Assembly (NCBI RefSeq): GCF_002954225.1
Contig: NZ_PPTH01000018.1
Location: forward strand, 310,001 to 374,000
Origin: Arthrobacter ruber
GTDB taxonomy: Bacteria; Actinomycetota; Actinomycetes; Actinomycetales; Micrococcaceae
Reading direction: 5' to 3'
DNA length: 64,000 nt
Below, piece after piece: positions 1 to 64,000 of this stretch. Position 1 is the first letter of the stretch. Every line of letters starts with the position of its first letter. A program made the translations under genes and the position numbers. Under the pieces are notes generated by a model, which ran no database searches, was not told the DNA's origin, and was given only the letters and a program-made list of their open reading frames with translations.

Positions 1-200
1 TCGATGCCCGCCTCCTTCGCCGCGATGCCCGTCAGGGTGTTCTTGACGACGGAGAACTTGTTGTCGTTGCCGAGGGCACGACGCAGGTCCTTGAGCTGAG
101 CAACGGTGAGCCCGCGGTATTCGGTCAGGACAGCGGCGGTGGAATCCTTGAAATCGGTGGTGATCTCATCCACTGCAGAAACCTTTGTTGGCGTTGCCAT
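1..200 (-). CDS. rplJ: 50S ribosomal protein L10, N-terminal part (runs off the left edge)
   Basis: L10 is the base of the ribosomal stalk that carries the L7/L12 dimers. The visible residues read [17 protein letters not shown], then an [19 protein letters not shown] stretch and a VVKNTL motif, which are typical of the L10 N-terminal rRNA-binding domain. The ATG at 198-200 follows a strong AAGGAGGG-type ribosome binding site. The rest of the gene lies outside the window, so length and C-terminal stalk helix cannot be judged. It follows rplK-rplA on the same strand, with one acetyltransferase gene and a long leader between them. Confidence 0.95.
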
Positions 201-430
201 AACCCTCCTTCCGGGGAATAGGCGCCGGCTTTCCAGCTCCAATAAAAACGCCCCGCGCAGATGCACGGGGCCTTGCTCGACACGGGCACGGGGCCGGTGG
301 AGAGGAGCTTCGTATCACCTGCGTAGGCCGTCCCTGACGGGAACTTTCGGATCCGTGTCCTTCTTCGTGGACACGCACGAATGCGCTGCCAGGAAGCGGA
401 GGTGGACCGACCGACGGTCTTTGGTGCTCC
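201..430 (-). ncRNA. L10 leader (autoregulatory 5' untranslated region of rplJ)
   Basis: The ~280 bases between the acetyltransferase stop and rplJ hold no gene. In most bacteria this position carries the ribosomal protein L10 leader, an RNA that L10(L12)4 binds to repress its own operon. The region is rich in inverted repeats on the minus strand and ends in a terminator-like hairpin shortly before rplJ. The call rests on position and that hairpin; the leader core was not aligned to a covariance model, and its upstream limit is approximate. Confidence 0.6.
242..271 (-). terminator. Attenuator-like terminator in the rplJ leader
   Basis: On the minus strand GCCCCG (266-271) pairs with CGGGGC (250-255); the helix continues through one mismatch and two more pairs to a 4-base loop and is followed directly by TTTTTATT (249-242). 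A U-tracted hairpin about 40 bases before the rplJ ribosome binding site suggests transcription attenuation rather than a true operon end. Confidence 0.55.
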
Positions 431-479
431 AAGCCTACGGGACCGGGCCGCGGCCTCCAAATCGGGCCGGCTCCCATCC

Positions 480-1586
480 CTAGGAGAGGACCTTCTGCCA
501 CCCGGCGGTGCGCCCGGCCGCGCGGAAGCCCAGGGCCACGTTGACGGCGAGCATGAACGTGTTTTCCTCGGCATTCCAGGTGTAGACCCGCCGGGCGTCC
601 GGCCACTCGTCGAGTGCACGCCGGAGATTGGCCGCCTTCAGCCACATGCCGAGCCTGTGCCCGCGGTGCTCCTTCAGGACGAGCGTGTCCTCCTGGTACA
701 CCACGGCCGGCCTCGATCCGAAGCGCTCGAGGATGGTGTGCCCTGCCAGCTGTCCGGTGGAGGCGTGCTGGACCGCGCAGACGAGGCTGGAGGCGCCGCC
801 CGCGAGGGACGTCTCCTCCTCCCGGCGAATGCGGCCGGCATCCCACAACTCCTCCTCCTGCGCGAAACCGCCGAGGGGAGGGTCGGTGCTCATCCGCTGC
901 CGCAGGAGCGCATAGTCGCCCACCAGGTGTTCCGGACAGCGATCCGCCCAGCCGAGGAGCGTGTACTCGCCCGACCCCGCCGCTGCAGCCTCGGACTCCT
1001 GTGCCTCCAGGCCGTGCGTCCCGTCCTGATCCTGTCGCAGGATACCGAGGTCGAGGACGCTCTGGCGGTCGACCTGGACCAGGTCGAACCCCGCCTGCAG
1101 GGCGAGGACCGCCGAGGCGTCGTCGGCAGGGAAGACACCGGCGCCCGTCGGCGGCACGAGGAACGGCCGGTCCTGCCCGTCATGCCCGTCGACGCGGGCA
1201 TCGCTCCACGACATGATGATGCTCCTGCCACAGGACGCGGCCTGGTGCTCCATGAAGGCGAGGAGTGCGGTGGCCGCGCCCCGTCGCCGATGCGAGGGCA
1301 GCACCTCGATCTGGAGGTATGCGGTGCGCAGGTTGTCGCGCTGCGGGATGCTGAGACGGGCATTGGCGACGATCTCGCCGCGATCCCGAGCGACGCCGAG
1401 GACGCGCTCGCGGTCCGGCGTGGGCTGCATCATGGTGAGGCGCTCCCGGACGTCCAGCCGGAAGTCGTCGTGGCCCCACAGGCCGTGTTCCACCTCGTTG
1501 CTGACCGCCGCGCTCCGGGCGAAGTCATTCCCCCCTGGCGCCTCGAGGGTCGCGGGGATCGGGAGCTGCTCGATCGTGAAGGTCAT
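480..1586 (-). CDS. GNAT-family N-acetyltransferase, two-domain
   Basis: Probable acetyl-CoA-dependent acyltransferase of about 368 residues with two GNAT-like halves. The first half shows a VLPSHRRRGAATALL acetyl-CoA (R/Q-x-x-G-x-G/A) motif; the second half contains a KEHRGHRLGMWLK motif of the same kind near residue 315. The ATG at 1586 is preferred over an upstream TTG at 1622. It sits between rplA and the rplJ leader on the same strand, a place where micrococcal genomes often carry an unrelated gene. The substrate cannot be inferred; it resembles mycothiol-synthase-like tandem GNAT proteins only in layout. Confidence 0.8.
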   Translation of the reverse strand: MTFTIEQLPIPATLEAPGGNDFARSAAVSNEVEHGLWGHDDFRLDVRERLTMMQPTPDRERVLGVARDRGEIVANARLSIPQRDNLRTAYLQIEVLPSHRRRGAATALLAFMEHQAASCGRSIIMSWSDARVDGHDGQDRPFLVPPTGAGVFPADDASAVLALQAGFDLVQVDRQSVLDLGILRQDQDGTHGLEAQESEAAAAGSGEYTLLGWADRCPEHLVGDYALLRQRMSTDPPLGGFAQEEELWDAGRIRREEETSLAGGASSLVCAVQHASTGQLAGHTILERFGSRPAVVYQEDTLVLKEHRGHRLGMWLKAANLRRALDEWPDARRVYTWNAEENTFMLAVNVALGFRAAGRTAGWQKVLS

Positions 1587-1645
1587 CGGCCCAGCATAGG
1601 GGAACCGATTGGGTTTTCTCAATCAGTAGTGCTGGCGGACACGAA

Positions 1646-1675
1646 GAAGCCCCGCGGCGCGTGCCGCGGGGCTTC
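1646..1675 (-). terminator. Terminator downstream of rplA
   Basis: A perfect 12-bp inverted repeat, GAAGCCCCGCGG / CCGCGGGGCTTC with a 6-base loop, lies 21 bases past the rplA stop. It has no strong T tract, as is common for actinobacterial terminators. It would end the secE-nusG-rplK-rplA transcription unit before the acetyltransferase gene. Confidence 0.7.
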
Positions 1676-1696
1676 GTCGAGATCATCCTGCAAGAA

Positions 1697-2401
1697 TTAG
1701 ACGGTGAAGACCTTGGTGACGCTCGGGTCGACGGAGATGCCGGGACCGAAGGTGGTCGAGACAGTGGCCTTCTGGATGTAGCGGCCCTTCGAAGCCGACG
1801 GCTTCAGTCGGAGGATCTCCTCGAGTGCTGCGGCGTAGTTCTCGCCCAGCTTCTGCTCGTCGAAGGAGACCTTGCCGATGATGAAGTGGAGGTTCGAGTG
1901 CTTGTCGACGCGGAAGTCGATCTTGCCGCCCTTGATGTCGGTGACGGCCTTGGCGACGTCCGCCGTGACCGTGCCCGTCTTCGGGTTGGGCATGAGGTTG
2001 CGGGGGCCGAGGATCTTTCCGAGGCGTCCCACCTTGCCCATGAGGTCGGGGGTCGCGACCGCTGCGTCGAAGTCGGTCCAGCCGCCGGAGACCTTCTCGA
2101 TCATGTCGTCCGAGCCCACGAAGTCGGCGCCAGCCGCGATCGCGGCCTCGGCCCGGTCACCGGTCGCGAAGACCAGGACGCGGGCGGTCTTGCCGGTACC
2201 GTGGGGGAGGTTCACGGTGCCGCGGACCATCTGGTCCGCCTTGCGGGGGTCCACTCCGAGACGGAAGGACACCTCGACCGTGGCGTCGAACTTCGACGGG
2301 TTGGTCTCCTTGGCGAGGACTACCGCTTCGAGGGGGGCGTACTGCTTGTCCGCCTCGATCTTCGCGGCAGCTCCCTTGTATGCTTTGCTGCGCTGTGCCA
2401 T
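1697..2401 (-). CDS. rplA: 50S ribosomal protein L1
   Basis: L1 binds 23S rRNA at the L1 stalk, helps release tRNA from the E site and represses its own mRNA. The 234-residue product starts [15 protein letters not shown] and carries the family signatures [18 protein letters not shown] and the loop around [15 protein letters not shown]. The ATG at 2401 is preceded by AAGGAG; in-frame codons upstream lack a ribosome binding site. It follows rplK by about 140 bases. Confidence 0.98.
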
Positions 2402-2544
2402 CTGCTTGTTCTCCTTATGCAGTCGTGGTCGTCGGACCGCGCTGGGCCCTGCCACTCACGACGGGCCGCCACTGGGGCCCCGTCGTGCTGTGAAATGGTG
2501 GTGTGCCCTGTCCGGCGGACCGGACGGGGCGGAGGTGAAGGCTC

Positions 2545-2976
2545 TTAGCCCTCGACCGTGATGCCCATGGAGCGGGCGGTGCCGGCGATGATCTTCGCGG
2601 CTGCCTGCACGTCATTGGCGTTGAGGTCCTCCATCTTCATGGTGGCGATCTCCTCGACCTGTGCGTTGGTCAGCTTGGCGACCTTGACCGTGTGGGGCGT
2701 ACCCGAACCCTTGGCGACGCCGGCGGCCTTCTTGATGAGCTCGGCTGCCGGAGGGGTCTTGGTGACGAAGGTGAACGAGCGGTCCTCGTACACCGTGATC
2801 TCCACGGGGATGACGTTTCCGCGCTGGGATTCCGTGGCGGCGTTGTACGCCTTGCAGAATTCCATGATGTTGACACCGTGCTGGCCAAGTGCGGGACCGA
2901 TCGGAGGAGCCGGGTTGGCGGCGCCTGCGTTGATCTGCAGCTTGATGAGGCCGGTGACCTTTTTCTTGGGGGCCAT
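2545..2976 (-). CDS. rplK: 50S ribosomal protein L11
   Basis: L11 binds the GTPase-associated region of 23S rRNA and is needed for stringent-factor activation. The 143-residue product shows the family motifs [21 protein letters not shown] at the N-terminus (the proline-rich factor-binding segment) and the C-terminal RNA-binding end [17 protein letters not shown]. Start ATG at 2976 follows AAGGAC. Standard place between nusG and rplA. Confidence 0.98.
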
Positions 2977-3099
2977 GAAAGGGTCCTTCTCTTGCATTGC
3001 GTTCCCGCCGGACAGGAGCGTCCTGCGGGGTGGTGGCCGTCATGGCGCGACGGCCGTCACGGCGCTCCCCGACCAAGCGAGTCGGGAGGCACCGAAGCT

Positions 3100-4017
3100 T
3101 TACTGGATCTTGGTGACCTGGTTGTAGGAGAGCGTGACCGGGGTCTCGCGCTCGAAGATCGAGACCAGCACGACGAGCTGCTGCGACTCGTGCTTGATCT
3201 CGGAGATCGTGGCCGGGAGGGTCTCGAACGGACCCTCGTTGACGGTCACGGACTCGCCGACCTCGAAGTTGACGGTCGCCGGGGTGAACTGCGGCTGGAC
3301 GGGCTTGCCCGACTCGGCGTCCGTGTGGACGATCGTGTGCTCCAGCATGGAGAACACCTCGGACAGGCTCAGCGGCACCGGGTTGTGGGCGTTGCCCACG
3401 AAGCCGGTGACACCCGGGGTGTGCCGCACCGCGCCCCAGGACTCGTCGGTGAGATCCATGCGCACCAGCACGTAGCCGGGGATACGCACGCGGTTGACGA
3501 TCTTCCGCGTGGTGTTCTTGATCTCGACGACCTCTTCCATCGGCACCTGGATCTCGAAGATGAAATCCTCCATGTCGAGGGTCTGGATGCGGGTCTCGAG
3601 GTTCGCCTTCACGCGGTTCTCGTAGCCGGCGTAGGAGTGGATGACGTACCAGTCGCCGTCCTGCCGGCGAAGCTTGGCCTTGAACGCGGCCACGGGGTCC
3701 TCGGCGGGAGCCTCTCCGGCGGCGTCGCCCTCCGAGGAGGCTGCTTCGTCGATCGCGCCTGCAGCCTCCTCGACGGCGGCCGTGGCGGTGGCCTCGATGT
3801 CGGCGTCGGACTCGTCCGATTCGTCCTCGATGCCGGTGGCCACCTCGGCGTCGTCCGCGAGGAGCCCGTCCTCGGACACGACGTCGGTGTCGGAGGGGTA
3901 CGCGTCGGAGTCGTCAGCAGGCACGTCGATGTCGGAGGCTTCCGCCTCCGCTCCGTACTCCTCGTTCTCCAGACCATCTTCGGGAGTGATCTGCCGTTCG
4001 AGTTCTTGCTCGGACAC
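3100..4017 (-). CDS. nusG: Transcription termination/antitermination factor NusG
   Basis: NusG binds RNA polymerase through its NGN domain and Rho or ribosomal S10 through its KOW domain. This 305-residue form begins (GTG) with an acidic, low-complexity extension of about 115 residues rich in Asp, Glu, Ser and Ala, followed by the NGN domain ([11 protein letters not shown], residues ~120-225) and a C-terminal KOW domain ([18 protein letters not shown] onwards). The long acidic N-terminal extension is common in Actinobacteria. It lies just downstream of secE. Confidence 0.97.
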
Positions 4018-4108
4018 CTAGCCGCCTGCTTTCAAGAGTTGTCTTGCTTGCCTGTACTCACCCCGACGCACACCAGACGTGCGGGAGCGTGCATTCCTGC
4101 GGTGGGGA

Positions 4109-4366
4109 TCAGCTCTCGCCGAAGACCCACAGCGCGCCGCGGCCGAACAGGAGGTCCAGCCCGGTCACGATGAGCATCATGATGACCACGAAGACGAGCA
4201 CGGTGATGGTGAACCTGACCAGTTCCCGGCGGGTGGGCGTGACGACCTTGCCCAGCTCGGCGAAGACCTGGCGGACGAACAGCATGATGCGTGCGAAGAA
4301 CCCGCGTCGGGGCGCCTTCTTCTCGGCGGGGCTTCCCATGGAGCTGCTCGCAGCCGTATCGGTCAC
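4109..4366 (-). CDS. secE: Preprotein translocase subunit SecE
   Basis: SecE clamps the SecY channel in the cytoplasmic membrane. The ~85-residue protein has a basic N-terminal segment (KKAPRRGFFARI), the conserved amphipathic helix with ELGKVVTPTRREL, and one transmembrane helix (FTITVLVFVVIMMLIV). A GTG at 4366 is chosen because GAGG lies 6 bases before it; an ATG at 4378 is possible but has no clear ribosome binding site. It lies between tRNA-Trp and nusG, the usual actinobacterial order. Confidence 0.93.
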   Translation of the reverse strand: MTDTAASSSMGSPAEKKAPRRGFFARIMLFVRQVFAELGKVVTPTRRELVRFTITVLVFVVIMMLIVTGLDLLFGRGALWVFGES

Positions 4367-4519
4367 CGTCAACCTCATCAATCTGTGTGGTGTTCCAGCC
4401 GGACCACCAGTGGCGCCCCCAGCTGATCATGTTTACCGCCGCGCGGGGCCTGTGCCTGCGCCGGGGCTTCGTGATCTGTTTCTGCCGTGCCTTCGCCAGC
4501 TTGCCGCGAAGGCCACGCG

Positions 4520-4592
4520 CAGGGCAGACAGGACTCGAACCTGCAACCTGCGGTTTTGGAGACCGCTGCGCTACCAATTGCGCCACTACCCT
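4520..4592 (-). tRNA. tRNA-Trp (anticodon CCA)
   Basis: The minus strand reads AGGGTAG at the 5' end (4592-4586) and CTGCCCT at the 3' end (4527-4521), pairing in seven positions with one G-T pair. The anticodon loop CTCCAAA shows CCA, and the T arm reads GGTTCGAGTCC. The discriminator base is G at 4520; no CCA tail is encoded. It precedes secE. Confidence 0.96.
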
Positions 4593-4859
4593 TTGGTTTT
4601 GAACCAGTACTGCTTCCACTCCGGACTGCCCGGCGAGGGCACGAACCATCATGGTGTTTCAACACCGAGGAACAAGTCTACGCACTCACCGCCGGAACGT
4701 CGAACCGGCGCGCCCGCACCGGTTCACGGGACGTCGTTGCGCGGCTCTCCCCGGGACCGTGCGCCGGGGCCGGCGACGCGGAGGAGCCGCAGTGGGGGCC
4801 GGGCTGAGGCCACGGCCTAAGCTGGAGGCTGACCAGAGACCCTCACGGAACGGGATCCG
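4593..4859. promoter_or_regulatory. Divergent intergenic region between tRNA-Trp and aspC
   Basis: This gap must hold the minus-strand promoter of the tRNA-Trp-secE-nusG unit and the plus-strand promoter of the aminotransferase gene. No -35/-10 pair stands out clearly enough to assign, and no open frame in it looks coding. Confidence 0.4.
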
Positions 4860-6095
4860 ATGAACGCGACAACCGACGACTCACTCCGCGCAGCACTCCC
4901 CCGGATCTCCCGGCGGATCGGCTCCATCACCGAGTCGGCCACCCTGGCCGTCGATGCGAAGGCGAAGGCGCTGAAGGCCGCCGGCCGGCCCGTCATCGGC
5001 TTCGGCGCCGGCGAGCCGGACTTCCCGACGCCGGAGTACATCGTCGAGGCGGCGATCGACGCCGCGCGCCAACCGCGGTTCCACCGCTACTCCCCTGCCG
5101 GCGGCCTCCCCGACCTGAAGCAGGCCATCGCCGAGAAGACGCTGCGCGACTCCGGCTACGCGGTGGACCCGGCGCAGGTCCTCGTGACCAACGGCGGCAA
5201 GCAAGCCGTCTACGAGTCCTTCGCTGCCCTCCTCGACCCGGGGGACGAGGTCCTCGTGCCCACGCCGTTCTGGACCACCTACCCCGAGGCCATCCGTCTC
5301 GCGGGCGGCGTGCCCGTGGAGGTGTTCGCCGGCCCGGACCAGGGGTACCTGGTGACCGTCGACCAGCTCGAGGCCGCGCTGACGCCGCGCACGAAGGTGC
5401 TGCTGTTCGTCTCGCCGTCGAACCCCACCGGTGCCGTCTACGGTGCCGACGCCGTCCGGGAGATCGGCGAGTGGGCTGCAGCGCGCGGACTCTGGGTCGT
5501 GACGGACGAGATCTACGAGCACCTGACGTACGACGGCGTGCCGTTCACCTCGATCGCGACGGCCGCGCCCTCCCTCGGTGACAAGGTGGTGATCCTCAAC
5601 GGTGTCGCGAAGACCTACGCGATGACGGGTTGGCGCGTGGGCTGGATGATCGGCCCGAAGGACCTCGTGAAGGCGGCGACCAATCTGCAGTCGCATGCCA
5701 CGTCGAACGTGTCCAACGTCCCGCAGATGGCCGCACTGGCTGCGGTGTCGGGTCCGCTGACGGCCGTCGACGAGATGAAGGTGGCGTTCGACCGCCGCCG
5801 CCGGGCCATGGTGTCGGCGCTGAACCGGATCGAGGGCGTGGAGTGCCCCACACCCCATGGTGCCTTCTACGCCTATGCGGATGTGCGGGCCCTGCTCGGG
5901 CGAAGTTTCGGCGGGGAGGTCCCTGCGACGTCGGCCGAACTCGCCGCACTGATCCTCGAGAAGGCAGAGGTGGCCGTCGTCCCCGGCGAGGCGTTCGGGC
6001 CCAGTGGCTACCTGCGCCTGTCCTACGCCCTCGGCGACGAGGACCTCGCGACCGGCGTGGCGCGCCTGCAGGAGTTCCTCGGCTCCGTGCGCTGA
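4860..6095 (+). CDS. aspC: Pyridoxal-phosphate aspartate aminotransferase
   Basis: Class I aminotransferase that moves the amino group between aspartate and 2-oxoglutarate. The 411-residue protein shows the substrate-binding [12 protein letters not shown] motif (residues 47-58), the [10 protein letters not shown] motif (185-194), DEIYEHLTY (216-224) and the Schiff-base lysine K251 in [16 protein letters not shown]; a C-terminal arginine in SGYLRLSYA contacts the carboxylate. It is about the normal size for the family's Ib subgroup. It is transcribed away from secE and converges on the response regulator gene with only 18 bases between them. Prephenate aminotransferase activity cannot be excluded. 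Confidence 0.9.
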
Positions 6096-6113
6096 CGCCC
6101 CGGCTTGGTGCGG

Positions 6114-6794
6114 TCAGAGCAGCTTGCGCTCCGTGGCCCACCGCGTGAGTTCGTGGCGCGAGGACAGCTGCAGCTTCCGCAGCACCGCGGAGACGTGCGT
6201 CTCCACGGTCTTCACGGAGATGAAGAGCTCCTTCGCGGTCTCCTTGTAGCTGTAGCCGCGGGCGATCAGCCGCATGACCTCCAGTTCGCGGGCCGAGAGA
6301 CGGTCGAGCTCGTCGTCGACGGCGACGGACGTGGTACCGAAGGCGTCCAGGACGAAGCCGGCCAGGCGCGGGGAGAACACGGCGTCCCCCGAGGCGATGC
6401 GCTGCACCGCGTCGGTGATCTCGGGTCCGGAGATGGTCTTGGTGACGTAGCCCCGTGCCCCGGCACGGATGACCGCGACCACGTCCTCCGCGGAGTCCGA
6501 CACGCTGAGGGCCAGGAACCGGGAGGTCGTCCCGCGCCGGACACAACGGTGGATCACCTCGGCGCCACCGCCGCCGTGTCCTCCCGGCAGGTGCACGTCC
6601 AGGAGGACGACGTCGGGCGCGGTGGCCGTGATGACGGTTTCGGCCTCCTCCACCGTGGCGGCCTCTCCGAGTACGTCGATGACGGCGCCGAGCGCGGCCC
6701 GCAGGCCCGAACGGAAGATGCCGTGGTCGTCGACGATGACCACCGACACCGTCCCGGGTGCCTGCTCATGTACGCGTGGGTTGTCGCTGTCCAC
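6114..6794 (-). CDS. LuxR/NarL-family response regulator of a PspC-linked two-component system
   Basis: A 226-residue DNA-binding regulator. The receiver domain begins VSVVIVDDHGIFRSGL with a phosphoacceptor Asp in VVLLDVHLPGG, and the C-terminal helix-turn-helix carries LSARELEVMRLIARGYSYKETAKELFISVKTVETHV. The GTG at 6794 is the likely start; the reading frame continues upstream but is arginine- and proline-rich and not conserved in style. The histidine kinase gene ends 192 bases upstream on the same strand. By family knowledge such PspC-kinase/NarL pairs resemble LiaSR systems for cell-envelope stress. Confidence 0.9.
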   Translation of the reverse strand: MDSDNPRVHEQAPGTVSVVIVDDHGIFRSGLRAALGAVIDVLGEAATVEEAETVITATAPDVVLLDVHLPGGHGGGGAEVIHRCVRRGTTSRFLALSVSDSAEDVVAVIRAGARGYVTKTISGPEITDAVQRIASGDAVFSPRLAGFVLDAFGTTSVAVDDELDRLSARELEVMRLIARGYSYKETAKELFISVKTVETHVSAVLRKLQLSSRHELTRWATERKLL

Positions 6795-6986
6795 GGTTGC
6801 CCCTCCCAGCGGCCCTCTGCGGGCCGTGCTTCTTCGTCGTCTGTCGCTCGTCCTGCCGGCCGGCTCTCTCGGCTGCCGTCCATCCGGTGTCCACCGGCCG
6901 GCGGACACCGTTCCGCTGCGGCCAGCCTAGAGGAGCCGCGCTCTGCGCCGTCGGACCGGTCACGCCGGCTCGCCTCCCCGCCTGCC

Positions 6987-8639
6987 CTATGCGTCGCTGC
7001 GGACCGGCCGCGGCAGCCTGAGCCGCACCTCCGTGCCGTCCTCGTCGCTGCGCAGGTCCGACGACCCGCCGTGGCGCGCCATCCGACTGTGGATCGACTC
7101 GCGGATGCCGAGGCGGTCCGCCGGCACTGCGGAGAGGTCGAAGCCCGGTCCGCGGTCACGGACGAAGACCTCGACGATCTCCGGACCGGCCTCGAGGTAC
7201 ACGGACACGGCGACGCCCGCGTGCTTCGCCGCGTTGACCATGGCTTCCCGTGCCGCCTGCGCCAGGGCGTCCTCCGCCGGTCCCAGGACGGCATCCCCGA
7301 CGGCGACGACGGCGACCGGATGGCCGTAGCGGTCCTCGATCTCGCCGGCCATGACGCGCAGCCGTTCGGCGAGGCTCCCCGGATCGCGGGCCGGGTCCGC
7401 GAACAGCCACTGGCGCAGTTCGCGCTCCTGGGCGCGGGCCAGGCGCAGCACGTCGGTCTCCGAATCGGCCCGGTTCTGGATGAGCGCGAGGGTCTGCAGG
7501 ACGGAATCGTGCAGATGGGCGGCCATCTCCGCGCGTTCCGTCTCACGCACGCGGCCCGCCCGTTCCGTCTCGAGGTCCCGCCAGAACTTGAGGCCCCATG
7601 GCGCGAGGACCAGCCCGACGCCGGCCAGCACCGCGAGCACGGCCACGAGGGTGGCCACCGTCAGGGTCCACGATCCGCTGCTGGACAGGGCGACGAGGAC
7701 ACCCGCGATCACGAGCACGAGGCCCGCGAGCAGCCGCAGCGTCCCCCCGACCCGTCCCGCCCCGGCTCGGTTCATGACCCTCGCCCTGCGCACCTCGTCG
7801 AGCTGGGACCAGGCGAGGGCTGCGCCCGTCGCCACGACGGCGATCGGGACGAGGAAACCCCAGTTGACGTCCACTCCGAGCAGTTGCACCACCAGCACCG
7901 CTGCTGCGAGCAGCATCGCCGTGCCGAAGAGGATCTCGCGGCGACCGGCGCTCACCGTGCGATCGCGCCACGCATCAGGGTCCAGGAGGCCGACAGCGGG
8001 ACGGGTCGTGGTGGCATGGGTCGCCGTCTCGGTGCTGCCGGCGCTGCCGGTGCCGGTGCTGCCGCCCATGATGCCGTCGGGAACACCTGAACCGCCGGGG
8101 ATGCTGGAACCCGCGACTCCGTCCGGAGTGCTCGAGCCGCCCGTACTGCCGGATCCCGCGGCCCTGCTCGGAGCGTGTAGGCCACTGGGGAGGGCGGAGC
8201 CGACGATCCCGCTGCGGATGCCGGAGTCACTGGGGAGGACGGAGCCCGCGATCCCGCTGGAGGCACCTGAGCCGCTGGAGGCGCTGACACCGCTGGGGAC
8301 ACCGCGTCCGTGCATCCCACCAGGGCCGCAGCGACCTGCCCTGCCGTGGCCGGCGTTTCCACCTCGGTCGCCCGATCGGGTCAGGAGCCCCGGGTCGGCC
8401 CCCACGCCGTGCATGAAGGCCGCCGGGCCGCTCTTGCGCCCTGCCTCGGCCGCCCTGTCAGCAGCCGTCGGCACGAAGATCCACAACCAGGCGTAGAGCA
8501 CGATGCCGGCACCCGAGGCGAAGGTCAGGATGACCATGCCCACCCGGACCCAGGACCGCGAGATGCCCAGGTGCACCGCGAGGCCGGCGCACACACCGGC
8601 GATCACGCCGTCGGCTCTGCGCAGCAGCGGAGGTCTCAT
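6987..8639 (-). CDS. PspC-domain sensor histidine kinase (LiaS-like)
   Basis: A 550-residue membrane kinase. Residues 1-65 form a PspC domain (RRADGVIAGVCAGLAVHLGI). Then comes a Gly/Ser/Pro-rich linker of about 150 residues made of imperfect repeats, four or so transmembrane helices, a HisKA_3 dimerisation domain with the phosphoacceptor His in AAHLHDSVLQTLALIQ, and a HATPase domain with the N box REAMVNAAKHAG and G box DRGPGFDL. The ATG at 8639 is used. The kinase presumably phosphorylates the regulator encoded next. Its divergent neighbours are also PspC proteins, pointing to one envelope-stress circuit. Confidence 0.9.
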   Translation of the reverse strand: MRPPLLRRADGVIAGVCAGLAVHLGISRSWVRVGMVILTFASGAGIVLYAWLWIFVPTAADRAAEAGRKSGPAAFMHGVGADPGLLTRSGDRGGNAGHGRAGRCGPGGMHGRGVPSGVSASSGSGASSGIAGSVLPSDSGIRSGIVGSALPSGLHAPSRAAGSGSTGGSSTPDGVAGSSIPGGSGVPDGIMGGSTGTGSAGSTETATHATTTRPAVGLLDPDAWRDRTVSAGRREILFGTAMLLAAAVLVVQLLGVDVNWGFLVPIAVVATGAALAWSQLDEVRRARVMNRAGAGRVGGTLRLLAGLVLVIAGVLVALSSSGSWTLTVATLVAVLAVLAGVGLVLAPWGLKFWRDLETERAGRVRETERAEMAAHLHDSVLQTLALIQNRADSETDVLRLARAQERELRQWLFADPARDPGSLAERLRVMAGEIEDRYGHPVAVVAVGDAVLGPAEDALAQAAREAMVNAAKHAGVAVSVYLEAGPEIVEVFVRDRGPGFDLSAVPADRLGIRESIHSRMARHGGSSDLRSDEDGTEVRLRLPRPVRSDA

Positions 8640-8662
8640 AGCAATATCACAGCACACGGGAG

Positions 8663-8688
8663 CCCGTCCGGGTCCCCTCCCGGACGGG
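8663..8688. promoter_or_regulatory. 10-bp perfect inverted repeat in the divergent PspC promoter region
   Basis: CCCGTCCGGG (8663-8672) and CCCGGACGGG (8679-8688) form a perfect inverted repeat around a 6-base spacer between the divergent kinase and LiaF-like genes. It could be an operator or a hairpin in the kinase 5' leader. Confidence 0.45.
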
Positions 8689-8690
8689 AA

Positions 8691-8718
8691 TCAGGGCACT
8701 CTCAGGGTTCAATCAGGG
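8691..8718 (+). promoter_or_regulatory. Three TCAGGG repeats spaced exactly 11 bp
   Basis: TCAGGG occurs at 8691, 8702 and 8713, on one face of the helix, 46 bp upstream of the LiaF-like gene start. Direct repeats with one-turn spacing are typical binding sites for response regulators; the neighbouring LuxR-type regulator is the obvious candidate. Binding is inferred. Confidence 0.5.
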
Positions 8719-8763
8719 TCGGCCCCGATACCCCCTCCCCGCGCCGGGAGGAAGCATGGAGGC

Positions 8764-10617
8764 ATGACCTCAGCACCGAACCCAGGCGGGCCGTCCTGGC
8801 AGCAACAACCGGCCGCACCGACTCCGACGGGGCAATCCACCTCGTCGTCGTTCTACCGATGGGTCCGCGGGCTCGACGTCACGCGGACACCGGACCGCTG
8901 GCTGGGCGGGGTAGCCGGCGGGGTTGCCCGCCGGACGGGCCTGGACCTGGCACTCGTCCGGGGCCTCATCGTGGTCCTCGCGGTGTTCGGCGGCATCGGC
9001 GTACTCCTCTACGGACTCGCCTGGGCACTGCTCCCGGAGCCCGACGGACGCATCCACCTGGAGCAGGCCCATCGGGGCTCATGGACCTCGGGGCTGACCG
9101 GAGCTGCCGTCCTGATAACGATCGGCCTCTGGGGTCCCAACGTCCCCTTCCGAGGGGACGGCGGCGGCTTCCTGTGGACGATGTTCTGGATCGGCGCGGT
9201 GGCACTCCTCGTGTACTGGATCGTCAACCGCTCCAGCGGCGGCAGGACCCGCCCCGGGATGCCCGGCTTCGGTGGCAGCCCAGGGAGCGACGGCGGTCCG
9301 GGATCCGGCCCTGTTCCGCCCGCGGGCCCGGCTCCCTTCGGCTCGGCTCCCTTCGGCTCGGCTCCGTCGGGTCCCGCGCCGTCCGGTCCGACGCCGTCCG
9401 GTCCCGCTCCGTCCGGTCCCGCGCCGTCCGGTCCCGCTCCGTCCGGTCCCGCTCCGACTGGTCCTGGCGGGTCGCCCTCAGCCGGAGGACCGGACTCCAC
9501 CGGAACAGGGTCCACGGGGACCGGTTCCACAGGGGCCTCCGCGTTCGCAGGTTCCGCGACTTCCGTGGGCCCCACGAACCTCGCGCCCGGTGCGGCACCC
9601 GGAGACACGGCGTCCGGCGATCCCACGGAGAGACGCGCGGCGCCCTCGGACGACGACGACAGCGGCGACGGCGAGCGCGAGGACCCCACCGGAGCGCTGG
9701 AGGAGGTCCACAGGACCGTTCCCCTGCCGTACCGGCCCGCGGCGCAGACAAGCCCGCTCCGGGGCTACCCCCAGACCTACGAGCCCTACCGGCCGTACCA
9801 GGGGTGGTCGGAGACGTCCTCCTACTCCGGGTCGGGAGTCGTGGACACGGACGTCCAGCCCCGTCCCTCCCGGACCGTCGACAAGCGGCCTCCCCGCCCG
9901 TCGGGACCGACCACGGCACTCCTGCTCGGAGGGGCGGTCATCGTCGCCGCCGTCGTCCTCGTGCTCGACTACGCGAACATCCTCGACGCCGCCAATCCCG
10001 CCGTCGTGGCGCTCGCGGCGGCCGCGATCCTCCTCGCGCTCGGCGTGATCGCGCTCGGCGCCCGGGGACGTACCTCGGGGTTGGTGGGGTTGACGGCGGC
10101 GCTCGCGGCGCTCGGGGCGCTCGTCGCGTCGTTCACCGTGGTGGGAGGCGACTGGATCGTCGCGCAGCAGGCGCGGACCGTACCGCCCTCGCTCCAGACG
10201 GCGTCCGACGGCTACAGCATCCTGGTGGCGGAGACCACCATCGACCTCGCCGAGCTGCCCTCCCCCACCCGCGATGTCGTGGTGCCGGTGAACTCCCTGG
10301 CCAGCGATGTCACGGTGATCGTCCCCGATGACGTGCCCGTCGAGGTGCGTACCCGCATGGCACTCGGAAGCGCGGACGCGCAGGGCGCGTCCACGGAATC
10401 CGACGCAGCACCGCAGTTCCGGGGCGAGGACGGCGTGCTGCAGCTGAGTGACGGGGAGTTGAACCCCGACGCCACCGGAGCCGCCCTCGTCCTGGATGTC
10501 AGGGGTGCACTGAGTGAGGTCACCATCGTGGTGTCGAACGGCACTGACATCTCCCCGCCCGATATCCGCGACCCCTCTCCCACTCCCGTTCCCTCTCCCA
10601 CAGGAGACACACCATGA
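8764..10617 (+). CDS. PspC-domain membrane protein with LiaF-like C-terminal domain
   Basis: A 617-residue protein. It has a PspC domain near residues 40-100 (LGGVAGGVARRTGLDLALVRG), two more transmembrane helices, a long disordered segment of SGPAP pentapeptide repeats, an acidic stretch, further transmembrane helices (TTALLLGGAVIVAAVVLVL and following), and a C-terminal domain (ETTIDLAELPSPTRDVVVPV, VTVIVPDDVPVEVRT) that matches the cell-wall-active antibiotics response domain of LiaF. LiaF proteins repress LiaSR kinases when the envelope is intact. The gene is divergent from the kinase and overlaps the next gene by ATGA. Confidence 0.85.
   Translation: MTSAPNPGGPSWQQQPAAPTPTGQSTSSSFYRWVRGLDVTRTPDRWLGGVAGGVARRTGLDLALVRGLIVVLAVFGGIGVLLYGLAWALLPEPDGRIHLEQAHRGSWTSGLTGAAVLITIGLWGPNVPFRGDGGGFLWTMFWIGAVALLVYWIVNRSSGGRTRPGMPGFGGSPGSDGGPGSGPVPPAGPAPFGSAPFGSAPSGPAPSGPTPSGPAPSGPAPSGPAPSGPAPTGPGGSPSAGGPDSTGTGSTGTGSTGASAFAGSATSVGPTNLAPGAAPGDTASGDPTERRAAPSDDDDSGDGEREDPTGALEEVHRTVPLPYRPAAQTSPLRGYPQTYEPYRPYQGWSETSSYSGSGVVDTDVQPRPSRTVDKRPPRPSGPTTALLLGGAVIVAAVVLVLDYANILDAANPAVVALAAAAILLALGVIALGARGRTSGLVGLTAALAALGALVASFTVVGGDWIVAQQARTVPPSLQTASDGYSILVAETTIDLAELPSPTRDVVVPVNSLASDVTVIVPDDVPVEVRTRMALGSADAQGASTESDAAPQFRGEDGVLQLSDGELNPDATGAALVLDVRGALSEVTIVVSNGTDISPPDIRDPSPTPVPSPTGDTP
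9324..9465 (+). repeat. In-frame 15-bp repeats encoding SGPAP units
   Basis: About nine imperfect copies of a 15-base unit such as TCCGGTCCCGCTCCG code for GSAPF/SGPAP/SGPTP pentapeptides between the membrane segments and acidic part of the PspC/LiaF-like protein. Such tracts vary in copy number easily. Confidence 0.85.
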
Positions 10618-10916
10618 GTACCCTGCTGTCCCGGCCGAAGCGTCGCGCCCGCGTCGCCACCATCGTCTGGGGGGCCCTGATCCTCGCCGTCGCCCTCCTG
10701 CTCCTCGTCGGCCAGTTCGTCACCCTGTCGATCGACCCGGTGGTGGTGGCCCTCGGGCTCCTCGTCGGCGTGGGACTGTCACTCGTCATCGGCGGCGTCC
10801 TGTCCCTGCGCGCGAGGCAGGCTGACGACGACGGCGTCGACGCCGGCCCGACGTACAGTCCGACGTACGGTGCCGCCTACGGCCAGGACGATGATCCCCG
10901 TTCAACGGCATACTGA
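10614..10916 (+). CDS. Small two-helix membrane protein of the PspC operon
   Basis: A 100-residue protein of no recognised family. After a basic N-terminus (RPKRRARVATI) there are two hydrophobic helices (IVWGALILAVALLLLVGQF and VVVALGLLVGVGLSLVIGGVL), then a polar tail with Tyr/Pro/Gly-rich repeats (TYSPTYGAAYG). Its ATG overlaps the stop of the upstream PspC/LiaF-like gene (ATGA), so the two are translationally coupled and likely act together at the membrane. Confidence 0.8.
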   Translation: MSTLLSRPKRRARVATIVWGALILAVALLLLVGQFVTLSIDPVVVALGLLVGVGLSLVIGGVLSLRARQADDDGVDAGPTYSPTYGAAYGQDDDPRSTAY

Positions 10917-10965
10917 GCAGCACACGGCCCTCCCGTCCAACCGATCGAGCACCGAAAGGCCCATC

Positions 10966-11205
10966 ATGCAGTCCTTCTACCGCTTCCTCCGCACCTCACC
11001 CATCAAGCGCGCACCAGGCGGCATCCTCGGCGGAATCGCCGCGGGAATCGCCCGGCAGTACGGCTGGCGCGTGAGCTACGTGCGCATCGTGATGCTGCTG
11101 AGTTTCCTGCTCCCGTTCATCGGGCTGCCGCTCTACGCCGTGCTGTGGCTGCTGCTACCCACGACCGACGGCACCATCGCCCTGCAGAAGATTCTCGCGA
11201 ACTAG
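10966..11205 (+). CDS. Short PspC-domain protein
   Basis: A 79-residue protein that is essentially a single PspC domain: IKRAPGGILGGIAAGIARQYGW followed by a hydrophobic hairpin (IVMLLSFLLPFIGLPLYAVLWLLLP). It is the third PspC protein in this locus and the last gene of the plus-strand operon; a terminator follows. PspC domains in other bacteria anchor phage-shock or LiaF-type responses to the membrane. Confidence 0.9.
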   Translation: MQSFYRFLRTSPIKRAPGGILGGIAAGIARQYGWRVSYVRIVMLLSFLLPFIGLPLYAVLWLLLPTTDGTIALQKILAN

Positions 11206-11218
11206 GCACACCCCGGAT

Positions 11219-11251
11219 GAGGGGGCATCCGCACATGGCGGACGCCCCCTC
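11219..11251 (+). terminator. Terminator after the PspC operon
   Basis: GAGGGGGC (11219-11226) pairs with GCCCCCTC (11244-11251), and the helix continues with TCCGC/GCGGA inside. It lies 13 bases past the short PspC gene and before the carotenoid gene. Confidence 0.75.
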
Positions 11252-11287
11252 CTGCATGCAGGGTGCGGAGCCGGGCAACCTGCGAGG

Positions 11288-12103
11288 ATGGGTTGCGTGT
11301 CGAAGTCCACCGCTGCCCGCAGCCTCCCTCGCCTGCTCATCATCTCCTGCGTGTTCCTCTTCGTCTCCGGCTACTTCGTGGTGCGCTTCCCCGACGTCGA
11401 GGGGGCCAGCTACGCGTCCTACGGCTTCAACCTCCTGATCGCGCTGCCGGCGTTCATCGCTCTCGTCCGGCAGCTGGGTGCAGCACGGGGTGCCGCGGCG
11501 TTGGCCGCCGTGTCCGTGTTCGGTTACCTGATCGAGGGGTTCGGGGTGGCGACAGGCTTCCCGTACGGCTCGTTCTACTACGGCGACCCGCTCGGCCCGA
11601 CGATCCTGGGCCTCGTGCCGTACCTGCTGCCGCTGTCCTACGTGCCCCTGGTCATCGGAGCGGTGGCCGTGGTGTCGGGCAGCGGGACCACGCTGCGCAG
11701 GATCGTCCTCGGGGGGCTCCTGCTCGTCGTGATCGACGGCGTCCTGGATCCCGGGGCGGTGTCGCTCGGCTTCTGGATCTGGCCCGACGGCGGCCCGTAC
11801 TACGGGGTGCCGCTGTCCAACTACGGTGGGTGGCTCATCTCGGGGCTCATCGCGTCGGCCCTCGTGACCTGGATCGGCGGTCGGCGCCTCACCGATGTGC
11901 CGCTCCGGCCGGGGCTGCTCGACAGCCTGCTCGTCTCGATGTTCCTGTGGCTGGGCGTGTGCGTCTTCTCGGGGCTCGTGTTCCCGGCCGTGCTGGCAGC
12001 AGCCCTGATCGTCCTGCTGGTCCGGCGTCGCCTGCAGCTCGCCCGGACCAGGGACGCTCTGCCGGCGCCCGGCGAGCCTGCGGAGGCAGCTCCGCACGTC
12101 TGA
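11288..12103 (+). CDS. Carotenoid biosynthesis membrane protein, CruF-like (C50 carotenoid hydratase family)
   Basis: A 271-residue polytopic membrane protein with about seven hydrophobic segments. Motifs GYLIEGFGVATGFPYGSFYY and DGVLDPGAVSLGFWIWPDGGPYYGVPLSNYGGW are hallmarks of the DUF422/CruF family, which includes the bisanhydrobacterioruberin hydratase of haloarchaea. In Arthrobacter-type genomes this gene accompanies a lycopene elongase, as here on the opposite strand. The reaction expected is addition of water to the C45/C50 end groups. The start could be ATG 11288 or GTG 11297. Confidence 0.85.
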   Translation: MGCVSKSTAARSLPRLLIISCVFLFVSGYFVVRFPDVEGASYASYGFNLLIALPAFIALVRQLGAARGAAALAAVSVFGYLIEGFGVATGFPYGSFYYGDPLGPTILGLVPYLLPLSYVPLVIGAVAVVSGSGTTLRRIVLGGLLLVVIDGVLDPGAVSLGFWIWPDGGPYYGVPLSNYGGWLISGLIASALVTWIGGRRLTDVPLRPGLLDSLLVSMFLWLGVCVFSGLVFPAVLAAALIVLLVRRRLQLARTRDALPAPGEPAEAAPHV

Positions 12104-12224
12104 GGCGACTGCTCCTGCGCATCGTTGCTGCGTCCTCCGCCGATGGGCACGCAGCCTCGGCGGGCGCCGGGCCGTACGACCGCCACACCTGCACTCCAGG
12201 GCGCATCCTCACGACCCGGTGCGG

Positions 12225-13652
12225 CTACTCCCCGGAGTCGAGCCTTGCCAGGAGCTTCCGGGTGGACATCATCGCTCCACCGAGAACCGCCGGGAGCCCT
12301 CCGCCCGGATGCACCGAGGCCCCGACGCGCCACAGCCACGGCCGCAGCGGGTCCGAGTACGGCGGCACGTGGAACGGGCCGCTCATCCAGGCCGGATGCA
12401 CCGCGCCGTACAGGGCGCCGCCGGCCGAGCCGCGCTCGCCGAAATAGCCGGGATCGAGGATCTCGTGGCTGCCGAAGTACGCCTCGATCGGCTCGGGCAG
12501 GCCCAGCACGCGCGTGGTCCTCTCGAGTTCGCGCCGCACGAAGGGGTCCTCCAGCGAGTACGTCCTGCCGTTCGCCGGTGCCGTCAGGAGCAGCGCGAGG
12601 GTCGCCGACGCGTTCGGGTACACCCCGTGTGCCGGGTAGTAGTTGGCGAACGCCATGGTCTGCTCGGGCTCGTCGCCGGCCTCGAGGCTCGCGTACAGCG
12701 CCGCGGGGTCGTCGGGCATGATCACGCCGTGACGGCTCGTCCCCTCGGGGAGCGGCCGGGTGAGGACCGCGTAGATGCCGACGGCGGAGCAGGTGAGCTT
12801 CCGCGGGGTCCTGGGCGTCCGGCCCGCCAGGAGCCCCCCGAGGCGGTGTGCGTCGACCGCACTGACGACGGCGTCGGCCGGGTAGGTGCCCGTCGACGTG
12901 ACGACCCGCCGTCGTGCGATGCGCCGCGCGGGCTCGCCGGTGCGGATCTCGACGCCGGCCTCGACCGCGAGCCGCTCCAGGGCCAGCACCAGCTCGTAGA
13001 TGCCGCCCTCGGGGATCCATACGCCGTCCTGGGCCATGATCGCCGGCATGCTCGCGTACAGGGCGGGCGTACGGGTGGGGCTGACCCCGGCATTGAGGGT
13101 GTGGATCGCGATGACCTCCCGCAGACCCTCCGGCAGCCACGGCAGGCTGTCGAGGTAGCTGCGGGTGGTGAGCCTCCGCCCGTAGAGCGTGCCGAGCTTC
13201 GCGAGCGCAGGATAGGCAGCCTTCTCGAGCGGACCCGTGGTCAGCAGGCTGGACACGTCCCCGCCCAGGATCCCGTGCTCGCTCGCGAAACGCTCCCATG
13301 CCCCGTGCCAGGGATGCCCCTCGGGCACGGGCAGCGGGCACTCCTCCCCGCGGTAGTAGTAGGTGCCGACCTCCTCGAGCCGCTCGAGCCGGAGGTCCGC
13401 GATGCCCGCCGCGGGAGCCGCACGGGACGGCGCGACGTCGTCGAGCAGTGCCAGGAGTTCCTGCCACACCCCCGGGAAGGTCAGGAGCGACGGACCCGTG
13501 TCCATGCGCTGCCCTGCGACCTCCACGCGGCGGCTCTTCCCGCCGATGTGGTCCGAGGCCTCGAGCAGCACCACGCTGTGGCCTGCACGTCCGAGCAGCG
13601 CGGCGGCCGTGAGCCCGCCGATGCCGCCCCCGACGACGACGATTCGGCTCAT
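12225..13652 (-). CDS. crtI: CrtI-type carotenoid desaturase
   Basis: FAD-dependent desaturase of about 475 residues. The N-terminal dinucleotide fold reads RIVVVGGGIGGLTAAALL, followed by DHIGGKSRRVEV and RMDTGPSLLTFPGVW, all typical of phytoene or carotenoid desaturases; the C-terminal FAD motif VGASVHPGGGLPAVLGGA is present. It starts inside the stop of the lycopene elongase gene (ATGA overlap), so both are co-translated. It could be the phytoene desaturase that makes lycopene or a CrtD-like 3,4-desaturase used later in bacterioruberin synthesis; the sequence alone does not decide. Confidence 0.88.
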   Translation of the reverse strand: MSRIVVVGGGIGGLTAAALLGRAGHSVVLLEASDHIGGKSRRVEVAGQRMDTGPSLLTFPGVWQELLALLDDVAPSRAAPAAGIADLRLERLEEVGTYYYRGEECPLPVPEGHPWHGAWERFASEHGILGGDVSSLLTTGPLEKAAYPALAKLGTLYGRRLTTRSYLDSLPWLPEGLREVIAIHTLNAGVSPTRTPALYASMPAIMAQDGVWIPEGGIYELVLALERLAVEAGVEIRTGEPARRIARRRVVTSTGTYPADAVVSAVDAHRLGGLLAGRTPRTPRKLTCSAVGIYAVLTRPLPEGTSRHGVIMPDDPAALYASLEAGDEPEQTMAFANYYPAHGVYPNASATLALLLTAPANGRTYSLEDPFVRRELERTTRVLGLPEPIEAYFGSHEILDPGYFGERGSAGGALYGAVHPAWMSGPFHVPPYSDPLRPWLWRVGASVHPGGGLPAVLGGAMMSTRKLLARLDSGE

Positions 13653-14515
13653 CAGTAGAGGCCCAGCGTCAGGGCCACCACGAGCTGGACGCCGGCGACG
13701 GTCCCGGCCACGTACGGGAAGGCGATCGAGTAGCGGTAGAGCCGGTGGCCCGTCTCGGGACGCGGATCGCGGTACAGCCCCCACAGGAGCCAGCCGGCGA
13801 TCAGGGCGTTCACCACGGCGACCGGGATGTTCACGAGGGCGAAGCACACGGTCGAGACCGCCCACCACGCGCCGCTCCAGGCGACCACGCCGCGGACCCC
13901 GAGCCTCACCGCCGTCGTCGTGATGCCCACTCCCCTGTCCTCGTCGATGTCCTGGACGGCGTCGTACGTGTGCTTGGCCGCGCTCCAGGCCATCAGTCCG
14001 ATCGCGGCGGCCCACACCGGGGTGTCGCCCAGCGCGTAGGGGACGAGGACGAGCGGGAAGGCGTAGGCGGCGTTGCTAATCGAATCGAGGTACGGACGGG
14101 CCTTGAAGCGCAGGGGCGGAGCGGAGTAGAAGACGAAGACCAGGGCGTAGAGCGCTATCCAGGCGAGGGCAGTCGGCGGCAGGGTCAGCGCGAACCACAC
14201 GAGGAACGGCACGTTGGTGACCAGGACGGAGATCCAGATGGCGCGCACCTCGGACGCCCTGATACGGGCGCCCTCGAGCGATCCCTTGCGCGGGTTGAGG
14301 GCGTCGGTGTCCTGGTCGAAGATGTCGTTGACGCCGTAGATGAGCAGGTTGAACGGCAGCGTGAGCCAGAGAAGGAGCGCGAACGCCTCGGCCTGCCAGA
14401 ACGTCCCGGTGAGCCACATCCCGACGACGCCGGTGCCCAGCGTGTTGATCCAGAGGACCGGTCGGGAGATATGGACCATGCGCAGCGCCGCTGGCGCGAA
14501 ACCTGCCTGGGGCAC
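13652..14515 (-). CDS. crtEb: UbiA-family lycopene elongase (C50 carotenoid synthesis)
   Basis: A 287-residue membrane prenyltransferase. The first Asp-rich motif is NDIFDQDTDALNPRKG and the second is DAVQDIDEDRGVGI, both needed for Mg-diphosphate binding; about eight transmembrane helices surround them. The PLRFKARPYLDSISNA motif matches CrtEb/Lye-type enzymes that add C5 units to lycopene to give C45 and C50 carotenoids. GTG 14515 is the likely start. It is the first gene of a two-gene unit with the CrtI-type desaturase and converges on the CruF-like gene. GGPP synthase and phytoene synthase genes are not in the window. Confidence 0.87.
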   Translation of the reverse strand: MPQAGFAPAALRMVHISRPVLWINTLGTGVVGMWLTGTFWQAEAFALLLWLTLPFNLLIYGVNDIFDQDTDALNPRKGSLEGARIRASEVRAIWISVLVTNVPFLVWFALTLPPTALAWIALYALVFVFYSAPPLRFKARPYLDSISNAAYAFPLVLVPYALGDTPVWAAAIGLMAWSAAKHTYDAVQDIDEDRGVGITTTAVRLGVRGVVAWSGAWWAVSTVCFALVNIPVAVVNALIAGWLLWGLYRDPRPETGHRLYRYSIAFPYVAGTVAGVQLVVALTLGLY

Positions 14516-14751
14516 TGCGGGCGTCCTCCTCGGACCGGGTGGGCGCGCACCCGCCGGGGCTCGAGCCCCTCGTGCGCCGGACGGTCCCAGCCTACGTGCT
14601 CCGCAGGACCAGCGTCGTCCGGGTGGACGAGCGTCGGAGGGAGAAGCCCTCCGACGGCCGGCGCGGCCCGGGTGTGTCTAGAATCATAGTCGGGCCCGAC
14701 GGCGTGCTCCCGACGGTTCATCCACTCCCTCTCGAAGGAACCCCACGCCAC

Positions 14752-15777
14752 ATGAAGATCGGAATCCTCACCAGCGGCGGCGACTGCCCCGGGCTCAACG
14801 CCGTCATCCGCGGTGCGGTGCTCAAGGGCATCAAAGTGCACGAGCAGGAGTTCGTGGGCTTCCGTGACGGGTGGCGCGGCGTCGTCGAGGGCGATGTCAT
14901 CGACCTCCCCCGACACGCGGTGCGGGGCATCTCCAAGCAGGGCGGCACGATCCTCGGGACCTCCCGGACCAACCCCTTCGAGGGCAAGGGCGGCGCGGAG
15001 GCCATCAAGGAGAACCTGGATCGCCTCGGCATCGACGCGATGATCGCGATCGGTGGCGAAGGCACACTGGCTGCGGCCAAGCGGCTCACGGACCTCGGCC
15101 TCAAGATCGTCGGCGTGCCCAAAACCGTCGACAACGACCTGGACGCCACCGACTACACCTTCGGCTTCGACACCGCCGTGCAGATCGCCACGGAGGCGAT
15201 CGACCGGCTGCGCACCACGGGAGAGTCCCACAGCCGCTGCATGATCGCCGAGGTCATGGGCCGCCACGTGGGCTGGATCGCCCTGCACGCCGGCATGGCG
15301 TCCGGCGCCCACGCCATCCTGATCCCCGAGCAGCAGACCAGCATCGAGCAGATCGCCGACTGGGTCTCCACCGCCAATGCCCGTGGCCGCGCTCCGCTCG
15401 TCGTGGTCGCCGAGGGATTCGTGCCCTCCCACATGGAGCAGGCCCATTCCGAACGGGGCCTGGACACCTTCGGCCGCCCCCGCCTGGGCGGGATCTCGGA
15501 CCAGCTCGCGCCGGAGCTCGAGGCCCGTACGGGTATCGAGACCCGCGCCACGATCCTCGGCCACATCCAGCGTGGCGGCGTGCCGACGTCGTTCGACCGT
15601 GTGCTCGCCACCCGTCTCGGCATGGCCGCGGTGGACTCGGTGAAGGACGAACTGTGGGGCACCATGGTCTCCCTGCACGGCACGGAGATCGCGCACGTGG
15701 GCTTCGAGGCCGCGCTCGGGAACCTCAAGCGGGTCCCGCAGCACCGCTACGACGAAGCCGCCATCCTCTTCGGCTGA
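14752..15777 (+). CDS. pfkA: 6-phosphofructokinase (ATP type by active-site residues)
   Basis: Phosphorylates fructose 6-phosphate in glycolysis. The 341-residue protein has the glycine-rich GILTSGGDCPGLNAVIRG loop (residues 4-21), GGEGT at 101-105 and PKTVDND at 123-129 with the catalytic Asp127, and the GHIQRGG motif. Gly at position 104 is the residue found in ATP-using enzymes; pyrophosphate-dependent relatives carry Asp there. Lys124 is shared with both subgroups in Actinobacteria, so ATP use is likely but inferred. The acetyltransferase gene starts 3 bases after the stop. Confidence 0.93.
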   Translation: MKIGILTSGGDCPGLNAVIRGAVLKGIKVHEQEFVGFRDGWRGVVEGDVIDLPRHAVRGISKQGGTILGTSRTNPFEGKGGAEAIKENLDRLGIDAMIAIGGEGTLAAAKRLTDLGLKIVGVPKTVDNDLDATDYTFGFDTAVQIATEAIDRLRTTGESHSRCMIAEVMGRHVGWIALHAGMASGAHAILIPEQQTSIEQIADWVSTANARGRAPLVVVAEGFVPSHMEQAHSERGLDTFGRPRLGGISDQLAPELEARTGIETRATILGHIQRGGVPTSFDRVLATRLGMAAVDSVKDELWGTMVSLHGTEIAHVGFEAALGNLKRVPQHRYDEAAILFG

Positions 15778-15780
15778 GCG

Positions 15781-16533
15781 ATGCAACTCGACCCGGGGAC
15801 CGTCTCGATCATCCAGCTGGCCTGGTCGCGCCTGCTCGGGCTCGACGACGGCGCCCTCGGCGACGGCGGCACCGGGCGCCTGTGCAGCATCGATGACACC
15901 GCCTCCGTGCTGTCCTTCGTGACCCTGTTCGGTCGGGAGGTCCTCAGGGGTCCTGCCTGGGCCGTCGACGCAGCACGGGACCTGCCGGGGGTGGAGCTCC
16001 GCAGCCATTCGACGCTGCTCACGCTCACGCGGAACCACGGCGGACGCGGGCTCGGCGAGGCGCAGCTGTACTTCTGCGACGCGCTCCCCGAGTTCGAGGG
16101 ACCGCCCGCCGTCGTCTCCAGCGAGGGCGCGCTCGTCCGTGCACTCGAGCGCAGGTGCCCGCCGGACGACGTCGCCGAGGCGGGGCTGGGCGACGTCCAG
16201 TACCCGTTCGTGCTGGTGGACGAGGGGAGCCCTGCAGAGGGTGCAGCCGGTGCGGAGGGCGCGGACGCCGGAGGGCCCACGCCGCTGGCGGGCGCCGGGT
16301 ACGACATCTGGGAGGGCATCCTCGCGCACGTCGCCGTCCTCACCCCACCCGACGAACGGCGCAGGGGCTACGCCGGGCGTGTGGCGGCCGTCGCGGTCGA
16401 GGAGGCCATGGCGGCGGGCCTCGTGCCCCAGTGGCGTGCCCGGACGGACAATACCGCTTCCCAGCGCACGGCCCGACGGGCGGGATTCGCCTACGGGGGG
16501 ACGCAGACCTCGGTGGTCCTCGAACCCCGGTGA
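15781..16533 (+). CDS. GNAT-family N-acetyltransferase
   Basis: A 250-residue protein whose C-terminal half is a GNAT domain: LAHVAVLTPPDERRRGYAGRVAAVAVEEAM holds the acetyl-CoA R-R-G-Y-A loop, and VPQWRARTDNTASQRTARRAGFAYGG is the typical strand-helix after it. The N-terminal 130 residues match no family I can name. It starts 3 bases after pfkA and is probably co-transcribed with it. The substrate is unknown. Confidence 0.8.
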   Translation: MQLDPGTVSIIQLAWSRLLGLDDGALGDGGTGRLCSIDDTASVLSFVTLFGREVLRGPAWAVDAARDLPGVELRSHSTLLTLTRNHGGRGLGEAQLYFCDALPEFEGPPAVVSSEGALVRALERRCPPDDVAEAGLGDVQYPFVLVDEGSPAEGAAGAEGADAGGPTPLAGAGYDIWEGILAHVAVLTPPDERRRGYAGRVAAVAVEEAMAAGLVPQWRARTDNTASQRTARRAGFAYGGTQTSVVLEPR

Positions 16534-16552
16534 GGCCGCGGGCCGGTGGGTC

Positions 16553-16984
16553 CTACCGGTCGAACAGAGCCACGAGTTCCGTGCGCCCGAACATGCCGGC
16601 GGCGGCACGGGCCGACGGTGATCCCGTCTCCGAATCCGCTCCGGCGTCGACGAGGAGCCGCACGACGTCGGTATGCCCCTTGAAGACGGCACCCGCCAAC
16701 GGGGTCTGTCCGCGGTCGTTGGCCTGGTCGGGATCGGCGCCGCGCGCCAGGAGGTCGCGCACGATGGCCGGGTGCCCGTTGTAGGCGGCGAGCATGAGCA
16801 GGCTGTCGCCGGCGGTATTGGTCAGCGTGAAGGGTACTCCTGCGTCGAGGTACCGGACGAGGGTCGCGCTGTCGCCCTGCCGGGCCGCATCGAACAGCGC
16901 ATGAGCCAGGGCTATCGCGGCTGCAGCGCCGTCATCGACACGTGGCCCTGCGTCGGTCGTGTCCTGGTCGTCCCCCGCGCTCAT
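16553..16984 (-). CDS. Ankyrin-repeat protein
   Basis: A 143-residue soluble protein built almost wholly of ankyrin repeats: [52 protein letters not shown] and NDRGQTPLAGAVFKGHTDVVRLLVDAGAD, flanked by capping repeats. Ankyrin repeats bind partner proteins; no catalytic motif is present. The ATG at 16984 overlaps the stop of ygfZ (ATGA), so the two are co-translated. A convergent GNAT gene ends 20 bases away. Confidence 0.88.
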   Translation of the reverse strand: MSAGDDQDTTDAGPRVDDGAAAAIALAHALFDAARQGDSATLVRYLDAGVPFTLTNTAGDSLLMLAAYNGHPAIVRDLLARGADPDQANDRGQTPLAGAVFKGHTDVVRLLVDAGADSETGSPSARAAAGMFGRTELVALFDR

Positions 16985-18066
16985 CGCGGAGCCTTCAGGA
17001 AGCCCGTCGCCCGCCCGACGACCTGCCCTGCATCGGGTGCGACGATGACCTCCTGGCCGGCGGCATACCGTTCCTCGCCGTCCTGCACGAGCAGGTCCGC
17101 CGAGGCGTCGACAGAGCGCTTGAGGATGGCGAGGGCGATCGGCCCCATCTCGTGGTGGTGCGCCACCGAGGTGACCCGGCCCACCGTGCGGCCCTCGCTG
17201 ACCACCGCGCTGCCCGGCGCGGGAAGGGTGTGCTGGCTGCCGTCGAGGTGCAGGAACGTGAGCCGGCGCGGCGGATGCCCGAGGTTGTGCACCCGGGCAA
17301 TGGTCTCCTGGCCTTTGTAGCAGCCCTTCGCGAGGTGCACAGCCGTGCGCATGAGGTCCAGCTCGTGCGGGATGGTCTTCTCGTCGGTCTCGAATCCGGG
17401 CCGGGGACGCCATGCGGCGATGCGCAGGGCCTCTGCGGCGAGGGAACCCGCCACAGCCAGGCCGGTCGAGGAGACCGCGGTCTCTAGGGCGTCGCGCGGC
17501 ACGAGGTATTCGAACCAGGGCCTCTCCCGTCCGGGATGGGCGTCATCGACGGTGGAGTAGGCGTAGCCGCCCGTTCCGACGGTGGGCCACGGATCTTCCC
17601 ACACGACGGCGTCGCCCAGGGCGGGCAGCGCCCTGACCGAGCCGAGGACGGCCCAGGCGTCGGTGGCGTCCGTGACCTCCACGCGGAGCATGAACTTCAT
17701 GCGCTCGAGGAACGCGGCCATGGGCGCCGCCTCGCCGCCCTCGGTGATGAGCCAGGTGGTGGCGCCGTCGTCCACGACGTGCGCGGAGTACTCGATGCGG
17801 CCCTGCACGGTGAGGAGCAGTGTCTCGGAGCTCTGTCCGGGCTGCAGGCCGAGGAGCAGCTGCGAGGACAGCGTGTTGAGCCAGCTGAGGCGGTCCGGCC
17901 CGGACACCGTCACGACGCCCCGGTGCGAGAGGTCGACGACGGCCTCGCCGGCGGCCAGGAGGCGCTGTTCGCGGAAGGGATCCCCGTAGTGGGACGCCAC
18001 CCCGGCATCCGCTCCGCCACCCTCGACGGCGCCGGGTCGGCTCAGGAAAAGGCTGTATGGGGTCAT
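16981..18066 (-). CDS. ygfZ: Folate-binding protein YgfZ/GcvT-like, Fe-S cluster assembly or repair factor
   Basis: A 361-residue glycine-cleavage-T-like protein that uses tetrahydrofolate to maintain Fe-S enzymes. The diagnostic motif K-G-C-Y-K-G-Q-E appears in VHLAKGCYKGQETIARV, with the N-terminal fold showing GEAVVDLSHRGVVTVSGPDRLSWLNTLSSQ. Lack of the full GcvT active site separates it from aminomethyltransferase. It lies downstream of the nitrobindin-like gene on the same strand, an arrangement often kept in Micrococcales. Confidence 0.9.
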   Translation of the reverse strand: MTPYSLFLSRPGAVEGGGADAGVASHYGDPFREQRLLAAGEAVVDLSHRGVVTVSGPDRLSWLNTLSSQLLLGLQPGQSSETLLLTVQGRIEYSAHVVDDGATTWLITEGGEAAPMAAFLERMKFMLRVEVTDATDAWAVLGSVRALPALGDAVVWEDPWPTVGTGGYAYSTVDDAHPGRERPWFEYLVPRDALETAVSSTGLAVAGSLAAEALRIAAWRPRPGFETDEKTIPHELDLMRTAVHLAKGCYKGQETIARVHNLGHPPRRLTFLHLDGSQHTLPAPGSAVVSEGRTVGRVTSVAHHHEMGPIALAILKRSVDASADLLVQDGEERYAAGQEVIVAPDAGQVVGRATGFLKAPR

Positions 18067-18180
18067 GACGGTATAACGCCTTCCGGGCGGGACTATTCCT
18101 GCCTCAGGGCGCGCCCGGCGCGGCCCGGCGGATGGGCCGCGCGGCGGCCCTTCCGGCCACCGGTCCGGGAGCCGGTGGGG

Positions 18181-18780
18181 TCAGGATGACTTCCTGAGGA
18201 TGGCCGAGGCGTGGGCCTCGAGGGAGTTGCCGTCCGCGGCCACGTCCCAGCGCCAGTAGAGATTGCCCTCCACCAGGCCGAACAGGCGGGTGGCGGCGGT
18301 GTACTCCTTGGAGTGCTGGCCGCGCATCACGAGGTCGGTGCTGAGCTGGATCTGCGGTCCCCTGATGCTGCCGTAGTAGAGCTCGGCGATCCCGCCGGGA
18401 TGCACGATGGTGGCCGTGATGTCGAAGCCGCCGGCGTCGTTGCGGAACTGCTCCACCTCGTCGGCGGTCTTGAGCGCCGGGACGATGTCCGCGGGGCTGA
18501 GCCCCGGCCCGACGTCTGCGTCGTTCAGTTTGCGGTCCAGCGCCCAGAACCCTGTCTCGATGGACAGCGGGCGCAGCTGCGAGCCCTGCTCGTCGATGAG
18601 CCAGGACTCCGCGCTGTACTGCAGGTAGGGAAGGCCGTTCTGGGAGAACTCCACCCGCTGGGAGAAGCGTTCCGAGTCGGCGGTACCCTCGCCGAGCATG
18701 CCCGTGCCCTCCCAGGTTCCGAGGAGCCATGACAGGGGGACGAGCTCGGGCGTGAGGTCGGTGGGCAGGTCAATCGACAT
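18181..18780 (-). CDS. Nitrobindin-like heme-binding beta-barrel protein (FABP family, DUF1794)
   Basis: A 199-residue beta-barrel protein. The signature G-x-W-x-G-x-G is seen in WLLGTWEGTGMLG near residue 20, and the far C-terminal half ends with EGNLYWRWDVAADG, typical of nitrobindins. By family knowledge such proteins bind ferric heme through a proximal His in the C-terminal strand region and may isomerise peroxynitrite; the heme ligand is plausible but was not verified here. It sits between a 37-residue membrane peptide gene and ygfZ. Confidence 0.85.
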   Translation of the reverse strand: MSIDLPTDLTPELVPLSWLLGTWEGTGMLGEGTADSERFSQRVEFSQNGLPYLQYSAESWLIDEQGSQLRPLSIETGFWALDRKLNDADVGPGLSPADIVPALKTADEVEQFRNDAGGFDITATIVHPGGIAELYYGSIRGPQIQLSTDLVMRGQHSKEYTAATRLFGLVEGNLYWRWDVAADGNSLEAHASAILRKSS

Positions 18781-18801
18781 GGGGACTCCCGGGTCGGTCG
18801 G

Positions 18802-18915
18802 CTACTTCTGGCCTTTGTACAGACGGGTGATGACGAGGGCTGCGAACCCCGCCATGCCGAGACCGGCGACGACCAGCAGCGAGATGAAGAAGATTTCAAG
18901 AGCGAGGATGGACAT
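18802..18915 (-). CDS. 37-residue single-span membrane peptide
   Basis: A short frame ATG (18915) to TAG encodes MSILALEIFFISLLVVAGLG followed by a second hydrophobic stretch and a basic end RLYKGQK. It has one long transmembrane helix with a positive C-terminus and no known domain. It is followed after 21 bases by the nitrobindin-like gene on the same strand and is likely co-transcribed. Similar short membrane peptides of this place and size occur in related genomes by my recollection, but no search was run. Confidence 0.65.
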   Translation of the reverse strand: MSILALEIFFISLLVVAGLGMAGFAALVITRLYKGQK

Positions 18916-18978
18916 GATTCCATCCTAGCGCCCGGCCCGGACAGCACCGGACAGCACCGGATGCGTCGCCCGGGACCC

Positions 18979-19731
18979 TCAGGCCAGGAAGAGCGTGTCG
19001 AGGAGATAGACGACGGCGCCGATCGCGAGCACCGGCGAGATGCCGGCGGCCACGGCGGCGATGCTGTCCAGCGGCGCTTCCCGGGCGACGAGGAGCCGAC
19101 GCGTCCCGGCGATCACGGCACCGCACGCGAGCCCGACGGCGGCGGCGGCCAGGGCGGGCACGCCGGTGAACAGCAGTGCACCGAGCGGACCGGCGAGCGC
19201 CGCGAGGACGACGGCGGCAGGGGCCACGAGGCGGTCGGGGAAGGGCAGGAGGCAGACGGCGATGCTGATGAGGACGCTGATCCCCGTCACGAGTGTCATG
19301 CCGGAGTCGGCCGCGTTCACGGCAAGGCGATCGGCGGCCACCCAGCCCGCACCCATGCAAACCGCGACGACCCCGGAGCTCGCTCCGAGGGTCGATTCCA
19401 GGCGGAGGCTCTGCCCCGTCCCGCGGACGAGCTGGATCATGAAGACGGCACCGACGCCGAGGGCCACGCAGGCGGGGAACCAGGCGAAGAAGGACGGGCC
19501 GGGCGTCACGGCGGAGAGGACGACGGCGAGCAGGGCACTCAGCCCGATGGCGGCGGACTGGCTCTTCCTGGCGGGCACGCGCAGGATGTACGGCCAGCCG
19601 ATGGCGGCCAGCACGCAGGCGACGCCGGTGACCACGGCCACGGCCAAGAGCGAGATGTAGGAGGACGCGACGATCGCCCCGGCCGCCAGCGCGGCGGCTC
19701 CGGCCGCTGCGGCCACACTCGTCCTCTTCAC
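18979..19731 (-). CDS. Polytopic integral membrane protein of unknown function
   Basis: A 250-residue protein composed almost entirely of hydrophobic helices rich in Ala, Val, Gly and Leu; eight or so transmembrane segments can be counted, with one longer polar loop (VRGTGQSLRLESTLGASSG). No family motif is recognised. It starts at ATG 19731 and reads on the same strand as the 37-residue peptide gene. Confidence 0.75.
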   Translation of the reverse strand: MKRTSVAAAAGAAALAAGAIVASSYISLLAVAVVTGVACVLAAIGWPYILRVPARKSQSAAIGLSALLAVVLSAVTPGPSFFAWFPACVALGVGAVFMIQLVRGTGQSLRLESTLGASSGVVAVCMGAGWVAADRLAVNAADSGMTLVTGISVLISIAVCLLPFPDRLVAPAAVVLAALAGPLGALLFTGVPALAAAAVGLACGAVIAGTRRLLVAREAPLDSIAAVAAGISPVLAIGAVVYLLDTLFLA

Positions 19732-19913
19732 TCCAGCAATACTGCCCTACACCGACTGGCGGTGTGAAAAGCCACGGATGCAGGAGGGGAGTGCACGGGC
19801 CCGCCGCTCCGGGGCTGCGGCTATACTGAACCAAATCTTTACCGCCCCCGTCCCGCCCCCGGGCCCGGGGGCCGTCTGCCCGATGATGCGCGTTCCCTAC
19901 CCGTGGAGGACAC

Positions 19914-20621
19914 ATGCCGCACATCCTGATGCTGACCAACACCTCCGGCTCGTCCGTCGAGATCCTGCCCGCCCTGGAACTGCTCAACCACAAGGTGCAC
20001 ACGCTCGCGGCCGAGCCCACGGCACTCCTGGAGACGGAACCGTGCGACGTCGTCCTGGTGGACGCGCGGAAGGACCTCGTCGGCGCCCGCTCCCTCACGC
20101 AGCTGCTCAAGGCCACCGGTCTCGACGCCCCCCTGGTCCTCGTGCTCACCGAGGGCGGCATGGCGGCCGTGGCAGCCAACTGGCTGGCGGACGACGTCGT
20201 ACTCGACTCGGCGGGTCCCGCGGAGGTGGAGGCCCGCCTGCGCCTCGTCATCGCGCGGTCGGCCGCGGCCAACGAGGAGACGAGCACCGAGATCCATGCG
20301 TCCGGCGTCGTGATCGACGAGGCGAGCTACACCGCGCGTGTCGCCGGGGAGCCGCTGAACCTGACCTACAAGGAGTTCGAGCTGCTGAAGTACCTGGCGC
20401 AGCACCCGGGCCGCGTGTTCACCCGCGACCAGCTCCTGCACGAGGTGTGGGGCTACGACTACTACGGCGGCACGCGCACCGTCGACGTCCACGTGAGGCG
20501 CCTGCGCGCGAAGCTGGGGTCGGACCACGAGCAGCTGATCGGGACGGTCCGCAACGTCGGGTACCGCTTCACGTTGACCCGCCAGCCCGAGGACCGCAGC
20601 TCCGTCGACCAGGACGCCTGA
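19914..20621 (+). CDS. glnR: GlnR-type OmpR-family response regulator
   Basis: A 235-residue regulator with an atypical receiver domain (residues 1-115, [25 protein letters not shown]) and a winged-helix domain ([46 protein letters not shown]). The wording of these segments follows actinobacterial GlnR, an orphan regulator of nitrogen assimilation that works without a dedicated kinase. No histidine kinase gene is nearby, in agreement. The mycothiol synthase gene follows, a pairing known in Actinobacteria. Confidence 0.88.
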
Positions 20622-20636
20622 GGACCGGATACGCGA

Positions 20637-20672
20637 AAGGCCCCTCCCACCCGACGGTGGAAGGGGCCTTTC
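20637..20672 (+). terminator. Terminator after glnR
   Basis: AAAGGCCCCTCCCACC and GGTGGAAGGGGCCTTT form a 16-bp stem with one mismatch and a 4-base loop, ending in TTT. It separates glnR from mshD. Confidence 0.85.
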
Positions 20673-20821
20673 CCGTGTTCCTCGCGGAACCCTGGTGGAG
20701 GACATACGGGTCGAACGTATCGCGGGCACCCCACTGGTGCATCCCCCTCGAGCGAATCATCAGACTATCGCAGACCGGACCTCGCACCAAACGGCAGCGC
20801 ACGCGGGACTAGGCTGGGCGC

Positions 20822-21787
20822 ATGACCGCCGCGCAGCACGTCCCCACCTGGTCCGTCGACAGGGCCACGGGTGCTCCCCCGGCCGCCGTCCTCGCCGAGA
20901 TCCAAGGCCTCGCCGCAACCGCCGCGGAGGCCGACGGCAACCCGCCGCTGTCGGAGCAGACCCTCCTGACCCTCCGCGCCAGCGACGCCGGCGACGGCCT
21001 GCTCGTCCTCACCGCGCGCGCCACGGGGCAGGACGACGAGCTCGCCGGCGTCGCCGTCGTCACCCGCGGCGTCGAGGACGGCGCATCGCTGGAGCTCGTC
21101 GTCGGACCCGACTGCCGGGGTGAGGGCGCCGGTACCGCCCTCGTCGAGGCGGTCCTGGCGGAGGGCATCCAGGGCCTCCGCGGCTGGTCGCACGGCAACT
21201 CCTCCGCCGCCGCGGACCTCGCCGCACGCTTCGGCTTCGAACCCGTGCGTGAGCTGTGGCGCATGCGCCTGACCCGCGCCGCCGTCGAGCAGTCCGTTCC
21301 CCAGGTGCACCTACCCGAGGGCGTGACGCTGCGGCCGTTCGTCCCCGGCCAGGACGAGGAGGCCTGGCTGGCGGCCAACGCGGCCGCCTTCGCCCACCAC
21401 CCCGAGCAGGGCGCGACGACGCGTGCGGACCTCGAGGCCCGCATGGCCGAGGAATGGTTCGACGCCGAGGGCTTCCTGCTCGCGGTGCGGGAGGACGGCA
21501 CCCTGCTCGGCTTCCACTGGACGAAGGTGCATCCCGCGGTGGGCGCCCATCCGGCCATGGGCGAGGTGTACGTGGTGGGCGTGACCCCCGAGGCCCAGGG
21601 CATGGGGCTCGGCAAGGCGCTGACCATCGCGGGCATCGAGTACCTGCACGGCAAGGGGCTGCAGGCCATCATGCTGTACGTCGATGCCGACAACACGGCC
21701 GCCGTCGCCCTGTACCGGAAGCTCGGTTTCACGCGCTGGGACGTCGACGTGATGTATGCGGGCAGGACGCCGCAGGCCACCTTGTAA
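20822..21787 (+). CDS. mshD: Mycothiol synthase
   Basis: Last step of mycothiol synthesis: acetylation of Cys-GlcN-Ins. The 321-residue protein has two GNAT domains. The C-terminal, catalytic one reads [29 protein letters not shown] and ends [26 protein letters not shown], the classic MshD ending. The N-terminal domain has a degenerate acetyl-CoA loop ([15 protein letters not shown]). Mycothiol is restricted to Actinobacteria, which supports the taxonomic call. Confidence 0.93.
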
Positions 21788-21864
21788 GGTTGATCACGAG
21801 GCGTGCCCGCGGCCGGACAGGCGGGGCGTACGCCACCATGCCCGATCACGCTGCAGGAGACGCA

Positions 21865-24087
21865 ATGGATTCAGAGACCCGACCCCGGAGCGCTTCACTG
21901 TACGGATCCTCCGAGACCGCTCCGGCCCGCGCGACGCAGGACCGCATCGACATCCCGGAGTTCGCGCCCAGCCTCCTGCCCACCGGTGACATCCGCCCGG
22001 ACCGTTTCCTGGACCGCGAGATCAGCTGGCTCGACTTCAACGCCCGCGTCCTCGAACTGGCGGAGGATCCCGACCTGTTCCTCCTGGAGCGCGTGAACTT
22101 CCTGTCCATCTTCGCCTCCAACCTCGACGAGTTCTTCATGGTGCGCGTGGCCGGCCTGAAGCGCCGGATCGCCACCGGCCTGGCCGTGCCGTCCGCCGCA
22201 GGCCTCAGCCCGATCGAGCAGCTCGAGAAGATCATGCAGGACGGCTACCAGCTGCAGCAGCGCCACGCGGCCGTGTTCGCCGAGCACATCCGGCCCGCGC
22301 TCGCCGCGGAGCAGATCCACCTGACCACGTGGGCGGAGCTCGACGAGACCGCACGGGCCGAACTGCACAAGATGTTCGGCGAGAAGGTCTTCCCGATCCT
22401 CACGCCGCTCGCCGTCGACCCGGCTCACCCCTTCCCCTACATCTCCGGGCTGTCGCTGAACCTCGCCGTCGTGGTGCGCAATCCCGTCAGCCAGAAGGAG
22501 CTCTTCGCCCGCGTCAAGGTACCGGACCAGCTGCCCCGCCTCATATCGGTGGACGGTCCCCGAGCCGGCAACGTGGCCGGGCGGATCGCACGCTTCATCC
22601 CGCTCGAGGAGGTCATCGCCGTCCACCTCGACCAGCTCTTCCCCGGCATGGAGGTCCTCGAGCACCACCTGTTCCGTGTCACGCGCAACGAGGACCTCGA
22701 GGTGGAGGAGGACGACGCCGAGAACCTTCTGCAGGCCCTCGAGAAGGAGCTCCTGCGCCGCCGGTTCGGTCCGCCCGTACGCCTGGAGGTGACCACGGAC
22801 ATCAACCCGAGCATCCGTGCGCTGCTGTCCCGCGAACTCGGCGTCGAGGAGGACGAGGTCTACACCCTCCCCGCCCCCCTGGACCTCCGGGGCCTCAGCG
22901 TGATCGCGGGGATCGACCGCGGCGACCTCCACTACCCGAAGCACGTCGCGCACACGAGCCGCCACCTCAACGAGAGCGAGACCTCGAAGGCCGCCAACGT
23001 CTTCGCGGCCATGCGTCGCAGGGACATCCTGCTGCACCACCCGTACGACTCGTTCTCGACGTCGGTGCAGGCGTTCCTCGAGCAGGCCGCCGCCGATCCC
23101 AAGGTGCAGGCCATCAAGCAGACGCTCTACAGGACGTCGGGCGACTCCCCCATCGTGGATGCCCTGATCGACGCCGCCGAGGCGGGCAAGCAGGTACTGG
23201 CCCTCGTGGAGATCAAGGCCCGCTTCGACGAGCAGGCCAACATCTCGTGGGCGCGCAAGCTGGAGCAGGCCGGCGTCCACGTGGTGTACGGCATCGTGGG
23301 CCTCAAGACGCACTGCAAGCTCTCGCTCGTGGTGCGGCAGGAGATCGACGGGCTGCGCCGCTACTGTCATATCGGCACGGGCAACTACCACCCGCGCACC
23401 GCCCGGTACTACGAGGACCTCGGCCTGCTCACCGCCAACGAGCAGGTGGGCCAGGACCTCTCGCGCCTGTTCAACCAGCTCTCCGGATACGCTCCGAAGT
23501 CCACCTTCAAGCGCCTGCTCGTCGCACCGCGCTCGGTCCGCTCGGGGCTGATCGACCGCATCGAGCGGGAGATCGCCAACAAGCAGGCAGGTCGGGCCGC
23601 CCGCGTGGTCATCAAGGTCAACTCGATGGTGGACGAGGCGATCATCGACTCCCTCTACCGTGCGTCGCAGGCCGGCGTGACGGTGGACGTGATCGTCCGC
23701 GGCATCTGCTCGGTGCGTCCCGGCGTCCCCGGCCTCAGCGAAAACGTCACCGTACGCTCCGTCCTGGGCCGCTTCCTGGAGCACTCGCGCGTCTTCGCCT
23801 TCGCCAACGGCGGCGACCCGGCGGTCTTCATCGGTTCCGCGGACATGATGCACCGCAACCTGGACCGTCGTGTCGAAGCCCTCGTGCAGCTCAGCGCGCC
23901 CGAGGACATCTCCTACCTGATGAACCTCATGGACCGCTACATGAACCCCGAGGTCTCGAGCTGGCACCTGGACGAGAGCGGATGCTGGACACGTCACCAC
24001 AAGGACGACGACGGCGCCCCCCTCGAGGACATCCAGTCCTGGCTGCTCGCCTCCAGGTCCCGGCAGCGAGCGGTGTCACGCCGCTGA
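21865..24087 (+). CDS. ppk: Polyphosphate kinase 1
   Basis: Makes polyphosphate from ATP through a phosphohistidine. The 740-residue protein shows the N-terminal domain start [20 protein letters not shown], the [20 protein letters not shown] helix, [19 protein letters not shown], and the catalytic region [19 protein letters not shown] with the two conserved histidines. ATG 21865 is preferred because GCAGGAGA lies just upstream; an in-frame ATG at 21838 lacks this. The stop overlaps the mutT1 start (TGATG), so both are coupled. Confidence 0.96.
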
Positions 24088-25046
24088 TGGCCGCACCGAC
24101 AGTCGACTCCGCCTCCGCCCAGGGCAGTGGCGAGATCATCGCCGCCGGGACGCTGTGCTGGCGCATCGAGAAGGGCAGGCTCGAGGTCCTGATCATCCAC
24201 CGGCCCCGCTACCGGGACTGGTCATGGCCGAAGGGCAAGCTCGATCCGGGCGAGACGACGCCGGAGTGCGCCGTCCGCGAGACCATGGAGGAGGTGGGAC
24301 TGAGCGTCAAGCTCGGCATCCCCCTCGCCACCATCAGCTACCCCGTGACGTCGGGCCAGAAGGTCGTCCAGTACTGGGCGGCCAGGGCCGAACGCCCGCG
24401 GCCCACCCCGGACGGCAAGGAGGTGGACCGGGTGCGGTGGGTGCGGCCGGAGACTGCGCGTGACCTGCTGAGCAACCCGTCCGACGTCGAACCCCTCGAC
24501 GCCCTCGTCGCAGCCCACGAAGCGAAGGACCTGCAGACCTGGTCCCTGATCGTGGTCCGGCACGCGAAGGCGAAGCCGCGATCCTCGTGGAGCAGGGCGG
24601 AGGGTGAGCGCCCCCTCGCCGCCACGGGCCGGCGGCAGGCCATCGCGGTGAGCCGCCTGCTCCAGGCATGGAACCCGGAGCGCGTGGTGAGCAGCCCGTG
24701 GGACCGGTGCGTCCAGACCATCTCCCCCTACGTCAACCAGCGCAGGGCGAAGCTCAAGCTCGTCGACGCCCTCACCGAGCACGACGCCGCCCGCAGGCCC
24801 GGGCGTACGCGGTCCGCCGTCGAGCGGGTGTTCGACAAGCGTCGGCCGGTGGCGCTGTGCACCCATCGGCCCGTCCTGCCGCTCGTGTTCTCGGTCCTGG
24901 GGAACCACATGGCGGCCGCGTTGCAGGAGCTCCTGCCCATCGACGACCCGTATCTCGCTCCCGGCGAGGCGGTGATCTGCCAGGTCAGCAGCCTGAACCA
25001 GGGGCGGATCGTCTCGGTGGAGCAGTTCCGCGCCTACGATGACTGA
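24087..25046 (+). CDS. mutT1: MutT1-type NUDIX hydrolase fused to a histidine phosphatase
   Basis: A 319-residue protein with an N-terminal NUDIX domain (box GKLDPGETTPECAVRETMEE) and a C-terminal SixA-like histidine phosphatase domain beginning LIVVRHAKAKPRSSW, whose RHA motif holds the phosphoacceptor His. The same fusion next to ppk is known in mycobacteria (MutT1), where it hydrolyses 8-oxo-(d)GTP and diadenosine polyphosphates. The ATG at 24087 overlaps the ppk stop. Confidence 0.92.
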   Translation: MAAPTVDSASAQGSGEIIAAGTLCWRIEKGRLEVLIIHRPRYRDWSWPKGKLDPGETTPECAVRETMEEVGLSVKLGIPLATISYPVTSGQKVVQYWAARAERPRPTPDGKEVDRVRWVRPETARDLLSNPSDVEPLDALVAAHEAKDLQTWSLIVVRHAKAKPRSSWSRAEGERPLAATGRRQAIAVSRLLQAWNPERVVSSPWDRCVQTISPYVNQRRAKLKLVDALTEHDAARRPGRTRSAVERVFDKRRPVALCTHRPVLPLVFSVLGNHMAAALQELLPIDDPYLAPGEAVICQVSSLNQGRIVSVEQFRAYDD

Positions 25047-25244
25047 CCCGAGGGCCTGTCGGACACGCCGGGATCGCAGCCTCCGCTGGTGAGGACTCCG
25101 CCCTCCGGGCGCCGGGACCAGTGGCTTCTCGTCGCGCCGCCTGGTGCTCCTCGTCCGTCTGTCCTCCCCGGCGGACCGCGGTCGACGTGCACCCACCCGT
25201 CGAGGACGAGCAGTTCACGTGGCGTCAGCGCCGATACCGCCGCA

Positions 25245-25277
25245 GTTCACATCCCGTTCACCCCCTTCATCTACTGT
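25245..25277 (+). promoter_or_regulatory. PHO-box-like repeats with a -10 element
   Basis: GTTCAC repeats at 25245 and 25256, exactly 11 bases apart, match the direct-repeat unit of actinobacterial PhoP boxes. A TACTGT -10-like hexamer follows at 25272-25277, about 10 bases past the second repeat, the spacing expected where the regulator replaces a -35 element. A further GTTCAC lies at 25213. The next gene start is 44 bases downstream of the -10. Confidence 0.5.
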
Positions 25278-25321
25278 CGGGGGCTGATGCACGGACCGGC
25301 ACCGACGACAGGAATGCACCC

Positions 25322-25561
25322 ATGGCCGATGTGAAGGCCCTCGTGCGGGGACTCGCACCGCACGAGATCGAGCAGATCCACCGGATCGGGCCTGCCGGAC
25401 CGCTGACGCCGAAGCTCCTGCACGCCATCGATCGCGCAGCCGGTGGCCCCGGCGAGGGCCGCGGCTACTACGTGTACGGGCGGGCCGCCGACAGCGACCG
25501 TCCACGACCGTTCGTGCTGCGCGACGACGTCTGCGCCGAGCTGTTCGGACGGGTCCACTAG
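25322..25561 (+). CDS. Small protein of unknown function behind a PHO-box-like promoter
   Basis: A 79-residue soluble protein, MADVKALVRGLAPHEIEQIH, with a central Gly-rich GPGEGRGYYVYGRA turn. No transmembrane segment, signal peptide or known domain is seen. It follows mutT1 by 275 bases that contain the PHO-box-like repeats, and is followed by the phosphopantetheinyl transferase gene. The start is supported by an ATG with the frame opening only here in a protein-like composition. Confidence 0.6.
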   Translation: MADVKALVRGLAPHEIEQIHRIGPAGPLTPKLLHAIDRAAGGPGEGRGYYVYGRAADSDRPRPFVLRDDVCAELFGRVH

Positions 25562-25628
25562 GGACGGCGCACGGGGCGGCGTCGTCGGCGTGTGGCCCAG
25601 CGGCCGTGCCTCCGGGGACGATGGTGAC

Positions 25629-26411
25629 ATGAGGTCCTCTCCCCGCGCACCGGACGCCGTTCCACCGGCCGGCCCTCCGGCGGCTGTGGCGCTGCGGCTG
25701 CACGGCATCGGTCCCGAACTCCCGCCCGCCGCCTCGATGCTCCGGCTGCTCGACGACGTCGAACGCTCGCGGGCAGTGCGCATCGAACCCGCGCACTCCA
25801 CCTCCTTCATCGCCGGCAGGTACCTCCTGCGCCTCTTCGTCGCCGACCTGCTCGGAGTGCAGGCAGAACTCCTCGCGTCGCGGTTCACGTGTCCGGTCTG
25901 CGGACCGGACGGCGTTCCCGACCACGGACGGCCGGAGTACCTCCTCGACGACGAACAGGTGCCGCTGGCCCTCAGCCTGTCCAGAGCCGGCGGGTTCGTG
26001 CTGCTGGGAGCGCTGGACCCGCGTGCGTCAGGACCGGGAGGGGTACCGGGTGCCGGTTCCGGACCGGCGGGGGCTACAGGTCCCGGTGCAGGCCGCACCC
26101 CACACGCGCGTCTCGGCGTCGACCTCGCCGCCGTCACGGCGCTGGACTTCGACGGCTTCGACGCCGTGGCCCTGACACCGGAGGAGCTGCTCGCCGTCGG
26201 AGCGCTTCCCGTCGGGGATCAGGGCACCGAGCGCGCACGGCTGTGGACCCGCAAGGAAGCCCTCGTCAAGGCACTGGGCACGGGCTTCACCGATCGTGAT
26301 CCCGGCGCGGTCGAGGTGTTGCACGACCGTCGTATCGGCGACCTCCAGTCCGTCGACGGTGTGCCACTCGAACCCCTGGGGCTGGTGGCCGCTCTCGCCG
26401 TGATCGCATGA
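25629..26411 (+). CDS. 4'-phosphopantetheinyl transferase (Sfp type)
   Basis: Transfers the phosphopantetheine arm of CoA to carrier-protein serines. The 260-residue protein has the Sfp-family motifs: RYLLRLFVADLLG near the N-terminus, GVDLAAV (Mg-binding Asp) near residue 160 and W-x-R-K-E-A-L-V-K-A-L-G. A Gly/Pro-rich insert (GPGGVPGAGSGPAGATGPG) precedes the GVD motif. It converges toward the aminopeptidase and NRPS-like genes, whose carrier domain is the likely target. Confidence 0.82.
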   Translation: MRSSPRAPDAVPPAGPPAAVALRLHGIGPELPPAASMLRLLDDVERSRAVRIEPAHSTSFIAGRYLLRLFVADLLGVQAELLASRFTCPVCGPDGVPDHGRPEYLLDDEQVPLALSLSRAGGFVLLGALDPRASGPGGVPGAGSGPAGATGPGAGRTPHARLGVDLAAVTALDFDGFDAVALTPEELLAVGALPVGDQGTERARLWTRKEALVKALGTGFTDRDPGAVEVLHDRRIGDLQSVDGVPLEPLGLVAALAVIA

Positions 26412-26509
26412 GGGATTGCGCGAGGGACCCCGGGAGGCGTCCCTGCGCGATGCCGTGAGACGACACGTGAAGGATCGTCCCGGGGATCATGCGGGGCGCA
26501 TCCCCGGCC

Positions 26510-27877
26510 TCACAGGGCGGGGAGCGCCTCCGAGAACAGCCACGGCGTGAGCAAGCCCTCCACCTGTACGCCCGGAAGCAGTCGTACGGCGAGCGCGACG
26601 AAGTCGGGCGTGGTGGCCGTCCCGAAGCGGTACTCCCCGGACCACGCGCCCAGCAGCGCGAAGAAGGCGTCGTCACCCGCGGCCCTGCGGAGCGCATGCA
26701 GCGTGAGGGCGCCGCGCTTGTAGACGCGATCGTCGAACATGTCCGCAGCACCGGGGTCGCCGATCACGAGGTCCTGGGGCTTCACCCCGAGGCGCTGGTG
26801 CGTGGCTCGCGCGTGGGTCTCCGCCGTCGTCGACCCGCTGGCCTCGGACCAGATCCACTCGGCATAGCAGGCGAAGCCCTCGTGCAGCCAGATGTCCTGC
26901 CATCGTGCTGCCGTGACCGCGTTGCCGAACCACTGATGGGCGAGCTCGTGGGCGATCAGCCGCTGCGCCTCCCAGCCCTGGTCGAGGTGGTTGCGGCCGA
27001 TGATCGAGAGCGTCTGGGCCTCGAGCGGGATCTCCAGGTCGTCGTCGGCCACCACCACGAGGTACTGGGGGTAGGGGTAGGGCCCGAAGCGCTGCTCGAA
27101 CACGGACATCATCTCGTGGTGCCGGGCCAGCGACGCCTTGGCGGCCGGCGCCAGGGTCGGCGGCACGGCGGCGTACTGCGGCACGGGGCTCCCCGGCTCC
27201 CGCGGCACCGCATGGCCGGGCAGGCCGACGGCGGGCCGCGAGGGATCGTTCAGTGCCACGAGGTCGTAGCGTCCTATCTGCACCGTGGCGAGGTAGGTGG
27301 CCATCGGTTCCGCCTGTTCGTACACCCAGGTGGTCCGGCTGGACCTGGCGATGCGCGAGACGAGCACGCCGTTGCAGATGGCCCTGTACCCGGAATCCGT
27401 CGTAGCCGTGAACCGGTAGGACGCCTTCTGCGAGGGATGGTCGTTGCAGGGGAACCAGGACGGTGCCCCGGTGGGCTGCCCGGCCACGAGGACGCCGTCG
27501 GTCAGCTCCTCCCATCCCACCTCGCCCCATGTGCCGGAGATCGGCGCGGGGTTGCCCTCGTACCGGATGTCGAGCCGGAACTCGGCGTCGTCGGGCACAG
27601 GATCCCTGAACGCGATGACGAGCTTGCCGTTGCGGTCCTTGAAGGAACGGACACGGGCGGTGTCCGAGGTGACCTTGGTGGTGCGGAGCCCGCTGAGGTC
27701 GAGCTCGAGCTGGTGCAGCTCCCTGTGGGCGGTCAGCGTGAGGACGGCGCGGCCGGCCAGGCGGTTGCTCAGGAGCTTGTAGTCGAGCGTGAGGTCGTAG
27801 TGCACCACACGGTAGGAGGTGCTGCCGTTGGTCGGTGTGTACGGATCAGGGGCGAAGCTCTCGGGGCTGCTGCTCAC
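26510..27877 (-). CDS. M1-family zinc aminopeptidase, short form
   Basis: A 455-residue peptidase. After an N-terminal beta-saddle domain comes the catalytic domain with HELAHQWFG (zinc ligands H310 and H314, base E311) and the third ligand E333 in LHEGFACYAEW. The exopeptidase loop is PLEAQT instead of GAMEN. It lacks the large C-terminal helical domain of ERAP/PepN enzymes, like other short actinobacterial M1 proteins. Its ATG at 27877 overlaps the stop of the NRPS-like gene (ATGA), implying a linked function. Confidence 0.9.
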   Translation of the reverse strand: MSSSPESFAPDPYTPTNGSTSYRVVHYDLTLDYKLLSNRLAGRAVLTLTAHRELHQLELDLSGLRTTKVTSDTARVRSFKDRNGKLVIAFRDPVPDDAEFRLDIRYEGNPAPISGTWGEVGWEELTDGVLVAGQPTGAPSWFPCNDHPSQKASYRFTATTDSGYRAICNGVLVSRIARSSRTTWVYEQAEPMATYLATVQIGRYDLVALNDPSRPAVGLPGHAVPREPGSPVPQYAAVPPTLAPAAKASLARHHEMMSVFEQRFGPYPYPQYLVVVADDDLEIPLEAQTLSIIGRNHLDQGWEAQRLIAHELAHQWFGNAVTAARWQDIWLHEGFACYAEWIWSEASGSTTAETHARATHQRLGVKPQDLVIGDPGAADMFDDRVYKRGALTLHALRRAAGDDAFFALLGAWSGEYRFGTATTPDFVALAVRLLPGVQVEGLLTPWLFSEALPAL

Positions 27878-30800
27878 GCACCGTCTCCCGGGCCCGACCA
27901 GAAACTGACCGGATTCCCCATCCAGTAGGTGCCTGCAGGGACGGTCTCGCCGCGCATCACGAGCGACGCCGGCCCCACGGTGGCTCCCGCGTCGATCTGC
28001 GCGGCGGGCAGGATCACGCTGTGGGGGCCGAGGGTGGCTCCAGCAGCGAGCTCCACGGTGTCCATGCTCATGATCCTGTCATGGAAGAGATGGGTCTGCA
28101 CCACGCATCCCCGGTTGACTGTGGACCCCGAGCCGAGCGTCACCAGGTCGGCCTCGGGCAGCCAGTAGCTCTCGCACCACACGCCGGAGCCGATCTTCGA
28201 GCCCAGGGCCCGCAGCCACCACACCAGCGCCGGCGTGCCGCTGGCCGCCCGCGCGAACCAGGGTGCGCTGACGCTCTCGATGAAGGTGTCCACCACCTCG
28301 TTGCGCCAGATGAAGGAGCTCCACAGCGGGTGTTCACCCGCCGTGATCCGTCCGACCAGCAGCCACTTCGCGACGACGGCGCTCCCGGCCGCGACCGCAC
28401 CGAGCACCATGAACACCACACCGCTCAACAGGGCCGCCACGAGGTACCCGCCCTGAAGCGCGAGCGCGTCGAAGACCACGAGGGCGGCGGCGCCGATCAT
28501 CACGGTGAGGATGATCGGCACCACGCGGCAGACCTCCCAGAAGCCGCGGGCCGTCTTCAGGCGCCGGGACGGTTCGAAGGTCCTGCTCTGGTCGCCCGTG
28601 ACGGCGAGCCGGCGCAGGCGCGACGGCGGGCTGCCCAGCCAGGAGCTACCGGCCTTGGCCTTCGCGGGCGTGGCCGACAGCACGGCGACGAGTGAGTTCT
28701 TGGGCACACGGCGCCCCGCCGACGTCATACCGGAGTTGCCGAGGAACGCACGGCGTCCGATCTTCGCGGGCGCGATCCGCAGGTAACCGCCGCCGAGTTC
28801 GTACGAGGCCACCATGGTGTCGTCGGCGAGGAACGCACCCTCGTTGATGGTGGTCATCTTCGGGATCAGCAGCACGGTGGAGGCCTCGACATTGCGGCCC
28901 ACCCGCGCCCCGAGGAGCCGGAGCCACACAGGTGTGAACAGGCTCGCGTAGAGCGGGAAGAGCAGGTCCCGCGCCATGTCGAGGGTGCGCTCGGTGGCCC
29001 AGATCTGCCAGCCCATCCGGCTGTGCGCCGGGTAGTGGCCCTCCCCCAGCCCGATCCCCAGCAGCCTCACCGTCGCCAGCACGAGGACGGCGTTGACCAC
29101 GAACCACAGGACCGCTGCGAGGACCACGGGACCCACCAGGGACGGCAGGGCGGCCGAGAGCGACGGCTCTCCCTGCAGTGCCGCCACGACGGGCAGCGCT
29201 GCGACGACGGCCGCGGCGTACGGGATGAGTGCGAGCGCGCCCGACGCCGCAGCGAACGCCGCGAAGGACAGGCGGGAGCGCAGCGGCGAGCGCGCGGGCA
29301 GGGTGTCCGGCCACTCGTGCTTCGCCCTGCCGGCCCGGGTGGCGGGCGAGCCCGAGAAGAGCTGACCCGACCTGACGGTGCCATGGACGGCGGAGCCCGG
29401 GGCCACCTCGGCCCCGGTACCGATGCGCGCTCCCGGCATCAGGGTGCTGCGTGCACCGACCACGGCGCCCGCACCCACCGAGATGGCCCCGATGTGGACG
29501 CGGTCGCCGTCGATCCACCACCCCGAGAGGTCCACCTCCGGTTCCACGGAGGCCCCGGCCTCGAGCGTGAGCAGGCCGGTGACAGGCGGGACGGAGTGGA
29601 GGTCCACGTCGGGGCCGATGCTCGCGCCGAGCGCCCGCGCGTACACGGGCACCCAGGGTGCGCTGGCGAGGCCGACCGCACCCACGCTGTCCGAGATCTG
29701 TTCGGCGAGCCAGAGCCTCAGGTGCACCCTGCCGGACCGGGGGTAGACACCGGGCCGTACGCCGCGCAGCAGGATGCGGGCGGCGAGGACGGACAGCGCC
29801 ATGCGGCCGAACGGGCTGACGAAGACGAGCCACGACGCCACTACCCACCACCAGGACAGGGTCGGAGCTGCCGTGAGGACCCCGAGTCCTGCAAGGACGT
29901 TGTTCGCGATCATCGCGTAGGTCAGCCAGCGCATGCCCGCGAGGAACTGCAGCGGGATGCCCATGAGCGTCTGGAAGACCTGTGACTTGCGGGCCGTGTG
30001 GCGCACCGCCCGTTCCGGCGCGGCGGGCTGCTCGTCGCCGTCGCCCGTGCCCGCGGCGAATGCGGCGAGGGCGGCGAGCCGGGGGTGCGCGTAGATGTCG
30101 GCGACCGTGACGACCGGGTAGCGCGTGCGGATCAGCGAGACGAGCCGGGCCGCGGCGAGGGATCCGCCGCCGTGCAGGAAGAAGTCGGCGTCCTCGTCGG
30201 CCGGTACCGTGCCCAGGACGGCGGCCCACTGGTCCGCGATCCACTGCACGCGGGGGTCGAGGTCCTCGATGCTGCCCGGAGCGCCGGGGTCGCCGACGCC
30301 GGCGAGGGGCCAGGGCAGGGCGTTCCGGTCCACCTTGCCGCTCGTCTTGGTGGGCAGTGCACCGGTGACGGTCAGCAGCGGTACCAGGGCCGCGGGCAGT
30401 GCGTCGGCCAGGAGGGTGCGCAGCGCCGGCAGGTCGGGATCGGCTCCGGCCGGCACGAGGTAGCCGACGAGGATCTGGTTGCCCGACGGCGTCGACCGGA
30501 CGGCTGCGGCCGCGCCGGCGATCCCCGGCAGCGCCTGCAGGGCGGCGTCAACCTCGCCGAGCTCGATACGCCGGCCGCCGAGCTTCACCTGGTCGTCGGC
30601 ACGTCCCACGAAGACGAGTCCGGCAGCGTGGAGCTGGACGAGGTCGCCCGAACGGTACGCCCGCTCCCATCCGAGGGTCGGCATCGGTGCGTACTTCTCG
30701 GCGTCCTTGGCGGGATCCAGGTAGCGGGCCAGGCCCACTCCGCCGATGATCAGTTCGCCCGTGCCGCCCTCCGCCACGGGCATGCCGGACTCGTCGACGA

Positions 30801-31794
30801 CGGCCAGGTCCCACCCGTCCAGCGGCAGGCCGATACGCACGGGGCCCTGGCGGCCGAGGCGTGCTGCGCAGGCGACGACCGTCGCCTCGGTGGGACCGTA
30901 GGTGTTCCACACCTCGCGGTCGTGGACCGCCAGGCGTTGGGCGAGCTCGGGCGGGCAGGCCTCACCGCCGAAGATGAGGAGGCGCACGTTCTCGAGGGAG
31001 TCGGCGGGCCACAGCGCAGCGAGCGTGGGCACCGTGGACACGACCGTGATCCCCCGGGCGATGAGCCAGGGACCGAGATCGACGCCGGTGCGCACGAGCG
31101 CACGGGGCGCCGGCACGAGACACGCACCGTTCCGCCAGGCGAGCCACATCTCCTCGCAGGACGCATCGAACGCCACGGACAGGCCCGCGAGTACGCGGTC
31201 GGCGGGTCCGATCGGATCACGCTGCAGGAACAGGCGCGCCTCGGCGTCGACGAAGGCGGCAGCGGAGCGGTGCGTGACCGCCACACCCTTCGGCGTCCCC
31301 GTGGACCCGGAGGTGAAGATGACCCAGGCGTCGTCATCGGGCGTCGGGGCGCCCGCGCCTCCCCGGCGCCCGCCCGTTCCGGTGGTCACCGACAGTCCCT
31401 GCCCGACGACGGCGGCAGCACGGGATTCGGCGAAGACCACGCGTGCGCGCTCGTCGGGATCGTCGGCGTCGACCGGCACGTAGGCGGCGCCTGCGGTGAG
31501 CACACCCAGGATCGCGATGTAGAGCTCGTTGGTGCCCGAGGGGATACGCACCCCCACGGTGTCCCCGCGTCCCACTCCCGCATCGTGCAAACGGGCCGCG
31601 AACTGTTCGGCGGCGACGACCAGCTCGGCGTAGCTCAGATCCGAGGTGCCGTCGTCGAGCGCCGAGGCGCTGGGGTGTTCGGCGGCCGTGGCACGGAGGA
31701 TGTCGAGGAGCGTGCGGGGCGTCGGGGCGAGCGCGGACGCGGCGAACTGCGCGGAGGAGGGCTTTGCCTCGGTCGCGGGCGGAGGTGTGGTCAC
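27874..31794 (-). CDS. Pls/PosA-family NRPS-like synthetase with membrane and hexapeptide-repeat C-terminus
   Basis: A 1306-residue single-module synthetase. An adenylation domain (residues ~28-495) has core A3 FTSGSTGTPKG at 160-170, A5 NTYGPTE at 297-303 and A10 PTKTSGKVDR with K487; Asp210 in AFDASCEE is the residue that normally holds an alpha-amino group. A carrier domain follows with the phosphopantetheine Ser545 in LHGGGSLAAAR. The rest (~620-1306) has several transmembrane helices and three left-handed beta-helix stretches of hexapeptide repeats. There is no condensation or thioesterase domain. Related Pls enzymes make epsilon-poly-lysine; the product here is unknown. GTG 31794 is the chosen start. 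Confidence 0.85.
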   Translation of the reverse strand: MTTPPPATEAKPSSAQFAASALAPTPRTLLDILRATAAEHPSASALDDGTSDLSYAELVVAAEQFAARLHDAGVGRGDTVGVRIPSGTNELYIAILGVLTAGAAYVPVDADDPDERARVVFAESRAAAVVGQGLSVTTGTGGRRGGAGAPTPDDDAWVIFTSGSTGTPKGVAVTHRSAAAFVDAEARLFLQRDPIGPADRVLAGLSVAFDASCEEMWLAWRNGACLVPAPRALVRTGVDLGPWLIARGITVVSTVPTLAALWPADSLENVRLLIFGGEACPPELAQRLAVHDREVWNTYGPTEATVVACAARLGRQGPVRIGLPLDGWDLAVVDESGMPVAEGGTGELIIGGVGLARYLDPAKDAEKYAPMPTLGWERAYRSGDLVQLHAAGLVFVGRADDQVKLGGRRIELGEVDAALQALPGIAGAAAAVRSTPSGNQILVGYLVPAGADPDLPALRTLLADALPAALVPLLTVTGALPTKTSGKVDRNALPWPLAGVGDPGAPGSIEDLDPRVQWIADQWAAVLGTVPADEDADFFLHGGGSLAAARLVSLIRTRYPVVTVADIYAHPRLAALAAFAAGTGDGDEQPAAPERAVRHTARKSQVFQTLMGIPLQFLAGMRWLTYAMIANNVLAGLGVLTAAPTLSWWWVVASWLVFVSPFGRMALSVLAARILLRGVRPGVYPRSGRVHLRLWLAEQISDSVGAVGLASAPWVPVYARALGASIGPDVDLHSVPPVTGLLTLEAGASVEPEVDLSGWWIDGDRVHIGAISVGAGAVVGARSTLMPGARIGTGAEVAPGSAVHGTVRSGQLFSGSPATRAGRAKHEWPDTLPARSPLRSRLSFAAFAAASGALALIPYAAAVVAALPVVAALQGEPSLSAALPSLVGPVVLAAVLWFVVNAVLVLATVRLLGIGLGEGHYPAHSRMGWQIWATERTLDMARDLLFPLYASLFTPVWLRLLGARVGRNVEASTVLLIPKMTTINEGAFLADDTMVASYELGGGYLRIAPAKIGRRAFLGNSGMTSAGRRVPKNSLVAVLSATPAKAKAGSSWLGSPPSRLRRLAVTGDQSRTFEPSRRLKTARGFWEVCRVVPIILTVMIGAAALVVFDALALQGGYLVAALLSGVVFMVLGAVAAGSAVVAKWLLVGRITAGEHPLWSSFIWRNEVVDTFIESVSAPWFARAASGTPALVWWLRALGSKIGSGVWCESYWLPEADLVTLGSGSTVNRGCVVQTHLFHDRIMSMDTVELAAGATLGPHSVILPAAQIDAGATVGPASLVMRGETVPAGTYWMGNPVSFWSGPGDGA

Positions 31795-31923
31795 AGTCGG
31801 GATTCTTCCGGTGGAATGTGAACGGCAGGTGACCTGCGCCGGCCGTCCGTACACGGGCTCCGGGGAAGTCTACCGGGGGTACGGCGGCAACCCCCGGCTT
31901 CGCGTTCGTCCTAGACTTGCGGG

Positions 31924-32751
31924 GTGAGCACTCCCATCCCCACCCCGTACGAGGACCTGCTGCGCGACGTGATGGCGAACGGCGCGGCGAAGAGCGACAG
32001 GACGGGCACCGGCACCCGGAGCGTCTTCGGCCGGCAGCTGCGGTTCGATCTCAGCGAGTCCTTCCCGCTCATCACCACCAAGCGCGTGCACTTCAAGTCC
32101 GTGGCGCTCGAGCTGCTCTGGTTCCTCCGCGGTGATTCGAACGTCCGCTGGCTGCAGGAGCGCGGCGTCTCCATCTGGAACGAGTGGGCCGACGACGACG
32201 GCGAGCTCGGTCCGGTCTACGGCGTCCAGTGGCGCTCGTGGCCCACGCCCGACGGCGGGCACATCGACCAGATCGCCCAGGTGGTCGAAGCCCTGAAGAC
32301 CAATCCGGACTCGCGCCGTCACCTCGTCTCGGCGTGGAACGTCTCCGAGATCTCCAGCATGGCGCTGCCTCCCTGCCACGTGTTCTTCCAGTTCTACGTG
32401 ACGCCCGGCGTGGACGGCGGTCCAGGCAGGCTCTCCTGTCAGCTGTACCAGCGGTCGGCCGACACGTTCCTCGGTGTCCCCTTCAACATCGCGTCCTACG
32501 CACTGCTCACCCTCATGGTGGCGCAGCAGACCGGGCTCGAGCCCGGCGAGTTCATCTGGACCGGCGGCGACGTCCACGTCTACGACAACCATGTGGAGCA
32601 GGTCGCGGAGCAGCTGTCCCGGGAGCCGTACCCGTACCCGCGGATCGAGCTGAAGCGGAAGCCAGCCAGCATCTTCGACTACGCACTGGAGGACTTCGAA
32701 GTGGTCGACTACCAGCACCACCCCACGATCAAGGCACCGGTGGCGGTATGA
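31924..32751 (+). CDS. thyA: Thymidylate synthase ThyA
   Basis: Methylates dUMP to dTMP with methylene-tetrahydrofolate. The 275-residue protein carries [32 protein letters not shown], the catalytic cysteine in [13 protein letters not shown], and [11 protein letters not shown]. The gene starts with GTG (31924). Its stop overlaps the folA start (ATGA), the usual thyA-folA pair. Confidence 0.97.
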
Positions 32752-33332
32752 CCGAGGCCCGCACGCTCAGCGTGGCCGACGCCGTCACGTCGCGTCCCGT
32801 GATCGGCCTGATCTGGGCGCAGACCGAGAACGGCGTGATCGGCCGGGACGGCGGCATCCCCTGGCACGTGCCCGAGGACATGGCGCACTTCAAGGCCACG
32901 ACGACGGGGCATCCCGTCATCATGGGCCGTCGGACCTGGGAGTCCTTCCCCCCGGCGTTCCGGCCGCTGCCGGATCGTACGAACATCGTCATCTCCAGCT
33001 CCGGAGTGGACCTGCCGGGTGCCGTCGTCGTCGATTCGCTCGATGCCGCGTTCCACGCCGCCCGGGCCAGTCCCGGATCGGAGGAGATCTGGGTGATCGG
33101 CGGAGGCCGTGTCTACGCCGACGCCATGGAGCGGGCGGATGCGGCGCTGGTCACCGTCGTCGAGTCCACGGTCGACGGCGACACCGTTGCTCCGGCCCTC
33201 GGAACCGACTGGGCGCTCGCGGCGCTGTCGCCCGAATCGGGGTGGCTCGAGTCCTCGAAGGGGCCCCGGTACCGCATCAGTCTCTGGACCAGGACGCCCG
33301 AGGAGCCGGCCGGGCGACAGGGCGTCGCCTGA
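32748..33332 (+). CDS. folA: Dihydrofolate reductase
   Basis: Regenerates tetrahydrofolate consumed by ThyA. The 194-residue protein shows [31 protein letters not shown], with the catalytic acid in PEDM, and [12 protein letters not shown] plus VIGGGRVY for NADPH. The N-terminal tail of 15 residues before the fold is longer than in E. coli. It is translationally coupled to thyA. Confidence 0.95.
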
Positions 33333-33337
33333 ACGGA

Positions 33338-33385
33338 GTGCCGGGAGAGTCGTCCGGGTGCCGGGAGAGTCGTCCGGGTGCCGGG
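33338..33385. repeat. 20-bp tandem duplication downstream of folA
   Basis: CCGGGAGAGTCGTCCGGGTG is present twice head to tail (33341-33360 and 33361-33380), and the start of a third unit (CCGGG) follows. It lies in the gap between folA and the convergent LssY-like gene, with no coding role. Confidence 0.9.
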
Positions 33386-33486
33386 GCAGTTTCCGGTCGC
33401 CGGATCGGACCACAGAAGCCGCGAGGACCGGTCAGCCGTCGGGTCGGTCGCCGGGGCGGTGAGGCGTTGAGGTGGTGAGACGTGAG

Positions 33487-34356
33487 TCAATCCGAGCCGT
33501 CGGGAGCACCATCCGGCACCCCCTGAGGCGTGAGGGTAAGGATGGGCAGGTCGCCGTCCGTCTCGATCGCATCTCCACCGCCGTTGCGGCTGTGGTAGCC
33601 GGAGGAGAAATGCCGGATCGTGCGCACGTCGGCCCTCGACCTCAGACTGGTCACCACCCAGTCCCGTTCGTCGTCGGTCCGGGCGGCAACCCGGTGGGTC
33701 ACCTGGAAGGTGAACAGGGACAGTCCGACGCTGCGGTCGAACGTCGCGGCCCCCACGAGGTCGACGTCGAACCCGCCAGGAAGGATCCACCCCGGCGGAC
33801 AGGTCCAGAAGCGCACGTGGTGCCGTTGCCACGGAGTGCCGGCGACCTCCTGCTCGAAAGCGAGGTCCTGCTTCCGGCCGAAGACGAAGAGCGGACTCAC
33901 CGGGGCGGACGGGTAGCTGCGGCGCAGCACCGACGCGGTGATGATCCGCAGGCTGGTGCGGAGCGTCAGGGGGTCGGCCTCGATCCACCCGGCGGACAGC
34001 ATGGCGGCCCGTAGATCCGGGACCGTACCGATGACGGCCAGGTTGACCGGATCGCCGAGGAGTCCGTCCGCCGTGCGGGTCCTCCCGATGAAGTAGTCGG
34101 GGACGTAGACGCGGGTCAGCAGCCTGTTGATCCGCGGTACGAGGACGTAGGCGGCCAGGGCCCAGATGATCACGAACACCCACGGCTGGCGAACGCCGTC
34201 ATCCACCTCTTCGAGGAAGAGCGCGTAAATCGCCCAGCCGGAAAGTACTACCGCCAGGAGGAAGAAGAGGCGCTGGGCGAGGAGCACCACGGTGCTGGCA
34301 AGGTGTCCTGATCCTCGTCCGGTACCGCCCCTGCGAGCGCGTGGCGCCTCGTTCAT
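33487..34356 (-). CDS. Membrane protein with LssY-like C-terminal domain
   Basis: A 289-residue protein with two N-terminal transmembrane helices (TVVLLAQRLFFLLAVVLSGWAIYALF and WVFVIIWALAAYVLVP) and a soluble LssY_C-type domain (about residues 97-250) with DGLLGDPVNLAVIGTVPDLRAAMLSAGW and SPLFVFGRKQDLAFEQEV. This domain occurs at the end of some PAP2-phosphatase fusions; no phosphatase domain is present here. Function unknown. Confidence 0.75.
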   Translation of the reverse strand: MNEAPRARRGGTGRGSGHLASTVVLLAQRLFFLLAVVLSGWAIYALFLEEVDDGVRQPWVFVIIWALAAYVLVPRINRLLTRVYVPDYFIGRTRTADGLLGDPVNLAVIGTVPDLRAAMLSAGWIEADPLTLRTSLRIITASVLRRSYPSAPVSPLFVFGRKQDLAFEQEVAGTPWQRHHVRFWTCPPGWILPGGFDVDLVGAATFDRSVGLSLFTFQVTHRVAARTDDERDWVVTSLRSRADVRTIRHFSSGYHSRNGGGDAIETDGDLPILTLTPQGVPDGAPDGSD

Positions 34357-34396
34357 CCGCCTATCCTAGGTCCGGGTGCAGGGCTAGGCTCGGACC

Positions 34397-35101
34397 GTGC
34401 AGCGCCCCGACGACGCCGAACCACCGGATCGACAGGACCTCAGGTCCCGGTACAGGCTGCTGCTCACGCGAGGGGACTCGACCGATCGGACCGTGTTCTT
34501 CAGCGACGCCGTGTTCGCCATCGCCATGACCCTTCTGGTCCTCGACCTGGAGGTACCCGGTGGTCTTCCGGAGGACCAGGTCGGCGCCGCGCTCGTGGGG
34601 CAACTCCCGCACTTCCTCTCCTTCGTCCTCAGCTTCGCGGTCCTCGGCAGTGCCTGGCTGAACCACCACCGGAAGTTCAGTGTGATCGTCCGGTACGACT
34701 TCCGGCTGCAGGTCCTGAACCTGCTGCTGCTCTTCTTCGTGGCCTTGCTCCCGTTGCCGACCACTCTGCTCAGCGAGTACGGCGGGGCGTCCTCGCCCTG
34801 GCCGGTGGCTCTCTACGCGACGGTGGTCGCGGGTGTCTACTCGATGCTGAACCTGGTATGGGCATATGCGTGGCGGGCGAGGCTCATGGCGTCGGTCGTG
34901 GACCGGGACCTCTACCGGTACGTGCTGCGGGCGCTGCTCCCCGTACCGCTGGTGTTCGCCGCGACCATCCCGCTGGCCTTCCTCGTTCCCGGGATCGCCA
35001 TGTTCGTGTGGCTGCTGATCATCCCGGCCGACATCGTAGTCCATCGGGTGATCAACGCGCCGGTCGCGGCGTCCCCAGACGGGCTCCCCGGGGCGACGTG
35101 A
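34397..35101 (+). CDS. TMEM175/DUF1211-family channel-like membrane protein
   Basis: A 234-residue protein with six predicted helices. The first helix carries the family signature R-x3-FSD in DRTVFFSDAVFAIAMTLLVL, the motif that lines the pore in bacterial TMEM175 potassium channels. A second helix reads SFVLSFAVLGSAWLNHH. The GTG at 34397 is the start. It is divergent from the LssY-like gene with a 40-base gap. Confidence 0.82.
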   Translation: MQRPDDAEPPDRQDLRSRYRLLLTRGDSTDRTVFFSDAVFAIAMTLLVLDLEVPGGLPEDQVGAALVGQLPHFLSFVLSFAVLGSAWLNHHRKFSVIVRYDFRLQVLNLLLLFFVALLPLPTTLLSEYGGASSPWPVALYATVVAGVYSMLNLVWAYAWRARLMASVVDRDLYRYVLRALLPVPLVFAATIPLAFLVPGIAMFVWLLIIPADIVVHRVINAPVAASPDGLPGAT

Positions 35102-35302
35102 GGACCGGGCGATGCGTCCCCCGTCGGTTGGCGCGGTCCGGCACCTCGGTCCAGCGCTTCTGCCCGACGCGTCTGCCCACCACCTCTCCCCAGCGCCGCG
35201 GAGGCGGTCTCGCACCCCGCTGCCTGTCAGGACTACAGCAGGCGGGCGAGGCGCCAGTCACAAAGCGGTCGCTCCGGCCGTCCGACGCCTAAACTGGAGG
35301 GC

Positions 35303-36442
35303 ATGACTTCAGCACCCGAGAGCTCCGCCCTGCCGTCCGTCGGATTCGTGGGCTGGCGCGGCATGGTGGGCTCGGTCCTCATGCAGCGGCTCCAGGACGA
35401 GGGCGACTTCGCCCGCGTCAATCCCGTGTTCTTCTCGACGTCGGCCGCAGGTGGGGCGGCGCCGTCGTTCGCAGAGGGTGCTGGAACGTTGCAGGACGCG
35501 TACGACGTCGAGACCCTCGCCAAGCTGCCGATCATCGTCACAGCGCAGGGCGGCGACTACACCTCCGAGGTCTACCCCAAGCTACGTGACGCGGGATGGT
35601 CGGGCCTGTGGCTCGACGCTGCATCCACCCTGCGGATGGAGCAGGACAGCGTGATCGTGCTGGATCCCGTCAACCGGTCCGCCATCGATGCCGGCCTCGC
35701 GAACGGCGTGCGGGACTTCATCGGCGGCAACTGCACGGTCTCGTGCATGCTCATGGGTCTGGGCGGGCTCTTCCGCAACGGGCTGGTGGAGTGGGGCACC
35801 TCGATGACCTACCAGGCGGCGTCGGGTGGTGGAGCACGTCATATGCGCGAACTCCTGAACCAGTTCGGTGCGCTCCACGGGACCGTCGCCATGAACCTCG
35901 ACGACCCGGCGTCGGCGATCCTCGACATCGACCGGGCCATCCTCGCCAAGCAACGTCACCCGAGCCTCGAGGCCTCCCAGTTCGGTGTCCCCCTGGCCGG
36001 CTCCGTCATCCCCTGGATCGACAGCGACCTCGGCAACGGCCAGTCGAAGGAGGAGTGGAAGGCCGGAGCGGAGACCAACAAGATTCTCGGGACTGACACC
36101 CGTATCCCCTTCGACGGTCTCTGCGTCCGTGTGGGGGCCATGAGGTCGCACTCACAGGCACTGACCCTGAAGCTGACGCAGGACCTCCCTGTCGATGAGA
36201 TCGAATCGATCATCGCAGCGGACAACGAATGGGTGCGCGTCATCCCGAACACGAAGGCGGAGACGCTTGCAGGCCTCACCCCTGTTGCAGCTACCGGTTC
36301 CCTCGACATCCCGGTGGGACGTATCCGCAAACTCGAGATGGGTCCCGAGTACATCAGCGCCTTCACCGTCGGCGACCAGCTGCTCTGGGGTGCGGCCGAG
36401 CCACTCCGGCGCATGCTCATGATCGCCACCGGGAACCTCTAG
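35303..36442 (+). CDS. asd: Aspartate-semialdehyde dehydrogenase, proteobacterial (E. coli) type
   Basis: NADP-dependent reduction of aspartyl phosphate for Lys, Thr, Met and diaminopimelate synthesis. The 379-residue protein begins with [18 protein letters not shown] and has the catalytic cysteine C144 in [15 protein letters not shown], and [21 protein letters not shown] at the end. These match E. coli Asd closely and differ from the usual actinobacterial form, which starts with a VAVVGATGQVG-type motif. This suggests horizontal acquisition or replacement. Confidence 0.94.
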
Positions 36443-36540
36443 GTAGGGTCTCCCGGGCGCACGCTTCGTTGCTGTGACATGATCTGACAGCAGCGCTGCA
36501 CTGCTCTTCCGTCGTGGAGGATGGCGGCGATACTGGGATC

Positions 36541-37047
36541 ATGCGCATGGACGAGATCCTCGACGAGATCAGGGCATTCGACGGGGTGGTGGAGGTGGCG
36601 CCCCGAGAGGGTGATGGAGCCCCGCAGATCGCCTGGGGCGACCACTTCTTCTACTACTCTCCGGACGGAACCGTCCCGCAGCACACCCAGCCCTACGCGA
36701 CGATCGTCACCAAGGACTATCCCGACGACACGCGGTCGAACCTCGATGCGGAGGGCAGGTGGCGGTTGAACATCCACGTCGGGTCGGCAAAGGCTCGGCA
36801 GTTGGTGAGGGACAGCGCCAGCGGAGTCGACGCCAGTGGAGACAGCGCCAGTGGTATCGACGCCAGCGATGTCGGGTCCAGTGGTGTCGACTTCAGTGAG
36901 GTGGACACGATCCTGCCTCACCCGGTCTACGGTCACCTCGGCTGGATTGCGATCGTGAATCCTGGTCAGCGGGTGGGGGCAGCAGTGCTGGAACTCCTGC
37001 ACGACGCCCATGAGGACGAGCGACGCCGGGTCGAACGTCGCGCGTAG
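36541..37047 (+). CDS. DUF6194-like protein with an internal Ser/Gly/Asp repeat insert
   Basis: A 168-residue protein. The flanking parts (DEILDEIRAFDGVVEV, WGDHFFYYSPDG, QPYATIVTKDYP, ILPHPVYGHLGWIAIVNPG) resemble the small DUF6194 family of unknown role. Between them residues ~91-120 consist of three 10-residue units (DSASGVDASG, DSASGIDASD, VGSSGVDFSE) coded by a DNA minisatellite, an insert absent from the rest of the fold. Start ATG 36541 or 36547. Confidence 0.7.
   Translation: MRMDEILDEIRAFDGVVEVAPREGDGAPQIAWGDHFFYYSPDGTVPQHTQPYATIVTKDYPDDTRSNLDAEGRWRLNIHVGSAKARQLVRDSASGVDASGDSASGIDASDVGSSGVDFSEVDTILPHPVYGHLGWIAIVNPGQRVGAAVLELLHDAHEDERRRVERRA
36811..36900 (+). repeat. 30-bp minisatellite, three units
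   Basis: Three consecutive 30-base units, beginning GACAGCGCCAGCGGAGTCGA at 36811, 36841 (close copy) and 36871 (diverged), lie in frame inside the DUF6194-like gene and encode 10-residue Ser/Gly/Asp repeats. Confidence 0.88.
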
Positions 37048-37072
37048 GTGAGCCATCTGGCGTCCGTCGGCG

Positions 37073-39013
37073 TCATGTCGACACCGTCCCTGGCGCGGTG
37101 AGCACGTCGGGCCGGACGTTCCAGTACCTGTTCCGTCGGGTCGTGGTGCCGTGTCGGGCGAGGTGTCGTGGTGGGGTGAACCAAGGCATGCCGTTGCGGG
37201 ACGCGACCGTCCATTGGCCCTGATGGATGGTGTGGTGGTGATGGGCGCAGAGCAGTACTCCATTGTCGATGCTGGTATTGCCGCCGTGTGCCCACGGTGT
37301 GATGTGGTGTGCTTCGCACCAGCTGGCGGGAACGGTGCAGTCGGGGAACGCGCACCCGATGTCCCGGGCGACGAGGGCGCGGCGCAGGTGGGGCGGGAAT
37401 AGGCGGTTTGCGCGGCCGAGATCCAGGACCTGTCCGTCACCGCCGAGCACGAGCGGGATGATGTCGGCGTCACACGCGAGGCGTCGGACACTTCGGGCGC
37501 TCATCTGCTCGGCGAAGACAGCACGTCCGGGTCTGGACCTGATGCCGGACCCGGACCAAGCCTCGGCTCCTGGCCAAGCGCCAGCACTGCCACCGGTCCC
37601 ACCTGCGTTGTCGGCGCTGGCAGTGCTGCCGGCGCTGACTGAGCTGTCGATGCTGGCCGTGCTGCCGGCGCTGACTGAGCTGCCGATGCCGGCTGCGCTG
37701 CCTTCGCTACCGGTGGTGAGGTCGGCTAGGAGGTCCCGGTAGTCGATCGTGACCATGACCTGGGGCCGGTGACCTCCGGTCGCAGGCAGTTGCGTACCGG
37801 AGAGGGCGATCCGGCAGGCACCGACCAGCCCGTCGAGCATGCGCTGCGCCCTGGTTCCAGCCTCCGGTCCGCCGTACACCGACGGTGATCCACCTGATCC
37901 AGCCCCACTCCCCGCATTTGCCGCACTCCCAGCGAGATCCTGTGCAGACGTGGTGTTTCCCGCGAAGTAGACATCATGATCGGGCCGGGTCCCGCTGCCG
38001 GACCGGCCATCGCGGGGGCTCCGAGGATTGGTGGCGGTGTTTATGACCGTGGCGAGGTGCTCGAACTGCTCGTCCGTAGCGCCGATCTCCAGCATGTGCA
38101 GCCCGTGGCGTCGGCCCCGAAGGAACACACCCTGCCGGGCGCGCAGGATCTTCTCGGTGGGTTCCTGTCCGTCCTGGTCGAGCACTGCCTCCCAGTAGCG
38201 GGTGACGGACCGCAGGACCTCTTCGTCGGACTCGATCGCCTGCAGGGTGAGCTGACGTTCCATCTGGACGAGTTGCTCGTCGACGGCGACGCAGCGGACC
38301 CTGTCCACCGCGGCACAGATGATCGTCGCCGCCCGCCCACTGACCTCGCCCGAACCGACGGCGATGCTCAGGGTCTGCAGTGGCGGATCCAGAGAGGCCC
38401 CGGAAACGGAGGTACCGGGCAGGACATTCTGGGCCAACACCAGGCGGCGCTTCGCTTCGGCCCGACTGATACCTAGCTTTGCCCGCAGATACTGGGCACA
38501 TCTCTGTGCCGGTCGTTCACCGGAAGTGGCGCCCGAGCCCGCGCCGATGTCAGCGGCGGATATCGCTGGTCCTTCGGGTGCCTGCGCCGTCGATGATGGA
38601 AGGGAGCTGGACCCCAGGCGCTGCTCCGCCGAAGCAAGATCGAAGTCCCTGGCCATGCCTGCGGTGATGACCTGCAAGTGATCGACGATCCGCGAGATGT
38701 CCTCGACCTCCACGAGAACCTGCACCGCCTGTCTCGTGGAGAGTATCCGACCTGAGCTCATCAGCCGGTCGGCCGCCCGTACCAGAGCGGCCCGTACCGA
38801 ACCCAGGGGAACGTCTGCCCCTAGAAACCCCTCAGTCTCCGAAGACGCCTGGGCGTCCACAGATCCCTCGCTCTGCAAAGATGCGTCGATCACCTGGCGT
38901 CCGCGAGCTGTCGGAGATGTAGCGGCTCGAAGGGACGATCCGGACTTCGCCGACACACCAGATCTCAAGGAGACGTCTGTTTCCTGGAGGTCCTCGACCG
39001 GTGCTGTAGCCAT
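37073..39013 (-). CDS. DUF222/HNH endonuclease (13E12-repeat type)
   Basis: A 646-residue protein. A DUF222 region (about residues 80-370, with QRCAQYLRAKLGISRAEAKRRLVLA) is followed by a low-complexity segment and a C-terminal HNH nuclease fold: CAFPDCTVPASWCEAHHITPWAHGG and NGVLLCAHHHHTIHQG, with the zinc cysteine and the HH metal site. Such proteins (13E12 family in mycobacteria) are abundant in high-GC Actinobacteria. The Ser/Gly/Thr/Ala insert near residues 440-480 is coded by a 36-base repeat. ATG 39013 is used; a LexA-like box ends 12 bases upstream. Confidence 0.88.
   Translation of the reverse strand: MATAPVEDLQETDVSLRSGVSAKSGSSLRAATSPTARGRQVIDASLQSEGSVDAQASSETEGFLGADVPLGSVRAALVRAADRLMSSGRILSTRQAVQVLVEVEDISRIVDHLQVITAGMARDFDLASAEQRLGSSSLPSSTAQAPEGPAISAADIGAGSGATSGERPAQRCAQYLRAKLGISRAEAKRRLVLAQNVLPGTSVSGASLDPPLQTLSIAVGSGEVSGRAATIICAAVDRVRCVAVDEQLVQMERQLTLQAIESDEEVLRSVTRYWEAVLDQDGQEPTEKILRARQGVFLRGRRHGLHMLEIGATDEQFEHLATVINTATNPRSPRDGRSGSGTRPDHDVYFAGNTTSAQDLAGSAANAGSGAGSGGSPSVYGGPEAGTRAQRMLDGLVGACRIALSGTQLPATGGHRPQVMVTIDYRDLLADLTTGSEGSAAGIGSSVSAGSTASIDSSVSAGSTASADNAGGTGGSAGAWPGAEAWSGSGIRSRPGRAVFAEQMSARSVRRLACDADIIPLVLGGDGQVLDLGRANRLFPPHLRRALVARDIGCAFPDCTVPASWCEAHHITPWAHGGNTSIDNGVLLCAHHHHTIHQGQWTVASRNGMPWFTPPRHLARHGTTTRRNRYWNVRPDVLTAPGTVST
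37623..37682 (-). repeat. 36-bp-period repeat inside the HNH gene
   Basis: The 24-base block GTGCTGCCGGCGCTGACTGA-GCTG occurs at 37623-37646 and 37659-37682 (plus-strand reading), a period of 36 bases, encoding repeated SSVSAGSTAS units of the HNH protein linker. Confidence 0.85.
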
Positions 39014-39024
39014 ACCCGAACTTA

Positions 39025-39040
39025 TCGAACACACGTTCTA
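39025..39040 (-). promoter_or_regulatory. LexA (SOS) box-like palindrome before the HNH gene
   Basis: TCGAAC-ACAC-GTTCTA matches the actinobacterial LexA consensus TCGAAC-N4-GTTCGA in 11 of 12 specified bases. It lies 12 bases upstream of the DUF222/HNH start codon. In mycobacteria 13E12-type genes carry such boxes. Confidence 0.6.
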
Positions 39041-39186
39041 CCATGGGGCCAGGCCGACCCGTATGTGGACAAATTCCGGTCCTTCATCGACGCACCCGAA
39101 CCGTGCCCCATGCAGACAGGGCAACCGAAGCGCGGCATCCCCCGACTCGACCCGATAACGTCGGAGGGCCCGTGCAGGATGGGCGC

Positions 39187-39615
39187 ATGGATTCCGTGAA
39201 CGCAGACACCATCCTCCGGCGCTTCTTCGCCGTGAGCGGTCATGTGCAGCATCCCGAGAGCCTGCTGCGGTACGAGCGCGTCCAGACCCACCTCCGCGAC
39301 TACCTCGAGCAGGTCGCCGCAGTCAGGCTGACCGACGCCGAGCAGGAGTTGCTCGCCCTGGAGCGGCAGTTCGGGACCGAGAGCCCCTATGCCCAGGTCA
39401 TGGGTGCGCGGGATCTGCTCCATGCCCTCCCGGACTTCCTCGCCGTCCCACAGCTCCTCCCGGACTTCCATGATCGGCTCGCACAGATCAGCGTGGCCTC
39501 GCGCCTTGCCCAGTGGCTGTGTTCACGCCGACTCGTCGAGCGCGAGGACAGCTGGCACGACGTCGTGCTGACGCGCGCTGCCGCCGAGCAGGCCCGCAGG
39601 TCACCCGCGCTCTAG
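39187..39615 (+). CDS. Conserved-looking helical protein of unknown function
   Basis: A 142-residue soluble protein, strongly helical, rich in Leu, Arg and Glu (ADTILRRFFAVSGHVQ, EQELLALERQFGTESPYAQV). No domain is recognised. It is divergent from the HNH gene and convergent with murB. The ATG at 39187 begins the protein-like part of the frame. Confidence 0.6.
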   Translation: MDSVNADTILRRFFAVSGHVQHPESLLRYERVQTHLRDYLEQVAAVRLTDAEQELLALERQFGTESPYAQVMGARDLLHALPDFLAVPQLLPDFHDRLAQISVASRLAQWLCSRRLVEREDSWHDVVLTRAAAEQARRSPAL

Positions 39616-39723
39616 GAGCGTGGGTGTGGGACGGCCGGCGACCAAGGACCGTCGCACCCGCAACCGACCCAGGAGGACCGCTGTCGCTCACCCGCTCGCA
39701 GGGGGACGACAGACTCCGGGGAC

Positions 39724-40815
39724 CTACAGGACGCAGCCGATGAGCAGCGGTTCCGGCTCCAGGCGGATGCCGAACGCGTTCTCCACACCGTCCCGCACCA
39801 GCCGCGCGACCGAGAGGAGATCCGACGTCGAGGCTTCTCCCCTGTTGGTGACGGCAAGCGTGTGCTTCGTCGACAGGGACGCCCTGCCACCCGCCGCAGT
39901 GTGCGCGTCGTCGTCCCCGAGCCCGTAGCCCTTCGAGAACCCGGCATGCTCGATCAGCCACGCGGCACTGAGCTTCACGTGCCCCTCGGTACCGGAGGGG
40001 TACCGGGGGGCGTCGACCGGTAGGGTGTCCGCAACGGCCTGCGGGACGATCGGGTTGGTGAAGAAGGAGCCGGTGCTGCGGGTGTCCGGATCGGCCGCGT
40101 CGAGCACCATGCCCTTCCCCCGGCGCAGCTTCAGCACCTCGCGCCGCACGTCGTTGGCGTAGGCCCGTGCGCCCACCTCGACGCCCAGGGCCCGCGCGAG
40201 TTCCGCATAGCGGATGGGCTTGCTCAGACGACCCAGTCCGAGCTGGAACTCGACCGACAGCACTACGTAGCGCGGCGAGCCGTCCACCGTGGTGCGCTTC
40301 AGGAGGGAGTCCCGGTAGCCGAACTTCAGCTCGAAGTTGGTGAAGCTCTTGATCCTGTCGGTCTCGCGGTCGAACGTCCGCACCGTGGCGATGGTCTGGG
40401 AGACATCGGCACCGTAGGCACCGACATTCTGCACGGGAGTGGCTCCTGTGGAACCCGGGATGCCCGAGAGCGCCTCGAGCCCCGAGAACGCGTGCATCAC
40501 GGTGTAGCGGACGAGGTCGTCCCAGTCGTGCCCGGCTTGGACGTTGACCATGACGCCGCCACAGGTGGCGTCGTCGTCGTTGACCGTGAAGCCCGTGGAT
40601 GCGATGCGCACCACGGTGCCGTCGAAGCCGTCGTCACCGATCAGCAGGTTGGAGCCGCCGCTGATGATGAGCAGTGGCTCCCCCGCGCCATCGGCGGCAC
40701 GGACGGCCTCGATGATGCCCTGCTCGGTCGATGCCCCGACGAGCTTGTGCGCAGGGCCTCCGACGCGCGCGGTCGTCAGGTCGGCCAACCGGGTACCGGT
40801 CACAGGTGCGGTCAT
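39724..40815 (-). CDS. murB: UDP-N-acetylenolpyruvoylglucosamine reductase
   Basis: FAD enzyme that completes UDP-MurNAc for peptidoglycan. The 363-residue protein has LADLTTARVGGPAHKLV, the FAD motif IISGGSNLLIGDDGFDGTVV, SGIPGSTGATPVQNVGAYG and the catalytic serine in STGSFFTNPIV. It is a type I MurB. Its ATG overlaps the stop of the MaoC gene upstream (ATGA). Confidence 0.95.
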   Translation of the reverse strand: MTAPVTGTRLADLTTARVGGPAHKLVGASTEQGIIEAVRAADGAGEPLLIISGGSNLLIGDDGFDGTVVRIASTGFTVNDDDATCGGVMVNVQAGHDWDDLVRYTVMHAFSGLEALSGIPGSTGATPVQNVGAYGADVSQTIATVRTFDRETDRIKSFTNFELKFGYRDSLLKRTTVDGSPRYVVLSVEFQLGLGRLSKPIRYAELARALGVEVGARAYANDVRREVLKLRRGKGMVLDAADPDTRSTGSFFTNPIVPQAVADTLPVDAPRYPSGTEGHVKLSAAWLIEHAGFSKGYGLGDDDAHTAAGGRASLSTKHTLAVTNRGEASTSDLLSVARLVRDGVENAFGIRLEPEPLLIGCVL

Positions 40816-41252
40816 CGCAGCCTCACCACGGCCTGGGCTTTCACGAGGACTTTCTGCCCCGCGAACGTCACTGTGAGGTCGATGCGTGCGGTGGACGCCT
40901 CCGCGTCCACTGCCCCGACGACTCCCGTCACCTCGACGACTGCACCCGGCTCGCCGGGCTGCGCTGTGGTGTCCTCGACGATGACGGGCTTGGTGAAGCG
41001 CGTCTGGTAGTCGACGACGGCGGCCGGGTCGCCGATCCAGTCGGTCACGAGCTGGACCGCGGCACCCATGGTGAACATGCCGTGGGCGATGACGCCGGGA
41101 AGCCCTACGCCCTCGGCGAAGGCCTGGTTCCAGTGGATCGGATTGAAGTCTCCCGACGCCCCTGCGTAGCGCACCAGGTCCTGCCGGGTGATCCCGATGG
41201 TGGACGAGCCGATCTGCTGCCCCACCTCGAGGGTGGTGGTCGATACTGCCAT
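40812..41252 (-). CDS. MaoC-like dehydratase (HadB-type subunit)
   Basis: A 146-residue hot-dog-fold hydratase. The hydratase 2 motif Y-A-x-A-S-G-D-x-N-P-I-H is clear in RYAGASGDFNPIHWNQAFAE with the catalytic Asp and His, followed by GVIAHGMFTMG. With the upstream protein it would form a heterodimer such as HadAB, acting on 3-hydroxyacyl-ACP. It sits between that gene and murB with 4-base overlap, a layout found across Micrococcales. Confidence 0.88.
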   Translation of the reverse strand: MAVSTTTLEVGQQIGSSTIGITRQDLVRYAGASGDFNPIHWNQAFAEGVGLPGVIAHGMFTMGAAVQLVTDWIGDPAAVVDYQTRFTKPVIVEDTTAQPGEPGAVVEVTGVVGAVDAEASTARIDLTVTFAGQKVLVKAQAVVRLR

Positions 41253-41254
41253 GG

Positions 41255-41704
41255 CTACTGCTCCTCTCCGCGAACGAGGATGGACGAGGTGGTCGTGGCG
41301 GCGCGCTCGCCGTCGATGGTGGAGATCTCGGCGCGCGTCGTGATCATCGCTCCCCCGCCCATGGCCCGCACCTGGTCCACGTGCAGTTCGGCGACGAGCT
41401 GGTCGCCCGCGATGATCGGGCGATGATGGATGAATCGCTGGTCCGCATGGACCACCCGCGTGAAGTCGATGCCGGCGCTCGGATCATTGATGAGCTGCGC
41501 GTCGGCGCGCTGGGCGATGATGATGGCGAAGGTGGGCGGCGCCACCAGGTCGGCGTGGCCGAGCGCTGCCGCGGCTTCGACGTCGTAGTGCGCGGGATGG
41601 GTCGCCTTGACGGCCCGGGCGAAGTCCCGGATGGCCTCGCGACCCACGGCATAGGGCTCTCCCGCGGCGTAGCTGCGGCCCTGCAGGTCTGGGTCGATGG
41701 TCAT
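41255..41704 (-). CDS. MaoC-like dehydratase (HadA-type, FAS1-like N-terminal domain)
   Basis: A 149-residue hot-dog-fold protein that lacks the catalytic D-x-N-P-x-H motif and has the HadA-type features YAAGEPYAVGREAIRDFARAV, VAPPTFAII and VVHADQRFIHHRPIIAGD. It likely binds the acyl chain while the HadB-type partner, whose start lies 3 bases after this stop, does catalysis. ATG 41704 is chosen over an in-frame upstream start. Confidence 0.87.
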   Translation of the reverse strand: MTIDPDLQGRSYAAGEPYAVGREAIRDFARAVKATHPAHYDVEAAAALGHADLVAPPTFAIIIAQRADAQLINDPSAGIDFTRVVHADQRFIHHRPIIAGDQLVAELHVDQVRAMGGGAMITTRAEISTIDGERAATTTSSILVRGEEQ

Positions 41705-41783
41705 GGATCCTCCGTGGGAAGCGGCGTAGGGGTACTGGGACAGTCGGATGGGGCGGCGGGGCACGCCGAGGGCCGGCAGGGGG

Positions 41784-42014
41784 TCAGCGCTGGTCCTTGA
41801 TGCGGCGCCGGACGTCACGCGAGCGGACCACCATGCCCGCCAGGTGGCACACCATCCCGACCACGATGACCGGGATGCCGGTGAACACGAGTGCGCCCTG
41901 GTCGGTGGCGGCCCCGACGACCGCGACGAGGATGCCGATCGCCGTGGTCACCAGTGCGGAGACCACCAGCTTGCGGTACAGGTCCGAGCCGGTCTCCCAG
42001 GGCGTATTCAGCAT
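41784..42014 (-). CDS. Small membrane protein with two helices
   Basis: A 76-residue protein, LVVSALVTTAIGILVAVVGA and ALVFTGIPVIVVGMVCHLAGM, with a basic C-terminal tail (RSRDVRRRIKDQR). No family is recognised. It lies upstream of the HadA-type gene on the same strand. Confidence 0.7.
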   Translation of the reverse strand: MLNTPWETGSDLYRKLVVSALVTTAIGILVAVVGAATDQGALVFTGIPVIVVGMVCHLAGMVVRSRDVRRRIKDQR

Positions 42015-42048
42015 TGTCCGATTCTACTGCCGCGGCGAGGGAAGCTGC

Positions 42049-42993
42049 TCAGAACAGCGCCTCCTGGACGGCGGGGACACGCGTGCTGAAGTCGCCGAAC
42101 TGCAGACGCCTGCCCTTGAGCTGGGCGAGATCGGCGACGAAGAGGAGATCCGTGCCGTCGATCGCGACGATCGCCGAGGAGCCGAGGACCTCACGGAGAA
42201 CGAACCCGTGCTGCCCCCGCTCCAGCGGTTCCGGGTAGGGCTGCAGGCCGCCGTAGCGCAGCACCGCGGACCAGGACGACGGCGGCTCGAACTCCTCGTG
42301 CACCACTTCGAAGCCCTCGACGTCCACGCCGCCCTGCAGCAGTCCCCTGCTCGCCAGGGCGAAGCCGTCGTTGATCCGCTCGAGCTGCGCCAGCGGCAGG
42401 GGCGCACACAGGGAGGCGGCCTTCGTCGCTGAGCGCACGGCCTGCGGGAGACCCACGCTCCGGGTGACCTCGTCCTCGAGGATGCGTACCACCCGCCCGT
42501 CGTCGGCATGCGCGACGAACTGTGCCACCACCGCGCCCTGCTCCACGAGCCGCCCGCGCTTCCTGGGGTCCGAGGCGGTACCGACCTTCGTTGAACCGTC
42601 CGCGAAGGTCGCGACATACAACCAGTGGGGCTGGTCGAGGTAGCGCTTCAGCCCTGCGGGGGCGATACCGGACCGGTGGATGTCGTGCATGAAGCGGACG
42701 TCGTCCTGGGCGAAGCACCGTCCGCACTGGTGGCTCCGTGCAGCCGGTGCCTGGTCCACGCATGGCACCCAGGTGCGGTCGTCCCGCCCGTGGACGCGAT
42801 GGAAGCCCAGGCAGTAGCGCCCGGTGGCGACCACCTCGAACCCGAGCCGGGAGCCCGATGCGAGGGAGACGTCGCGCAGGCCGAGCTCCCCATCGGGTGC
42901 ATCGCCGGCAGGCTCCGAAGGCACCTCGCGGAGGACCAGGACAGGCTCGGTGCCGTGCCAGGTCACACCGCTGCAGAGGTAGGTGGAGGTCAC
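42049..42993 (-). CDS. DUF2797 protein
   Basis: A 314-residue protein of the DUF2797 family, function unknown. A Cys-rich segment HQCGRCFAQDDVRFMHDIHRSG suggests zinc binding, and WLYVATFADGSTKVGTASDPRKRGRLVEQGA resembles a GIY-YIG-like fold (a YxxxF...KVG pattern with an Arg) and may be a nuclease-like or nucleic-acid-binding core. This fold assignment is inference. Confidence 0.75.
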   Translation of the reverse strand: MTSTYLCSGVTWHGTEPVLVLREVPSEPAGDAPDGELGLRDVSLASGSRLGFEVVATGRYCLGFHRVHGRDDRTWVPCVDQAPAARSHQCGRCFAQDDVRFMHDIHRSGIAPAGLKRYLDQPHWLYVATFADGSTKVGTASDPRKRGRLVEQGAVVAQFVAHADDGRVVRILEDEVTRSVGLPQAVRSATKAASLCAPLPLAQLERINDGFALASRGLLQGGVDVEGFEVVHEEFEPPSSWSAVLRYGGLQPYPEPLERGQHGFVLREVLGSSAIVAIDGTDLLFVADLAQLKGRRLQFGDFSTRVPAVQEALF

Positions 42994-43043
42994 GGTGCAA
43001 GCCTAGGCGCGGCCACCCCCACTATCGGTCCGGGCACCCGACC

Positions 43044-44093
43044 TCAGGCGAGCACTTCGCTGAGGTCGTAGGCCGCCGGGATCTCCAGCTGCTCGAAGGT
43101 GCACGAGCGGGCCTCCCGGTCAGGCCGCCACCGGTCGAACTGGACGGTGTGCCGGAACCGGCTGCCCTCCATCTGGTCGTACCGCACCTCGACCACCCGG
43201 CGGGGATACAGACGGATGTAGGACACGTCCCTCGCGGAGGCGAAACGGCTGCGGTCGGTCTCGCCGAGCTCGGGTTCGCCGTCGTCGTTCCTCATCACAT
43301 CGGCATCGAGTTCCTCGACGAGCTCCAGGCGCCGCGCGTCCGGGAACGCCGAGATGCCGCCGACGTTGCGCAGCTCGCCGTCGTCGTCGTACAGGCCGAG
43401 CAGCAGCGACCCGACACCCCTGCCGGACTTGTGCACGCGGTACCCGAGCACCACGGTGTCGGCGCTGCGGTGGTGCTTGACCTTGAGCATGCGCCGCTTG
43501 TTCGGCTCGTACGGCGCCGCCAGCGGTTTCGCGACCACGCCGTCGAGGCCGGCGCCCTCGAACTCGACGAGCCAGCGGCGCGCCAGCGCGACATCGGGCG
43601 TGACCTGCGACAGGTGCACCGGCGCCGAGAAGGACTTCCCGAGCACGGCGAGCGCCCTGCGCCGCTCGCTGAAGGGGAGGCCCGTCAGGTCGTCGTCACC
43701 GGTGGCGAGCAGGTCGAAGGCCACGAACGACGACGGCGTCTGGCCGGCCAGGAGGCGTACCCGGCTCTCGGCCGGATGGATGCGCTGGGACAGCGCCTCC
43801 CAGTCCAGGCGTTCCGCGCCGGGTTCGCCCCGGCGCACCACGATCTCCCCGTCCACGACGCAGCGTGCCGGCAGGTTCTCCAGCAGGGCCTCGACGAGTT
43901 CGGGGAAGTACCGGGTCAGCATCTTGGAGCCGCGGCTGCCGATCTCGCAGGTGCCGTCCTCGATCTTCACGATCGCCCGGAATCCGTCCCACTTCGGTTC
44001 GTACAGCAGACCGCCAGGGGTGCTATCGGGTTCGGGTACGGCGTCGACCGCCTTCGCGAGCATCGGCTGGACGGGGAACGGGAGGTCGGTCAT
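43044..44093 (-). CDS. ligC: ATP-dependent DNA ligase (LigC-like)
   Basis: A 349-residue ligase. The adenylated lysine lies in motif I EPKWDGFRA, motif III is SSFVAFDLLA, motif IV GLDGVVAKPL and motif V VLKVKHHRSADTVVLG. The C-terminal OB domain follows (GVGSLLLGLYDDDG). It lacks the polymerase and phosphoesterase domains of LigD, and no ku gene is in the window. Such stand-alone ligases act in repair in mycobacteria. Confidence 0.9.
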   Translation of the reverse strand: MTDLPFPVQPMLAKAVDAVPEPDSTPGGLLYEPKWDGFRAIVKIEDGTCEIGSRGSKMLTRYFPELVEALLENLPARCVVDGEIVVRRGEPGAERLDWEALSQRIHPAESRVRLLAGQTPSSFVAFDLLATGDDDLTGLPFSERRRALAVLGKSFSAPVHLSQVTPDVALARRWLVEFEGAGLDGVVAKPLAAPYEPNKRRMLKVKHHRSADTVVLGYRVHKSGRGVGSLLLGLYDDDGELRNVGGISAFPDARRLELVEELDADVMRNDDGEPELGETDRSRFASARDVSYIRLYPRRVVEVRYDQMEGSRFRHTVQFDRWRPDREARSCTFEQLEIPAAYDLSEVLA

Positions 44094-44186
44094 GTCCTGA
44101 TCGTGCCGTACCGGCAGGGTGGTTGGCTACGCGGTCGCGACCCGGGATGCGATGAGACAGCCCGGACCGCAGCCCCGCCGCTGCGC

Positions 44187-44753
44187 CTAGGCCGTCTGGC
44201 CCTCGTGCGGGCCTTCGGCGATCTCCTCGAGCAGCTTGTCGTTGAAGGCCTCGAGGTCGCCCGGGTGGCGACTCGTGACGAGACCCTGGTCGACGACGAC
44301 CTCCTCGTCGCTCCAGTTGGCTCCGGCGTTCTTCAGATCGGTGGCGAGCGTGTGGTACGAGGTCAGGTCACGGCCGCTGACCACCCCGGCCTCGATGAGC
44401 AGCCAGGGTCCGTGGCAGATGGAGGCCACGGGCTTGTGCTGCTCGAAGAAGGCCCGGGTGAAGGCCTGGGCATCCTTGTCGACCCGGATGAAGTCGGCGT
44501 TCACCACCCCGCCCGGCAGGACGAGGGCGTCGTAGTCGTCGGCGTTCGCGTCGGCGACCGCGAGGTCCACCTCGAACGTCTCGCCCTTATCGATACCGTC
44601 GAAGCCCTGCAGCGTCCCGGTCTTGGGCGAGACGAGCGTGGGGACCCCACCGGCCTCCTTCACCGCGTTCCAGGGACTCGTGAGCTCTATCTGCTCGACT
44701 CCGTCCGTGAGCAGGAATGCGACCTTCTTGCCTGAGATGTCGTGTTCGGACAT
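44187..44753 (-). CDS. DJ-1/PfpI-family protein (class I glutamine amidotransferase-like)
   Basis: A 188-residue protein with KKVAFLLTDGVEQIELTSPW at the N-terminus and the nucleophile-elbow cysteine in VASICHGPWLLIEAG. Relatives include PfpI proteases, YhbO deglycases and general stress proteins. The conserved ED/E acid before the elbow and the HPGDLEAF end support the YhbO/YraA-like subgroup. It is a single gene, convergent with no neighbour overlap. Confidence 0.88.
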   Translation of the reverse strand: MSEHDISGKKVAFLLTDGVEQIELTSPWNAVKEAGGVPTLVSPKTGTLQGFDGIDKGETFEVDLAVADANADDYDALVLPGGVVNADFIRVDKDAQAFTRAFFEQHKPVASICHGPWLLIEAGVVSGRDLTSYHTLATDLKNAGANWSDEEVVVDQGLVTSRHPGDLEAFNDKLLEEIAEGPHEGQTA

Positions 44754-44886
44754 GCTGTTCTCCCTTGCGTAGAGCGTGCGTGTCGTACCGCTTCCAGCCT
44801 AGGAACCAGCCAAACGATAAGCAAGCTGACTAATGCCGTTCGGGCCCGCCGGAGTGGTCCACTACGGTGGCCCGTCACGGCCGCCC

Positions 44887-45471
44887 TCACAACCGCTTCG
44901 GCCGTGCCCGTACATGCATCCTCTCGCCCTGCTGACCGAAGAGGCTGATGAGCTCGACCGGCTTCCCGTCCGCACTGGCGAACCAGTGAGGGGTGCGGGT
45001 GTCGAACTCGGCTGCCTCGCCGGGGCCGAGCACGAAGTCGTTGTCGGCGAGCACGAGCCGCAGGGAGCCATCCAGGATGTAGAGCCATTCGTAGCCCTCG
45101 TGCACCTGCAGTTCGGGCTCCGTGCCGCGCGCGTCCCCCGCGAGCACCATCTTGTATGCCTGCAGCCCGCCGGGGCGCCGGGTCAGGGGGATGGCCGTCA
45201 TCCCGTGGTGCGTGATGGGGCGCAGATGGACACGGGGATCACCGGTGGGCGGTGCGCCGACGAGATCATCGAGCGGGACGCCGTACAACTGGGCGATGGG
45301 CAGCAGGAGCTCGAGATTGGGGCGCCGCTGTCCCGATTCCAGCCGGGAGAGCGTGCTGACCGATACGCCCGATGCCGCGGACACCTCCCCGAGTGTCAGG
45401 TTGCGCTGGGCACGGAGGGCCCGGAGTCGGGGGCCGACGGCATCCAGGACGGCGTCCAGATTCGAAGTCAT
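44887..45471 (-). CDS. XRE-family regulator with cupin sensor domain
   Basis: A 194-residue regulator. Residues ~8-65 form an XRE helix-turn-helix (LGEVSAASGVSVSTLSRLESGQRRPNLELLLPIA) and the C-terminal part is a cupin (VHEGYEWLYILDGSLRLVLADNDFVLGPGEAAEFD) that would sense a small molecule or metal. The ATG is at 45471. It is divergent from the flavoprotein gene and faces a direct repeat that is likely its operator. Confidence 0.9.
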   Translation of the reverse strand: MTSNLDAVLDAVGPRLRALRAQRNLTLGEVSAASGVSVSTLSRLESGQRRPNLELLLPIAQLYGVPLDDLVGAPPTGDPRVHLRPITHHGMTAIPLTRRPGGLQAYKMVLAGDARGTEPELQVHEGYEWLYILDGSLRLVLADNDFVLGPGEAAEFDTRTPHWFASADGKPVELISLFGQQGERMHVRARPKRL

Positions 45472-45477
45472 GCACCT

Positions 45478-45508
45478 AGTTTGCCATACCAGCAAGAAAG
45501 TTTGCCAT
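45478..45508. promoter_or_regulatory. AGTTTGCCAT direct repeat spaced 21 bp (likely XRE operator)
   Basis: AGTTTGCCAT appears at 45478-45487 and 45499-45508, two helical turns apart, in the gap between the XRE-cupin regulator and the flavoprotein gene. The first copy begins 7 bases from the regulator start. This suggests autoregulation and control of the divergent genes. Confidence 0.55.
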
Positions 45509-45562
45509 CGCTCGGAATCCTCTCGATGCTGGATCCATCAGCAGAAGAGAAGGGACCAGAAC

Positions 45563-46663
45563 ATGACATTTTCCAGCCGACCCGTGCAGGACCGCTACGA
45601 CGTCGTCGTCGTCGGCGGTGGAGCCGCCGGCCTGAGCGCCGCCGTCACCTTGGGCCGCGCACTGCGCACCGTGCTCGTCGTCGACGGCGGCCGACCACGC
45701 AACGCTGCCGCCCAGGGGGTGCACGGCTTCCTGACGCGCGAGGGCATGAGCCCGCAGGCACTGCTCGACGCCGGCCGGGCCGAGGCGGAGTCCTACGGGG
45801 CCGCGATCGTCGACGGCGAGGCCCTCGCCGTGCAGCGCGGCAGCGCCGGCTTCGAGGTGGAACTGGCCGATGGGCGGATCGTGGGCGGCCGACGGCTGCT
45901 CGTCGCCTCCGGCCTGTCCGACGGCCTGCCCGCCGTCCCCGGCCTGCGTGAACAGTGGGGCGCCGGCGTCGTGCACTGCCCGTACTGCCACGGCTACGAG
46001 ATCCGCGGACGCCGCATCGGCGTGCTGGGCACGGGCCCCCTCTCCGTGCACCAGACCCTCCTGTTCTGTCAGTGGTCCGACGACATCACGCTCTTCCTCA
46101 ACGACGCGGTGACGCCCACCGAGGAGGAGTGGGACCGGCTGGCCGCGCGATCCATCCGCGTGGTCGACGGCGTCGTGGCCGCCGTCGACGCGACCGACGG
46201 CGTCCTCACGGGCGTGACGTTGCAGGGCGGCACCGTCTTCGAGCTGCACGCTCTCGCCGTCGGGACCCGCATGGAGGCCCGTGCCTCCCTGCTCGAACCG
46301 CTGGGACTCGCACTGCAGGATCATCCGTCGGGGATGGGCCGGTTCCTCGAGGCCGGCCCCATGGGCACCACCGCGATACCGGGCGTCTACGTCGCAGGCA
46401 ACGTCTCGAACCTCGCCGCACAGGTGATCGTCGCCGCGGCGGAAGGCACCATGGCGGCCGCAGCGATCAATGCGGACCTCGTCGCGGAGGAGACCGCATG
46501 GGCCGTCGAGGGCCACCATGGCCCGTTCTCGGCGTCGGGAGAGGCCGACGTCTCGCAACGAGTGCTTGGCGTACGCCGGTACGGGATCGATGATGGCCTG
46601 GGTGGACGCACGGACGCGCCTGCCACCGCGGATCAGGAGGACGAGGTGCGCCGTGCTGGTTGA
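45563..46663 (+). CDS. Thioredoxin-reductase-like FAD oxidoreductase with CPYC-type motif
   Basis: A 366-residue flavoprotein. The FAD fold is YDVVVVGGGAAGLSAAVTLGRA, the redox-active CxxC is HCPYCHGYEIRG, and the NADPH-binding region starts IGVLGTGPLSVHQTLLF; IPGVYVAGNVSN is the second FAD motif. The last ~50 residues form an extension beyond ordinary TrxB. Its substrate could be a small thiol or disulfide natural product. It overlaps the methyltransferase gene by 11 bases and lies divergent from its probable regulator. Confidence 0.88.
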   Translation: MTFSSRPVQDRYDVVVVGGGAAGLSAAVTLGRALRTVLVVDGGRPRNAAAQGVHGFLTREGMSPQALLDAGRAEAESYGAAIVDGEALAVQRGSAGFEVELADGRIVGGRRLLVASGLSDGLPAVPGLREQWGAGVVHCPYCHGYEIRGRRIGVLGTGPLSVHQTLLFCQWSDDITLFLNDAVTPTEEEWDRLAARSIRVVDGVVAAVDATDGVLTGVTLQGGTVFELHALAVGTRMEARASLLEPLGLALQDHPSGMGRFLEAGPMGTTAIPGVYVAGNVSNLAAQVIVAAAEGTMAAAAINADLVAEETAWAVEGHHGPFSASGEADVSQRVLGVRRYGIDDGLGGRTDAPATADQEDEVRRAG

Positions 46664-47282
46664 GTACACGCAGGAATACTGGGACGACCGTTACCGGCAG
46701 CGCGCGAAGATCTGGAGCGGTCGGCCGAACCGGCAGCTCGTCCCCGCGGTCGAGGACCTGCCGCCGGGCAGGGCGCTCGACGTCGGCTGCGGTGAAGGTG
46801 CGGACGCCGTCTGGCTCGCGTCGCAGGGATGGACCGTCCTGGCGGTCGACGTCTCCGAGGTGGCCCTCTCCCGCGGCCGCGCGCATGCCACCGAACTCGG
46901 GGAACCGGTTGCGGACCGCGTGGAGTGGCGGCAGGTGGACCTCCTGGCCGGTCAGGACCTCCGCGGCGGCCAGGACCTCGTCTCCATCCAGTTCCTGCAC
47001 CTACCCGAGCCACACCGCTCCCGGATCTTCGGCTCCCTGGCCGGCCTCGTGGGTATCGGTGGCACCCTGCTGATCGTCGCCCACGACCCGTCGGACCTCC
47101 ACTCCGGGGTGGGACGGCCGCACCAGGCCGACCTCTTCTACACGCCCCAGCAGATCGCGGACCTGCTCGACGACTCCTGGGACATCCGGGTGCGCGAATC
47201 GCGCCCACGGGTGGAACGTACGCCGGACGGGCGCGACGTGACGATCAGTGACGCCGTGCTCCAGGCCGTGCGCCTGCGCTGA
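46653..47282 (+). CDS. Class I SAM-dependent methyltransferase
   Basis: A 209-residue methyltransferase. Motif I is GRALDVGCGEGADAVWLASQGW, followed by TVLAVDVSEVALSRGRAHA. The opening WDDRYRQRAKIWSGRPNRQLV resembles TehB and thiopurine-type methyltransferases that act on small toxic molecules. GTG 46653 is chosen as start, with GGAGG about 13 bases upstream, overlapping the flavoprotein gene. Co-regulation with the CxxC flavoprotein by the XRE-cupin protein is expected. Confidence 0.88.
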   Translation: MLVEYTQEYWDDRYRQRAKIWSGRPNRQLVPAVEDLPPGRALDVGCGEGADAVWLASQGWTVLAVDVSEVALSRGRAHATELGEPVADRVEWRQVDLLAGQDLRGGQDLVSIQFLHLPEPHRSRIFGSLAGLVGIGGTLLIVAHDPSDLHSGVGRPHQADLFYTPQQIADLLDDSWDIRVRESRPRVERTPDGRDVTISDAVLQAVRLR

Positions 47283-47351
47283 CGAGCAAGGACCCGGGCG
47301 GGACGGGGCACCGCATGCGCTCCCACCGGTCGTCTCGGTAGCCTCGGACGC

Positions 47352-48521
47352 ATGCAGTGGATCACCGAGAACTACGTGAACTTCGCCAGCGTGATCGACG
47401 ACGTGACGCTGGCGCAGAACAGGATGACGAGCTCCATGCCGTTCGTGCAGCCGCACCTCGCCTCGATGCCCGACGCCCACCTCGGCCTCGGTTGCGCCGT
47501 GGGGTCGGTCCTGCCGACCCTCGGCGCGATCATCCCCGCCGCGGTCGGCGTGGACATCGGCTGCGGGATGGTCGCCGTCCGCACCGGCCACACGGCGCAG
47601 GATGTGGCACGCCTCGACCGCCGGACCCTACGGGAGGCCATCGAACGGGCAGTCCCTCTCTCGGCCGGCAACAACAACAAGCGGGTGAGCGCATCGGCGG
47701 GGCCCCGCATCGACGCTCTCGAGCAGGACGCCCTGTCCGCCGGGTTCGACCCGGCCGGCTACGTGAAGCAGTGGAGGCTGCAGCTCGGCACTCTGGGCTC
47801 GGGCAACCACTTCATCGAGGTGTCCCTCGACGAGGAGGACACCGTCTGGCTGTTCCTCCACTCGGGGTCGAGGGGCATCGGGAACCGGATCGCCCAGCAC
47901 CACATCATGATGGCGCAGGACTACTGCGCGAAGCGATCCATCCGCCTCCCGCACAAGGACCTCGCCTACCTCGAGGAGGGCACGCCCGAGTTCGACCGCT
48001 ACATCAGCGAACTCCTGTGGGCCCAGAAGTTCGCGCTGCTCAACCGCGAGGAGATGATGGACCGCGTGGTCCGGCAGTTCACGGACTGGGTGGCCGGACC
48101 GGTCCACGAGCGTGAGCGCATCAACTGCCACCACAACTACACCCAGCGCGAGACGCACTACGGCAAGGACGTCTGGCTCTCGCGCAAGGGCGCCATCGCC
48201 GCGGACCCCGGCCGCCCCGGCCTCATCCCCGGCTCGATGGGTACCCGCTCCTACGTGGTCACCGGCAGGGGCAACAGGGAGTCGATGAACTCCGCACCGC
48301 ATGGAGCCGGCCGCGAGTACTCCCGCACCAAGGCCCGCAGGACGTTCACCCAGGACCAGCTCCGGGCGGCGATGCGCGGTATCGAGTTCAGGGACACTCC
48401 CGCCTTCCTCGATGAGATCCCGGCGGCCTACAAGGACATCGACGTCGTCATGCAGGACGCGCGTGACCTCGTGGAGATCCGCCACACGCTCCGCCAGATC
48501 ATCAACGTCAAGGGCGATTGA
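47352..48521 (+). CDS. rtcB: RtcB-family RNA ligase
   Basis: Joins 2',3'-cyclic-phosphate or 3'-phosphate RNA ends to 5'-OH ends using GTP and Mn. The 389-residue protein is the shorter actinobacterial form. Metal-binding and catalytic motifs visible are MPDAHLGLGCAVGSV, GVDIGCGM, LGSGNHFIEVS, HSGSRGIGN, NCHHNYTQRE and the guanylation region HGAGREYSRTKA with the conserved His. No archease or RtcA gene is adjacent. Confidence 0.92.
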   Translation: MQWITENYVNFASVIDDVTLAQNRMTSSMPFVQPHLASMPDAHLGLGCAVGSVLPTLGAIIPAAVGVDIGCGMVAVRTGHTAQDVARLDRRTLREAIERAVPLSAGNNNKRVSASAGPRIDALEQDALSAGFDPAGYVKQWRLQLGTLGSGNHFIEVSLDEEDTVWLFLHSGSRGIGNRIAQHHIMMAQDYCAKRSIRLPHKDLAYLEEGTPEFDRYISELLWAQKFALLNREEMMDRVVRQFTDWVAGPVHERERINCHHNYTQRETHYGKDVWLSRKGAIAADPGRPGLIPGSMGTRSYVVTGRGNRESMNSAPHGAGREYSRTKARRTFTQDQLRAAMRGIEFRDTPAFLDEIPAAYKDIDVVMQDARDLVEIRHTLRQIINVKGD

Positions 48522-48565
48522 GCGGCACGGCGGATGATGGGAGTGGCCGCGGTTAGGCTGACGCC

Positions 48566-48997
48566 ATGTCCGTCCCGACCGCGACCCGTCCCGTCGAGCC
48601 GATCCTCGTGGAGGTAGCGGCGTCGGATCCCCAGTGGTGGGAGATCGTGGGCGCGCTGGGGCCCTTCGCCATCCTGCTCGCGGCGGTCCTGGCCACGGTA
48701 TCGGCCTTCGCAACGCTGAACCAGCGGGCGACGGCGGATCGGGCTTCCCTCGAGCAGAAGAGACGCGCGGACGACCGCGCCGAGTGGTGGCGACGCACCC
48801 AGTGGGCCATCGACGCGGCCACGTCCCTGGACCCCGTACGCCAGGAGGCGGGCGTGGAGGCCTTGCTGCAGCTCTCCTACAGCGAGCTGGCGACCGAGGA
48901 GGACCGGCTCATTCTCGATGCCATCTGGGTGAGCAACCCCGTGGCCAATCCGGAGGATCCCAGCGCTGGACTGCCCGACGGCGGTGCCGGAGAATGA
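48566..48997 (+). CDS. Single-span membrane protein of unknown function
   Basis: A 143-residue protein with one transmembrane helix (GPFAILLAAVLATVSAFATL) followed by a charged, helical, probably coiled-coil cytoplasmic part (NQRATADRASLEQKRRADDRAEWWRRTQWAID) and a Leu-rich segment. No family is recognised. It is followed 29 bases on by a 57-residue gene and may form a unit with it. Confidence 0.65.
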   Translation: MSVPTATRPVEPILVEVAASDPQWWEIVGALGPFAILLAAVLATVSAFATLNQRATADRASLEQKRRADDRAEWWRRTQWAIDAATSLDPVRQEAGVEALLQLSYSELATEEDRLILDAIWVSNPVANPEDPSAGLPDGGAGE

Positions 48998-49026
48998 GAC
49001 GAGGACCAGCGATCGGAGGAGGGGCC

Positions 49027-49200
49027 ATGACCGACACAGCACGAGCGCGGAAAGCGCCGGCCGGACAGGCGGCCACTCGGCGACCCGCCGACACCCCCCG
49101 GGTGACAGCGGCGAAGGCACGGCTCAGGGTAGCCCTCGACCAGCAGCTCGGCCGCGACACCCCGCAGTCCGTCAAGGACGTGGCAGCGGGCAAGCGCTGA
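49027..49200 (+). CDS. 57-residue basic protein
   Basis: A short frame from ATG 49027, MTDTARARKAPAGQ onward, basic and Ala-rich, with a predicted helix KARLRVALDQQLGRDTPQSVKDVAAG. No domain is recognised. A GGAGGAGG ribosome binding site precedes the ATG, which is strong support for translation. Likely co-transcribed with the upstream membrane protein. Confidence 0.6.
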   Translation: MTDTARARKAPAGQAATRRPADTPRVTAAKARLRVALDQQLGRDTPQSVKDVAAGKR

Positions 49201-49262
49201 CGCGGACAGGCGACGACGCCCGGCAGGATGGGCCCGACGCGCCGGACCCCTGTCCGACCGTG

Positions 49263-49775
49263 ATGTTCGAAACGGGTCGGTTACGGATTCGCCACTTCGT
49301 CGACGATGATCTGGATGACTTCGCGGCACTCTGCGCGGATCCCGCGGTGATGCGGTTCGTCGGTGACGGGACGACACTGGACAGAGCGGACGTCGCCCGC
49401 TGGATCCGCATCTGCCAGGAGAAATACGCGACGCGCGGATACGGCACCTCGGCCGTCATGGAACGGGAGACCGGCGCGTTCGTCGGATACTGCGGCGTGG
49501 TCAGGCCTCCGGATCAGGACTTCGACGAACTGATCTATGTCCTCCACAGGAGGTCCTGGGGCAAGGGATACGCCACCGAGGTCGGGAGGGCGATGCTGGC
49601 TCATGTCTTCGACGTCTCCACTCTCTCCTCGATCTCCGCGACCATCGATCCGCACAAGGATCAGTCGAAGCGGGTAACGGCCAGGATCGGGATGGTGCAG
49701 GCCCCGTGTTCCGACGACTCCATGAGCTACTGGGTCATCGGACGGCCGACGGGCAGGCTGTCCTCCGCTCCCTGA
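49263..49775 (+). CDS. GNAT acetyltransferase (RimJ/RimL-like)
   Basis: A 170-residue acetyltransferase: RLRIRHFVDDDLDDFAALCADPAVMRFVGDG at the N-terminus and the acetyl-CoA region RRSWGKGYATEVGRAMLAHVF, followed by a helical part and SMSYWVIGRPTG. Members of this subgroup acetylate protein N-termini, aminoglycosides or other amines. GTG 49260 is an alternative start. It is the last gene of the dense, core-like part of the window. Confidence 0.85.
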   Translation: MFETGRLRIRHFVDDDLDDFAALCADPAVMRFVGDGTTLDRADVARWIRICQEKYATRGYGTSAVMERETGAFVGYCGVVRPPDQDFDELIYVLHRRSWGKGYATEVGRAMLAHVFDVSTLSSISATIDPHKDQSKRVTARIGMVQAPCSDDSMSYWVIGRPTGRLSSAP

Positions 49776-49951
49776 CGGTTACGGGAACCACTCCGCGCAT
49801 CGCTCCGGGCTGACCGATCGCCGCTTGTACATCCTGATGGGCGAGGCCCTCCATCGAGCGTCCTGACCTGTGGTCGCCCCAGTGCAGTTCGAGAAGACGT
49901 CCTCCAGTGGTGATCGTCCGATGTCCTCAACGGCGTCACCTCCTCACCATC

Positions 49952-49977
49952 CACACGATAATGTCGGTTATCGTGTG
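49952..49977. promoter_or_regulatory. dif-like inverted repeat before the recombinase gene
   Basis: CACACGATAA (49952-49961), six bases TGTCGG, then TTATCGTGTG (49968-49977): a perfect 10-bp inverted repeat with a 6-base centre. The arm-6-arm layout and the CGATAATGT core resemble Xer dif sites. It ends 3 bases before the recombinase ATG, so binding would also block translation initiation or transcription. Confidence 0.6.
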
Positions 49978-49980
49978 ACC

Positions 49981-50901
49981 ATGACCCTCAGAACGCAGGT
50001 AACGGAATATGCCAATGGACTGTGGCATGCCCGAACGCTTGGGGCATGGAAGTCATCGCTTGCCAGGTCGCCGCATACGCTCCGCGCGTACACCCGAGGC
50101 ATCGAACAGTTCTGTCTGTGGCTCGACGATCACGGGTTGGACTTGCTCGGCGTGGAGGGGGTGCACGTGGACGATTACCGGCACACACTCACCGGCGCAC
50201 CCGCCACCGCAGCACAGAAACTGGCCGCGGTTTCAAGCTTCTACCGCTACGCCGTGTCTGCGGGTATCACAACCACCAATCCTGTGGACTTCGTCCGGCG
50301 GCCCACGGTGACTGCCGATTCCACCGCTACACAGGGCCTGACGGAGGACCAGGCGCGCGCCCTGCTGGACGCAGCACGAGCGGACGGCCCTCGGTCCCAC
50401 GCGCTGGTGAGCTTGCTCCTGTTCACCGGGATACGTCTCGGTGAAGCGCTCAGCGCCAACACTTCGGACTACGGGCACGACGCCGGGCACCGGGCGCTGA
50501 TCCTTCAGCGCAGGAGCGGCACCCAGGCCAAGGTCGCCGTTCCGCCTCCCGCCGTTGACGCTCTGACTGCCTACCTCGGGACCACCGGGCGAGAGCTGGT
50601 GGCGGCGGCAGACTCGGGTCCGCCACTTTTCACCACGGCCACAGGCAGGCGCTGGGCACCTTCGGAGGCATTCCGGACTGTGCAGCGGCTGGCCCGCCTC
50701 GCGCGCATCGAAGGCCGGATCAGCCCCCATAACTTGAGACGTGCCTTCGCAAGCATCGCCCTGAACGCAGGGACTACTCTGCATGATCTTCAGGACAGCA
50801 TGGGCCACGCAGATCCACGCACAACGCGCCGGTACGACCGAGCGCGACACGACCCCATGAACTCAGTCGGATACACCGTGGCAAAAGCGCTCGTTCATTG
50901 A
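49981..50901 (+). CDS. Tyrosine recombinase (XerC/D-like integrase)
   Basis: A 306-residue site-specific recombinase. An N-terminal SAM-like core-binding domain (SLARSPHTLRAYTRGIEQFCLWL) is followed by the catalytic domain with Arg in LLFTGIRLGEAL, HNLRRAF (H-x-x-R), GHADPRTTRRYDRA (last His and the nucleophile Tyr). It has no excisionase or phage genes beside it. The ATG 49981 follows the dif-like repeat directly. It marks the start of the less dense, mosaic 14-kb stretch. Confidence 0.9.
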   Translation: MTLRTQVTEYANGLWHARTLGAWKSSLARSPHTLRAYTRGIEQFCLWLDDHGLDLLGVEGVHVDDYRHTLTGAPATAAQKLAAVSSFYRYAVSAGITTTNPVDFVRRPTVTADSTATQGLTEDQARALLDAARADGPRSHALVSLLLFTGIRLGEALSANTSDYGHDAGHRALILQRRSGTQAKVAVPPPAVDALTAYLGTTGRELVAAADSGPPLFTTATGRRWAPSEAFRTVQRLARLARIEGRISPHNLRRAFASIALNAGTTLHDLQDSMGHADPRTTRRYDRARHDPMNSVGYTVAKALVH

Positions 50902-51172
50902 TGGCGTGCCGCTTCTGAACTCGAATCGATCAGGCCGGACCCTGCGTTTCCATATCGACACGCGACGTCGGCGAGCCCGCTCCTGAAATGCGGTTTCACA
51001 CCCCTGAAGTATTTCGCATTCCTCTTACCTGATTACCGGATCATTCACTCTGCGGGCTGCTACCAGCACTCGGTGGAATTTATACCGAATACGTTCGTTT
51101 CAGCAGCACCAGAACTCCGATATTGATTTGGTCAGTCCTTGGTGCCAGGGCGGAGCGCGGGTATCCGTTGGA
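50902..51172. other. Noncoding gap downstream of the recombinase
   Basis: About 270 bases with lower GC than the flanks (runs such as GAATTTATACCGAATACG). No open frame looks coding and no second copy of the dif-like repeat is seen. Confidence 0.6.
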
Positions 51173-52294
51173 CTATTCGCGGCCCCTAGCCCGCGCCTCG
51201 GCCTGCTGCTCGCGTCCGAGCTCCACCAGGCGATCGTCGTCGATCCTGTTGCCCTTGAACTCGATGACGGCGCCCTCCACTTCGTCGACGAAGGCCTTCG
51301 CAGCGCCTACCGCACCGAGCGAGATCTCTTGCTTCGGCGCTTCCGGAACGACGGCGATGCTCGCATCGTCACAACCCTCCGCTCCGACGTCGTCGTGCCT
51401 TGCACGCGCACCGTTCACATGCCGGACGCAGAGCCCGGCGACCTCGCGAGCATGGGCGTGCATCACCGAGTGGGCTGCGCCCTCGATCTCGACGACGTCG
51501 ACCGCGTGGGGGAATACACTGCTCAACTGTGTGACCCACGGGCGTGGACATACCGCGTCGTGCTCGCCGCGGATGACGAGCGTCGACGCGCGCACGCGAG
51601 CGGCCGTCCGCTCGATCGGATAGGACATCATCCGCGGCAGGATCTTGAAGAACCAGCCGAACCCGCACGTCAGGTAGGCGACCACGGCGAGGAGCTTCAC
51701 CCGGAAGGGCTCATGGAAACTCGCCAGCAGGAAACGAAGGGCCTGCACGGGGACGGTGCGGGCCGATGCGTCGATGACAGGACTGATCAGGACGAGAGTG
51801 GTGAGCTCGGGGCGCGCCGCAACGAGATCGGTGCAGATCTGCGTGCCCATCGAATGCCCGACGATCACGGGATCCTCAAGCCCGAGATCGTCGATGGCCT
51901 TGCCGACGAGCTCCGCGAACTGACTGATCGACATGGCGCGGCGTGCGTGCGGCACGCCGCCGAATCCTGGCAGGTCAAGAGCATGTACGGGCCCGAACTG
52001 CATGAGGTGCGGGGCGAGTTGCTCGAAGTAGTGCGAGGACACCCCGATACCCGAGACGAGGATGAACGGCCTGTCGCCCACCTCCCCAACCGAACTCACC
52101 CGTGCCCAGACACCATCGCCCTGAATCCTCCGCACGACGATGTCCGGGCGTGGATCCGACTTCTCACTTCTCGTCACATCCCATTGTCCTATGGAACGCC
52201 GGGAAGTCCGATCGCGGAGTTCGGGGCTGGCGCGCGTCCTGCCGGGTGGGCGTGCGACAGCTTGTCTGGTGAGGACATGCATCCTCCGGTTCAT
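51173..52294 (-). CDS. Alpha/beta hydrolase
   Basis: A hydrolase of up to 373 residues. The oxyanion/lid region reads PFILVSGIGVSSHYFEQLAPHL, the nucleophile elbow is VIVGHSMGTQICTDL (Ser), the acid is in TLVIRGEHDAVCPRPW and the His in EGAAHSVMHAHAREVA. The C-terminal 90 residues after this His are an extension rich in Glu and Arg, with no known fold. The true start is uncertain: ATG 52294 or 52282, the latter having GGAGG close upstream. Substrate unknown; it is not of the RsbQ subgroup. Confidence 0.78.
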   Translation of the reverse strand: MNRRMHVLTRQAVARPPGRTRASPELRDRTSRRSIGQWDVTRSEKSDPRPDIVVRRIQGDGVWARVSSVGEVGDRPFILVSGIGVSSHYFEQLAPHLMQFGPVHALDLPGFGGVPHARRAMSISQFAELVGKAIDDLGLEDPVIVGHSMGTQICTDLVAARPELTTLVLISPVIDASARTVPVQALRFLLASFHEPFRVKLLAVVAYLTCGFGWFFKILPRMMSYPIERTAARVRASTLVIRGEHDAVCPRPWVTQLSSVFPHAVDVVEIEGAAHSVMHAHAREVAGLCVRHVNGARARHDDVGAEGCDDASIAVVPEAPKQEISLGAVGAAKAFVDEVEGAVIEFKGNRIDDDRLVELGREQQAEARARGRE

Positions 52295-52627
52295 CGCTCA
52301 GGAGGTACTAGTAATACGACGAACAAGACACTTCGGGGTGAGACGGCTTTCCGAGACAGTGCATGCCCCGAGTTTCTGCAGTATTTCGCGGGCTCAGGAT
52401 CCTTCAACGGGTGCTGTCGAATCGCGAAGCCACCAGCAGATGTTGCGATACCCCACGTGCGGCCTGCGGGTGGGATACACACCCGGTCCATGGGGTTATC
52501 GCGCGCCTTCGGCAGTACTTAGGATTCGATCAAGTACAAGTACTCTGCATTCTCGAGCGCGAGACGGGATCACCTCACCGCCGCCATGAGCTCCGCCAGT
52601 ATGGGCTTGGTTTCACTTTCCCTGCGG
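52295..52627. other. Noncoding gap between the hydrolase and GGDEF-EAL genes
   Basis: 333 bases with no convincing frame, ribosome binding site or known RNA. It contains the start region of the hydrolase gene on one side and the 3' end of the c-di-GMP gene on the other. Confidence 0.55.
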
Positions 52628-54496
52628 TCACAAGGTGGGAACTGGCGATGAGCCTTCCATCACCTCATGATTCTCCATAGCGGTATCAAGGTCGCTAATG
52701 AGGGCGTCCACGGCGTCTTCGGGGAGCGGTTGCAGGACCACAGGTGAGCTTGGATTCGAGGTGTCATCCTGGTCCGCGATCCATCGTGTGACGCTCTCAG
52801 CGGTGAGGGGCTTGCTGTAGTGGTAGCCCTGGGCGAGGTCGCAACCGAGCGTAAGCAGCGTGGATCGTTGGTGATCGGTCTCGACTCCTTCGGCGACGGC
52901 TCTGATGCCCACGGCGTGGGCTAGTTGGATACAGCTCGAGACGATGGCGCTGTCACCGTCATTGCTGCCCAGTCCGCTGACGAAGGACCGGTCGATCTTG
53001 AGTTCATCGATAGGGAAGTCTTTGAGGTAGGTCAGGCTCGCGTACCCGGTTCCAAAGTCATCGATTGCCAGCCCGACGCCCATCGCTTTCAGGGTTGTGA
53101 GTACCTTGAGGGCCACCGCTGGGCTTTCCATAAGCGCTGTCTCAGTGATTTCCAGTGTCAGAAGGTGCGGGTCGAAGTCATGCCGGGTCAGGGTGGTCGC
53201 AACGGTGTCGACGAGGTGCGGATCGAGGAGTTGACGGGTGGAGAGGTTCACCGCGACCCCGACGGGAGCGCACCCCGGTGTTCCGGGATTCCACAGTCTG
53301 CCTTGCTGTACCGCTTCCTCGAGAACCCAGGCGCCCAGTGCTCGGATAAGCCCGGATTCTTCGGCAAGGTCGATGAAGTCGATGGGTTGCAGGAGCCCTC
53401 GCGTTGGGTGTTCCCAACGCACCAGGGCCTCGACGCCGTTGATGACGTTGGTAGCGATGTCCACCCGTGGCTGGTAGTGCACGCGCAGCTGCCCGGTTCT
53501 GATGCCATGACGGAGTTCGCCGAGCAGACGCATTCTGTTAGCGGCCGGGTCGCCTTGGGAGGGGTCGTGCACATCCCAGATATTGCGCCCCCGGGCTTTC
53601 GCCCGGTACATGGCAATGTCTGCGTGGCGCAGCAGCTGAGTCCCATCCGTGCCGTCGCTGTCGGTGAGGGCGATGCCGATGCTGGCCGAACAGATGATTT
53701 CCAGGCCTTCGATCACCAGAGACCTGTTCACGGTTTCGAGCAGCCGCTCGGCCAGCGCAGTCGCGTCCGACAGGGTAGAAACATGCTCGACGACGACGAA
53801 CTCGTCGCCGGAGAGCCGGGCGACGGTGCCTGTCGACCGCACAGCTGAGGAGAGCCGCTGCGCAACAATGGTGAGCAGCTCGTCGCCTGCGTTGTGGCCG
53901 AGACTGTCGTTGACCGCTTTGAAGTGATCGAGATCAACGAACAGGACGGCCACTTCCTTACCAGAGGGACTTTCCGCGAGTTCACGGGTGAGGATGGAGG
54001 CCAAGCCGGCGCGGTTCGGCAACCCGGTCAGTGAGTCGTGAAGCGCCAGGTGCTGCAGACCGGCCTCGGCACGAAGGCTCCTCGCCTCGGACTCCTCTGC
54101 GCGCCTGCGAGCAGCAACGAGTTCCAGTTCGTGCTTTCGGCGTTCATGGGCACTGAAGATGATGACTCGGATCTCGGTGCCGCCGTCCGGGCCGGGAGCA
54201 CTGACGGCGGTGAGCAATGCGGCTTTACGCTTTCCTGTTGCGTCGATGATCTCCAGTGACACCTCGGACACGGACCCGGCGAGTTGCATACGAGGGACAC
54301 TGTTCGTCGCGTGGAGGAGCCGGTCCCCGACCGGCAGCAGCTGAGGAAGCGGCATGCCGAGGACATCGCTGCTCCTGTATCCCGTCCAGGTCAGGAACGT
54401 GTCATTGACCGCGGTGATCGTCCATGTGTCATCAGTGAGCAAGTAGCCGCAGGGCGCCTGCTGGTACAGCCGCTCGTAGTCTGTCTCGCCGGTCAC
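52628..54496 (-). CDS. PAS-GGDEF-EAL cyclic di-GMP enzyme
   Basis: A 622-residue cytoplasmic protein with a PAS domain (about 7-115, YERLYQQAPCGYLLTDDTW), a short coiled-coil (118-148), a GGDEF domain (148-312) with SGDEF at 229-233, and an EAL domain (325-575) with EAL at 356-358, ETALMES, DDFGTGYASLTYLK and AVAEGVET. SGDEF is a tolerated variant of the cyclase signature, and the EAL metal residues are intact, so both synthesis and hydrolysis are possible. No RxxD inhibitory site precedes SGDEF. Its GTG overlaps the stop of the RsbQ-like gene (GTGA): the hydrolase probably feeds a signal to the PAS domain. Confidence 0.92.
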   Translation of the reverse strand: MTGETDYERLYQQAPCGYLLTDDTWTITAVNDTFLTWTGYRSSDVLGMPLPQLLPVGDRLLHATNSVPRMQLAGSVSEVSLEIIDATGKRKAALLTAVSAPGPDGGTEIRVIIFSAHERRKHELELVAARRRAEESEARSLRAEAGLQHLALHDSLTGLPNRAGLASILTRELAESPSGKEVAVLFVDLDHFKAVNDSLGHNAGDELLTIVAQRLSSAVRSTGTVARLSGDEFVVVEHVSTLSDATALAERLLETVNRSLVIEGLEIICSASIGIALTDSDGTDGTQLLRHADIAMYRAKARGRNIWDVHDPSQGDPAANRMRLLGELRHGIRTGQLRVHYQPRVDIATNVINGVEALVRWEHPTRGLLQPIDFIDLAEESGLIRALGAWVLEEAVQQGRLWNPGTPGCAPVGVAVNLSTRQLLDPHLVDTVATTLTRHDFDPHLLTLEITETALMESPAVALKVLTTLKAMGVGLAIDDFGTGYASLTYLKDFPIDELKIDRSFVSGLGSNDGDSAIVSSCIQLAHAVGIRAVAEGVETDHQRSTLLTLGCDLAQGYHYSKPLTAESVTRWIADQDDTSNPSSPVVLQPLPEDAVDALISDLDTAMENHEVMEGSSPVPTL

Positions 54497-55320
54497 GAGG
54501 GATCCGACTGCAGGTACTGCAGGATGGCCCGTGCCGTCTCTTCCGGGGCGCTGGCCTGGGGCACATGGCCGGTGGCTTTGAGCCCGACGAGCGTGCTTCC
54601 CGCCAGCTGATCATGGAGGTAGCGGCCTACTTCCGGCGGCGCGAGCAGATCTTCGGAGCACTGAAGGATTAGCGCCGGAACGCTTACGTCCTTCAGATCT
54701 GCGCGGATGTCCGAGAGGAAGGTGACGCGGGCAAAATTGCGGGCCGTGTCGGGGTTCGTGCGGCAGAAACTTGCCTCGAGCTCCCCGGTCAACTCGGGCG
54801 CGCCAGGGTTACCCATCACGATCGGGGCGAGAGCGGCCGCCCAGGCGAAGTAGTTGCTGTCGAGCGATTCCAGGAGCTCATGGATGTCCTCCTGCGTGAA
54901 GCCACCAACATAACTTTCCGACGGATCATTGATATACGACGCCGACGGCGCCACCAGGATCAGCCGACGAAATGTCTCGGGGTTCGCTACCGCAGCCTTG
55001 ATCGCCATCATCGCCGCAACACTGTGAGCCACAAGAACCACGTCCCGGAGCTCGAGCGCCTCGCACACAGCGAGCAGATCCGCGACATAACCGTCGAGGG
55101 TGGAATACCTTCCCGGCTCATAGAAAGCGAGGTCGGACTGGCCCGATCCCATATGGTCGAACGACACCACTCGAAACCGGTCCTCGAAGAAGGGGACGAC
55201 CCGGTGCCACATGTTCTGGTCGCAGCCGAACCCGTGGGCGAACAGCACCACAGGACCATCCGGCCGGCCGCCCACGGTGACGTTATGCCGGTCGATGACG
55301 CTCAAGGTATCAACGCTCAA
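54493..55320 (-). CDS. rsbQ: RsbQ-type alpha/beta hydrolase (KAI2/D14-like signalling hydrolase)
   Basis: A 275-residue hydrolase that follows Bacillus subtilis RsbQ segment by segment: FAHGFGCDQNMWHRVVPFF, DHMGSGQSDL, RYSTLDGYVADLLAVCEAL, APSASYINDPSESYVGGF, and the triad S100 (AHSVA), D224 (CSEDLLA), H252 (TGHVPQ). In B. subtilis RsbQ supplies an unknown small signal to the PAS domain of the phosphatase RsbP. Here the partner is a PAS-GGDEF-EAL protein. The start is TTG 55320 after an AGGAGG site; the next in-frame codons upstream lack one. Confidence 0.88.
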   Translation of the reverse strand: MSVDTLSVIDRHNVTVGGRPDGPVVLFAHGFGCDQNMWHRVVPFFEDRFRVVSFDHMGSGQSDLAFYEPGRYSTLDGYVADLLAVCEALELRDVVLVAHSVAAMMAIKAAVANPETFRRLILVAPSASYINDPSESYVGGFTQEDIHELLESLDSNYFAWAAALAPIVMGNPGAPELTGELEASFCRTNPDTARNFARVTFLSDIRADLKDVSVPALILQCSEDLLAPPEVGRYLHDQLAGSTLVGLKATGHVPQASAPEETARAILQYLQSDPS

Positions 55321-55382
55321 AACTGGCGCTCCTCCTGACTCGGTGAGATAGGCAGCACAACAGAAGGCACCGCTACTGGTTA

Positions 55383-55403
55383 CTATCGGCAACCACCCGA
55401 TAG
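55383..55403. promoter_or_regulatory. 7-bp inverted repeat upstream of the RsbQ-like gene
   Basis: CTATCGG (55383-55389) and CCGATAG (55397-55403), a perfect inverted repeat with a 7-base spacer, lie 62-83 bases upstream of the rsbQ-like start codon where an operator would be expected. No regulator can be named. Confidence 0.35.
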
Positions 55404-55802
55404 CCGTCAGCGAAACTGAACCACCCAGGGAACGAGCTGATGAAACCCGAAAAGCCGCTGAGAATCCCATCCAACCGCGGACAACCTCGACCGATCAATG
55501 CATCGTCGCATCTCGTATTCACGCCAGATTACTCTGTACCGCAAAGGCGACCTCCGACCCGATCGCCAGCAGCGCCTCGACAAGGTACTACGGGCTTGAA
55601 ACATGTCCCCATCAGTTCGACGTTTCCAGCAGCGCACCGACCGGAACCAGCGTCCGTCCGGGTCCACACCACATCACCCGGCCAGAAGCGACGAAGAGAG
55701 AACTGCGGGGAAGCGACCCACATGAAGTCGAGTGTGGAGAGTGAAGGCGAGGGTGGAGGTTGAACCACCCGTTGGCCGAGCTGTCCGCTCGAGGAGGGTG
55801 TT
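55404..55802. other. Noncoding stretch
   Basis: About 400 bases between the RsbQ-like locus and the next acetyltransferase gene. Open frames here are Arg/Pro-rich in both directions, lack ribosome binding sites and match nothing known. No terminator is clear. Confidence 0.55.
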
Positions 55803-56480
55803 CTAGTGAGTCATTTGGGCGGTGAGGGCCTGGTACTCGGGGTGGTCCGCGAGGAATGAGAAGGCCATCGGGCACTGCGGGATGAGGCTCAGGCGTCGTT
55901 TGTGCGCATTGAGCACGATGTGGCGCATCAGGGTCATATCCATGCCTTGATCGCGGAAGACAGGGTGCTCGACCCCGTCGGTCAGCACTATTCGCCTCCC
56001 TTGCATCGTGTACTTGACGTGCACGGCGAGGTGGCCGTCGATGAGCAGTTCGAACCGTCCGTACAAAGGGTTGTCGCGGAACGCCTCCCTGAGCTGGAAC
56101 ACAGGAGCGCGATCGACCGCCTGCCGCTCCCGGATGTCGAGTTCCCCGGCGATCATCTCATAGCACTCGATCGCCCCGGTGGGCGGGTAATCCTTGTCCA
56201 GGAGCAGGTATGCACGGTTCGCCAGGATCCGCAGGTGTCTTGTCGACAGGCCCCTGATGTCATCAGCGGACAGGGATTCCACGGCAAGGTCGGCGCCCTG
56301 ACCGTGGGGCGTAGCGCCCGCCTGGGCAACACGACGGTCGGTAAAGGGGCCGGAAGAGGAGCCCTGGAGGGGATTGGCAAGGGGGTCGATGCGCGGCACG
56401 GCGCTATCAGATACATCGAGGTTGAGGGACGAGGTGGGCCGCGTGAGGTCGGGCCGGGCAGGGTTCACGAGTTCGGTCAT
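55803..56480 (-). CDS. Protein with a YidJ/GNAT-like C-terminal acetyltransferase domain
   Basis: A 225-residue protein. The N-terminal half is low complexity (Ser/Ala/Pro), then a segment LSTRHLRILANRAYLLLD, and a C-terminal domain RFELLIDGHLAVHVKYTMQGRRIVLTDGVEHPVFRDQGMDMTLMRHIVLNAHKRRLSLIPQCPMAFSFLADHPEYQ. The latter matches the small GCN5-related fold (YidJ-like) with its conserved CP-x-n-HPEY ending. The catalytic role is unclear. ATG 56480 follows AGGAAC. Confidence 0.78.
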   Translation of the reverse strand: MTELVNPARPDLTRPTSSLNLDVSDSAVPRIDPLANPLQGSSSGPFTDRRVAQAGATPHGQGADLAVESLSADDIRGLSTRHLRILANRAYLLLDKDYPPTGAIECYEMIAGELDIRERQAVDRAPVFQLREAFRDNPLYGRFELLIDGHLAVHVKYTMQGRRIVLTDGVEHPVFRDQGMDMTLMRHIVLNAHKRRLSLIPQCPMAFSFLADHPEYQALTAQMTH

Positions 56481-56727
56481 GACTGTTCCTGTGTTTGTCA
56501 GAAACCTGGCCTGTGGCTGGACCGCGGTGTCTGATGAGCCTAACGGGAGTAGACCTGAAAGGACAGTAGGCCCGTTCGACGGCATCACAACATCACCACA
56601 TCATCCGCCACTGTTTCACCACATCCGGGGCCACAACCGGGGCCAGTAGCTGATCCCCCGAAGGAGAATGCCTGAAATCTAGGGCAACGCGGCGCGATCC
56701 GGCCCGACGCGCCAACAATTCGACAGC

Positions 56728-57731
56728 TATCAGGAGAGTCGTGCGCCCATCCTGTTGTGCGTTCTTCGACTGGCGCAAGGGTTCGCCGTCGGCGGCGAAT
56801 GGGGAAGGGCGGTGATCATCGCGGTCGAGAACGCACCCAAGGGCAGGCGAGGTTTCTACGGGTCCTGGCCCCAGATCGGCGTGTCCTGTGGGCTCCTGCT
56901 CGGCACCGTCGCTGTTGCAGCCGCAGCGGCAATTTCCGGCGACCAGTTCGAGACCTGGGGGTGGCATGTGCCGTTCCTCCTCAGCGTCATCCTGGCCGCG
57001 GTCGGGCTCTACATCCGCCTCAATGCCGCTGAGAGCCCCGAGTTCCTCGCCGAGAAGGCGAAGATGGAAAAGAACAACGTCCAGCAGAAGGCCCCCTTGA
57101 GGGTGCTCCTCGCCCATCACCGCAAGCCGCTATTGATCACGATCTTCGGTCGGTTCGCGGAGGCAGGCAATTACTACCTGTTCACCGTCTTCGTCCTCTC
57201 CTACGTCACCACCTCGCTCGAGGTCCCCCGTCAGTACGGGCTCACGGCCGTGATGATCGGCTCGGTATTGAACATCATCATGATCCCCGTCTTCGGTCGC
57301 TTCTCGGACAGGATCGGCCGCAAGATGACGTTCTTCTCGGCGGGACGGCGATCATCATCACGGCGTGGCCGATCTTCGAGCTCATCCAAACGGGCGAGCA
57401 GTGGGCGATCATCCTCGGTATCGCCCTGTTCCTCGCCCTCGGACACGCACTCGTCTACGCGCCACTACCGGCCCTCTACTGTGAACTGTTCCCCACCGCC
57501 ATCCGGTACTCGGGCATCTCCATCGGCTACCAGATGCCCTCCATCCTGCTAGCCGGATTCATGGCCGCCCTGGCTGGCGCGCTGGTCCTATGGACCGGTG
57601 GGACACACTTCGTTGTCCTGATCATCATCGTGAGCACAGCGATCGCCATGCTCTCCATCTCCTTCGCCAAGGAAACCAAAGATGTGGACTTGTCCAACGT
57701 CGACCAAAAGGAACCAGCCACCACCAGCTAG
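56728..57731 (+). pseudogene. MFS (MHS-family) transporter, 5'-truncated and frameshifted
   Basis: The reading begins at LLCVLRLAQGFAVGGEWGRAVII, a motif normally located about 100 residues into a metabolite/H+ symporter, so the first helices are missing. It continues through SDRIGRKMTFFSAG, where one base is lost near 57341; the frame that restores the protein then reads TAIIITAWPIFELIQTGEQWA to the normal end KETKDVDL. The two halves are in different frames. The gene is not functional unless a sequencing error hit the G run. Confidence 0.88.
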
Positions 57732-57787
57732 TACCAGCAACACCTGCTCGGGTGCACGCCAATGCACGCTTCCAACGATAAAATGAC

Positions 57788-57824
57788 GGCCGCCGCCGAA
57801 AGCTCCTGGCTTCCCGCGGCGGCC
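57788..57824 (+). terminator. Hairpin downstream of the MFS remnant
   Basis: GGCCGCCGC (57788-57796) and GCGGCGGCC (57816-57824) form a perfect 9-bp stem with a 19-base loop, 57 bases after the transporter stop. It may be the old terminator of the transporter gene. Confidence 0.5.
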
Positions 57825-58084
57825 ACACTTTCCTCAAGCGGCCACTCCTATGGGAACGCTTTGCTGCGTTATCTTCCGACTAGGTGCGGCGATTCGCGTC
57901 AATATCCTGGTTGCAAACAGTCCTCAGGTTATCGGTGTCGGAAAGCCGACTGGTCTTCTGGGCCGAGCCCATTTGATTACCACAGTGATGTACGAGGTGA
58001 GCTCAGATGTGGACGAACAAGGGGAACCAAGCAGTGGTCCTTGCCTTGCTCCGGCTGGTGGTCCCGTAGGGAGCCGCGCAGGGT
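57825..58084. other. Noncoding stretch between gene remnants
   Basis: About 260 bases with short, unrelated open frames and no ribosome binding site. It separates the transporter remnant from the response-regulator remnant. Confidence 0.5.
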
Positions 58085-58159
58085 TCAGGAGACGAATTTG
58101 TACCCCACACCGCGGACGGCGATGATATGGCGTGGCGTCGTGGGGTCGGCGTCACCCGG
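58085..58159 (-). pseudogene. C-terminal remnant of an OmpR/PhoB-family response regulator
   Basis: The minus strand encodes GDADPTTPRHIIAVRGVGYKF followed by VS and a stop. RHI-x-A/T-V-R-G-V-G-Y-x-F is the classic end of a winged-helix response regulator. Upstream the frame is closed by a stop after 24 codons, and no more of the gene is found in other frames before the next gene, so only the 3' tip survived a rearrangement. Confidence 0.85.
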
Positions 58160-58176
58160 TCATAGGGCAGGCAGCG

Positions 58177-58446
58177 TCATAATAGTTCGTCTTCGAGGGC
58201 TTGGCGTGCCTCTGGGTCAACCGGGCCGAAGAGGATCGCGGCGTCGGCGAGGCTTTGTATCTGCGGGCCGGTGGACCGCCGCTCCATGCCGGAACTCACT
58301 GTCCACGTCTCCAGCACGTTCTTACCCACCCGGTGCTCTATGGTCAGATCCGGCAAAGCATCTTCCAGGCGTGCATAACAGTCACGGGCTTCGCTCTCGG
58401 TGTCAAAGGTAAACGACACCCGATGCGACAATCCAAGAAGCGGCAT
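58177..58446 (-). CDS. Small acidic protein of unknown function
   Basis: An 89-residue protein starting MPLLGLSHRVSFTFDTESEA and ending DPEARQALEDELL. It is acidic and mixed alpha/beta in appearance, with no cysteine pair or membrane segment. ATG 58446 has a weak AAGG upstream. No family is recognised. Confidence 0.55.
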   Translation of the reverse strand: MPLLGLSHRVSFTFDTESEARDCYARLEDALPDLTIEHRVGKNVLETWTVSSGMERRSTGPQIQSLADAAILFGPVDPEARQALEDELL

Positions 58447-58586
58447 GCACCTTAGTGTTCCACCGGCAAGCAGACAGTGAACATATGCTTTGCAACCCAA
58501 ACCCGGCAGCGCCTTCATCAGTACACGGTGGTAGTGAGACCACGGCCCACCGGCCGCGGGCCTGCACCAGGTCACTGAGCGTTCTG

Positions 58587-58820
58587 TTAGGTCGCTTCCG
58601 GCGCCCTGGTGTCCCACGCGGTGACCGTGGATCCGTCTGTGATGACTGCGAAGTCCTCGCATATGGTCGTTGCCCTGCTGACGGCATCCTTGGGGATCCA
58701 GTTCTGCAACTCGATCGTCCCCTCGGCCATGTCGATGGCTTTCGCATACGTCGATTGCTTCTCGCGATTCGCGTCTGTGAACGCTGCGCAGGAGGACAGC
58801 GTCACCATTGACACCAGGTG
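58587..58820 (-). CDS. Possible small lipoprotein, N-terminus uncertain
   Basis: The frame encodes LVSMVTLSSCAAFTDANREK, which ends a lipobox (L-S-S-C), then a 60-residue secreted-looking domain ending WDTRAPEAT. A normal signal peptide would start with Met-Arg/Lys and a longer hydrophobic core, but upstream codons are His- and Arg-rich and no good start is seen. It may be a decayed gene or use an unusual start; the upstream limit given is approximate. Confidence 0.4.
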   Translation of the reverse strand, partial: HLVSMVTLSSCAAFTDANREKQSTYAKAIDMAEGTIELQNWIPKDAVSRATTICEDFAVITDGSTVTAWDTRAPEAT

Positions 58821-58937
58821 ACACCACCGGTGACGGACATGCGGACAAAGGACGGGACGGACGTGCTGTTCACTGGAGAAGCTCCTTATGAGGATGATGG
58901 CACTTCTCACTCTCATCCACATCACGAACCAATACAT

Positions 58938-59412
58938 CGCCCCAGAGCCGAGCCGCCCTCCTACCCTGGTCGCAGCACGGGCCGCGCATCACCCTCCAAG
59001 CCCTCGCCCAGAACGTGAGCGGGACGATCCGTCTACTCATTTCCTGAATTGAGATAACCCCGGAGGCGTATCGCATCACACGCTGATGGCAGAGTGCTCC
59101 TGCGGAAAGGATCGAGGTAGATCGACGAAAGGCAACCCTCATGCACACCGATGCCGTAGGCAACGCAAAGTCGTGGGAACTGCGTCTTCCAAACTGGGCG
59201 AAGGGCAGGTTTCAGGTGAGCTCGCGAGTTCGTCCGATTGATGATGGATGGCAAAAGCTCGACGTCAATGCGTCCTGGACGACGTCAGCCTTAGTTCCGT
59301 CCGGCAACCGGACCAGGCGCACGTAGTGGGTTTTTCAAACGACCAAGGTCCTGACAGTCGATGGGCACACATGCATGACGAGGTTGCCTTCCCAGTGACC
59401 TACCTAGGTTCG
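58938..59412. other. Mostly noncoding stretch with one weak frame
   Basis: 475 bases downstream of the Clp-N/SRPBCC gene. A plus-strand frame 59141-59326 (61 residues, MHTDAVGNAKSWELRLPNWA onward) has a GAAAGG sequence before its ATG and a protein-like first half, but an Arg/Thr-rich end and no known relatives; it may be a gene fragment. Nothing else stands out. Confidence 0.4.
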
Positions 59413-60468
59413 CTATTCAGTATGACCGTGGCGGAACGTACGGCTGATGGCGTTGCTGATCTGGAAGAGTCTGATCCATATCAGGAACCGCTGGAGCGGG
59501 TGCAGGACTGGGCTGAGGATGGACCGCCAACCCTGGTGTGTGGACCAGGCCATGGTGGTGCTGAGCTGGGTCCCGCCTTTGGTGGGAGCGAGATCGAAGA
59601 TCATGGTGATGGGAAGCCTGGTGTCCACGTCGGGGTAGGTGAAGCGCCACGCAACGTGATTGCCGTGTTCAGCCTGCAGGAGCTCGAGTGTCCGCCGACG
59701 GAATTTCTCGTGCACCTTCAGTGGCCTGCCGTCCGGGTGGGTGGTCCGTGCGTGTGCCATCCACACACCACCTGCCGGTCCTGCTCCATCAGCGGGCTGT
59801 GTGCCCTTGGCATGCGTAGGGGCGAGATCCGCGCCAGTGGTGAAGCCGTCGATAGCGCCGATGGCCGGTTCCCATTCCGGCACCCGGGCAGGATCGGACA
59901 GCAACGCCCAGACCTCATCGACCGGTGCCGGGATGAACGACGCATTGACCCCCCGAAGCTCACCCCGCCGACGCGTCGGGGCGACCAAAGCGATTGGCGC
60001 CGGCGCCGGCGTTCGATCGAGTTCGGCCAGGACCGCCGATGGTGTTGTGCCCAACCCACCTAGGAGTTCCCTGATCAGCCCACTGGGTTCGTCCAGCAGT
60101 TCACGCAACACAGCGTCAGCGTCTGCCGTCCTGCCTTTCTTGCCGGCCCGCTCGATGAGTTTCAGGGCACGCTTTGACCATTCGTACCCGCCGGTTTCAT
60201 GGAACACGATGTCCCCCGAAGGCGGAAGGGAGGCCGTGATTCCAAGGGATGCTATTTGTTTCTTTTGGTAATCCTCCACGGCAGCGCGGGCGCTTCCGAT
60301 AGTGATGCCCAGTTCGCGAAGCGCCCGACCCGCGGGCTGGTCACTGAGCACCAACGCGAGGAACAGGTCCTCGAGATCCGCTTCCCGCAAGCCCCTCCGG
60401 GAAGCTTCCTCCATCGCTGTGAGCGAGAGGGACTGGCTCGTGGCTGCAAATCGGGTGAATCTGCTCAT
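59413..60468 (-). CDS. Clp N-terminal-domain/SRPBCC fusion protein
   Basis: A 351-residue protein. Residues ~1-145 form two Clp-N repeats (FAATSQSLSLTAMEEASRRG; GGYEWSKRALKLIERAGKKG), the substrate/adaptor-binding fold found at the start of ClpA/ClpC but here without any AAA+ ATPase domain. Residues ~170-340 form an SRPBCC (START/polyketide-cyclase-like) ligand-binding domain (VNASFIPAPVDEVWALLSDPARVPEWEP). The ATG overlaps the stop of the upstream HTH gene (ATGA). A role as ligand-dependent partner of the repressor is inferred. Confidence 0.85.
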   Translation of the reverse strand: MSRFTRFAATSQSLSLTAMEEASRRGLREADLEDLFLALVLSDQPAGRALRELGITIGSARAAVEDYQKKQIASLGITASLPPSGDIVFHETGGYEWSKRALKLIERAGKKGRTADADAVLRELLDEPSGLIRELLGGLGTTPSAVLAELDRTPAPAPIALVAPTRRRGELRGVNASFIPAPVDEVWALLSDPARVPEWEPAIGAIDGFTTGADLAPTHAKGTQPADGAGPAGGVWMAHARTTHPDGRPLKVHEKFRRRTLELLQAEHGNHVAWRFTYPDVDTRLPITMIFDLAPTKGGTQLSTTMAWSTHQGWRSILSPVLHPLQRFLIWIRLFQISNAISRTFRHGHTE

Positions 60469-60710
60469 GCTCGCCTCCTGGGGCCGAGGATCGAAGGATC
60501 AATGCGCTTGGAGTACTTCTTGTGCACGGCCTGGCGGGTGACCCCGAGAGCATCAGCAATCTGCTGCCAACTCATCCCGGCCCGCAAAGCGGCCTCGACC
60601 TGACGCAATTCCAACGAGTCCGCCAGAACCCGCAGCGACGCCACGGCCCGTAGTCCAGCCTGCGGATCCGTTGTATCCGCCGCGGCAACCGCTACCTGTG
60701 ATGACTCCAC
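60465..60710 (-). CDS. Small helix-turn-helix repressor partner of the Clp-N/SRPBCC protein
   Basis: An 81-residue protein ending with a helix-turn-helix: LRAGMSWQQIADALGVTRQAVHKKYSKRI. Two palindromes CAACCTAGGTTG lie just upstream of its GTG start, the first only 5 bases away, which suggests a leaderless or near-leaderless transcript repressed by the protein itself. Co-translation with the downstream Clp-N/SRPBCC gene follows from the 4-base overlap. Confidence 0.85.
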   Translation of the reverse strand: MESSQVAVAAADTTDPQAGLRAVASLRVLADSLELRQVEAALRAGMSWQQIADALGVTRQAVHKKYSKRIDPSILGPRRRA

Positions 60711-60715
60711 GTTGT

Positions 60716-60755
60716 CAACCTAGGTTGCTGCCGACAGTTCTGTCAACCTAGGTTG
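60716..60755. promoter_or_regulatory. Twin CAACCTAGGTTG palindromes (likely autoregulatory operator)
   Basis: The perfect 12-bp palindrome CAACCTAGGTTG occurs at 60716-60727 and 60744-60755, centres 28 bp apart, each preceded by GT (GTCAACCTAGGTTG). It sits directly upstream of the small HTH gene. A homodimeric HTH protein would bind each. Confidence 0.7.
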
Positions 60756-60883
60756 CTCATGAGTGGCGCACTGATCTGGACCCGAACGCTCAATGACCTT
60801 TACGGACACGGCCCCGCCGTGACGGGTTGCCCCTAGGTACAGGTCCTTTCGGTGTCGCGAAAATTTAAGGCTTTACGAGACAC

Positions 60884-61092
60884 GTGCACGGGCCGAGCGC
60901 CGAACGTGCACTCCCCCGCGTTTACAGGCCGGCCGGTGTCTTGGAAACTCGTCTCGCTGTATTTCGTCTGCAGCACAGCGAGCCGGCCTCCTGACCACGG
61001 TAATAGTGAAAACTGATCGCGGATCCGGTGTGGCTCTCTGTCCACTTGACGCAGTCCTTGGGCTGCTGTCCTTCACATGACCTGTCCACCGG
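60884..61092 (+). ncRNA. Candidate IS110 bridge RNA region
   Basis: Upstream of the IS110 transposase this noncoding stretch holds three nested hairpins visible by eye: GTGCACG/CGTGCAC (60884-60890/60905-60911); CTCGCTGT/ACAGCGAG (60953-60960/60975-60982) closed by GGCCGG/CCGGCC (60931-60936/60983-60988); and CCGGTG/CACCGG (61025-61030/61087-61092) around an inner GACGCAG/CTGC-T-GTC stem with internal loops of 17 and 16 bases. A 5' stem-loop plus two loop-bearing stems is the layout of IS110/IS621 bridge RNAs. No folding or covariance test was done, and the limits are approximate. Confidence 0.45.
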
Positions 61093-61180
61093 CCCGCGAT
61101 CGCTTGACGTGCTAACGGGTATGGCTTGATAGGAGCCTGATCAGATCCCTTTACCGTATTGCCTGCTCGTCCTGGCTACG

Positions 61181-61196
61181 TGGAGACCCGTCTCCA
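61181..61196. repeat. 7-bp inverted repeat before the transposase start
   Basis: TGGAGAC-CC-GTCTCCA, a perfect inverted repeat, ends 13 bases before the transposase ATG. It could limit read-through translation from outside or bind the transposase. Confidence 0.5.
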
Positions 61197-61209
61197 TCGA
61201 AAGGCAGTC

Positions 61210-62430
61210 ATGTCAGATGCTGGAACGCAAGAACCTCGTGTTGTGGTGGGAATCGACACACACTCGGACACTCACCACGTCGCCGTCGTCACTGAATACG
61301 GGAAGCCCCTGGCTGACCAGGGATTTCCAACGACAGCGGCAGGACACCGGGAAGCCTTCACCTTCATTACAGGGTTCGGGCTAGTCCTGCAGGTCGGGAT
61401 GGAGGGCACTGGCACCTACGGAGCAGCACTCACGAAAATCCTGCAGGGCAAAGGAATGCAGGTCATCGAGGTGAACCGTCCGAATCGTCAGCAGCGCCGG
61501 CTCAAGGGCAAGACCGACTCTCTGGACGCCTACCGCGCCGCCCACTCCGTCATTGCGGGCATGAGTACCGCGGTCCCGAAAGCCAAGGACGGCCCCGTTG
61601 AGTGTCTACGTGTCCTCCGGGCATCTCGGGGTTCCGCGATTAAGTCGCGGAATGCGACGATCAATCAGATCAAGGGCCTGTTGGTCTCTGCACCAGAGGC
61701 TCTGCGGTCCAAGTACCAAGGCCTGACAACGGGGACCATGATCGAGATAATGGTCCGGTCTCGGCCCTCCGGGCACCTGGCGGACCCCTCCTACGTGACA
61801 GCACGAGTGTTGAAGGCACTGGCCGTCCGATACCAGCACCTGAGCGCTGAGATCGAGGACGTGAATGCGCAGCTGCAGGACATCTCGGAGTCCTACGCGC
61901 CGATGCTGCAGCAATTGACCGGCGTCGGCACGGATGTCGCTTCCCAGCTACTCGTCACGTTCGGCGACAACCAAGAACGAGTGGGAAACGAAGCCCAATT
62001 TGCAGCACTGACAGGTGCAGCCCCCGTTCCCGCCTCGTCAGGCAAAACAAGCCGTCACAGGCTGAGCCGTGGCGGCGACAGGCAAGCCAACTGCGCACTG
62101 CACCACATCGTGCTCGTGCGCATGAACATCCACCGGAAGACAAAGGACTACGTCACCAAACGGACCGAGGAAGGCAAGAGTAAGCGGGAGATCATACGGT
62201 GTCTCAAGCGCTACGTTGCCCGGGAGGTCTACCGTCAGATCACCCATCCGGTCCCGGCACCACCAGTCCTCGATTTACGCCCGCTCCGCCACTCACTCGG
62301 GATGACCTTGCAGCAGGCAGCCACGGATCTCCAAACGTGGCCCTCTACAATCTCACGCCTCGAGCGCGGCAAGATGCGTGATGATGAGCTCCTGGACCGA
62401 TACCGAACCGGGTTGCATCAACGAGCATGA
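61210..62430 (+). CDS. IS110-family transposase with a C-terminal XRE-like helix-turn-helix
   Basis: A 406-residue DEDD recombinase. The RuvC-like domain has D16 in VVGIDTHSD, E65 in GMEGTGTYG, and D103/D106 in KTDSLDAYRAA. The Tnp20 domain carries LTGVGTDVASQLLVTFGD and the serine region APVPASSGKTSRHRLSRGGDRQAN (S276 or S277 is the likely nucleophile). After the usual end, residues ~355-395 add a helix-turn-helix (LGMTLQQAATDLQTWPSTISRLERG) not present in typical IS110 enzymes. Confidence 0.9.
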   Translation: MSDAGTQEPRVVVGIDTHSDTHHVAVVTEYGKPLADQGFPTTAAGHREAFTFITGFGLVLQVGMEGTGTYGAALTKILQGKGMQVIEVNRPNRQQRRLKGKTDSLDAYRAAHSVIAGMSTAVPKAKDGPVECLRVLRASRGSAIKSRNATINQIKGLLVSAPEALRSKYQGLTTGTMIEIMVRSRPSGHLADPSYVTARVLKALAVRYQHLSAEIEDVNAQLQDISESYAPMLQQLTGVGTDVASQLLVTFGDNQERVGNEAQFAALTGAAPVPASSGKTSRHRLSRGGDRQANCALHHIVLVRMNIHRKTKDYVTKRTEEGKSKREIIRCLKRYVAREVYRQITHPVPAPPVLDLRPLRHSLGMTLQQAATDLQTWPSTISRLERGKMRDDELLDRYRTGLHQRA

Positions 62431-62534
62431 TTGGTCACCTATTTTCTGGTGTTTGAGTTCATGGTGGAGCGCTACGTTTGAGAATCGGCGAACACCAGGA
62501 AAGCACTTCGAACACTGGGTCTCCGTAGGTGATC

Positions 62535-62993
62535 ATGCTGAACTTAGTCATGCCGCGTTCACGCCTAGGTGTACTGGTCTTCATGGCCGTTGTCACGACC
62601 ATGCTTACTGGGTGCCAGTCGCCCGCGGAACGTACGCTGAACGATATTCAGTTCGAGGCACGTTCCGGTCACGACTCCACTGGTGAGCTGACATGGATCG
62701 CCGACCACCCAGTCAGGTGGAGGATGGAGCTAAGAAACGGCGAGGACACCGTGATGATCGGTCCGCCGTGCGGCGCCATTCAGGCACAGGCCGACGTCAC
62801 GTCCACCGAGATACGCGTCGACATGAATCGCGCGGCTATCGCCGCCATTGCTTGTGAAGAGCCAGTGGCCAGCATGGACCGGTGGGTCCATACCTTCATC
62901 GGTGAGCCCATCACCTACACCTGGGACGAGGACGTGCTCACGATGACCAACAACAACGGAAGCCTCACCTTCCGACGAGCAGAAACGACGTAA
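62535..62993 (+). CDS. Small lipoprotein
   Basis: A 152-residue exported protein. The signal peptide RSRLGVLVFMAVVTTMLTGC ends in the lipobox L-T-G-C, so the mature protein is lipid-anchored after ~125 residues remain. The mature part (LTWIADHPVRWRMELRNGEDTVMIGPPCGAIQAQADVTS and a second Cys in IACEEP) resembles META/HslJ-like lipoproteins, with two cysteines that may pair. ATG 62535 has AGGTGAT upstream; an internal ATG at 62550 is also possible. Confidence 0.75.
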   Translation: MLNLVMPRSRLGVLVFMAVVTTMLTGCQSPAERTLNDIQFEARSGHDSTGELTWIADHPVRWRMELRNGEDTVMIGPPCGAIQAQADVTSTEIRVDMNRAAIAAIACEEPVASMDRWVHTFIGEPITYTWDEDVLTMTNNNGSLTFRRAETT

Positions 62994-63566
62994 GCCAACC
63001 TCCGCAATGTCGACTGGTCCAGGTTTGACAGTTATAGGAGCGTCCTGTGCACGGCACAAGCTCCCTACGCTCCGCTGCTTGTCCCGCACACACCTGGACA
63101 GTAGGAACCAGCGGCCCACCCGCACCCACCACCTCACCGACACTAGGCAGATCGCCTCGAGCGAGCGGTAGGCGTGCACAGCCTCCTACCAGCGTGATCG
63201 TGAACAGCACGAGCTGGTCGATCCAGCGTGGTCGATGGGGCTATCGGCGGCATTGGAGGCCGTGAAGATGAGGTCGACCGTAACTGCATGTTGGTCATCC
63301 ACCTGTGGCCAGATGGAGCCCGAAGGGTGGAGCTCAACGCCGTCCACCTATGGGTGAGCTCCGGCGCCCTCGTGGTCTCTGGACGGCTGTGCAGGCGCAA
63401 GACGCTCTACATGCGCTGATTTGTAGAAATATAGATCTATCGAGATCTGTAGCGCGTGGTTGGAGATGGACGGCGCGTGGCCGTTAGCCGATTTGCTTAC
63501 AGACGATGTGCGATCATCTGGTCAACTCAGCACGTCTCGTACGCCCTACAACTGGGGGTGGCGACT
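62994..63566. other. Noncoding stretch
   Basis: 573 bases between the lipoprotein gene and the DUF1349 gene. Short frames (for example a 63-codon plus-strand frame at 63228) lack ribosome binding sites. A palindromic AGATCT-ATCG-AGATCT lies near 63432 and the DNA there is AT-richer. No gene, RNA or repeat of note is supported. Confidence 0.5.
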
Positions 63567-64000
63567 CTAGGCGTGTTCAGGGTGCAGCGTCGCATCTGCA
63601 TCGGTTTCAATCCACCCGGTGAACGTGGTCGCGAGGTGAGCCCGAGTGGGAGAGGCACAGAATGGGCCTGCCGCGGCAGCCGCGGTTTCATCCAGAGGGG
63701 CGACACGGATGAGCCGGAAAGGCTCATCTCCAGCGCGGGCTCTGATGGTGACGGCATTACCGGCCCTGCTAAGCCGCACTGTGACTTCCCGGTTAATCCA
63801 CTCGGGGACAGGTGCCACTGACCAGTCGGAGACCCCATGTGTGACGACGGCACCAACCTGTGGGATGCCGTCGGACACCTCCACGCCGGCTTTGATCCAC
63901 ACAGATTCCGAGACGTGCAGATAGATCCCTGCCTGGTCGAACTGCTCGGTGTAATCCAAAAGGAATGAGACCTCTACCGCGCCTTCTACGGGGAACGGTG
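63567..64000 (-). CDS. DUF1349 protein, C-terminal part (runs off the right edge)
   Basis: The frame is open to the window end. It reads VEGAVEVSFLLDYTEQFDQAGIYLHVSESVWIKAGVE and then VGAVVTHGVSDWS, the signature of DUF1349/concanavalin-like proteins (the yeast REE1-type, 'regulator of enolase' family), with the FDQAG and WIKAGVE motifs. The partial protein has at least 143 residues here. Function in bacteria unknown; a carbohydrate-binding fold is expected. Confidence 0.85.
   Translation of the reverse strand, partial: PFPVEGAVEVSFLLDYTEQFDQAGIYLHVSESVWIKAGVEVSDGIPQVGAVVTHGVSDWSVAPVPEWINREVTVRLSRAGNAVTIRARAGDEPFRLIRVAPLDETAAAAAGPFCASPTRAHLATTFTGWIETDADATLHPEHA

Follow-up and report, generated by a model that had tools for sequence, protein, structure and literature searches.

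Hydrolases of the RsbQ type are the bacterial kin of the plant strigolactone and karrikin receptors, and their signal has long been sought. Butenolide perception by RsbQ was reportedly described by Melville et al. in 2024. The closest described systems are those surveyed by Nadezhdin, Brody and Price in 2011, who listed 45 adjacent RsbQ/RsbP-PAS pairs with PPM, kinase or diguanylate-cyclase outputs; three of the diguanylate-cyclase outputs carry an EAL domain, and the kinase outputs were assigned to Gram-negatives (PMC3183031). In Bacillus subtilis, RsbQ directly contacts the PAS domain of RsbP through Phe55 of the PAS F-alpha helix, and its catalytic triad is required; F55A loses RsbQ binding, and alanine mutants at Phe55 and Tyr59 reduce or abolish binding and abolish signalling (PMC3183031). 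Members of this PAS class are without a DIT motif and have a long helical linker following the PAS domain. No ligand was found in RsbP-PAS, and two models were offered, in which either the hydrolase product is delivered to PAS or the occupied hydrolase itself touches PAS (PMC3183031). The module was restated in a 2025 eLife paper on RsbU, in which an AlphaFold model places RsbQ at the PAS-linker interface (PMC12143880).

The window, the whole stretch of 64,000 nucleotides from Arthrobacter ruber analysed here, contains a gene pair that is read, with a probability of roughly 0.8, as an RsbQ/RsbP-PAS sensing module wired to c-di-GMP turnover, breakdown being the more likely conserved output. The hydrolase fold, catalytic triad, PAS class and gene order are those of RsbQ-RsbP in the B. 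subtilis sigma-B energy-stress pathway, but the output of RsbP is a PPM phosphatase, whereas that of the window protein is GGDEF-EAL, with the PPM domain absent. The diguanylate-cyclase module of 2011 likewise has an RsbQ homologue directly upstream, an RsbP-class PAS as the first domain, a GGDEF output and no DIT motif; the window differs from it in having Leu and Asn at the equivalents of Phe55 and Tyr59, and Ala at that of Pro86. The first-pass annotation had proposed an RsbQ/RsbP-PAS signal module in which c-di-GMP replaces the sigma-B output, and this part is supported by a profile match and by the conserved pairing described below; its novelty does not stand, since the arrangement was published in 2011 (PMC3183031). 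The text of that paper, figures aside, does not contain the name Arthrobacter, nor is the Micrococcales clade of the window named there (PMC3183031). The window pair is a further member of the published module, in which the new part is an altered residue at the presumed contact. The features of the locus are as follows.

55330–55336, minus strand: ribosome-binding site AGGAGGA, 9 bases 5' of the hydrolase TTG start (sequence)
54493–55320, minus strand: gene for the 275-aa RsbQ-type alpha/beta hydrolase, read from a TTG codon at 55320 (ORF and translation)
55021–55023, minus strand: codon of catalytic Ser100 of the hydrolase (sequence; invariant in the survey)
54844–54846, minus strand: codon of hydrolase lid residue Ala159, Gly in RsbQ (sequence comparison)
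54649–54651, minus strand: codon of catalytic Asp224 of the hydrolase (sequence; invariant in the survey)
54565–54567, minus strand: codon of catalytic His252 of the hydrolase (sequence; invariant in the survey)
54493–54496, minus strand: GTGA overlap of the hydrolase stop TGA and the PAS-gene start GTG (sequence)
52628–54496, minus strand: PAS-GGDEF-EAL protein, 622 aa (Pfam; AF2 model, mean pLDDT 83.5)
54152–54487, minus strand: RsbP-class PAS domain, residues 4–115 (profile from PPM- and kinase-linked members only; AF2 model)
54278–54331, minus strand: PAS F-alpha helix, residues 56–73, with L61 (RsbP F55), N65 (Y59) and P68 (P62)
54041–54151, minus strand: long linker helix from PAS to GGDEF, residues 116–152 (AF2 model)
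53582–54046, minus strand: GGDEF domain, motif SGDEF (Pfam and motif reading)
52808–53518, minus strand: EAL domain with complete EAL, N, E, DDFGTGYASL, K, E and Q motifs

Re-reading in the hydrolase frame returned the coordinates and the triad numbering (Ser100, Asp224 and His252) of the first-pass annotation unchanged. The GTGA overlap of the hydrolase with the PAS-GGDEF-EAL gene that it described lies at 54496–54493, and all three domains of the downstream product are detected by Pfam (PAS_9, E 1.7e-7; GGDEF, E 3.2e-46; EAL, E 1e-72).

A search of the hydrolase against PDB sequences gave RsbQ (1wom) as the best match (E 6.7e-82 over residues 7–271), followed in rank by Olei00960, KAI2 and D14. 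The AlphaFold model of the hydrolase (pLDDT 94) also superposes best on RsbQ (TM 0.95, 1.2 Å) and has helices 143–155 and 157–169 around lid residue 159; with the triad intact, the RsbQ-like identity originally suggested for this protein holds. In preparing the structure models, one alignment row that came from a plasmid record was left out, as were the plasmid-derived sequences in the alignment for the hydrolase. The plant receptors D14, KAI2 and DAD2 have the same fold (TM about 0.9) and the same catalytic triad as the window hydrolase, to which they are 32–39% identical by structural alignment, but their partner is an F-box protein, whereas the putative partner here is a PAS protein; it is by predicted fold and triad alone that the window hydrolase may be likened to the D14/KAI2 butenolide receptors. 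It is the single RsbQ-class hydrolase of its genome, the next best hydrolase matching only at E 1e-13, and the five less closely related hydrolase loci found there (L002–L006) are without an RsbP-type PAS neighbour. A second alpha/beta hydrolase, a distant relative, is encoded on the same strand past the EAL gene (51173–52294) and is absent from the homologous loci examined.

The PAS profile was built solely from phosphatase- and kinase-linked partners beside RsbQ homologues, without GGDEF-linked members, to avoid circularity. The window PAS domain is the sole match to this profile in the genome (E 1.4e-28, with no other at E<=10), and comparison with the RsbP-class profile using hhalign gives E 5.7e-39; a single-sequence PDB search with the same domain produced no clear relative. 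Since the genome has one RsbQ-class hydrolase and one RsbP-class PAS domain, and these are encoded in overlapping genes, a chance pairing is ruled out. The DIT motif is absent from the end of the PAS domain, where the window protein reads SAHERRKHELEL, and the helical linker that follows comprises 37 residues (116–152 in the AF2 model), the class minimum for a coiled-coil or helical linker being 21 residues. At the class positions C10, L13, L48, Q53, F55, C56, Y59, E72 and P86 the window has C, L, L, R, L, H, N, E and A, respectively; with the RsbP numbering set by residue spacing and without the RsbP sequence itself, six of the nine fit the class residue or the class consensus, and positions 55, 59 and 86 differ (F55 to L61, Y59 to N65 and P86 to A92). 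Because Phe55 and Tyr59 are replaced and Pro86 is Ala, exact equivalence of the window PAS domain to that of RsbP is not assured.

RsbQ-like hydrolases were gathered from GTDB genome contigs, relatives, Actinomycetota genomes, genomes of the Noviherbaspirillum phylum and plasmids, with matches in 33 of 397 Actinomycetota genomes and in 20 of 399 genomes of the Noviherbaspirillum phylum. An RsbP-type PAS gene lies directly downstream in 141 of 152 distinct hydrolases and is lacking in 11. The outputs of the 141 pairs comprise 82 PPM, 32 histidine kinase (called from simple motifs and sequence reading) and 23 GGDEF, 18 of these with EAL detected; four are cut by a contig end. The adjacency is found in Actinomycetota, Pseudomonadota, Bacteroidota, Bacillota, Acidobacteriota and Gemmatimonadota, and the Ser-Asp-His triad is invariant across the surveyed hydrolases. 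The pairing of hydrolase and PAS gene is a conserved module, and the search for RsbQ homologues beside PAS-GGDEF or PAS-EAL genes that the first-pass annotation had suggested shows it to recur in these 141 loci, including the 23 with GGDEF; a lack of pairing in other genomes, which that annotation named as a refutation, is thus not what is seen. A GGDEF pair is present in Paenibacillus cellulosilyticus (L162, NZ_CP054613.1), where the gene table of the record lists no gene. Probably mislabelled, the record WNZI01000003.1 (L023) carries the name Vibrio cholerae strain 35D and falls with the Arthrobacter genus of the window; at this locus and at L012 the PAS and GGDEF parts lie in different reading frames.

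In the hydrolase tree the window falls in an almost wholly Micrococcales clade of 26 members (SH-aLRT 95), of which 16 are paired with GGDEF-EAL proteins and four with kinases, five are solo and one is cut off. The kinase pairs are in Gram-positive Arthrobacter (L029, L031, L062 and L164, one of them on plasmid pA40H1) and extend the 2011 statement placing kinase outputs in Gram-negatives (PMC3183031). The five solo hydrolases, from Pseudarthrobacter and Arthrobacter (L025–L028 and L163), have no PAS neighbour, and an RsbP-class PAS domain is absent genome-wide in three of the four solo-hydrolase genomes searched; these proteins may be orphaned receptors, and the hydrolase may therefore also act alone. 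Such solo hydrolases within the clade, together with the altered Phe55 and Tyr59 positions, are what could be expected if the contact had been lost or rewired in this clade and the hydrolase were mainly a housekeeping esterase co-transcribed with a c-di-GMP gene. This reading is improbable, as 16 of the 26 members of the clade keep the adjacent pair with GGDEF-EAL and four more keep it with a kinase, and the window PAS domain still matches the RsbP class.

PAS position 55 is aromatic in 82 of 82 PPM pairs and in 25 of 32 kinase pairs, is Leu or Met in 16 of 16 GGDEF-EAL pairs of the window clade and is Val in all four of its kinase pairs; position 59 is His in all PPM pairs and Asn in the window. 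Leu or Met at position 55 was considered as a mark of c-di-GMP output and rejected, given that proteobacterial and Paenibacillus GGDEF pairs keep Tyr or Phe in four of six cases (Tyr in L151; Phe in L152, L154 and L162; Leu in L153 and L160). Since these other GGDEF pairs mostly have Tyr or Phe and the Micrococcales kinase pairs have Val, the change at position 55 tracks the hydrolase clade and not the output. Where PAS position 55 is aromatic, lid residue 159 of the hydrolase is Gly in 113 of 114 pairs, and where it is aliphatic, the lid residue is Ala, Val or Ser in 24 of 27; the hydrolase columns that co-vary with position 55 are 159, 208, 205, 106 and 226, on four independent comparisons and without significance. 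The co-change of residue 159 and position 55 looks like compensation at a contact and is suggestive, but with only four independent comparisons it counts as a lead. To the published module this analysis adds the variation at position 55 in the window clade, the lid change in the partner hydrolases and the contrast, described below, between intact EAL motifs and GGDEF motifs that decay in some members.

PAS folds often bind small ligands, and the triad required in B. subtilis is conserved in the window hydrolase, both of which are in keeping with the mechanism of the first-pass annotation, in which the hydrolase product enters the PAS pocket as a ligand. That mechanism, Model 1 of the 2011 paper, is regarded as tentative, with odds somewhat short of even, given that no ligand was found in RsbP-PAS, that B. 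subtilis needs direct protein contact (PMC3183031) and that the 2025 AlphaFold model has RsbQ at the PAS-linker interface (PMC12143880). Model 2 assigns the receptor role to the hydrolase, whose occupied or covalently modified form would bind PAS and alter the PAS shape in the manner of D14 and KAI2. These receptors are the nearest fold relatives after RsbQ, and the PAS F-alpha helix and the hydrolase lid residue are altered in the same clade; although the latter observation is the non-significant co-change described above, the receptor reading comes close to an even chance.

In the main reading of the pair, the hydrolase would bind, and probably slowly hydrolyse, a small lipophilic compound, and in this state it would contact PAS in a PAS-GGDEF-EAL dimer; the resulting change would travel through the 37-residue linker helix and shift the balance of c-di-GMP synthesis and breakdown. 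Direct hydrolase-PAS contact, the need for the triad and the direction of the signal would carry over from B. subtilis, and the hydrolase would probably control the c-di-GMP enzyme of the window pair. A further and more doubtful proposal is that the contact has been re-cut in the Micrococcales, from an aromatic to a small aliphatic residue in the PAS F-alpha helix and from glycine to a larger residue in the lid, giving an insulated pair, perhaps for another compound, that would drive c-di-GMP turnover, with re-coupling to kinases in some Arthrobacter and loss of the PAS partner in others. Natural variation at the presumed contact allows swap experiments that map how such receptors relay their signal.

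The GGDEF domain of the window protein has the motif SGDEF, keeps the metal-site Asp and lacks the RxxD inhibitory site (RSTG instead), and the catalytic motif set of its EAL domain is complete; as judged by motif, a bifunctional GGDEF-EAL enzyme appears to be encoded. A precedent is MbaA of Vibrio cholerae, a bifunctional SGDEF/EVL protein under a separate binding protein (PMC8967002), so SGDEF enzymes can be active. The NspS-MbaA system resembles the window pair, in which control is presumed, in joining a separate ligand-binding protein to a bifunctional c-di-GMP enzyme, but it consists of a periplasmic binding protein and a membrane receptor, and its sensor is unrelated (PMC8967002). Among the clade homologues the EAL catalytic motifs are intact as far as they can be read, and some GGDEF sites are degraded (GEDSF in L066, metal-site Asp to Gly in L014 and L066, and SADEF in L017); since EAL sites stay intact while GGDEF sites degrade in some clade members, breakdown of c-di-GMP by EAL is the likelier conserved output. 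A c-di-GMP network is present in the window genome, which encodes six GGDEF and six EAL domains. A pair controlling c-di-GMP would be easy to read out, by biofilm or with a reporter, and its host, as a soil actinobacterium, could encounter butenolides from plants.

Arthrobacter MN05-02 carries, on a mobilizable plasmid, a hydrolase that is 76% identical to that of the window and has the same partner. Past a tyrosine integrase gene (49870–50901) the GC content of the window drops from about 0.70 to about 0.61, and a hydrolase match is present in eight of 38 other genomes of the genus. From the plasmid homologue, the GC fall after the integrase and this patchy occurrence, the pair fits an accessory, mobile trait. 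Seven neighbouring genes were looked for at the homologous loci, which for the most part come with only 1.5–5 kb of flank, and none recurs there. The region 49870–64000, which includes the gene pair, is a possible genomic island. It also contains an MFS transporter fragment (56755–57552) that matches only the middle of the family and is probably a broken gene, and an ORF (59413–60468) in which a Clp_N domain is fused to a polyketide-cyclase/AHSA1-like (SRPBCC) domain.
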